Shown: positions 1 to 32,391 of the stretch, piece after piece
Layout: the number at the start of each line of letters is the position of its first letter
How positions within the stretch are numbered: the stretch's first letter is position 1
Assembly: GCA_944326705.1 (NCBI GenBank)
Contig: CALVEY010000023.1
Coordinates: forward strand, 1-32,391
Direction of reading: 5' to 3'
DNA: 32,391 nt
Origin: an uncultured Mucispirillum sp.
GTDB lineage: Bacteria > Chrysiogenota > Deferribacteres > Deferribacterales > Mucispirillaceae
Program-made: the position numbers and the translations under genes
The notes under the pieces: generated by a model
What the model saw: only the letters and a program-made list of their open reading frames with translations
Database searches by the model: none
Told to the model about the DNA's origin: nothing

Positions 1-273
1 AAATCTGTCTATAATAAAGTATCTAAACGAACTACAATATACTATGCTCACCCTTATTGTTCTTGGGAAAGGGGCAGTAATGAAAATAATAACAAGTTGA
101 TTAGAAAATTTATTAAAAAGAAAACTGATATTAAAAATTTTTCAGTTGCTTATATTAAAAAAATACAAGACTGGATTAATAATTATCCTAGAAAATTATT
201 TAATTATAAATCGGCTAAGGATATTTTTTATGAGAATTTGAACGACTGCTTAAAATGTTGCAATCGTTTTTAG
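1..273 (+). CDS. IS30-family transposase, C-terminal fragment (5' end outside window)
   Basis: An open frame runs from base 1 to a TAG at 271-273 and encodes 90 residues. It contains YYAHPYCSWERGSNENNNK, the hallmark of the C-terminal DDE catalytic region of IS30-family transposases (usual form YFAHPYSSWERGTNENTNG), including the glutamate of the catalytic triad. The N-terminal HTH and the first two aspartates lie outside the window, so it cannot be said whether the element is intact. I could not define a terminal inverted repeat between the stop and the pncA promoter at 308. Family assignment is firm; activity is unknown. Confidence 0.85.
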   Translation, partial: KSVYNKVSKRTTIYYAHPYCSWERGSNENNNKLIRKFIKKKTDIKNFSVAYIKKIQDWINNYPRKLFNYKSAKDIFYENLNDCLKCCNRF

Positions 274-307
274 AATTTACTGGGGTACCACCAGATACTA
301 TATTTTC

Positions 308-336
308 TTGATTTTTATATGTGAAAAATATATACT
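308..336 (+). promoter_or_regulatory. Predicted sigma70-type promoter for the pncA-pncB gene run
   Basis: The -35 is TTGATT at 308-313, followed by a 17-bp spacer and the -10 TATACT at 331-336. Transcription would start near 343, about 20 bases before the pncA ATG. The same TTGATT plus 17-bp spacing recurs at three other places in the window, which supports the call. Confidence 0.55.
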
Positions 337-362
337 ATAAATAAAGTTTAATGGGGAAGTGT

Positions 363-1172
363 ATGAAAAAAACTCATCTTTTAATAATAGACCCGCAGAA
401 TGATTTTTGCTCTACAGATGGAGCATTATATGTTCAAGGTGCGGAGCATGATATGCAAAGGCTTGCCGATTTTATAGATAAATACAGGTCAAAAATAAAC
501 GGCATAACAGTAACTTTTGATTCTCATAAAAGTTTCCATATTGCAAGCCCTTCATTTTGGATAGATTCTCAAACTGGCACTCATCCAGAATTTTTTACAG
601 TTATTAAAAAACAGGAAGTGCTGTCTGGCAGATATTATGCAGCTGTTCCAGCTTATCAGAAATTAGCAGAATATTATGTATGGGAGCTTGAAAGTAATGG
701 CAGATATGAGCTTTGTATATGGCCCCCGCACTGTATTATTGGTTCAAGTGGTGCAAATATATATAAACCCCTTTTTGATGCAATAGAAAGATATAATGCA
801 GAAATATATAATGCAACAGAGTATATATATAAAAGTGCTAATTCGTTTACAGAACAGTATTCTGTATTAAGGGCAGATGTAAGCATGGGGGAAAAGGATA
901 ATATATATGCAAGTTCTCGTATAGCTCATACTGTTGCTACAAATGATGTAATATTAGTTGCTGGTGAAGCATTAAGTCATTGTGTAGCAAACTCTCTTTT
1001 AGATATTGCTAAGTATATATCAAAAGATTTGCGTAAATTTGTATTATTAGAAGATGCCTCATCATCAGTAGGTGAGTTTGAGTATTTAGCTGAAATATTT
1101 TTAGACAGAGCATCAGATTTAGGTTTGAGAGTTATGAACACAACTGATGCTGGAGTATTTTTTAATGAATGA
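363..1172 (+). CDS. pncA: Nicotinamidase-like cysteine hydrolase (isochorismatase fold)
   Basis: The likely role is hydrolysis of nicotinamide to nicotinate in NAD salvage, in the cytoplasm. The motif IDPQNDFC puts the catalytic Asp at residue 10. The signature IYKSANSF supplies a candidate Lys at 157, and GEALSHCVANSL supplies the nucleophilic Cys at 207, completing the D-K-C triad of the family. FDSHKSFH fits the metal-binding DxH segment, and WPPHCIIGSSGA matches the nicotinamidase WPxHC motif. At about 270 residues it is longer than classical PncA (about 210). The ATG at 363 is chosen over 351 because GGGGAAG lies just upstream as ribosome-binding site. It overlaps the nicotinate phosphoribosyltransferase gene by 8 bases, and that pairing supports nicotinamide as substrate. 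A related amidase activity remains possible. Confidence 0.8.
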   Translation: MKKTHLLIIDPQNDFCSTDGALYVQGAEHDMQRLADFIDKYRSKINGITVTFDSHKSFHIASPSFWIDSQTGTHPEFFTVIKKQEVLSGRYYAAVPAYQKLAEYYVWELESNGRYELCIWPPHCIIGSSGANIYKPLFDAIERYNAEIYNATEYIYKSANSFTEQYSVLRADVSMGEKDNIYASSRIAHTVATNDVILVAGEALSHCVANSLLDIAKYISKDLRKFVLLEDASSSVGEFEYLAEIFLDRASDLGLRVMNTTDAGVFFNE

Positions 1173-2715
1173 TTTTGAAAACAGGCTTTTAAACACACCT
1201 CTTAAAGATATATTTTTAAAAACTAAACTGTTTGATGAGCTGCTGCCTTTTGATGAATACCATTTAGTTATGGCTCAGACTGATGTGCTTTTAAATATCC
1301 ATAATAAAAAGGCTGTAAAGTCATATTTTTACAGGACTGCTCCGTTTGGCAGTTCGTATATTATTACAGCAGGACTTACTGCATTTTTATCAAAAGTAGA
1401 AAATTTTTCATACAGGCAGATAATTTCATATCTTGAAAATAAGGGCTATAAAAAAGAATATATAGATTATCTTAAAACAAGAGACAAAATAGCAGTTAAA
1501 ATATATTCTCTTCCGGAAAACACTGTTGCATTTCCTAATGAGCCTATTATTATATTAGAAACTAATCTGCATGATGCTAGAATATTAGAAGGTATTTTGC
1601 TTTCTGAAATGAATTTTGCAAGTTTAGTTGCCACAAAATGGCACAGGATAAGAAATGCAGCATGTGTTTGTCCTATTATGGAGTTTGGCAGACGCAGGGC
1701 GCAAAACAGTTTAAAAGCTTCACTTTATTCTTATATAGCAGGTATTAACGGCACAAGTAACTGTGAAGTAAATAATATTTTTGGTATACCATCTTCCGGC
1801 ACTATGGGACATGAGTTTATTCAGTCATTTAGTTCTGAATATGATGCATTTGACAAGTGGCTTGAAATTAATCCAGATAAGCCTGTATTATTAATAGATA
1901 CTATAAACACCCTTGAAAGCGGGCTGAAAAACGCAGTAAAAGCATTTTTGAAGCATAAAAACCAAATGGTATTATCTAATAACTGGGGCAGAATTGGTGT
2001 TCGTATTGACAGCGGCGATTTAGCATACCTTGCAGTGCAGGCTTATGAGCAGTTATCAGAGCAGCTTGAAACTGAAAATGTAACCATAGTATTAAGCAAC
2101 GATTTAGAAGAAAACAGTATACAGGATATTTTTACTCAGTTTAATCAGGCAGGTAAAAGCCACATTATAAAACATATATCATTTGGTATAGGCACAAAAG
2201 GAGCAACTGCCTGGGGAGACCCTGCATTGGGCGGAGTATGTAAAATATCTGAGCTTGAAAATAACTATATATTAAAAATATCTAACCATAACGAAAAAAC
2301 AACAATTCCTGGCAACTTAAGAAGTGCATTTGTTAAAGATAAAAATGGTGAGTATATAACATCGCTTATATATTTTCATGATGAAGATTATAAAAATACT
2401 GGCAGATTTCTGCATATTTTTGATGACAGTAAATATATTGTAAACAGCTCATTATATGTAATAGGCGAGCCTAGACAGTCCCTTGTTTATGTAAGTGATG
2501 GAAATGTAAGCTCATTTGAAGGTAAATACAGCAGCCAGTCCCTGCTTGAAATAAGGCAGAATTCTAAGCAGGATTTAGACTGCCTTGACTGGTCATATAA
2601 AAGGATAGTGAAACCTCACAGAGCAAAGGTCAGTTTATCAGAAAAAGTATTTAATGTTAAAAAATATATGACACTAAATATGCTTCTGCAAATGGATAAG
2701 GATAGGGAAGTTTAA
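1165..2715 (+). CDS. pncB: Nicotinate phosphoribosyltransferase
   Basis: It converts nicotinate plus PRPP to nicotinate mononucleotide, the step after nicotinamidase in the Preiss-Handler salvage route. The 516-residue protein carries the family landmarks in order: TAPFGSSYIITAG near the N-terminus, MEFGRRRAQNS near residue 172, GTSNCEVNNIFGIPSSGTMGHEF near 196, GVRIDSGDLAYLA near 278 and FGIGTKGAT near 340. The ATG at 1165 is preferred over 1147 because GGAG at 1152-1155 is well placed and the ATGAATGA overlap with the upstream stop suggests translational coupling. Nicotinamide phosphoribosyltransferase (NadV) is a related alternative, but the adjacent nicotinamidase argues for nicotinate as substrate. 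Confidence 0.88.
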   Translation: MNDFENRLLNTPLKDIFLKTKLFDELLPFDEYHLVMAQTDVLLNIHNKKAVKSYFYRTAPFGSSYIITAGLTAFLSKVENFSYRQIISYLENKGYKKEYIDYLKTRDKIAVKIYSLPENTVAFPNEPIIILETNLHDARILEGILLSEMNFASLVATKWHRIRNAACVCPIMEFGRRRAQNSLKASLYSYIAGINGTSNCEVNNIFGIPSSGTMGHEFIQSFSSEYDAFDKWLEINPDKPVLLIDTINTLESGLKNAVKAFLKHKNQMVLSNNWGRIGVRIDSGDLAYLAVQAYEQLSEQLETENVTIVLSNDLEENSIQDIFTQFNQAGKSHIIKHISFGIGTKGATAWGDPALGGVCKISELENNYILKISNHNEKTTIPGNLRSAFVKDKNGEYITSLIYFHDEDYKNTGRFLHIFDDSKYIVNSSLYVIGEPRQSLVYVSDGNVSSFEGKYSSQSLLEIRQNSKQDLDCLDWSYKRIVKPHRAKVSLSEKVFNVKKYMTLNMLLQMDKDREV

Positions 2716-2775
2716 TTTAAATAAGGCACGGTTTTTGCAAGATACTTTATAATAATATATTTTCAGGGTAATAGT

Positions 2776-3324
2776 ATGGAAAAATTTAAAACATTTATTA
2801 AAGAAATGCGTTTTGAGTATAAGGTGCTTAGTATTTTTATTATAATACTTCTTCTTTCTGTGCCTTATAATATTATTAAAAAGAAATTTTTTCCTGCAAA
2901 TAATACTGTGGCAGTATCAAGCAGTAATTATGGGACAGGCACAGGTGGTGCAGGTGTTACAGGTAACTCTTTATCAGATATGCAGCCTTCACAGCCTGAT
3001 AATAATCAGCCTTCATCTATAAGCGATGCTGTTAGTGCAGACAGGCCTTTAATATTAAATGATACAGCACTTCATAATGAGAATTTTCAGCAGATAATGA
3101 TAGAAATTCCAGAAATAAAACATATAGAGCTTGCAACTCAGGTAGAAAACCCGACAGTATGGATATACAGCTTAAATGACGGATTAAGAAAAGATGATGT
3201 TGCTGCATCATACTGCACTGTTTTACACAGCCGAGGTATTATGGCATCAAATGTTACAATATATGATGAAAAGGAAAGGCGTAATGGCAGACTGGTAGAA
3301 CTTGGTGCTGCAAAATGTATGTAA
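2776..3324 (+). CDS. Membrane-anchored protein of unknown function
   Basis: I do not recognise this 182-residue protein. A short basic N-terminus is followed by one hydrophobic helix (about residues 17-34), so it is probably a type II inner-membrane protein. A linker rich in Gly, Ser, Asn, Pro and Gln (about 45-80) follows. The C-terminal half has a strand-helix pattern (PTVWIYSLNDG, then ASYCTVLHSRGI) that could be a small alpha/beta domain facing the periplasm. The ATG at 2776 is preceded by CAGGG. It sits 60 bases after pncB and 7 bases before the Sel1-repeat gene, so it probably belongs to the same transcript. Confidence 0.6.
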   Translation: MEKFKTFIKEMRFEYKVLSIFIIILLLSVPYNIIKKKFFPANNTVAVSSSNYGTGTGGAGVTGNSLSDMQPSQPDNNQPSSISDAVSADRPLILNDTALHNENFQQIMIEIPEIKHIELATQVENPTVWIYSLNDGLRKDDVAASYCTVLHSRGIMASNVTIYDEKERRNGRLVELGAAKCM

Positions 3325-3331
3325 TACTTTT

Positions 3332-4003
3332 ATGATTAAGTTTTTAAAAAAAATATTTAAACGCAAACCTAAATATACTCTTTACGAGCTTGGCTCTATG
3401 GCAGCAGATAGAAATGACTTTGCTGCTGCCTTTAAATGTTTTGTGGCTGATGCTAAAAAGAATAATAACCCACAGTCACAGTTTTTAACAGGCTTTTTTC
3501 TATATTATGGCACAGGTGTTAAGAAAAATTATGAATATGCTTTACAGTGGTTTGAGCTTGCTGCAGAGCAGGGTAATGCTGATGCTATGTTTTATATTGG
3601 CGAAATATATAAAAATGGCAAAGGTGTTATGAAAGATATGAATAAGGCTGCTGCATGGTATTTAAAGGCAGCAGAGCTTGACCATACAGAAGCTCAGTTT
3701 AATATAGGGTTTTGCTATAAAAACGGCAAAGGTGTGCCAAAAAATGATATAGAAGCATTAAGGTGGCTTGAGCCAGCAGCTGAAAAAGGCAATATGAAAG
3801 CTCAGTATAATATGGGCATTATGTGTGCAGGGGGCAGAGGTATGCCTAGAGATGATGAGGCAGCCGTTGAATGGTATAGAAAAGCTGCAATGCAGGGATA
3901 TACTATAGCTATGTATAACTTAGGCTTTATGTATCAAAGCGGCAGGGGCGTCAAAAGAGATTATAAAGAAGCCGTTAAATGGTTTAAAAAATCGGGAGAG
4001 TAG
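3332..4003 (+). CDS. Sel1-repeat (TPR-like) protein
   Basis: The protein has five consecutive Sel1-like repeats of about 36 residues, each with the pattern A..W...AA..G...A.Y.LG..Y..G.GV..D. Examples are YYGTGVKKNYEYALQWFELA, YKNGKGVMKDMNKAAAWYLK and YQSGRGVKRDYKEAVKWFKK. Such solenoids are protein-interaction scaffolds; no enzymatic domain is present. I chose the ATG at 3332, seven bases after the preceding stop. A longer TTG start at 3302 would lie inside the upstream gene. There is no strong ribosome-binding site, so expression may depend on coupling to the upstream gene. No signal peptide is evident, so the product is probably cytoplasmic or loosely membrane-associated. Confidence 0.85.
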   Translation: MIKFLKKIFKRKPKYTLYELGSMAADRNDFAAAFKCFVADAKKNNNPQSQFLTGFFLYYGTGVKKNYEYALQWFELAAEQGNADAMFYIGEIYKNGKGVMKDMNKAAAWYLKAAELDHTEAQFNIGFCYKNGKGVPKNDIEALRWLEPAAEKGNMKAQYNMGIMCAGGRGMPRDDEAAVEWYRKAAMQGYTIAMYNLGFMYQSGRGVKRDYKEAVKWFKKSGE

Positions 4004-4006
4004 CAT

Positions 4007-4840
4007 ATGGATTTTCTGCATCTGCATACTTATGGATATTTATTTGTATGGTTTATAATATACAGTTTTTTGGGCTGGGTATATGAAAGCCTTTGGGCAA
4101 GTTTTAATGAAAGGCAGTGGGTAAACAGGGGCTTTTTATCTGGTCCAGTAATACCAATATACGGCTTTGGGGCAGTGTTTTTTGTACTGCTGCTTAGTAA
4201 TATTTCTAACCTTGTATATATTTTTATTCTTGGTATGGTGATTGCATCAATATTAGAATATTTTACATCCTGGGCTATGGAAAAACTTTTTCATGCACGC
4301 TGGTGGGATTACAACCATTATCCATTTAACTTAAATGGCAGAATATGTTTATATGGAGCACTGCTTTTTGGTTTTTTTGCTGTTGTTATAATAAAAGTAG
4401 TGCAGCCTTATGTAGCAGAGTTTACATCAAGCTTTTCTGATTATTCATTATACATATTATCTGTTATATTAATGATATTATTCTTAACAGATACAGTTTT
4501 AACTGTCCGCAAAGTTCTGCATTTAAAAGAGCGTATGCAGGAGCTGCAAAAAGCTATTACAATATATAGAAATCAGGCAGAAGAGCGTATTGCTGAATAT
4601 AAAAAATACCGCCATGAACAAAGGCAGCAGCTGCTTTTAAATATGAAAGCAGAATTTGAAGACAGCAAAATTTATGCAGTATTAAAAGAAAAATTTGGTG
4701 ATTTAGACAGTCATGAAAAAAGGCTGTTAAAAGCATTCCCTAATCTTCGCTCTAAAGAATTTGATGATGCTGTAATTAGAATTAAAAATAAATTATCAGA
4801 ATATAAAAACAGGAGAGAGAAAAAAGATGAAGTCTTATAG
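4007..4840 (+). CDS. CmpB/DUF1113-type membrane protein (putative ABC transporter permease)
   Basis: About five hydrophobic segments fill the first 165 residues, followed by a long charged helical tail (about 170-277) likely to form a coiled coil in the cytoplasm. Motifs typical of the ABC_trans_CmpB family are present: [25 protein letters not shown], and [20 protein letters not shown] followed by [10 protein letters not shown]. The family name comes from a proposed type IV ABC permease, but transport by these proteins is poorly established and no ATPase is encoded next to it. GGGAGAG lies ten bases upstream of the ATG. The 3' end overlaps yjbQ by 14 bases. Confidence 0.8.
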
Positions 4841-5243
4841 AAAAGAATTAACTATCAGATACCCTAAACGCAGAGGATATGTAAATATTACCCCGCAGGT
4901 AGAAGATGCATTAAGGGAAAGTGGTATAAAAGAAGGGCTTGTGCTTGTTAATTCTATGCATATAACATCAAGTGTTTTTATAAATGATGATGAAAGCGGA
5001 CTGCTTTCTGATTTTGAGGTATGGCTTGAAAAATTAGCACCAGAAAAACCACACAGCCAGTATAAGCATAACGGCTATGAAGATAATGCAGATGCTCACT
5101 TAAAAAGGCAGGTAATGGGCAGAGAAGTAGTTGTGGCAGTAACTTGCGGCAAACTTGACTTTGGCACATGGGAGCAGATTTTTTATGGCGAATATGATGG
5201 TATGCGGGATAAAAGGCTTTTAATTAAAATTATTGGTGAATAA
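4827..5243 (+). CDS. yjbQ: YjbQ family protein (UPF0047, secondary thiamin-phosphate synthase type)
   Basis: This 138-residue protein matches the YjbQ/UPF0047 family over its whole length: [13 protein letters not shown] near the start, [18 protein letters not shown] in the middle and [20 protein letters not shown] near the end. E. coli YjbQ has weak thiamin-phosphate synthase activity, but the physiological role is unsettled. The ATG follows AGGAGAGAG inside the end of the CmpB-type gene, so the two are translationally coupled. It is followed six bases later by the secreted LprI-domain protein. Confidence 0.85.
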
Positions 5244-5249
5244 TATTTT

Positions 5250-6599
5250 ATGAAAAAGTATGTAATCTTTATGCTGTTTTTTTTAATATGTCATAAGTCT
5301 TATGGTTATGAGCAGATATATTATCCAGAAGAAGAATATTCTCCACGGTATATGATTAAAGATTACAGTTATATAAAAAATTATAACCAGCTTTGGCAGC
5401 AGGTTTCTGCTCAGATAGATATATCATCTTATGATGAATTTATATATAAAGATTACGGCACTTATACATCACGCAAATCAAGAGATGAAGTAATAAACTA
5501 TATTAAAAACTACAAAATACAGACAGGTGAGCTTTTAAGTGAAGATACGGTATACCCTGCCTTAAACTGTCTTATAATCCAGAATAAAGCACTTTTAAAA
5601 GCAAGGCAGGTTTTAGACAATGTGCCGGCACATGATAAAACAAGCCTTGTATATCTTGCCGCAGGACTTTCATATATATACAGTGATGGACTTTATGAGC
5701 TTGATAAATTACGGAAAATTTTTAAAGAATGGCTGCGCCTTGGCGGAGAAGATTTTCCAGAAATAAAAGGGGAGGAACGGCAGAAAAGATACAACCTTTT
5801 TTCATATATTGCAAATATGCCTGATAACCCGTCAATTACTGATGAATTTATTAAAATATTAAAAAACGGCTATTATGACAAGCTTGTTTTTAAAAATGGT
5901 CTTTTTGATATATTTAATGCTGATTTTTATACAATTATAAGCAGCAGAGAGCTTTATGCAGGCAATAATATTACAAAATATTTTGTAGACTACATTAATG
6001 CAGAGTATATGGATATTATTACGGGTAAACATTTCAGGCTTGATATGAATGGCACAAAAGTAAACCATTACTGGACAGTATGGGATTATGAAAAGGGCAG
6101 GAAAACAAGGAAAGATAATTTTTATATACTTCCTTTTGATAAACAGACTTATACATTAAGTATGCAGGATTATGAAGATAAAATATTTTTTCAGATAAAT
6201 TATTACAACCCAGAATATATTGATACACCTTATTATGCTGAGATAACTCTAAATAAGGCAGATAAATCCTTAAATGGAAAAACTGTCTGGCCCTATACTC
6301 TTATGAGAAATAAAATTATTAACAGCCTTGTATCTTCCCCATCTTTTGTGTGTCGTGATAATCTTTCGCCGCAGCATCAAATAATATGTGAAAGTTTTCT
6401 TTTAAGAATGCTTGATAAAATAAGCAGCAGAAAATATTATCTTGTATATAAGAATGTAAAAGATAATACTAAAAAAAGCAGAGAGTTAGCACTTAAAAAA
6501 GAAAAGTTTATAGAAAGCTTAAGCCAGTGCTATATAGACAGGCAGTGTATGCAGCATGAATATAAAGCATATATTGATATGCTTATCAGCTTTAAATAG
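5250..6599 (+). CDS. Secreted protein with C-terminal LprI/DUF1311-like domain
   Basis: The N-terminus MKKYVIFMLFFLICHKSYG is a signal peptide with likely cleavage before YEQI, so the protein is exported. Residues 20-360 are unrecognised, rich in Tyr, Lys and Asp. The last 85 residues resemble the LprI lysozyme-inhibitor-like fold: PSFVC, then 11 residues, then a second Cys (C368 and C380), a basic helical stretch, and CYIDRQCMQHEYKAYIDML (C427 and C433). This reproduces the PSFDC-x11-C...C-x(4-5)-C...YxxRIxxL pattern of that family. The canonical Trp and Arg are not obvious, so the match is partial. It ends the forward gene run only four bases from the end of the convergent btuC-like gene. 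Confidence 0.6.
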   Translation: MKKYVIFMLFFLICHKSYGYEQIYYPEEEYSPRYMIKDYSYIKNYNQLWQQVSAQIDISSYDEFIYKDYGTYTSRKSRDEVINYIKNYKIQTGELLSEDTVYPALNCLIIQNKALLKARQVLDNVPAHDKTSLVYLAAGLSYIYSDGLYELDKLRKIFKEWLRLGGEDFPEIKGEERQKRYNLFSYIANMPDNPSITDEFIKILKNGYYDKLVFKNGLFDIFNADFYTIISSRELYAGNNITKYFVDYINAEYMDIITGKHFRLDMNGTKVNHYWTVWDYEKGRKTRKDNFYILPFDKQTYTLSMQDYEDKIFFQINYYNPEYIDTPYYAEITLNKADKSLNGKTVWPYTLMRNKIINSLVSSPSFVCRDNLSPQHQIICESFLLRMLDKISSRKYYLVYKNVKDNTKKSRELALKKEKFIESLSQCYIDRQCMQHEYKAYIDMLISFK

Positions 6600-6603
6600 T
6601 GTT

Positions 6604-7581
6604 TTATAGTTTATTGGTTTTTAAAATTAGAAATATAAAAAACGGCGCTCCTATAAGTGAAGTAACAACAGAAACAGGTAGTTCTGCTGGAGCGATAATC
6701 ACTCTTGATACTGTATCGCAGAGAACAAGGAAAGCTCCGCCAAAAATAAATGATACAGGTATTAATATTTTATTTTTAAATGAAACATACATTCTAATAA
6801 TATGTGGAATTATCATACCAACAAACCCTATTGGTCCTGTGGCAGAAACTACTGCAGCAATTGATAAAGATACTGTAAAATAAAGTATAGTTATAGATGA
6901 AGTAATATTTACGCCTCTACTTTTTGCAATATACTCACCCATAGAAATAATATCAAGCTCTTTATGGTATGAATAAATTATAATAAAGGCAGCAAGGCTT
7001 AAAGGAGTAAGGAATAAAATATTATTAAGCGATACAGCAGCCAGCGAGCCTGTAATATACCTTGTTATATTATAAGATTTTTGAATATCAGCAAAATACT
7101 GTATAAACATAATTAATGAAGAAGTGAAAAAATTAACTGCCACCCCTGCTAAAAGAAGCGTAACATTATTTAGCCTGCCTTTTATAAAAGCAAAGCTGTA
7201 AACTATAAGTATTGTGATTACTGCGCCTATTAATGCAGCAATAGTCTGCCCAAAAACTGCCATAAGGCTTATAGACTGAGCAAATAATATATATATGGCA
7301 GCACCAAGTGAAGCACCACCTGCAACACCTAATGTGAAAGGGGTTGCAATAGGGTTTTTAAATATAGATTGAAAAACAAGACCGCTTACAGCTAATATAC
7401 CCCCTGTTATAAAGCCAGTTATTACTCTTTGAAGGCGGGTATTAAAAAATATATAGTTATCAATAGATTCACTGTTAAATATATTATATATATTTATACT
7501 GTGTGAGCCAATAAATAAAGATATGACAGTAATTAATATGCTTAAAAAAGTGATTATAAATATTTTTATATTTGTATTCAT
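6604..7581 (-). CDS. btuC: FecCD/BtuC-type ABC transporter permease, probable cobalamin importer
   Basis: The 325-residue protein is hydrophobic throughout, with the roughly ten helices expected of the FecCD family. Typical motifs are GGILAVSGLVFQSIFKNPIATPFTLGVAGGASLGA near the N-terminus, ATGPIGFVGMIIPHIIRM in the ATPase-coupling loop region, and the C-terminal ending SLIGAPFFIFLIL. Its start overlaps the ATPase gene by 4 bases. FecCD permeases serve siderophores, haem or cobalamin. The cobalamin riboswitch upstream of the operon makes B12 the likely substrate. It is the last gene of the operon and converges on the LprI-domain gene with almost no intervening DNA. Confidence 0.85.
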   Translation of the reverse strand: MNTNIKIFIITFLSILITVISLFIGSHSINIYNIFNSESIDNYIFFNTRLQRVITGFITGGILAVSGLVFQSIFKNPIATPFTLGVAGGASLGAAIYILFAQSISLMAVFGQTIAALIGAVITILIVYSFAFIKGRLNNVTLLLAGVAVNFFTSSLIMFIQYFADIQKSYNITRYITGSLAAVSLNNILFLTPLSLAAFIIIYSYHKELDIISMGEYIAKSRGVNITSSITILYFTVSLSIAAVVSATGPIGFVGMIIPHIIRMYVSFKNKILIPVSFIFGGAFLVLCDTVSRVIIAPAELPVSVVTSLIGAPFFIFLILKTNKL

Positions 7582-8342
7582 TTTGGCACAATAACCGTCC
7601 TTTGATTTTCTTTTAAATATATAAATTCCATATCAAATAAAGAAGAAAATATATTATTTTCAACCATTTCATTACTTTCTGCACAGGAAAAGAGTTTACC
7701 ATTTTTTATGCATATAAACGATGAATTTACTGCTAATGCATAGTTTAAGTGGTGGGTAATAAGTATTATGCTGTATTTATTTTTCTGATTTAATTTTACA
7801 AGCAGATTATTTATTTCATATTTTGCTTTTGGGTCTAAAAATGAAGATATTTCATCAAGCAGTATAAATTCTGCTTCCTGAGCAAGAGCAGCAGCAATAT
7901 TTACTTTCTGCCTTTCCCCGCCGCTTAATGTGGATATATGCCTTTCTTTTAAGTTATATATATTTGTAAGGCTCATATAGTAGTGTATTTTATCTAAATG
8001 TTCTTTTGTAATTGTTCCAAAATAATCAAGATATGGGTATCTGCCTGCTGCAACAAAATCTTCCACAGTAAAATCAGCAACAGAATAGTTTACCTGCTGT
8101 GGCACATAACTTATTAACTTTGCTTTTTCTTTTTTATTAATCTTTAAAATATTTTTATCATATATTGTAACATTTCCATTATCAGGCTTTATAATTCCAG
8201 TGATAATATTTGCAAGGGTTGATTTTCCTGCTCCGTTTGGACCAATAATGGAAACCATCTGCCCCTGTTTAATATTCAGGCTTATATTACTTATTATATC
8301 ATTATTTTTTATTCTGTATGAAATATTATTAACTTTAATCAT
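7578..8342 (-). CDS. btuD: ABC transporter ATPase, probable cobalamin importer
   Basis: This 254-residue nucleotide-binding subunit has Walker A GPNGAGKST near residue 34, a Q-loop near SYVPQQ, the signature LSGGERQKVNIAAALA, Walker B FILLDEISSFLD and the H-loop ITHHL. It belongs to the FecE/BtuD subfamily that pairs with FecCD permeases. It overlaps the binding-protein gene by 8 bases and the permease gene by 4, so the three subunits are tightly coupled. Assignment to cobalamin rests on the operon's riboswitch rather than on the ATPase sequence. Confidence 0.88.
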   Translation of the reverse strand: MIKVNNISYRIKNNDIISNISLNIKQGQMVSIIGPNGAGKSTLANIITGIIKPDNGNVTIYDKNILKINKKEKAKLISYVPQQVNYSVADFTVEDFVAAGRYPYLDYFGTITKEHLDKIHYYMSLTNIYNLKERHISTLSGGERQKVNIAAALAQEAEFILLDEISSFLDPKAKYEINNLLVKLNQKNKYSIILITHHLNYALAVNSSFICIKNGKLFSCAESNEMVENNIFSSLFDMEFIYLKENQRTVIVPK

Positions 8343-9222
8343 TTAACTTACTTATATATTCCTGTGCAAATTTTTCTATTATTAAATCAATTCTAGGACC
8401 TGGCAGACTGAGATAATTTTCATAAAGAATAATTACATCATTATTTTTAACAGCTTTTAATGGCATATCTGCCCAGTCTTTTTGTGCATCTTTATAATCA
8501 TTACCGTGATACATATCAAATATAAAAGCAGGATTGATTTTTAAAATACTTTCCTTAGAAATTTCTGTATATGGTGGAAAGTTTTTTAATGGGTTATCTA
8601 TATTTAATATTTCTAAAATATCATTATAAAGGTTATTTCCACCTGCTGCTGTAAAAGTTGATATTTCAGAGCCGTAATTTCTAAAAATAGAGATGACAGC
8701 AGAATATTTTTCTTTATTTTTAGGAAGTGATTTTTTAATATTTTCTATTTTTTCCTGTATCTGATTTTTTCTTTTATCTGTAATATTTTTTATATTAAAT
8801 TCATTTCCTAAAATATCATAAGCATTTAATATATCATTAATAGTATTATTATTAATTTCAATAACTTTTATGCCCATACTTTCAAGCTTTTCTTTTTGAG
8901 CCTGCATATTCTGCTGAATAATTGCTGTATTGATTTTTAATTTTGCAATCTGCTCATAATTTACATCATTAAAAGAGCCTATTTTTTCTTTATGTTTTGC
9001 ATCTTCTGGATAATTGCAGTAGGTAGTATCTGCAATTAAATACTTATCAAGCCCTGTATCGTAAATATATTCTGTAATACTTGGTGAAAGGCTTGCAAGT
9101 CGTATAATGCTTTTATCTATGTTATTATTTTTTTGCAGTAAAAAATAAGCAAATAAAATAAATATAATAATAAATAAAAGTATGGTTATAAAAAATAAGT
9201 AGTTTTCTTTAAATTTATTCAT
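8335..9222 (-). CDS. btuF: BtuF-type periplasmic binding protein with membrane anchor
   Basis: A hydrophobic segment (about residues 8-29) is followed by a class III binding-protein fold. RLASLSPSITEYIYDTG opens the N-lobe, IGSFNDVNYEQIAKLK is the usual segment after the first strand pair, and AAGGNNLYNDILEIL and LPGPRIDLIIEKFA mark the C-lobe. The N-terminal segment has no lipobox cysteine and continues directly into the mature region (FAYFLLQKNNNIDKS), so it may stay as a membrane anchor instead of being cleaved. GGGAAG upstream of the ATG lies in the end of tonB. The presumed ligand is cobalamin or a corrinoid, from the operon's riboswitch. Confidence 0.8.
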   Translation of the reverse strand: MNKFKENYLFFITILLFIIIFILFAYFLLQKNNNIDKSIIRLASLSPSITEYIYDTGLDKYLIADTTYCNYPEDAKHKEKIGSFNDVNYEQIAKLKINTAIIQQNMQAQKEKLESMGIKVIEINNNTINDILNAYDILGNEFNIKNITDKRKNQIQEKIENIKKSLPKNKEKYSAVISIFRNYGSEISTFTAAGGNNLYNDILEILNIDNPLKNFPPYTEISKESILKINPAFIFDMYHGNDYKDAQKDWADMPLKAVKNNDVIILYENYLSLPGPRIDLIIEKFAQEYISKLND

Positions 9223-9226
9223 ATAT

Positions 9227-9832
9227 TTAACTTCCCTGCAGAGTAAAAGTAATTTTTAAGTCAAAGTTTGAGCTTACAGGCTCTCCGTTTTTTAAAGCAG
9301 GCTGAAATTTAGCAGTTTTAATTGATTTTTCAGCTTCCTTATCAAGCCTTTTAAACCCGCTTGACTGAACCATTTTATAAGCTGTCATATTTCCTTTATT
9401 ATCAATTTCAATATTAAAAATAATACTGCCTTCTTCCTTATTTCTTCTGGATATTAAAGGGTATTTTGGTTCAGGCACATAGCTTGCATATCCATTAATA
9501 AAAGATGATGTTTTTTCATATCCTTCATTTCCTTTTTTAGCAGTTTTAAGCTCTGATTTTTTTTCTTGTTTTTTAATATTTTTGCTTTTTCCATTCAGGC
9601 TTTTATCTATTTCTTTTTTAATATTATTATCTGCCTTTTTTTGTGAAACATTATTTACACCGCTTATATCTTCTGCCTGTTTTACCCCTTGAGATAAATG
9701 CATTATTTCTACACTTACATAAGATTTTGCAGATGATATACTGTTACTGTTATTATTTTTATTATTATAATTAAATAACAGGGCAGCATGAATAAAAAGT
9801 GATAAAATAAGACTGAATATTAATGTTTTCAT
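9227..9832 (-). CDS. tonB: TonB energy-transducing protein
   Basis: The 201-residue protein has an N-terminal membrane helix (about 3-20), a charged Lys/Asn/Ser-rich spacer in place of the usual Pro-rich stretch, and a C-terminal TonB domain from about residue 118 (YVPEPKYPLISRRNKEEGSI, then FNIEIDNKGN, then SGFKRLDKEAEKSIKTAKFQPA). It would couple inner-membrane proton-motive force to the outer-membrane receptor. It starts one base after the receptor stop, so it is probably dedicated to that receptor. No exbB or exbD is in the window, so those must be supplied elsewhere. Confidence 0.85.
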   Translation of the reverse strand: MKTLIFSLILSLFIHAALLFNYNNKNNNSNSISSAKSYVSVEIMHLSQGVKQAEDISGVNNVSQKKADNNIKKEIDKSLNGKSKNIKKQEKKSELKTAKKGNEGYEKTSSFINGYASYVPEPKYPLISRRNKEEGSIIFNIEIDNKGNMTAYKMVQSSGFKRLDKEAEKSIKTAKFQPALKNGEPVSSNFDLKITFTLQGS

Positions 9833-9833
9833 A

Positions 9834-11717
9834 TTATATTTTTGCCTTTAACCCTAGAAATATTTCTATACCTTTTGTGCCATAGCCATATATTTCTTCA
9901 TACTGTGTATTTGTAAGGTTTGTTCCCTTTATATAAACTTGTATGTTATCATTTATTTGGTATGAAATATTTGCATTTAATAAAAAATAATCATCATTTA
10001 AGCTGCTGTTTTCATAAATTGTTGCAACACTTTCACCATTATAAATAAAACCTATATTAATTTTTAGAGCTTTTATTGGAATAATATTAATATATGCAGT
10101 TACCTGATGTTCTGGTCTTCTTGCTAATGGATTGCCGTCAATATTAAATGTTTGCAGCCAAGTATAAGCAGCTCCAAAATTAATATATTTAACAGGGTTT
10201 ATTTTAAATTCTGCTTCTATACCGCGGGTATGAGTTTTTGTTTCATTATAAAATCCTGTTTTTATGGAATTATTTTCATCAATATAAGAGCCGTATGCAA
10301 TCATATTATTATAGTAATTATCAAACCATGAAAGCCCGTATACTATCATTTTATCTAAAAGACCATGGGTAAATCCAGCTTCATATGCAAAACTTTCCTG
10401 TAATTTTAAGCTACTGTTGCCAAAAACTGGGTCGTAAAGCTGATAAAGTGATGGCGACATAGCACCATTTCCGGCAGCTGCTTTTATTTGTAAGTCAACA
10501 GGGGTAATATCGTATACAGATGAGATTCTGTATAGTGGTATAAAATCAGTATTATCTACTTTTAAACCTCTGAAAGCTATTACAGTATTCCAGCTGTCAA
10601 AAAGATTAATCATTGCCTGTAAGTAACCTGCATAGCTGTTTTTATTTTTATTGTTTTCAAGTATACCAGTTCTTGAATATATTTGGTTAAACTCATAATT
10701 TATGCCGGCTGTTAAAGTAAATTCATCAATGATGTAAATATTATTTTGAAAATCTGCATTCAATGAATGACCGTCAAAAATATCATTTTCATCATTTTTG
10801 ATTTGAGAAGATGAGCCGTATATTCTGTCCTGATAAGTGTAGTTTATATTAAGTGAAGGCTCCCATATATCATTATAAAGATAGCTTGTTTTAAATGCAG
10901 TAGAAACTCGTTTTGTCTGCTGCATATAATCAGGGTTATCATTATTTGCACCGCCACCGTTATCTAAATCGCTTGTTCTGTCTGTATAATCTATATAAAA
11001 TGATGTTTTTGATTCATCAACTGGGGCAGCACCAATATATGCGGAAAAATGCCCCATAGCATCTGGGTCGTTTTCAGTGTTGCCATATTTATAAGCTGCA
11101 GCTGATATGTTTTCATCATATAAATAAGAGCCATTTATTCTATAATCTATCATATCTTTTGAGCCGTAAAGTGATGCATTACCTGTATAATACTGGCTTA
11201 AAAGTGAGCTTTGTATCTGGGCAGCTGCCTGCACAGGTTTATCTCCGCCTTTTTTAGTAATAATATTTATAGCACCATTCATAGCAGCAGCCCCAAGAGA
11301 TGCACTAAGCGGACCTTTGACTACCTCTATTTTTTCAATATTATCAACTGGTATGCTTGATAAATCTATATCATTATTTATTCCAGCAGCATCAGTTAAC
11401 GGTATGCCATCAACCATAATCATAGTAGAGCCGCTGTTGCCACCGCGGATACTTAAAGAGGTCAGCTTTCCTGCTGCATTCTGCCTTATAACAAGCCCCG
11501 GAACATAGCGAAGTATTTCATCAAAAGTTGATGGGTTAACTGCCTGAATCTGCTCTTGTGTAATTGTTGTTATTCCTATGCCGGCTTTTGAAACAGCAGT
11601 AGGCACAGTAAGACCTGTTACAAATATTTCCTGCGAAAAACTGCTTTGCTGAGCATATAAAGAATTAGAAAAAAAGAAAATAGAAAATAATAAAAAAATA
11701 GATTTATATTGCTTCAT
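9834..11717 (-). CDS. btuB: TonB-dependent outer-membrane receptor, BtuB-like
   Basis: The signal peptide MKQYKSIFLLFSIFFFSNSLYA is followed by the TonB box EIFVTG and then a plug domain (TITQEQIQAVNPSTFDEILRYVPG, SLSIRGGNSGSTMIMVDG, IEKIEVVKGPLSASLGAAAMNGAINIITKKGG). A 22-strand-type barrel follows, ending in GIEIFLGLKAKI. The ATG at 11717 is chosen rather than the in-frame ATG four codons upstream because GGAGGAAGG sits directly before it. It is preceded by a cobalamin riboswitch and followed by tonB and btuFDC-like genes, so cobalamin is the likely ligand. The length of 627 residues is typical for BtuB-type receptors. Confidence 0.88.
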   Translation of the reverse strand: MKQYKSIFLLFSIFFFSNSLYAQQSSFSQEIFVTGLTVPTAVSKAGIGITTITQEQIQAVNPSTFDEILRYVPGLVIRQNAAGKLTSLSIRGGNSGSTMIMVDGIPLTDAAGINNDIDLSSIPVDNIEKIEVVKGPLSASLGAAAMNGAINIITKKGGDKPVQAAAQIQSSLLSQYYTGNASLYGSKDMIDYRINGSYLYDENISAAAYKYGNTENDPDAMGHFSAYIGAAPVDESKTSFYIDYTDRTSDLDNGGGANNDNPDYMQQTKRVSTAFKTSYLYNDIWEPSLNINYTYQDRIYGSSSQIKNDENDIFDGHSLNADFQNNIYIIDEFTLTAGINYEFNQIYSRTGILENNKNKNSYAGYLQAMINLFDSWNTVIAFRGLKVDNTDFIPLYRISSVYDITPVDLQIKAAAGNGAMSPSLYQLYDPVFGNSSLKLQESFAYEAGFTHGLLDKMIVYGLSWFDNYYNNMIAYGSYIDENNSIKTGFYNETKTHTRGIEAEFKINPVKYINFGAAYTWLQTFNIDGNPLARRPEHQVTAYINIIPIKALKINIGFIYNGESVATIYENSSLNDDYFLLNANISYQINDNIQVYIKGTNLTNTQYEEIYGYGTKGIEIFLGLKAKI

Positions 11718-11754
11718 ACCTTCCTCCATAACTCAAGTGGATACTTGGCTTAAT

Positions 11755-11892
11755 ATGTTTGCAGGTCTCCTGACTTACTTTCAACTTAAAACACGCCTTC
11801 TCAAGATAATTCTCAATGGCATAATGTGTTTTAATCCAGATTACAGTCGCTTGAGCGGTTAGAGCATTTCACTCTATTCCCTTTTCAAACAT
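11755..11892 (-). ncRNA. Cobalamin riboswitch controlling the btuB-tonB-btuFDC operon
   Basis: Read on the minus strand, the element contains the B12 box AGTCAGGAGACCTGC (complement of 11761-11775), the core GGGAATAGAGTG and the conserved CGACTGTAA segment. The closing stem P1 is perfect: ATGTTTG at the RNA 5' end pairs with CAAACAT at its 3' end (plus-strand 11886-11892 and 11755-11761). About 35 bases separate P1 from the btuB start, and these include the ribosome-binding site, so translational control is plausible. In this class, adenosylcobalamin or another cobalamin normally turns expression off. Confidence 0.9.
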
Positions 11893-11899
11893 GGAAAGA

Positions 11900-11928
11900 A
11901 ATATAAAATATAATCAAATATAAATCAA
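11900..11928 (-). promoter_or_regulatory. Predicted promoter of the B12 uptake operon
   Basis: On the minus strand, TTGATT (complement of 11923-11928), a 17-base spacer and TATATT (complement of 11900-11905) form a good sigma70-type promoter. Transcription would begin near 11893, exactly where the riboswitch P1 stem starts. Confidence 0.65.
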
Positions 11929-11943
11929 GTAAAAATATTTTGC

Positions 11944-11971
11944 TTGACAAAAATTAAAAAAATAATACCAT
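11944..11971 (+). promoter_or_regulatory. Predicted promoter of the RCC1-repeat lipoprotein transcript
   Basis: A consensus -35 TTGACA lies at 11944-11949. A weaker -10 TACCAT at 11966-11971 follows after a 16-bp spacer. The start point would be near 11978, just before the second riboswitch. The -35 boxes of this and the divergent btuB promoter are only 15 bases apart. Confidence 0.5.
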
Positions 11972-11977
11972 TTAAAG

Positions 11978-12124
11978 CAGGTATACAAACGGAAGTGTGG
12001 TGTGATTCCACCGCTGCCCCCCGCAACTGTAATATCTGACGAGTTCATATTTATCCACCTGAGAGTTAAGCTTAATGGGAAGGAATGAATTAGGTTGAAG
12101 ATTAAGCCAGGAGACGCTGTATAC
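11978..12124 (+). ncRNA. Cobalamin riboswitch upstream of the RCC1-repeat lipoprotein
   Basis: All landmarks of the class are present: GGAAGTGTGGTGTGATTCC at the core, CTGCCCCCCGCAACTGTAA, GGGAAGGAATG, and the B12 box AGCCAGGAGAC at 12105-12115. The outer stem is formed by GTATAC at 11981-11986 pairing with GTATAC at 12119-12124. It matches the consensus better than the divergent copy. A possible downstream hairpin, CTTC/GAAG at 12138-12150, holds the GGAG of the next ribosome-binding site in its loop and could be part of the expression platform. Confidence 0.92.
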
Positions 12125-12153
12125 TTAAAAAAATATTCTTCGGGAGGAAGGCT

Positions 12154-12213
12154 ATGAAATCTTTTACTTATCATTTTTCAAATGTAAGATTTTGCTTCAA
12201 TTTCTTTATTTAA
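12154..12213 (+). CDS. Possible 19-residue leader ORF between riboswitch and lipoprotein gene
   Basis: An ATG at 12154 follows an unusually strong ribosome-binding site (GGGAGGAAGG at 12142-12151) directly downstream of the riboswitch. The frame reads MKSFTYHFSNVRFCFNFFI and stops at 12211-12213, 39 bases before the lipoprotein ATG. The ribosome-binding site and start resemble those of btuB (GGAGGAAGGT ATGAAG). It may be a leader whose translation is switched by the riboswitch, or the truncated start of a former gene. Nothing shows that the peptide itself is functional. Confidence 0.4.
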   Translation: MKSFTYHFSNVRFCFNFFI

Positions 12214-12252
12214 TCACTTTTAATTTTTACAATTTATTTTAAGGAGTTTTTT

Positions 12253-13926
12253 ATGAAATCAATTCGTAATATTATACTGCCTTTATGTGCAGCATTAGTA
12301 TTATTATCTTCTTGTGCAGAAGAAACAAATAATAACAAAGCAAACATTATCCCGCCTGTAATAAGTGAAGGGCTTGCAGATAATGCTATTTTACATGACA
12401 GCCCAAAAATAGGAAAAGTATCATTTAAGCCAGCAGGTCATATTACTGGAAATGTTTTTAACTGGTCTATTGATGGGATACAGATAGCAAACAACACTAT
12501 GAGAGAAATAACAGCAGATTTTACAAGTTCAGGCACTTATCTTGTTACTTTAAATGTAGACGGTATAGAATATAAAGGAAATATTATTATTCCAGAAACC
12601 CAGTCTTATGAAATAGATATGGGAGATAATCATACTATTATTTCTGATAAATCTCAAAGAAGGTTATATGTTTATGGCAGTAATGATAAAGGTCAGCTTT
12701 GTATAGAAAAAGCTGTTACATCATTAAATGAACCAAGAATATTAAAATCATATGTATCAGAAATATCATCTGTTGCAGCAGGTAAAAATCATACACTTTT
12801 CACAGATAACAGCAATATATATGCCTGTGGAGATAACAGTTATGGTCAGCTTGGAACAGGTTCTAATGAAGAAATTGAAAATGTGGCAGCAGTTACTACA
12901 ATAAAGGCACCAGAAGGCTTATCATACCGCAGAATATTTGTTTCAGCAGGCGGGGATATGTCTGTTGCTGGAACAGAATTTTTAGACGGCAGTGCATCAA
13001 AAATTTCAATTTATCACTGGGGATATAATGATAATATGACAGATAAAATACAAAGTTCTGCAAATTTATTAACAACATCAAATTCTCGTAATGATATATT
13101 ATTTGCAACAGGAAATAATTTTTCTATTGTGAGAGCCACATCAAGTTATAATGTATTTTCTTTTGGGGTAAATGATAAATGGCAGCTTGGAAGAATTGCT
13201 GGTGCTGGCACAGGCTATCCAAACCTTGGGGAAGAAAATAAAAATAACCCAGAAGAAAATCAAAATTTAAATATTACAGATATGGCACCAGGTTATGTAT
13301 ATACTCCTTATGGGGAAGAAGGGGACTATATAAATTATTATCAAAATAATTATTTTGCAAAACTTGCAGCAGGTGATGATTTTGTAATATCTATTAAAAA
13401 AGAAACAAAAGCAGATTCAGAATGGACTATGGTAGAAAAATATTCTTTATATGTATGGGGAAATAACGATAAAAATCAGCTAGGGTTTAATTCTAACGGC
13501 AGCCCAGTAAGCAGAGCAACTCCATTATTTGACGGCCTGCAAAATCAGCCAATGGCAACAGACCCAAATCAAGTAATACCTATACAAAAAGAAATGATTG
13601 AAGTAGCAGCAGGTAAAGCAGCAGGTTATGCTGTGTCAAGTGATGGCATACTTTACGGGTGGGGCGATAACAGCAAAAATCAGCTGTCGTCAAATAAACA
13701 GGCAAACAGCGTTAATAATATAGTATATGAAATATCAAATCCTGAAAATGTATCATCAGGCTATAAAAAAGTATGGGCAGGAGGCGACAGGGTTATTGCA
13801 CTTGCGGGGGACAATAACTTATACACTTGGGGTGATAATAAAAACGGTATCTTAGGCACAGGTAACACATCAGAAACAGTTGACACACCTGAAAAATTAT
13901 ATTTCAGCTTATTGCCAGTGCAGTAA
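12253..13926 (+). CDS. RCC1-repeat (predicted seven-bladed propeller) lipoprotein under cobalamin riboswitch control
   Basis: A lipoprotein signal (MKSIRNIILPLCAALVLLSSC) places the acylated Cys at residue 21. Residues about 38-115 look like an Ig/PKD-type domain (NVFNWSIDG, then FTSSGTYLVTLNVDG). Seven RCC1-like motifs follow: VYGSNDKGQL (about 139), ACGDNSYGQL (190), HWGYNDN (254), SFGVNDKWQL (303), VWGNNDKNQL (401), GWGDNSKNQL (469) and TWGDNKNGIL (526). Most are preceded by an AAG.. or AGG.. strand. Seven repeats suit a complete beta-propeller. AAGGAG precedes the ATG. The upstream cobalamin riboswitch and the divergent btuB operon point to a role in corrinoid capture, comparable to the propeller lipoprotein BtuG of Bacteroides, though from a different propeller family. 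Surface exposure and binding are inferred. Confidence 0.85.
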   Translation: MKSIRNIILPLCAALVLLSSCAEETNNNKANIIPPVISEGLADNAILHDSPKIGKVSFKPAGHITGNVFNWSIDGIQIANNTMREITADFTSSGTYLVTLNVDGIEYKGNIIIPETQSYEIDMGDNHTIISDKSQRRLYVYGSNDKGQLCIEKAVTSLNEPRILKSYVSEISSVAAGKNHTLFTDNSNIYACGDNSYGQLGTGSNEEIENVAAVTTIKAPEGLSYRRIFVSAGGDMSVAGTEFLDGSASKISIYHWGYNDNMTDKIQSSANLLTTSNSRNDILFATGNNFSIVRATSSYNVFSFGVNDKWQLGRIAGAGTGYPNLGEENKNNPEENQNLNITDMAPGYVYTPYGEEGDYINYYQNNYFAKLAAGDDFVISIKKETKADSEWTMVEKYSLYVWGNNDKNQLGFNSNGSPVSRATPLFDGLQNQPMATDPNQVIPIQKEMIEVAAGKAAGYAVSSDGILYGWGDNSKNQLSSNKQANSVNNIVYEISNPENVSSGYKKVWAGGDRVIALAGDNNLYTWGDNKNGILGTGNTSETVDTPEKLYFSLLPVQ

Positions 13927-13933
13927 AAAAAAT

Positions 13934-13962
13934 AACCTGCTGCAAATGGCAGCAGGTTTTTA
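13934..13962. terminator. Bidirectional rho-independent terminator between lipoprotein and asparaginase genes
   Basis: A perfect 10-bp stem (AACCTGCTGC at 13934-13943 with GCAGCAGGTT at 13949-13958) has a 5-base loop. A T-run follows on the plus strand and an A-run precedes it, giving a T-run on the minus strand. It sits between two convergent stop codons and can serve both genes. Confidence 0.9.
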
Positions 13963-14934
13963 ATCATTTTCTAAATATTTTTTTAATTCTTTTAAATCCA
14001 TATTATTACCAAGCCCAAGCATTACTTTTGCAAGAGTTTTTTCAAGTGTCATATTTTTGCTGGATACTGCACCATATTTTTCTGATATTATGCCCATTGG
14101 GTATTTATCAAGATGCACACCGTCATAAAGGCACTGGGTAGCACATACTACTGCCACATTATTTTCTATTGCTTTTTGTAAGGCAGGTATAAAGTTATTT
14201 TCACAATCTGCTGTTGGCACTCCACCTGCACCATAACCTTCAATAATTATGCCCTTATACCCCATATTAATAAGCACATCAATAATATCTGGTTTAAGTG
14301 ATGGCACCATTTTTAAAACAAATACTTTTTCAGATATGTTTTTATTAAAAACAGGTTTTATATTGTGATTTTTATAAAGCTTATTCCATATTATTTTATT
14401 ATTATCTGATTTTCCTGCTGTCTTATTATTTATAGATAAAAAACCAGTAAAATTTTCACTGTAAACTTTTTTAACGCTGTCCCCGTAATGAATATCTCCG
14501 TTAAATGCAAGGAAAACGCCATACACATTATCACTTGCAGCTAAAAATGCATCATACAGGTTTCTATAAGCATCAGTGGCTTTTGCCTTTAATGGAAGCT
14601 GTGAGCCTGTAAAAACTACTGGTTTATTAAGGCTGCTTATTGCACATGCCAGCATAGATGAAGAATAAGCCATCGTATCTGTGCCGTGAGTTATAACAAA
14701 GCCGTCATATAAATCATAATTTTTTTCAAGAGTATCAAGCATTAAAACATAATGTTTTTTGGAAATATTTGAGCTGTCAATATTTAAAAGTTCAAATGTA
14801 TCAATAGTGCAGATATTTTTTAATTCAGACATAAGCGATATTATATCGTTACCAGATATACCAGGAACAAGTCCATTTTCAGAAGGCATACATGCTATTG
14901 TGCCGCCTGTTGTAATCATTAATATTTTTTTCAT
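13960..14934 (-). CDS. ansA: Type I L-asparaginase
   Basis: The 324-residue protein hydrolyses asparagine to aspartate and ammonia. The two catalytic threonine motifs are present: TTGGTIA near residue 8 and HGTDTMAYSSSML near 84. VVFTGSQLPLKAKATDAYRN supplies the conserved lysine segment. EGYGAGGVP and ATQC, found in the C-terminal domain of AnsA-type enzymes, occur near 235 and 265. There is no signal peptide, which fits the cytoplasmic type I enzyme. No clear ribosome-binding site is seen upstream of the ATG. It lies downstream of the malic enzyme gene on the same strand, separated by a REP-like hairpin. Confidence 0.9.
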   Translation of the reverse strand: MKKILMITTGGTIACMPSENGLVPGISGNDIISLMSELKNICTIDTFELLNIDSSNISKKHYVLMLDTLEKNYDLYDGFVITHGTDTMAYSSSMLACAISSLNKPVVFTGSQLPLKAKATDAYRNLYDAFLAASDNVYGVFLAFNGDIHYGDSVKKVYSENFTGFLSINNKTAGKSDNNKIIWNKLYKNHNIKPVFNKNISEKVFVLKMVPSLKPDIIDVLINMGYKGIIIEGYGAGGVPTADCENNFIPALQKAIENNVAVVCATQCLYDGVHLDKYPMGIISEKYGAVSSKNMTLEKTLAKVMLGLGNNMDLKELKKYLEND

Positions 14935-14951
14935 TTTATTTATATGTACTT

Positions 14952-15031
14952 TGTCATTCTGAGCGAAGCGAAGAATCTTATAATCCTAGCTGGTAAAATT
15001 ATAGACTCTTCGGCTATGTCTCAGAGTGACA
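14952..15031. repeat. Minimal REP-like inverted repeat (80 bp)
   Basis: TGTCATTCTGAGCGAAGCG followed by AAGAATCT at 14952-14978 is matched in inverted orientation by AGACTCTTCGGCTATG and TCTCAGAGTGACA ending at 15031. The arms are about 33 bases, imperfect, with a loop of about 13 bases. It lies between the malic enzyme stop and the asparaginase start, so it could act as a transcript-stabilising or attenuating hairpin. The arms resemble the ends of the three long composite repeats at 26661, 27284 and 31761. Confidence 0.8.
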
Positions 15032-15059
15032 TATGTATTAATAGTCAATAACAGCTAAA

Positions 15060-17309
15060 TTAAATATTTGCAGCTGCAATAACTGCTAAATTAAATATAT
15101 CATCAGCAGAAGCTTCAGGTTCTACAACCTGTATTGGTGCAGAAAAGCCTTGAATAACTTTTGCACATATTTTAAAGCCGCCGAATAATGTTAATGATTT
15201 AATTGCAGCATCCGCAGCCTGAGCATTGCTGAATACTAATACATTTGCATTACCGTCAGCATTAGAAAAAGGGTATGCTTTTGCAAGAGATGGTGTTAAT
15301 GCTGTTTCTAAGTCTAAGTCACCTTCTACTTTAAGTTTAGGGTTTGTTTGTTTTGCAAGTTCTATTGCTTCCATAATTTCTTCGCTGTCTATAGATTTGC
15401 CAAAGCTGCCGTTAGAAATTACTGCAATATTTGGCTCAATATCTAACACTTTGCAGATATCTGCAGTCTGCAGAATTATTTCAGATAAAGATTCTTCGTC
15501 CTGCTCTGTATAAAGAGACGGGTCTGCAATAATAAATGATTTATGTTTATTAGCAAGCAGCACAGCAGATGAAGCAGTATAGTAATCTTCACTTAAATCA
15601 ATAGTATCTGCAACAGCTGATAAAGTTGTTTCTAAATCTTTTAAAGCATAGCCAACAAAAGCGTCTATATCGCCGTTATTTAATACAGCACCTGCAAATC
15701 TGTTATAATGACCGTGTTTGATTTCCTGAGCAGCCTGCTGCTGAGTAAGTCCTGACCTCCAGTATTTTTCATAGTGTTTACGGATAATTTTATCAGTATC
15801 TTTATATGTTTCTGGGTCAATAATCACCATATTTGAAAGATTTATGTTTAATGTTTCAGCTGTTTTTTTAATTTTCTGAGTGTTACCTATAAGGCAGGCT
15901 GTGCCTAATTTAAGCTCCTGAAATTTTGCAGCAGCAGATAAAACTGCTTCTTTATCAGCAAAAGCAAAACCAACTTTGCCTTTATTTTTTTTAGCCTGTT
16001 TATAAGCAGAGAAAAGCATTTTTTTAGCAGGGTTCATTCTAGCTTCCAGGCTTAATCTATATTCATCAAAATCTTTTATAGGTTTTTCTGCAACACCAGT
16101 ATCCATTGCTGCACGGGCAACTGCAATACTTACGGCTGTTAAAAGTCTTGGGTCAAAAGGTGTTGGAAGAATATATTCTCTGCCAAAAGTAAAGTTTTTG
16201 CCATTATATGCTTTACTTACCACATCAGGTACAGCAGTGTGAGCAAGCTCAGCAATTGCATAAGCTGCAGCCATTTTCATTTCTTCATTAATAATAGTTG
16301 TGCGAACATCTAATGCACCTCTAAAAAGGAAAGGGAAACACATAACATTATTAATTTGGTTAGGGTAGTCGCTTCTGCCTGTTGCCATAATAGCATCATT
16401 TCTTATTTTACTTACTTCTTCAGGAGTGATTTCTGGGTCAGGGTTTGCCATAGCAAATATAATAGGATTTTTTGCCATGCTTTTTATCATATCATCAGAA
16501 AAAGCGCCTTTTTTTGAAAGTCCGTATAATACATCAGCATCTTTAACTGCTTCGGCAAGAGTTCTGCATGAGCTGTCAGTTGCAAACTTTTCTTTATATT
16601 TATTCATGCCTTTTTCTCTGCCTTTATATATTACGCCGTTTGTATCACATAATATAAGGTTTTCTTTTTTAACACCAAGGTTTACTATTAATGAAGCAAT
16701 TGCAAGCCCTGATGCACCAGCACCGTTCATAACAACTTTTATTTCATCTATTTTTTTACCAGCTACTTTTAACGCATTTAATAATGCAGCACCGCCAACA
16801 ATAGCTGTTCCGTGCTGGTCATCATGAAAAACAGGTATTTTCATTGTGCGTTTAAGTTCTTCTTCTATAATAAAACATTCTGGAGCTTTAATATCTTCTA
16901 AGTTAATACCCCCAAAAGTAGGCTCAAGCATTTGGCATGCTTTTATTATTTCATCAGTATTTTCAGAATTTAACTCTATATCAAAAACATCAATATCAGC
17001 AAACTTTTTGAAAAGTATACCTTTACCTTCCATAACAGGCTTGCCAGCTACTGCACCGATATTGCCAAGTCCTAAAACAGCTGTGCCGTTAGAAATAACA
17101 GCTACAAGGTTGCCTTTTGCCGTATATTTATATGCATTTTCAGGTGAAGCTTGTATTTCAAGGCATGGAACAGCAACACCGGGTGTGTAAGCAAGTGATA
17201 ACTCATCTTGAGTGTCACATGGTTTTGTTGAAATAACTTCTATTTTTCCAGCAACTGGACTGCTGTGGTAATTTAAAGCGTTTTCTGCTAAGTCAGTTTT
17301 TTTATTCAC
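15060..17309 (-). CDS. maeB: Malic enzyme with C-terminal phosphotransacetylase-like domain
   Basis: This is a 749-residue MaeB-type fusion. The N-terminal malic domain (about 1-160) has YHSSPVAGKIEVIS, SLAYTPGVAVPC and VFHDDQHGTAIV. The NAD(P)-binding domain (about 165-410) has VVMNGAGASGLAIASL and FAMANPDPEITPEE. The C-terminal part (about 430-749) resembles phosphate acetyltransferase (HYEKYWRSGLTQQQA, YTASSAVLLANKHKSFIIADP). In MaeB proteins this last domain is usually regulatory, sensing acetyl-CoA. It decarboxylates malate to pyruvate, normally with NADP. The start codon is GTG at 17307-17309, supported by GGAGGAC six bases upstream. Confidence 0.93.
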   Translation of the reverse strand: MNKKTDLAENALNYHSSPVAGKIEVISTKPCDTQDELSLAYTPGVAVPCLEIQASPENAYKYTAKGNLVAVISNGTAVLGLGNIGAVAGKPVMEGKGILFKKFADIDVFDIELNSENTDEIIKACQMLEPTFGGINLEDIKAPECFIIEEELKRTMKIPVFHDDQHGTAIVGGAALLNALKVAGKKIDEIKVVMNGAGASGLAIASLIVNLGVKKENLILCDTNGVIYKGREKGMNKYKEKFATDSSCRTLAEAVKDADVLYGLSKKGAFSDDMIKSMAKNPIIFAMANPDPEITPEEVSKIRNDAIMATGRSDYPNQINNVMCFPFLFRGALDVRTTIINEEMKMAAAYAIAELAHTAVPDVVSKAYNGKNFTFGREYILPTPFDPRLLTAVSIAVARAAMDTGVAEKPIKDFDEYRLSLEARMNPAKKMLFSAYKQAKKNKGKVGFAFADKEAVLSAAAKFQELKLGTACLIGNTQKIKKTAETLNINLSNMVIIDPETYKDTDKIIRKHYEKYWRSGLTQQQAAQEIKHGHYNRFAGAVLNNGDIDAFVGYALKDLETTLSAVADTIDLSEDYYTASSAVLLANKHKSFIIADPSLYTEQDEESLSEIILQTADICKVLDIEPNIAVISNGSFGKSIDSEEIMEAIELAKQTNPKLKVEGDLDLETALTPSLAKAYPFSNADGNANVLVFSNAQAADAAIKSLTLFGGFKICAKVIQGFSAPIQVVEPEASADDIFNLAVIAAANI

Positions 17310-17516
17310 AATGTCCTCCGATTTTGTGATGATTAACCCTAGATATTACCCTAAATAAATAAAAAATCAATACAAAAAAATAAAATAATAAGTAAATTTT
17401 ATATAATTCCTATATTTTAATTGATTAGCACAACATAAACTGTTAAAGATAAAAAAATATAGGACGATATAGTAAATTAATATAGACAAAAGATATTTTT
17501 AATTGTAAAAATAATA

Positions 17517-17533
17517 AATTATCATTGATAATT
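17517..17533. promoter_or_regulatory. Perfect palindrome upstream of motA (possible operator)
   Basis: AATTATCA, one central T, then TGATAATT forms a perfect 17-bp inverted repeat in the maeB-motA intergenic region. A TATAAT at 17561-17566 lies about 30 bases downstream, without a good -35. The site is somewhat like an AT-rich Fur-type operator, but in such AT-rich DNA it could be chance. Confidence 0.3.
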
Positions 17534-17592
17534 ATAATAATATTTGTTATTGTAGTGCAGTATAATTTATTATTTTATTGGGTTGAGTGAAG

Positions 17593-18357
17593 ATGGATAT
17601 AGGAAGTATTGTAGGTTTACTTATTGCATGGGGGTTAGTGCTTTGGTCATTAGTTATTGGTGTTGGTATAGGGCCATATATTGACTTTCCATCATTTCTT
17701 ATTACTGTTGGTGGTTCTATTGGGGTTGTAATGTCAGCTTTTCCAATTAATAAGCTGATAATAGGTTTAAAATCTGTATCAAAGGCTTTCATATATATAC
17801 CACAGTCTGAACAAAATCTGATTTCTCAGCTTGTTGATTTTGCTGTTAAAGCCCGCCGTGATGGTATATTATCTCTTGAATCTGAAGAAGAAAATATGAA
17901 AGATGAGTTTTTAAAAAAGGGTATTCGTTTGGCAGTTGACGGCACAGAGCCAGAAGTTATCCGAACAGTATTAGAAATGGATTTTGAAAATATGGTGCAG
18001 CGACATGAGGCTAATATTAGTGTAATGACTTATTTTGCAGATATTGGTCCTGCAATGGGTATGATTGGAACATTGATTGGGCTTGTTGCCATGCTTTTAA
18101 ATATGAGCGACCCGTCAGCTATTGGTCCTGCAATGGCAGTTGCCTTAATCACTACATTTTATGGTTCATTAATTGCAAATATGATTGCAAACCCTATTGC
18201 TACTAAAATGAAAATTCGTTCTATTGAAGAGCAGCATTTAAGAGAAATTATGCTGGCAGGTATTATGGCTATTCAGTCTGGAGATAACCCTCGTATTGTA
18301 GAGCAGAAATTAAATGCATATTTACCGCCGTCTCTGCGTAAATCTCAATTTGATTAG
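17593..18357 (+). CDS. motA: Flagellar motor stator protein MotA
   Basis: It forms the proton- or sodium-conducting stator with MotB in the inner membrane. Four hydrophobic segments are visible. ARRDGILSLE contains the charged loop residues that contact the rotor, and GPAMGMIGTLIGLVAMLLNM with AVALITTFYGSLIAN are the conserved third and fourth helices. I chose the ATG at 17593 because MotA proteins typically begin MDIxxIxG; a GTG two codons upstream (17587) is possible. It heads a seven-gene flagellar run. Confidence 0.93.
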   Translation: MDIGSIVGLLIAWGLVLWSLVIGVGIGPYIDFPSFLITVGGSIGVVMSAFPINKLIIGLKSVSKAFIYIPQSEQNLISQLVDFAVKARRDGILSLESEEENMKDEFLKKGIRLAVDGTEPEVIRTVLEMDFENMVQRHEANISVMTYFADIGPAMGMIGTLIGLVAMLLNMSDPSAIGPAMAVALITTFYGSLIANMIANPIATKMKIRSIEEQHLREIMLAGIMAIQSGDNPRIVEQKLNAYLPPSLRKSQFD

Positions 18358-18370
18358 TAAGAGGTAAGTT

Positions 18371-19084
18371 GTGGCTAAGAAAAAATGCCCAGAATGTCCA
18401 AAAGGGGCACCAATGTGGATGACAACATTTTCTGATATGACAACTCTGCTTTTAACCTTTTTCGTTTTGCTTATGTCTATGGCGAATTTTGATAAAGTAA
18501 AAATGGAGCAATCATTTGGTATATTAGCAGGTTCATCAGGTATAATGACAAACCCTAGTGTTACACCGCTAAGCCAAATGAATATTGTAGCTAAACGTTC
18601 TATAAAAGATACTGTTTCTAAAACAGAGGAACAGATAGAAAGCCAGATTAAATCTATGATGCAGGCTCAGAATATGGATAATATGGTATCAGTTGTGAAA
18701 ACTGATAAAGGTTTAAGTGTTCGTATATTAGATTCTGCACTTTTCAGGTCTGGAAGTGCTGAGCTTCTGCCACAGGCAGGTCCTATACTTGACAGAATAA
18801 TAAATATAGTAAAAGATTCTTCTTATTACATAAATATAGAAGGTCATACAGATGATACAGGCAACCCTGATTTTAACTGGAAACTATCAACAGAGCGGGC
18901 ATTATCTGTTATAGATTATTTTGTAAAAGCTGATTTTAATCCTGTTCGTCTTTCTGCTTCAGGTTATGGGCAGTATCACCCAATACTTCCTAATATTACA
19001 GAGCAGAATAGAAGTATGAACAGGCGTGTTGAAATAAATATGGTTACACCTGAATTTGCAGAATCAGGTAAAAGTTCTTTTTAA
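18371..19084 (+). CDS. motB: Flagellar motor stator protein MotB
   Basis: The N-terminus PMWMTTFSDMTTLLLTFFVLLMS is the MotB transmembrane helix with the ion-binding Asp at residue 22. A linker is followed by an OmpA-like peptidoglycan-binding domain (INIEGHTDDTGN, LSTERALSVIDYF, LSASGYGQYHP, NRRVEI). It starts with GTG at 18371 behind AAGAGGTAAG, 13 bases after motA. The length of 237 residues is normal. Confidence 0.93.
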   Translation: MAKKKCPECPKGAPMWMTTFSDMTTLLLTFFVLLMSMANFDKVKMEQSFGILAGSSGIMTNPSVTPLSQMNIVAKRSIKDTVSKTEEQIESQIKSMMQAQNMDNMVSVVKTDKGLSVRILDSALFRSGSAELLPQAGPILDRIINIVKDSSYYINIEGHTDDTGNPDFNWKLSTERALSVIDYFVKADFNPVRLSASGYGQYHPILPNITEQNRSMNRRVEINMVTPEFAESGKSSF

Positions 19085-19110
19085 TATAGTATTTATTTTT
19101 GGAGGATATT

Positions 19111-19692
19111 ATGCCGGAAGATAATGAAAATACAGAACAACGAGTAGTTAAAAAATCATCTAAATTAAAGTTTATTATAATAGGTTTAATTGTTATTCTG
19201 CTGCTTGTTGTTATATTATTTGTTGTATATATGCTTGTTTTAGCACCAAAACCTGCTGCTGACCAAACTGCTCAGCAAAATCCAGTGGCACAGGCACCAG
19301 CCCCTGCTCCAGCTCCTGCAGTTCAGGCACCATCACCTGCTATGGTTGGTGGAATGGATATGGGAGTATCTAATGCAGAAATGGGGCAGATTTATCCTAT
19401 TCCAACATTAAATGTTAACCTTGCAGACCCTACAGGTATTACTTATCTTGCTATTACATTAGCATTAGAGTTTGACCCTAAAAATGCAGACCTTTATGCA
19501 GAAGTAGAGTCTAAAATGCCAAGAATTAATGATATGATAATTACTGTACTTTCTTCAAAAGCTTATGAAGAAATATCTACTTCTCAAGGTAAAATAAACC
19601 TTAAAAATGAGTTTTTAAGAAGAATAAATTCTATGCTTGCAAAGGGCAGATTATATAATGTATATATTACAGGTTTTACTGTCCAAAGGTAA
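19111..19692 (+). CDS. fliL: Flagellar basal body-associated protein FliL
   Basis: A charged cytoplasmic N-terminus is followed by one transmembrane helix (about 20-45), a Pro/Ala-rich linker (about 50-75) and the periplasmic FliL domain: IYPIPTLNVNLADP, YLAITLALEFD, INDMIITVLSSKAYEEISTSQGK, and LYNVYITGFTVQ at the end. FliL surrounds the stator and supports motor torque. GGAGG at 19101-19105 puts the start at the ATG at 19111. Confidence 0.9.
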   Translation: MPEDNENTEQRVVKKSSKLKFIIIGLIVILLLVVILFVVYMLVLAPKPAADQTAQQNPVAQAPAPAPAPAVQAPSPAMVGGMDMGVSNAEMGQIYPIPTLNVNLADPTGITYLAITLALEFDPKNADLYAEVESKMPRINDMIITVLSSKAYEEISTSQGKINLKNEFLRRINSMLAKGRLYNVYITGFTVQR

Positions 19693-19709
19693 GTATACAG
19701 GGTAAGTTT

Positions 19710-19994
19710 ATGACTAGGGAAGAAATAAAAGAAATTTTTGGCGAAGTTCTTTTTAATGTAAGTGTTGAGCTTGGCAGGAAAAAAGTTACTATTGGCGAAA
19801 TGCTTAGATGGGAAAGCGGCACTATTATCCGCATGAATAAAACTTCTGGTGAGCCTGTTGATTTTCTTGTTAATGAAAAGCCCCTTGCTTATGGGGAGGT
19901 AATGGTACTTGATGAAAAATTTGGTATTCGTATAAGTGAAATATTAACAAAAGAACAGCTTGTTGAAAAATTTAAAGATGGGCTGTATGGCTAA
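19710..19994 (+). CDS. fliN: Flagellar motor switch protein FliN (short SpoA domain)
   Basis: The 94-residue protein is essentially one SpoA domain: VLFNVSVELGRKKVTIGEML, then GTIIRMNKTSGEPVDFLVN, then GEVMVLDEKFGIRISEIL. This matches the C-ring component FliN, with the conserved order of strand, loop, G-E-V and F-G-I-R. It lacks the longer N-terminal extension of many FliN proteins. FliM is not encoded next to it. The 3' end overlaps fliO by 8 bases. The fit with export genes fliOPQ downstream is typical. Confidence 0.88.
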   Translation: MTREEIKEIFGEVLFNVSVELGRKKVTIGEMLRWESGTIIRMNKTSGEPVDFLVNEKPLAYGEVMVLDEKFGIRISEILTKEQLVEKFKDGLYG

Positions 19995-20826
19995 GAAATT
20001 TTTATTTATTTTACTTTTTACAGTAGTTGCATTTCAAGGTTATTCAGCAGAATTAAAAGCTAATGTTGATGAAAAAAGGGCAGAATATGTGTTTACATTC
20101 CAAAAAGGATATTCTGCCTTTGAACAGCTTTTAGATGAAACAAGCAATACTCTTATATTCACATTTGATACTTCTGAAAATATAGCATTTGAAAGGCAGA
20201 ATTATTTTGATATGCCAATAAAAAGTGCTTATCTTACTTCAAAAGATAAAAAGCGTTTTTTTATAGAATTTAAAAATACACCAATAGAACCTATAGTTAA
20301 TAAAACTAACAGGCAGATTTCTATTGTATTTCCACTGCCTGAAAAAACGCCTGAAATAAGCAGGGCTGCTGCTGCGGCGGCTGTGCCTGCTGCAAACCCT
20401 TCCATGCCTACTACATCAAGCTATATTAAGATGATTTCAGGGCTTATATTTGTACTTATATTAATATTTTTACTATTCTTTGTATTAAAAATATTTTTTA
20501 AAAAGCAGCTTTTCTCTGATATTCCAGGCAGCGGCAGGCTTTTAGGCAAGGTTGATTTAGATTTAAGAAAATCACTTTATTTCTATGAAATAGGTGATAT
20601 AATATATATTATTGGTATAACTGATAACGGTATGAATGTAATTGATAAAATAAGCGATGAGGCAGAAGCTGCTAAAATCCGTGCTGGTTTTATTAAAAAA
20701 CATGACTTTAAAGGCTATATGTCATTTTTTAAAAGAAAAGCTCATCTTGATGATGACTTAACATCAAGTAATGCAATAGTAGAAGAAAAGCTAAACTCTA
20801 TCAGAAGCAGGAAAAAGCAGTCTTAG
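19987..20826 (+). CDS. fliO: FliO-like flagellar export protein with large extracytoplasmic domain
   Basis: The start MAKKFLFILLFTVVAFQGYSA is a signal peptide. Residues about 22-125 form an extracytoplasmic domain of alternating strands reminiscent of AMIN domains (RAEYVFTFQKGYSAF, NTLIFTFDTS, RRFFIEFKNTP-like pattern). A transmembrane helix follows (about 145-170). The cytoplasmic part is FliO-like (GRLLGKVDLDLRKSLYFYEIGDIIYIIGI). FliO helps assemble FliP in the export gate. Identity rests on the domain arrangement and position just before fliP. The ATG at 19987 is chosen over upstream in-frame starts because it begins the signal peptide. Confidence 0.75.
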   Translation: MAKKFLFILLFTVVAFQGYSAELKANVDEKRAEYVFTFQKGYSAFEQLLDETSNTLIFTFDTSENIAFERQNYFDMPIKSAYLTSKDKKRFFIEFKNTPIEPIVNKTNRQISIVFPLPEKTPEISRAAAAAAVPAANPSMPTTSSYIKMISGLIFVLILIFLLFFVLKIFFKKQLFSDIPGSGRLLGKVDLDLRKSLYFYEIGDIIYIIGITDNGMNVIDKISDEAEAAKIRAGFIKKHDFKGYMSFFKRKAHLDDDLTSSNAIVEEKLNSIRSRKKQS

Positions 20827-20834
20827 AGGATATT

Positions 20835-21626
20835 GTGGCAAAGTTTATACAAAAGAAAACAATTAAAAAATCTTTACTTTTTGGCTTATTTTTAGGTATT
20901 GCCTTTTTAGGCTTTGCAGGGGTAAGTTATGCTCAAAACCAGACTATACCTATACCAACATTCCGTTTTGGTGTAGAAGGTGCAGAAACACCGCAGGATG
21001 TAGCTTTTTCTCTGCAGGTAGTATTTATATTTACTATTCTTGCACTTGCTCCATCTATTATTATGGTTATGACAAGCTTTACCCGCATTATTATTGTTTT
21101 TTCTTTCCTGCGGACAGCTATGGGAACAGCAACTATGCCGCCAAACCAAATATTAACAGGTATGGCATTACTTCTTACTTTTTATATAATGACTCCAGTT
21201 TTATCTGAGATAAATAAAAACTCTTTTGCACCTTATGTAAATGAAGAAATTACTTTTAAACAGGCAGTAGAAGAAGCAAGAAAACCAATGAGGCAGTTTC
21301 TGCTTTCTAACACAAGGGAAAAAGATTTAATATTATTTATAGACCTTTCCCGCACAGAAAGACCTAAAACTGTAGATGAAATACCTGATTTAGTGCTTGT
21401 TGCTGCATTTGTTATGAGTGAAGTGCAGGTTGCTTTCCAGATAGGATTTTTACTGTTTTTACCATTTTTAATAATAGATTTTGTAATATCTAGTGTGCTT
21501 TTGGCAATGGGTATGATGATGCTGCCGCCTGTAATGATTTCTGTGCCGTTTAAGATACTGCTTTTTGTATTAGTTGACGGCTGGTCGCTTTTAATTACAG
21601 GGCTTGTAAAAAGCTATGTAGTATAA
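20835..21626 (+). CDS. fliP: Flagellar type III export gate protein FliP
   Basis: The 263-residue membrane protein has a cleavable-type N-terminus and the family motifs SLQVVFIFTILALAPSIIMVMTSF, RIIIVFSFLRTAMGT, PPNQILTGMALLLTFYIMTPV and FLIIDFVISSVLLAMGMMMLPPVMIS. It forms the export gate with FliQ and FliR. It starts with GTG at 20835, supported by AGAGGAT. fliQ follows after 13 bases. Confidence 0.95.
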   Translation: MAKFIQKKTIKKSLLFGLFLGIAFLGFAGVSYAQNQTIPIPTFRFGVEGAETPQDVAFSLQVVFIFTILALAPSIIMVMTSFTRIIIVFSFLRTAMGTATMPPNQILTGMALLLTFYIMTPVLSEINKNSFAPYVNEEITFKQAVEEARKPMRQFLLSNTREKDLILFIDLSRTERPKTVDEIPDLVLVAAFVMSEVQVAFQIGFLLFLPFLIIDFVISSVLLAMGMMMLPPVMISVPFKILLFVLVDGWSLLITGLVKSYVV

Positions 21627-21639
21627 AGGGAGGTTTAGT

Positions 21640-21912
21640 ATGAACCCTGATATTGCTGTATCACTTGTTTCAAAAGGTTTAGAGCTTGCATTGATTATCT
21701 CTGCCCCTACATTAATAGCAGGGCTTGCAGTAGGTCTTTTAGTAAGTATTTTTCAGGCAGTAACTCAAATTCAGGAAATGACTCTTTCTTTTATTCCTAA
21801 AATTATTGTGATGGTTGTGTTGATAGGCGTTACTTTCCCATGGATGCTTTCTACATTAATGGAATATACTGTTGCATTAATTCAAAATATGAATACATAT
21901 GTAGGAAAATAA
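21640..21912 (+). CDS. fliQ: Flagellar export protein FliQ
   Basis: Ninety residues with two hydrophobic helices and the FliQ pattern: ALIISAPTLIAGLAVGLLVSIFQAVTQIQEMTLSFIPKI. GGGAGG precedes the ATG. FliR and FlhB, which often follow, are absent; the next genes encode an efflux pump. Confidence 0.95.
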   Translation: MNPDIAVSLVSKGLELALIISAPTLIAGLAVGLLVSIFQAVTQIQEMTLSFIPKIIVMVVLIGVTFPWMLSTLMEYTVALIQNMNTYVGK

Positions 21913-22267
21913 AGAGATAATTTATATATAATAGTTTAATTACTTTGATATACCAGTAATTTATCAGATTCTGTGATTGAAAATTTTAGCTTATTACTTT
22001 TAATTCAATAAAATTCCATACATTATAACTATTCTGCCAGAAATTTTTAGGAATAACTTTAACAATAATTTTAATAGTGTTGATTATTTTGAACTTATGA
22101 CTATTCTATAATGTCTTTTATTACAAATAAATTATAGCGATTATAATGAACATTGTCATAAAATGTGTCCACATTAATGATAATTTCTATTGTCCAAATA
22201 AAAAAAATATGTTTTAAATATACATTTGTATTTATAAGCATAAAGATTAATTGTATTGGAGAATATT
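21913..22267. other. Intergenic region between fliQ and the RND efflux genes
   Basis: About 350 bases of AT-rich DNA with no gene. No convincing terminator for the flagellar run is visible. The best promoter element is a TATAAT at 22107-22112, with no good -35 at the right distance. A ribosome-binding site (GGAG) lies at 22258-22261 before the adaptor gene. Confidence 0.5.
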
Positions 22268-23440
22268 ATGCAGAAAAATCGTATTGCAAAAGTAATACCA
22301 TTAATTATTTTTTCACTTATTCTTTTTGCAGGCTGTAAAAAAGAAGTACAGCAGGCTCAAAGAACAGAAACACCAGCAATTGTTGAGTTAATGACAGTTG
22401 AACAAAAAGACACTCCTTTTGTTGTAGAATATGTGGGTATAACAGAAGGCTCCAAATCTGTTGAAGTTAAAGCTCAAGTTGGTGGTATCTTAAGAGAGCG
22501 TTTATATCAAGAAGGTCAATATGTAAATGCAGGTGATGTTCTTTTTACTATTGAGCCAGATACTTATGAAGCAGCATTAAAAGCAGCTAAAGGTAATCTT
22601 GATATGGCAAAAGCTCAGCTTATTCAAGCAAAACTTGATTATGACAGGTTTTCAAATCTTTATAAAACAAACTCTATTAGTAAAAAAGATTATGATGCAG
22701 CAGTTGCTACTTATGAATCAGCGAAAGCTCAGGTGGAAACAGCTCAAGGTAATTTAAGCGATTCTAAAATCCGCTTAGGTTATACAAATGTTATTGCACC
22801 AGTTTCTGGTTATACAAGTAAAGCAAACTTTACTGAAGGTAACTTGATTTCTGCAAGTGCAACTACACCACTTACATATATTAATCAGGTTAACCCAATA
22901 TATGTAAACTTTTCTATCCCTGCTACAACTATGACTCAGTTAAGAATTTTAGCAAATGAAGGAAAAGTTACTGCAGCAGAAGAATTATCATCTACTGTAT
23001 ATACTGGCGATGATACAAAATACCCAGAATCTGGTAAAGTTATCTTTTTTGATAAAATAATTACATCAGCAACTGGTGATATTAAAATCAAAGCAGAATT
23101 TCCAAACCCATATATGGCACTTCTTCCTGGTCAGTATGTAAGGGCAACATTAGATGGCTATACTCTTACTAATGCTATAGTTATTCCACAGAAAGCTGTT
23201 ATGCAGCGTCAAGGAAAACAAGTTGTTCTTGTAGTAGATGAGCAAAACAGGGCTCATTTTACACCAGTAACATTAGGTATGAATATGGGCAACTATTTTA
23301 TGGTGCTTGACGGCTTAAAAGCAGGAGATAAAATTGTTGTTGAGGGTGCTAATAAAATTATGCGTGATAATGCATTAGTTATGGATGTAAAAGCTATGCA
23401 GTCTCAGGCTGGGAAGGCTCCACAGCAGCAGGCTAAATAA
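22268..23440 (+). CDS. RND efflux periplasmic adaptor lipoprotein (AcrA/MexA type)
   Basis: A lipoprotein signal ends LILFAGC, with Cys at residue 23. Then come the lipoyl/barrel-sandwich halves (VEVKAQVGGILRERLYQEGQYVNAGDVLFTI; RLGYTNVIAPVSGYTSKANFTEGNLIS), an alpha-helical hairpin with AKLDYDRFSNLYKTNSISKKDYDAA, and C-terminal barrel segments (LLPGQYVRATLDG, VVEGANKIM). It links the inner-membrane pump to an outer-membrane channel. The ATG at 22268 follows TTGGAGAA at the usual distance. The pump gene follows after 14 bases. Confidence 0.92.
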   Translation: MQKNRIAKVIPLIIFSLILFAGCKKEVQQAQRTETPAIVELMTVEQKDTPFVVEYVGITEGSKSVEVKAQVGGILRERLYQEGQYVNAGDVLFTIEPDTYEAALKAAKGNLDMAKAQLIQAKLDYDRFSNLYKTNSISKKDYDAAVATYESAKAQVETAQGNLSDSKIRLGYTNVIAPVSGYTSKANFTEGNLISASATTPLTYINQVNPIYVNFSIPATTMTQLRILANEGKVTAAEELSSTVYTGDDTKYPESGKVIFFDKIITSATGDIKIKAEFPNPYMALLPGQYVRATLDGYTLTNAIVIPQKAVMQRQGKQVVLVVDEQNRAHFTPVTLGMNMGNYFMVLDGLKAGDKIVVEGANKIMRDNALVMDVKAMQSQAGKAPQQQAK

Positions 23441-23454
23441 TACAGGTATTTAAT

Positions 23455-26400
23455 ATGGAAAATAAAGAAATACAACCAGGTTTTTTTATTCAAAGACCTA
23501 TTTTTGCAACAGTTATATCTATTATTATAACATTAGTAGGCTTAATATGTATACAAATACTGCCTGTTGAACGTTATCCAAACTTAACTCCGCCACAGGT
23601 TTCTGTAACTGCCACATATAATGGTGCAGATGCAGAAACAATTGCTCAGAATGTTGCCTCAATATTAGAAAGTGCAATTTTTGGCGTTGATGATATGATA
23701 TATATGAACTCTGTTTCTTCAAGTGCAGGTTATGTGAATGTTACTGTAACTTTTGCCATAGGAACAGACCCAGATTTGGCAACTATCAATGTAAATAACA
23801 AGGTGCAGACAGCTCTTGCACAGCTTCCAACAGAAGTGCAGCAGCTTGGTATTACAGTTACTAAAAGAAACCCATCTATGCTTATGATTGTTGCTTTATC
23901 ATCACCTGATAACAGCTATAGTAAAGCATATCTTGCAAACTATGCTTCTCTTAATGTGGAAGATGAATTAAAACAGGTAGATGGCGTTGGTGAAGTAAGC
24001 TTATTCGGTAAAGATGAGTATTCTATCCGTGTATGGCTTGACCCTAATAAATTAGCATATTATGGTTTAATACCAGATGATGTATCAAATGTTATACGCT
24101 CACAGAATGCTCAGTTTGCAGCAGGTTCTTTAGGTGCAGCTCCAATGGATGGCAAAGCAGATGTATACTGGCAGGTGCTACCTCCACTTAGATACAGCAC
24201 ACCAGAAGAGTTTGGTGAAATAATTATCAGAGCAAATTCTGACGGCAGCACTCTCAGGTTAAAAGATGTAGCACGCTTAGAGCTTGGTGCAGAAACTTAT
24301 GGAGTTGAAAGCCGTTATAATGGTGCTATGGCTACAGCTATGGCAATATATCTTTCACCTGATGCAAATGCACTTGCAACAGCTACAGCAGTTAAAGCAA
24401 AAGTTCAGCAGCTTTCAGAAAACTTTCCTGAAGGTATAGAATATCACTTTATTTTTGATAATACAAAATTTATTGTAATATCTATTGAAGAAGTTGTTAA
24501 AACATTAGTAGAAGCATTAATTCTTGTTATTATCATTGTTTATGTATTCCTGCAAAGCTGGAGAGCCACATTAATTCCATCACTTGCAGTGCCTGTATCT
24601 ATTATTGGTACATTTGCAGGTATGTATGCATTAGGCTTCTCTATTAACATCTTAACAATGTTTGCAATGGTTTTAGCTATTGGTATGGTTGTTGATGATG
24701 CTATTATCGTTGTTGAAAATGTTGAGCGTCTTATGGCAACAGGTTTAAGTGTTAAAAAAGCAACAGCTCAGGCAATGCATGAAGTTACACGCCCAGTTAT
24801 TGCAGTTGTGCTTGTTTTATCTGCGGTATTTATCCCAGTTGCATTTATGGGCGGTATGGCAGGTGTAATGTATAAACAGTTTGCCATAACTATTGTTATA
24901 TCAGTTATTATCTCTGGTATTGTAGCATTAACATTTACACCAGCACTTTGTATGCTTTTATTAAAACACGGCAAGGAAGAAAAACATCTTATCCACCGCG
25001 GATTTAACAAAAGCTTTGATTTTATGACAAAGGGCTATCTCCACGGTGTAAAATTTATTTTAAGAAATAATATTATTGCATTAATAATATATGGAGCAAC
25101 TATTGCAGGTATTGTTTATCTGTTTACACATATACCAACAGGGCTTGTTCCTGAAGAAGACCAGGGTGTTGTTTTATCTGTTGCACAACTTCCAGATGGA
25201 ACATCTACTGACAGAACAGCTAAGTATATGGAAGCGTATGCAGCAAAACTTAAAAATGACCCATCAGTAGAAGGCTTTATGAGCTTAGCAGGGTTTGATA
25301 TGCTTGCAGGCTCTGTTCGTCCAAATATGGGTGCAGCCTTTATTGACCTTAAACACTGGGATAACAGGACTACTGACAACCTTTCATCATTTGCATTAGT
25401 GCGTAAAATATATGGTATGGGTGCAGTTACTCCAGAAGGTGTTACTTTTGCATTTAACCCTTCATCAATTCCTGGAATGAGTGCTACTGGCGGTTTTGAA
25501 ATGTGGATACAAAACAGGGCAGGCGACTCAACAGAAAAACTTTACCAATATGCTATGCAGATTGTGGCTGCTGCTAACCAAAGACCTGAAATCAGTGGTG
25601 CAAGAACAACTATGAGTATTACAGCACCACAAATGCAGTTAGCAGTTGACAGAGAAAAAGCTCTTGCAATGGGCGTGGCTATTTCTGATATTTTCTCTGT
25701 ATTATCATCAACATTTGGTCAGTCTTATGTTAATGACTTTAACTTATTTGGCAGGTCATACAAAGTATATGCTCAGGCAGATTCTGAATATCGCTCAACA
25801 CCTAGCGATTTAGATAAACTATATGTTCGCAGCTCAAGTGGTAATATGGTGCCGTTATCTACTATGGTAACATATTCTCAAAAAGGTGGTGCCTATGTTA
25901 TAGAAAGGTTTAATAACTTCCCTGCTACAAAAATATTAGGAAATACAGGTTCTGGTTACAGCTCTGGTGAAGCTATGGCAGCTATTGAAGAAGTAGCAAA
26001 AAGTATTCTTCCGCAGGATTATACTATAGGCTGGTCTGGCCAGTCATATCAAGAAAGAGCATCATCAGGCAGTACCGTTACAGTATTTGCTCTTGCAATG
26101 ATTATGGTATTCTTAATCTTAGCTGCTCAGTATGAAAGCTGGTCATTACCATTTGCCGTTGTTATATCTATCCCGTTTGCTGCTCTTGGTGCAGGGCTTG
26201 CTACATACTTAAGTAATTACAGCAACGATATTTATTTCCAAGTTGCTCTTGTAACTCTTGTAGGTCTTGCAGCTAAAAACGCAATCTTAATTGTAGAGTT
26301 TGCGGTAGAAAAATACAGGGCAGGTGGCTGTACATTAGAAGAAGCAGCATTTACAGGTGCTCAGCTTAGGTTCAGACCTATTATTATGACATCTCTTGCC

Positions 26401-26595
26401 TTTATTTTTGGAACAATTCCATTAGCATTAAGTACAGGTGCAGGTGCTGCCAGCCGTAATGTATTAGGATATGCGGTTGTTGGCGGTATGGTGTTTGCAA
26501 CTATCCTGCTGCCGCTTTTTGTACCATTCTTCTTTAAATGGATTATGTGGATATCTATAAAACTCTTCCCACCAAAGAAAGATGAATTTGAATAA
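23455..26595 (+). CDS. RND multidrug efflux transporter (AcrB/MexB, HAE-1 type)
   Basis: The 1046-residue length and sequence fit the HAE-1 family of proton-driven drug exporters. FFIQRPIFATVISIIITLVGL opens the first helix. GMVVDDAIIVVENVERLM carries the paired aspartates of helix 4 needed for proton transfer. FIPVAFMGGMAGVMYKQFAITI, a porter-domain segment with GASAxx-like SGYSSGEAM, and GLAAKNAILIVEFA with RFRPIIMTSLAFIFG complete the motifs. It would form a tripartite pump with the adaptor and a TolC-type channel, which is not in this window. Substrate range cannot be read from sequence. Confidence 0.95.
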   Translation: MENKEIQPGFFIQRPIFATVISIIITLVGLICIQILPVERYPNLTPPQVSVTATYNGADAETIAQNVASILESAIFGVDDMIYMNSVSSSAGYVNVTVTFAIGTDPDLATINVNNKVQTALAQLPTEVQQLGITVTKRNPSMLMIVALSSPDNSYSKAYLANYASLNVEDELKQVDGVGEVSLFGKDEYSIRVWLDPNKLAYYGLIPDDVSNVIRSQNAQFAAGSLGAAPMDGKADVYWQVLPPLRYSTPEEFGEIIIRANSDGSTLRLKDVARLELGAETYGVESRYNGAMATAMAIYLSPDANALATATAVKAKVQQLSENFPEGIEYHFIFDNTKFIVISIEEVVKTLVEALILVIIIVYVFLQSWRATLIPSLAVPVSIIGTFAGMYALGFSINILTMFAMVLAIGMVVDDAIIVVENVERLMATGLSVKKATAQAMHEVTRPVIAVVLVLSAVFIPVAFMGGMAGVMYKQFAITIVISVIISGIVALTFTPALCMLLLKHGKEEKHLIHRGFNKSFDFMTKGYLHGVKFILRNNIIALIIYGATIAGIVYLFTHIPTGLVPEEDQGVVLSVAQLPDGTSTDRTAKYMEAYAAKLKNDPSVEGFMSLAGFDMLAGSVRPNMGAAFIDLKHWDNRTTDNLSSFALVRKIYGMGAVTPEGVTFAFNPSSIPGMSATGGFEMWIQNRAGDSTEKLYQYAMQIVAAANQRPEISGARTTMSITAPQMQLAVDREKALAMGVAISDIFSVLSSTFGQSYVNDFNLFGRSYKVYAQADSEYRSTPSDLDKLYVRSSSGNMVPLSTMVTYSQKGGAYVIERFNNFPATKILGNTGSGYSSGEAMAAIEEVAKSILPQDYTIGWSGQSYQERASSGSTVTVFALAMIMVFLILAAQYESWSLPFAVVISIPFAALGAGLATYLSNYSNDIYFQVALVTLVGLAAKNAILIVEFAVEKYRAGGCTLEEAAFTGAQLRFRPIIMTSLAFIFGTIPLALSTGAGAASRNVLGYAVVGGMVFATILLPLFVPFFFKWIMWISIKLFPPKKDEFE

Positions 26596-26607
26596 AATAT
26601 AAAATCA

Positions 26608-26634
26608 AACCCCTGTAAAAAGCAGGGGTTTTTT
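26608..26634 (+). terminator. Rho-independent terminator after the RND efflux genes
   Basis: The stem AACCCCTG (26608-26615) pairs with CAGGGGTT (26623-26630) across a 7-base loop, followed by six Ts. Confidence 0.9.
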
Positions 26635-26660
26635 GGTATGAAAAATAATTGAAATACTGC

Positions 26661-27242
26661 TGACTATTAATTCTAAGCAAAGCGAAGAATTTATATTTTT
26701 TTATTCATTAATATGTTTTTAGTTTTAAATATCCATATATTACTTACTGAGCTTTGCGGCGGTGTGATAGTGTAAGAAATATTAAAAATAATTAGTTAAA
26801 AAAATATATACCAATAAAATTTATCTTTACATCACTTTAAACTATTTTTCCGCCGCACAGTTCATAAATCAAGCATTCGTTATTTTCCCCTATAAAACTC
26901 CAAAGTATAATCGCTCATTATTTTTATTCCATTGCCACTGCAACTCGCTTCGCTCAAACAATCAGCTGGCAAACCATTCCATAAAAAACAACTCATATCG
27001 CAATTAAGTCACAAAGATAATAAAATAAGTCTGGAAATCTTTTTAAATTGTATGAAACATATATCTATATTAATAGTTTTTTAACTATATATAGCAGAGA
27101 ATGAAAACTTGTTTATGAGTTTTGCGGCGGTGTGATAGTATAAGAAATATTTAAAATGAATTTTGAATAATATAAATACTATTTTGTATTTACTGTGATT
27201 ATTAATATTTCAGATACTTCGCCTTGCAGGCTCAGTATGACA
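26661..27242. repeat. Composite repeat element E1 (about 580 bp)
   Basis: The left end (26661-26691, with TTCTAAGCAAAGCGAAGAAT) is a diverged REP-like half. The right end (27211-27242, CAGATACTTCGCCTTGCAGG followed by CTCAGTATGACA) is its inverted counterpart. Inside are two copies of the block starting TGAGnTTTGCGGCGGT (26748-26793 and 27116 onward) and a segment at 26838-27029 that matches the E2/E3 interior in reverse orientation. No credible gene is present. Confidence 0.75.
26838..27029 (-). repeat. Inverted interior segment within E1
   Basis: Read on the minus strand it contains TTATTTTATTATCTTTGTGA, CTTAATTG, GATTGTTTGAGCG, CGAGTTGCAGTGGCAATG and TGCGGCGG in the same order as the plus-strand interior of E2 and E3. 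Identity is lower than between E2 and E3. It looks like an older member or an inversion inside E1. Confidence 0.65.
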
Positions 27243-27283
27243 TAGAGCTGTGGTTTTATAAATATGCATCAATTACCGCACAC

Positions 27284-27924
27284 TGTCAATTCTGAGCACA
27301 GCGAAGAATCTGAATTTTATAAAATGCAGAAATGAATTTTATTTAATAAAAATGTGTAATTAAATATATATATAGATATATCCTTATTTAGCAGATGTTC
27401 CTAGGTTATTTTATTATCTTTGCGACTTAATTGTATATGAGCAATTTTTTGGTAAAAATACAGGATGTATTTTCTTTAGTGAGCATAGACGAATTTACTT
27501 CGGCTGTGCGTGGTTATAAAAATTCACTGGACGAGCGTTTTTTGCGAGAGCTGTCTGTTCCTGACCGAATAGGGAAGAATCAGAAAAGCAGCTTTAGAAT
27601 TTTTATAAAAAAATTTAACAGGATTTGCTGTCAGATTGTTTGAGCGTTAGCGAGTTGCTGCAGCAATGCGAGTGTTTTTTACGAGGACACTTTTTTCCGA
27701 CTGAGTAAGGAGGAAATAAAAAAAGTGGCTGATAGAAAAAATTGAGAATCCTTATACAATTGGAGCATAAGTAATAAAATAACGAAATATTACTTACTGA
27801 GCTTTGCGGCGGTATAATAGTTTAATAAATATTAAAAATGAATTTTGAATAATATAAATACTATTTTATATTTACTGTGATTATTTGTATTTCAGATACT
27901 TCGCCTTGCAGGCTCAGTATGACA
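27284..27924. repeat. Composite repeat element E2 (641 bp)
   Basis: It begins TGTCAATTCTGAGCACAGCG followed by AAGAATCTGA and ends TCAGATACTTCGCCTTGCAGG followed by CTCAGTATGACA, so the ends are about 30-bp imperfect inverted repeats. The interior is shared with E3, including the segments around 27400-27445, 27455-27530, 27601-27790 and the right-end block from 27798. A palindrome TTGCTGCAGCAA (27655-27666) and pairing segments AGTGT/ACACT (27671-27675 and 27687-27691) and CACTTTTTT/AAAAAAAGTG (27688-27696 and 27718-27727) suggest RNA structure. Confidence 0.85.
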
Positions 27925-28012
27925 AAATGGCTGTGGTTTTAAACTTTGCAGCTGCTGACTTATGGCATTATAACAGTGTATAAAATGTAATAAAAAATGA
28001 ATAAATACTTAA

Positions 28013-28032
28013 TCCCCTATTTTTGCAGGGGA
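28013..28032 (-). terminator. Possible terminator downstream of the nitroreductase gene
   Basis: TCCCCT at 28013-28018 pairs with AGGGGA at 28027-28032 over an 8-base loop. On the minus strand it is followed by a T-rich but interrupted stretch. It lies just past the nitroreductase stop. Confidence 0.4.
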
Positions 28033-28048
28033 CTAATATAACTTTTTA

Positions 28049-28579
28049 TTAATATTTATTATAGTGGACTTTTGAGCCGTCATACCTATCAACAAACTTA
28101 TGTTTGTCTTCAGAATATCCTATTGCAATTACTGCAACTGGAGTAATATGCTCAGGCATATTAAAATGTTTTTTTAATCCGTTAATACGCACTTCATCAG
28201 GATAAGTTCCTATCCACACAGAGCCAAGCCCAAGTTCTGCAGCTTGTAATAATATATTTTGGATAGATGCAGATAAATCCTGTGGATACCATGCAAGGCC
28301 GTTTTCGCCTCTGTATGATGTTTTTTCATTTCCTAAAACAATTATTACAAGCGGAGCTTTTGCTGCAAGCACATAATGTTTATCAATTGGTGCAATACTG
28401 TCTATTACTTTTTCATCATTCAGCACTAAAAACTCCCAAGGCTGTTTATTACATGCAGATGGTGCCTGCATAGCAGCACGAAGAAGTATATCTATTTTTT
28501 CCTGCTCAACTTTTTTTTCTTTTATAAATGAACGGATAGAGCGTCTTGTAAAAATAGTGCTTTCATTAATATTTTCCAT
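28049..28579 (-). CDS. Nitroreductase family protein (FMN-dependent)
   Basis: This is a 176-residue small nitroreductase. TRRSIRSFIKEKKVEQEKIDILLRAAMQAPSACNKQPWEFLVL is the classic N-terminal FMN-binding segment (RRSxRxF, then APSAxNxQPWxF). DLSASIQNILLQAAELGLGSVWIGTYP and PVAVIAIGY are the second FMN and dimer segments. Such enzymes reduce nitro compounds, quinones or flavins with NAD(P)H; the substrate is not evident. The start is supported by AGAGGT eight bases upstream. Confidence 0.9.
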   Translation of the reverse strand: MENINESTIFTRRSIRSFIKEKKVEQEKIDILLRAAMQAPSACNKQPWEFLVLNDEKVIDSIAPIDKHYVLAAKAPLVIIVLGNEKTSYRGENGLAWYPQDLSASIQNILLQAAELGLGSVWIGTYPDEVRINGLKKHFNMPEHITPVAVIAIGYSEDKHKFVDRYDGSKVHYNKY

Positions 28580-28608
28580 AAGTAACCTCTTTGTGTTTTT
28601 AATAGACT

Positions 28609-28637
28609 ATTATCTATATCTTTTGAAGAAATTTCAA
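28609..28637 (-). promoter_or_regulatory. Predicted nitroreductase promoter with overlapping inverted repeat
   Basis: On the minus strand, TTGAAA (complement of 28632-28637), a 17-base spacer and GATAAT (complement of 28609-28614) form a good promoter. The -35 lies within the inverted repeat TTGAA-N5-TTCAA at 28623-28637, which could be a repressor or activator site. Confidence 0.5.
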
Positions 28638-28662
28638 GATAAAATTATTTTGCCATATTACT

Positions 28663-28691
28663 TTGATTTTTTGTAATTTATATGATATAAA
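28663..28691 (+). promoter_or_regulatory. Predicted promoter of the XpaC-like gene
   Basis: The -35 TTGATT (28663-28668), a 17-base spacer and the -10 TATAAA (28686-28691) are followed by AAGGAG and the ATG at 28712. The leader would be very short. Confidence 0.6.
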
Positions 28692-28711
28692 ATACCAAGG
28701 AGTATTAAAGA

Positions 28712-29338
28712 ATGAAATTTTTAGGATTTTCACTGCTTTTATTTTTTGGCGTAGTTGCATTTGGTGCTGTATTAATTGCAGGTATTATTAAACTTGTAAG
28801 CCAGGCGATAAAAGACGCTGTATCTGTTTTTAATGGTGGTAAAAAATCACAAAGTAAAACTTACTATTATGGCGATAATTTTAGAAGAGAGCAGGAAGAT
28901 GAAAATATTACTGTAATAGATGCAGAAATTGTTAAAGACAGCCTTCTTAAACCATATATTGCAGATGTGAAATCAGCTGGTAAAAATAATAGTGATGAAG
29001 AGATAAAAAAGTTACTTAATGAACTTACAGATATTCTTCAAAGTATGGATAGTTATATTGCAAACCATAGAGATAAAGAAGATGATATTAAAATGATGGC
29101 AGAATATTATATACCAGAAATGCTGAGCCATTTAAAGACATATCAGGAAATGTGCAGCAGTAAATTTAAAAGCAAACATGAAGAAGCTATAAAACATGAG
29201 CTTATGGATACTATAAAAATGATAACAGATGCTTTTTCTACTGTTTTATCAGAATTTTATGATAATATGGCATTAAATACATCATCAAGTTTAGAAGCCT
29301 TAAAAGCAAGCATTAAAATGAAAGGCTATGTAAAATAA
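28712..29338 (+). CDS. XpaC-like membrane protein, copy 1
   Basis: This 208-residue protein has an N-terminal hydrophobic helix (about 5-30) and a helical cytoplasmic C-terminal domain (about 85-205). That domain contains MMAEYYIPEMLSHLKTYQEM and AFSTVLSEFYDNMALNTSSSLEALK. The pattern of a Y/H-x-P-x-x-L followed by Y-x-E resembles the XpaC (5-bromo-4-chloroindolyl phosphate hydrolysis) family, whose biochemical role is unproven. It is paralogous to the protein encoded at 29606-30478. Together with the TelA gene downstream it recalls the xpaC-telA pairs of other bacteria. AAGGAG supports the ATG. Confidence 0.65.
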   Translation: MKFLGFSLLLFFGVVAFGAVLIAGIIKLVSQAIKDAVSVFNGGKKSQSKTYYYGDNFRREQEDENITVIDAEIVKDSLLKPYIADVKSAGKNNSDEEIKKLLNELTDILQSMDSYIANHRDKEDDIKMMAEYYIPEMLSHLKTYQEMCSSKFKSKHEEAIKHELMDTIKMITDAFSTVLSEFYDNMALNTSSSLEALKASIKMKGYVK

Positions 29339-29542
29339 ACTGCCAGATAATTTTTTAAATTATTTTATAACTGGGAGTTTGCATAGTAAAATATAGTATT
29401 ATTTTATTTATCTTGATTATTGCTGCATTATTTTTTAACATGCAGTTTTAATAGTATTATCATATCTAAAAACTTTAAAATAAGGCATTAAAGTGAAAGG
29501 GACTGTCTATTCATACACAGTATATTCTAATTATTCTAATAT

Positions 29543-29571
29543 TTGATTTTTTAAAAAATATGTGATAAAAT
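29543..29571 (+). promoter_or_regulatory. Predicted promoter of the second XpaC-like gene and telA
   Basis: TTGATT (29543-29548), a 17-base spacer and TAAAAT (29566-29571) lie in a 267-base gene-free gap. The predicted start point is about 28 bases before the GTG at 29606. Confidence 0.6.
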
Positions 29572-29605
29572 CATATCCAATAAAATAAGTTAATAAGGTG
29601 CACTG

Positions 29606-30478
29606 GTGTATAATATAAATGATGAAAGTTCTGCTTTTGGCAGGCTTTCAAGTATGGCAGCAGTTATACTGATTTTTGCTGGGTTTGCTTTTATTATATT
29701 TTCTATAATTTCTTTTAATAACATTATTTTCCTTATTTCAGGCATTATCCCAGGTATAGCTCTGCTTATTGCAGGCTTTTTAATATTTTCTCGATTTATC
29801 AGAGCTTTAAAGTATTATAATATATATATGTCTGGTGCTCAATCTTTGCAGGCTATTTCTGATATTTTAATGGATTCTAAAAGAAATATTAAAAAAGATA
29901 TTGAGAAAATGGCAGCTCTTGGTATTATGCCTAATGCTCGGTTTGATTCTTATGATAATTTAGTTTTTTCTAATGATATAAAGGAAGAAGATGTTATAGA
30001 AGTGCCTGTTGAAGAAAACAGCAGCGAAGAAGCAGTGCAGGAAATATCATCATTAAGTCAGTGGAAAAAATATTTAGCAGAAATAAGCAGTGCAGAAAAT
30101 GAATTTAAATCTCAAGATATATCTTTCAGCTTATACAGGTTAGGAAAAATTGTAGGTAAAGTTTTAGAATATTTAGAAAAACACATTGAAAAAGAAAAAG
30201 ATGTAAAAAAACTGATGGATTTTCATCTGCCTTCTACACTAAAATTAATAGAATCATACAGAGAACTGCAAAAATCAGGCTTAAATACTTTTAATATACA
30301 AAAAACAAAGGATGATATTGTTTCTGCCTGTGATAAAATACATGAAGCATTCAGCGGTGTATTAGAAGATTTATATAACGATAATGCTATTGATGTTTCG
30401 ACAGATATTCAAGTATTAAAAATGATGCTTGCTCGCGAAGGTTTTTTAGATAGAGATACATTTAAAATAAAAAAATAA
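29606..30478 (+). CDS. XpaC-like membrane protein, copy 2
   Basis: The 290-residue protein has two strong hydrophobic segments (about 13-37 and 40-62), then a helical region. Its C-terminal domain (about 170-280) parallels copy 1: LMDFHLPSTLKLIESYRELQ and AFSGVLEDLYNDNAIDVSTDIQVLK align with MMAEYYIPEMLSHLKTYQEM and AFSTVLSEFYDNMALNTSSSLEALK. It starts with GTG, with AAGGTG six bases upstream. It is followed 16 bases later by the TelA gene, which implies joint function at the membrane. The molecular function is unknown. Confidence 0.65.
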   Translation: MYNINDESSAFGRLSSMAAVILIFAGFAFIIFSIISFNNIIFLISGIIPGIALLIAGFLIFSRFIRALKYYNIYMSGAQSLQAISDILMDSKRNIKKDIEKMAALGIMPNARFDSYDNLVFSNDIKEEDVIEVPVEENSSEEAVQEISSLSQWKKYLAEISSAENEFKSQDISFSLYRLGKIVGKVLEYLEKHIEKEKDVKKLMDFHLPSTLKLIESYRELQKSGLNTFNIQKTKDDIVSACDKIHEAFSGVLEDLYNDNAIDVSTDIQVLKMMLAREGFLDRDTFKIKK

Positions 30479-30494
30479 ATTAAAGGATAGAGTT

Positions 30495-31649
30495 ATGGAT
30501 GAAAAAAAAGAAAATATACTTACAGAAGTAGAACAGACTGTTGCAAATATTAATAAAGATATTGCTGAACAAACTTCTCAGCTTGCTCCAAAAATGGATA
30601 TGGAGCCATTAAGTGAAGAAGAATTAAAACAGATAGAAGATTACGCAGCTTCTATAGATATTCATAATACAAGCACAGTTATATCTTATGGCGCATCTGC
30701 TCAAAGAAAAGTTGCAGAGTTTTCCGAATCAGCTCTTGGAAATGTTACATCTAAAGATTTAGGTGCAGTAGGTGAAGCCTTAACAAGTGTTATTACAGAA
30801 TTAAAAGGCTTTGAAATAGATAAAGAAGAAGATAAAGGCTTTTTCAGCTTTTTTAGACGCAGTGCAAAAAAAGGTGCAAATAAAGTAATGGCTCTTAAAA
30901 CAAGCTATGAAAAAGCAGAAGCAAATATTGAAAAAGTAGTGCAGGTTTTAGAAAAACATCAGGTTACTTTATTAAAAGATGTGGCAATGCTTGATAAACT
31001 TTATGAGCTTAATAAAAGTTATTTTAGAGAGCTTACAATGTATATTGAAGCAGGTAAGAAAAAACTTGCATCTATTCAAGATACAGAACTGCAGGAATTA
31101 AGAGAAAAAGCACAAAAATCAGGGCTGCCAGAAGATGCGCAGGCTGTTAAAGATTTACTTGATTTATACAGCAGGTTTGAAAAGAAAATACACGATTTAG
31201 AGCTTACTAGAACTATATCTTTACAAATGGGACCGCAAATCAGGCTTATTCAAAGTAATGATATTCAAATGAGCGAAAAAATACAATCTACAATGGTTAA
31301 TACTATACCATTATGGAAAAGCCAGATGGTTTTAGCTCTTGGTATAACTCACTCTCAAGAAGCTGCAAAAGCTCATAGAGAAGTTACAGATATGACTAAT
31401 AAGCTGCTTACTCAAAATGCTGAAACTTTAAAAATGGCTACAATTGAAACAGCAAAAGAAGTGGAAAGAGGCATTGTAGATATTGAAACATTAAAAGCTA
31501 CTAATGCAAACCTTATATCTACTTTAGATGAAGTATTAAAAATTCAGGAAGAAGGCAGGCAGGGCAGAAAACATGCTGAACTTGAATTAAATAAAATAGA
31601 AGAAGATTTAAAAAACAAACTTATGGGGCTTGCAAATAAAAGCGAATAG
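30495..31649 (+). CDS. telA: TelA/YceH family protein (toxic anion resistance type)
   Basis: The 384-residue protein is largely alpha-helical and charged, matching the TelA family across its length. Recognisable segments are ISYGASAQRKVAEFSESALGNVTSKDLG, KGFFSFFRRSAKKGANKVMALKTSYEKAEANIEKVVQVLEKHQVTLLKDVAMLDKLYE, and PLWKSQMVLALGITHSQEAAKAHREVTDMTNKLLTQNAETLK. TelA was linked to tellurite resistance, and homologues have been tied to envelope stress and lantibiotic tolerance; the mechanism is not known. AAGGATAG precedes the ATG. It has no membrane segment, so the XpaC-like neighbours may anchor it. Confidence 0.88.
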   Translation: MDEKKENILTEVEQTVANINKDIAEQTSQLAPKMDMEPLSEEELKQIEDYAASIDIHNTSTVISYGASAQRKVAEFSESALGNVTSKDLGAVGEALTSVITELKGFEIDKEEDKGFFSFFRRSAKKGANKVMALKTSYEKAEANIEKVVQVLEKHQVTLLKDVAMLDKLYELNKSYFRELTMYIEAGKKKLASIQDTELQELREKAQKSGLPEDAQAVKDLLDLYSRFEKKIHDLELTRTISLQMGPQIRLIQSNDIQMSEKIQSTMVNTIPLWKSQMVLALGITHSQEAAKAHREVTDMTNKLLTQNAETLKMATIETAKEVERGIVDIETLKATNANLISTLDEVLKIQEEGRQGRKHAELELNKIEEDLKNKLMGLANKSE

Positions 31650-31760
31650 CAGGCTTAAGTAATAATTATTTAATTGCTGCATAAATATATTAAGTCAAAT
31701 ATGTAAATAAATACTTCTTTGTATTTATGCGGTATTAAGCTGTTAGTTACTGTCGCACAC

Positions 31761-32315
31761 TGTCAATTCTGAGCACAGCGAAGAATCTGGATTTATATAA
31801 TGCAAAAATGAATTTGATTTAATAAAAATGTTTAATTAAATATGTTTATAGATTACCTCCTTATTTAGCAGATGTTCCTATGTTATTTTATTATCTTTGC
31901 GACTTAATTTTATATGAGCAATTTTTTTGGGTAAAAATACAGGATGTATTTTCTTTAGTAAGCATAGACGAATTTACTTCGGCTGTGCGTGGTTATAAAA
32001 ATTCACGGATGAATTTTTATAAAAAAATTTAATAGGATTTGCTGTCAGATTGTCTAAAGCATTGCGAGTTGCTGCAGCAATGCGAGTGTTTTTTACGAGG
32101 ACACTTTTTTCCGACTGAGTAAGGAGGAAATAAAAAAAGTGGCTGATAGAAAAAATTGAGAATGATTATACAATTGGAGCATAAGTAATAAAATAACGAA
32201 ATATTACTTACTGAGCTTTGCGGCGGTATGATAGATTAAGAAATATTAAAAATGAATTTTGAGTAATATAAATACTATTTTGTATTTACTGTGATTATTA
32301 ATATTTCAGATACTT
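31761..32315. repeat. Composite repeat element E3, interrupted by an IS
   Basis: It starts with the same TGTCAATTCTGAGCACAGCG as E2 and follows E2 closely. It lacks about 65 bases corresponding to E2 27532-27596. It retains the palindrome, the pairing segments and the right-end block (from 32212). It stops at CAGATACTT (32307-32315), nine bases into the right-terminal repeat, where an IS3-type end begins. The rest of the right end is outside the window. Confidence 0.85.
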
Positions 32316-32391
32316 TGAACTTACCCAAAAAAGTTAGACAAAGCCATATAAGGAGATTATATGGTAAGAAAATACAGTTATGAGTTTAAAA
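32316..32391 (+). mobile_element. IS3-type insertion sequence, left end
   Basis: TGAACTTACCCAAAAAAGTT at 32316 replaces the expected continuation of the E3 right end, as seen by comparison with E1 and E2. It begins with TG and resembles IS3-family left inverted repeats. A transposase reading frame starts 45 bases in. Only 76 bases are visible. Confidence 0.65.
32361..32391 (+). CDS. IS3-family OrfA start (partial, runs off window)
   Basis: AAGGAG at 32350-32355 precedes an ATG reading MVRKYSYEFK, similar to the first residues of IS3-family OrfA helix-turn-helix proteins. Ten codons are visible, so the family call leans on the IS end next to it. Confidence 0.6.
   Translation, partial: MVRKYSYEFK

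Follow-up and report, generated by a model that had tools for sequence, protein, structure and literature searches.

A structure-conserved hairpin in composite intergenic repeats of Mucispirillum

The window analysed here, a stretch of 32 391 nt from an uncultured Mucispirillum sp. (the genus includes Mucispirillum schaedleri, a culturable mouse gut commensal), contains three repeats designated E1, E2 and E3. E1 and E2 form one block between convergent genes, an RND pump gene (23455–26595) and a nitroreductase gene (28049–28579); E3 abuts the start of an IS3-family insertion sequence (Table 1). Sequence comparison within the window placed the three repeats in one family. The right parts of E1 and E2 share 93% identity, and blocks shared by E2 and E3 are 90–98% identical (most of them 94–98%), in agreement with the close similarity of E2 and E3 stated in the initial annotation. 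As that annotation also stated, no ORF of at least 100 aa is present inside E1–E3.

Table 1. Features of the E1–E3 repeats and the adjoining insertion sequence
Feature	Position	Strand	Basis or remark
E1+E2 block, whole	26632..28047	.	blastn of orthologous region
E1 left REP-like arm, degenerate	26670..26692	+	pattern match, 3 mismatches
E1 structured core hairpin	26873..27034	-	covariance model R1, 91.5 bits
E1 right REP-like arm	27211..27242	-	repeat comparison
Spacer between E1 and E2 arms	27243..27283	.	itself repeated, in C51 and C21
E2 left REP-like arm	27284..27312	+	repeat comparison and pattern match
E2 structured core, split by inserts 1 and 2	27405..27783	+	
E2 insert 1	27451..27621	+	breakpoints and folds
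E2 insert 2, H-type hairpin module	27669..27733	+	breakpoints
Tail of E2 core (GAGCTTTGCGGCGGTATAATAGT..)	27784..27839	+	common to both containers
E2 right REP-like arm	27893..27924	-	repeat comparison
E3 left REP-like arm	31761..31789	+	~32 bp on its left also match repeated spacer
E3 structured core with inserts 1 (H hairpin lacking) and 2	31882..32197	+	
IS3-family insertion sequence, start (TGAACTTACCC..)	32316..32391	+	cut by window end

E1–E3 had been described as elements with conserved interior blocks between REP-like termini in inverted orientation. Such termini do bound E2, but the left one of E1 is degenerate and E3 has no right one: the IS3-family element truncated it, leaving only CAGATACTT before 32316, and position 32315, taken earlier as the end of E3, is therefore an insertion scar. 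The interior blocks are indeed common to the family, except that the E1 core lies on the minus strand and that E3, like copy C51, lacks the H-type hairpin of ~70 bp carried by insert 1 of E2 (27528–27596). A genome-wide search with E2 as query found the expected further copies, 115 matching pieces in its own genome with recurrent breakpoints. The shared part was expected to end at the REP-like termini; instead, the ~40 bp outside them are also repeated and homology runs on. For example, the left flank of E3, GCGGTATTAAGCTGTTAGTTACTGTCGCACAC, matches the spacer in copy C65 with one difference. E1–E3 are not a single element type with REP-like ends.

The core of these repeats consists of a ~150-nt hairpin followed by a ~55-nt tail. 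It has 35 matches in this genome (about 35 copies). Nine of the 10 Mucispirillum species carry it, and 50 genomes from outside the genus yielded no copy; the 33 copies whose context was examined all lie outside ORFs. In E2, the outer stem of the core, GTTATTTTATTA..TAATAAAATAAC, is intact despite both inserts. The secondary structure of the core is kept while its letters change. Within the genome, two-sided changes were seen at 14 of 51 pairs (10.1 ± 1.1 in shuffles); across the genus, with 73 distinct copies counted, at 38 of 51 (15.4 ± 2.2 in shuffles), the copies being related, so that covariation cells are not independent events, and alignment A2 being fitted to the model. When the stems were slid to other registers, pairing dropped to 41–61%. 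The RNA fold of the core has z = −4.9.

Matched changes in the two arms could also arise in selfish or decayed DNA palindromes, by gene conversion or by template switching at replication (palindrome correction), without an RNA fold being selected. Such an origin agrees with the dispersal of the element, its lack of coding content and its palindromes along the whole length, with DNA folds that likewise fall far below shuffles, and with near-identical cores at different loci, which suggest homogenisation. Correction, however, would yield perfect Watson–Crick arms, whereas G.U pairs persist: helix interiors on the named strand hold 88 G.U versus 24 A.C cells (a single pair supplies 28 of the G.U cells). 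Moreover, the asymmetric unpaired loops (GAC/GGAG, GAATG and the apical TGAGCG..AGCGAGTTGC) are nearly invariant while the stems vary. We regard an origin of the pattern at the DNA level as unlikely.

The core might instead be a regulatory RNA gene of the host, acting in cis or in trans, multiplied by the repeats and retained for the benefit of the cell. The strong genus-wide conservation of pairing, the near-invariant loops and the exclusively intergenic positions are what such a gene would be expected to display, but species have anywhere from 0 to 35 copies, the neighbour gene is not constant and orientation follows no rule (in tandem contexts seven copies are on the same strand as the neighbour genes and two on the opposite strand, too few to conclude), and the copies reside in transposing containers. 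A host gene of this kind is thus very unlikely. A role of the hairpin as terminator was rejected, as inspection found no T tract after it on either strand. Rfam gave no match to the core at gathering score; there were sub-threshold matches only, and those at a relaxed E-value were at chance level. None of the libraries searched describes this hairpin family, nor do the main texts of the papers searched mention it; in the M. schaedleri paper, mobile elements are treated in the supplements. Phage or plasmid origin was rejected as well, with no match in phages (for E2), plasmids (for the core element) or viral contigs (for the core pattern).

The core and its two inserts recur in two containers, the REP-like composite of E2 and E3 and a CTGC-ended element; the double-insert core of E2 is 95% identical in copy C46, which bears a CTGC end. 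The CTGC-ended container, with CTGCTTCACCCCC ends, is a miniature inverted-repeat transposable element (MITE) by its terminal inverted repeats (CTGCTTCACCCCCATTTTTTT / AAAAAAATGGGGGTGAAGCAG), its target-site duplication and its lack of a transposase of its own. The terminal repeat had 77 matches versus two in the control. Among 14 CTGC-ended copies of 405–640 bp, 11 have exact target duplications of 8–11 bp and one more has a duplication containing a mismatch (in the control, duplications of at least 7 bp amounted to 5%); elements of this size contain no ORF and hence no transposase. The suggestion that E1–E3 are non-autonomous elements or REP-derived ones expanded by an interior came close, but the more clearly defined part is this interior, which is found in a different container as well. 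A search of the Y1 and DDE_Tnp_1 families gave no transposase flanked by such ends; copies of the repeat are collapsed at contig ends. The CTG ends, together with duplications of ~9 bp, had pointed to an IS4-type (DDE_Tnp_1) partner; four genomes of the genus contain none. An autonomous partner at contig ends of genome G007 was rejected too, the interiors there being more nested repeats with no transposase. The repeats account for breaks in the present assembly, many contigs of which end within a CTGC-ended element.

The REP-like arms are repeated in their own right, with 43 matches versus none in the control, and are often paired in inverted orientation; arm, ~40-bp spacer and arm then fold as one hairpin. 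These features would suit a unit set by its inverted REP-like ends, that is, an expanded REP or REPIN moved whole by a REP-associated tyrosine transposase (RAYT, TnpA-REP). Such a gene, for which the initial annotation proposed a search, was not found in the genome: the sole Y1 transposase has an IS200 score of 155 bits and, as a REP-associated transposase, one of 36 bits (cut-off 80), and no Y1 transposase is present in G003 and G006, copy-bearing species with near-complete genomes. IS200 itself was rejected as the mover, being single copy here and absent from these two species. The arms begin with TGTCA and lack, 5′ of the hairpin, the GT[AG]G guide that defines canonical REPs, though atypical classes without the guide have also been named (PMC6006769). 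Since homology extends beyond the arms and the core also occurs in another container, we consider movement of E2 and E3 as whole REP-bounded units by a RAYT quite unlikely. By inspection, REP-ended copies showed no target duplication (E3 has no right end, and arrays hide ends), so that they are at most putative mobile units.

The segment had been called unstable, and in one sense this was borne out: blastn of the orthologous region showed that five other Mucispirillum genomes (G001, G002, G005, G007 and G009) have no E1+E2 block at the corresponding site, with ~20 bp in G002 between flanks matching those of the block. In G003 and G006, other composites take its place. The IS3-family element next to E3 has a transposase ORF from 32361 (MVRKYSYEFK..) and a homologue of 1452 bp in G006. 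Like the REP-targeting IS elements (PMC1525189), it and its G006 relatives often insert in or beside REP-like palindromes; unlike them, it concerns another host lineage and another palindrome, and a clear REP-like half was seen in only about half of the flanks examined.

Taken with the computed observations of modular breakpoints, structure conservation, target duplications of the CTGC container, a lineage-specific E1+E2 block and IS insertion into REP-like arms, E1–E3 are probably mosaic non-autonomous intergenic repeats built around an undescribed, structure-conserved hairpin and assembled from separately mobile palindromic modules. The core would travel in at least two containers, the MITE (CTGCTTCACCCCCATTTTTTT, 8–11-bp duplication) and the composite with flanking REP-like hairpin doublets (E2, E3). 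The former would have to be mobilised in trans by a transposase; copies of the E2/E3 type and their tandem arrays most likely spread via duplication and recombination between repeated doublets and cores. Further H-type hairpin modules appear to occupy unpaired loops of the core, which would thereby gain arms with its outer stems kept. The REP-like arms serve an IS3-family element as landing site.

In its mode of working, this family appears to resemble BIMEs or BOX elements. BOX elements of Streptococcus, organised as boxA-boxB(n)-boxC (PMC3049150), are likewise composite, modular, intergenic and hairpin-forming; in both cases, compared by manner of working only, inner modules are added with the outer fold undisturbed, repeats nest and occurrence is confined to close relatives. 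Unlike in BOX elements, the interior hairpin of Mucispirillum is common to two terminal types, and its pairing is backed by many two-sided changes. Short palindromic arms, inverted pairs, intergenic location, tandem arrays and use as IS target are shared with BIMEs and REPINs (PMC6006769), from which the Mucispirillum repeats differ in the absence of RAYT and guide and in arms that often flank a long structured interior. Among MITEs that can form hairpins, Correia elements (nemis) and ERIC (PMC10969869) are similarly non-autonomous, bounded by inverted repeats, intergenic and able to fold into a hairpin when transcribed; Correia elements, which are defined by inverted repeats of 26 bp and an interior no longer than 156 bp (PMC3049150), differ from the Mucispirillum family in their repeats, in its 8–11-bp duplication and in their interior. 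The Mucispirillum hairpin may be transcribed and act as RNA, e.g. in one of the roles reported for Correia elements (RNase III substrate, mRNA stability element).

It is possible, and we propose it tentatively, that the ~150-nt hairpin is the founder of a class of mobile structured RNA not described before, its fold selected, exchanged between unrelated transposon ends and growing by hairpin modules into multi-branched RNAs genus-wide. That a dispersed bacterial repeat keeps its structure so strongly points directly to a function, whether as RNA or as single-stranded DNA. If spread depends on the fold, the repeats would be parasites shaped as RNA; if they act on adjacent mRNAs, they would form a layer of regulation spanning the genus.

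Mosaic, non-autonomous repeats are the best-supported reading of E1, E2 and E3, the three composite repeats of the window. Their kinship, claimed in the initial annotation, was borne out by mutual sequence comparison. With E2 as query we found 115 matching places in the draft genome (79 contigs, 2.39 Mb) that includes the window as contig C23; thus further copies exist. Matches covered the query unevenly, in blocks with recurrent limits (see table). Numerous genomic copies consist solely of blocks ~78-181, 353-399 and 465-570, placed consecutively; therefore, E2 carries 182-352 and 400-464 as insertions (inserts 1 and 2), and the outer blocks are part of something else. E3 lacks query positions 259-327, which correspond to a single hairpin, and an insertion sequence (IS) truncates it on the right.

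Positions of features in the window (E2-query blocks in query coordinates)
Feature	Position	Remark
Cobalamin riboswitches, back to back	11743-11924 (-), 11946-12135 (+)	Opposite directions, ~20 bp between
Perfect REP-like hairpin	14956-14978	ATTCTGAGCGAAGCGAAGAATCT
Terminator-like hairpin	26609-26628	CCCCT..AGGGG stem, beside E1+E2 block
E1	26661-27242	Composite repeat
E2	27284-27924	Composite repeat
Insert 1	27451-27621	
Insert 2	27669-27733	H-type module
Terminator-like hairpin	28012-28033	CCCCT..AGGGG stem, other side of E1+E2 block
E3	31761-32315	Composite repeat
IS, presumably IS3 family	32316-32391	
E2-query blocks	1-55, ~78-181, 182-352, 353-399, 400-464, 465-570, 587-681	

The core alignment was built from extracted uninterrupted copies. 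These have ~150 nt in common, folding as a single long hairpin whose outer stem is GTTATTTTATTA..TAATAAAATAAC and whose unpaired stretches (GAC/GGAG, GAATG and apical TGAGCG..AGCGAGTTGC) are nearly invariant. Stems vary in step, e.g. AATTGTATA/TATACAATT versus AATTTCTTA/TAAGGAATT and GCTGTCAG/CTGCAGC versus GCAAGCTG/CAGTTGC. The RNAalifold consensus of own-genome copies has 51 pairs, 14 of them with two-sided changes; 99.1% of the alignment cells at these pairs are paired, a share falling to 41-61% when registers are slid by 1-3 columns, and two-sided-change cells number 84 versus 32 ± 4 in shuffles. Among 73 distinct copies two-sided change reaches 38 of 51 pairs, a result favoured by the fitting of that alignment to the covariance model. 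Both RNA and DNA folds lie far below shuffles. Helix interiors hold 88 G.U pairs (28 of these cells from one pair) versus 24 A.C mismatches, an excess that points to 5'-GTTATTTTATT as the strand, which is the minus strand for E1 and the plus strand for E2 and E3. The persisting G.U pairs and the invariant asymmetric loops speak against template switching as the only source of matching hairpin arms.

The core covariance model has 35 matches in the own genome, and of ten Mucispirillum species nine are positive, with between 1 and 35 matches each; it had no match in 50 genomes outside the genus under the stricter search filters in force at that search size. A core-element pattern search of genome contigs returned 27, of which 26 are titled Mucispirillum. 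The other, CASDVE010000064.1, belongs to a bin with the title Eubacteriales; it has a complete copy of the core (165.6 bits with the covariance model) and is probably a misbinned Mucispirillum contig. Such near-restriction to one genus points to Mucispirillum as the source of the window. The repeat family is unmentioned in the literature texts searched, and neither the core nor the inserted hairpins (H modules) matched Rfam.

H modules are a second structure-conserved repeat family. The inserts occupy the core internal loop beneath the apical stem, one per side, each with one module: GAG[CT]G..[GA]CGAG, a variable stem, CCGACTGAGTAAGGAGGAA and the complementary stem. The pattern has 13 matches in the own genome and zero in 15 genomes outside Mucispirillum. 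Recurring modules keep pairing with quite different stem sequences; 19 divergent ones have 35 two-sided-change cells versus 15 ± 3 in shuffles, and 9 of 25 modules also have complementary outside flanks (9 bp or more), versus 4% in shuffled pairings. Clusters of up to four, with conserved loops and freely varying complementary stems, occur in another Mucispirillum genome (G007:C15, ~14450-14911).

Many core copies are enclosed by an element with ends CTGCTTCACCCCCATTTTTTT / AAAAAAATGGGGGTGAAGCAG. Scorable for target duplications were 14 such CTGC-ended copies (405-640 bp, four species): exact duplications of 8-11 bp flank 11 of them, and a twelfth has a 9-bp duplication with a single mismatch, while random flank pairing yields ≥7 bp in 5%. 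The terminal repeats and duplications identify this container as a MITE that has transposed. We counted 77 occurrences of its terminal repeat in the draft, versus 2 of the reversed control; most lie no more than ~75 bp from a contig end, so many more copies are collapsed in the draft. Many contigs end ~55-77 bp inside the element, indicating assembly breaks on collapsed copies. Contig C46 begins with two CTGC ends 9 bp apart (positions 54-100).

The second container is REP-ended. In E2, E3 and arrays in C51, C21, C6 and C65, REP-like arms TGTCAATTCTGAGC..GCGAAGAATCT and AGATACTTCGCC..GGCTCAGTATGACA enclose the core. Arm, ~40-bp spacer and arm recur as a set foldable as a single palindrome, and since the spacer is common beyond the arms, these do not mark clean boundaries of E2 and E3. 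The C46 core carries both inserts and a CTGC end, and is 95% identical to E2 from hairpin base (27405) to tail end (27832). The core therefore moves between containers, either inserting itself or being carried over in recombination. Movement of REP-like units by a REP-associated Y1 transposase, the partner suggested initially, is disfavoured, as none is present. Three tandem ~205-bp units at C1:164149-164700 have the same arms and an unrelated interior; regularly spaced REP-like hairpins also occur in C10, C14 and C19. The hairpin type at 14956-14978 has 74 and 23 matches in two unrelated genomes (G055 and G059), and in at least one unrelated genome it is abundant with compensating change GAGC/GCGA to GAAC/GTGA.

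A 1452-bp IS in Mucispirillum genome G006 has ends that match the sequence abutting E3 (TGAACTTACCCAAAAA.., ORF MVRKYSYEFK..). Of the two ORFs in that IS, the first reads MARKYSYEFK..; from layout and sequence we take both elements to belong to the IS3 family. A clear REP-like half lies ≤45 bp away in 11 of 26 distinct IS flanks of G006 (control 1.4%), and several more flanks end in AGATACTT, the identical cut to E3. Insertions in the window and G006 thus often fall inside or beside REP-like palindromes, repeatedly just after AGATACTT. Some IS are known to prefer REPs (PMC1525189).

In the related genome G002, ~20 bp separate the RND pump terminator (window 26631) from the nitroreductase gene, whose 3' end corresponds to 28048, and a single terminator-like hairpin lies between the convergent genes. 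The E1+E2 block is also absent from G001, G005, G007 and G009; G003 has a different composite at the site and G006 other REP-ended repeats. Most simply, then, E1+E2 is a lineage-specific gain, assembled piece by piece.

Modularity, CTGC-container transposition, structure conservation, lineage-specific presence and IS targeting are computational results. A transposase acting in trans would move the MITE; a search of the Y1 and DDE_Tnp_1 families found none, and DDE_Tnp_1 is absent from the four genus genomes covered. The REP-ended form probably spread through duplication and recombination, and the core hairpin may function as transcribed RNA. Precedents exist for modular hairpin repeats (BOX), REP doublets (BIME/REPIN), Correia-type MITEs and REP-targeting IS (PMC3049150, PMC6006769, PMC10969869, PMC1525189); unlike BOX, BIME/REPIN and Correia-type MITEs, the Mucispirillum repeats have a structure-conserved interior common to two terminal types.
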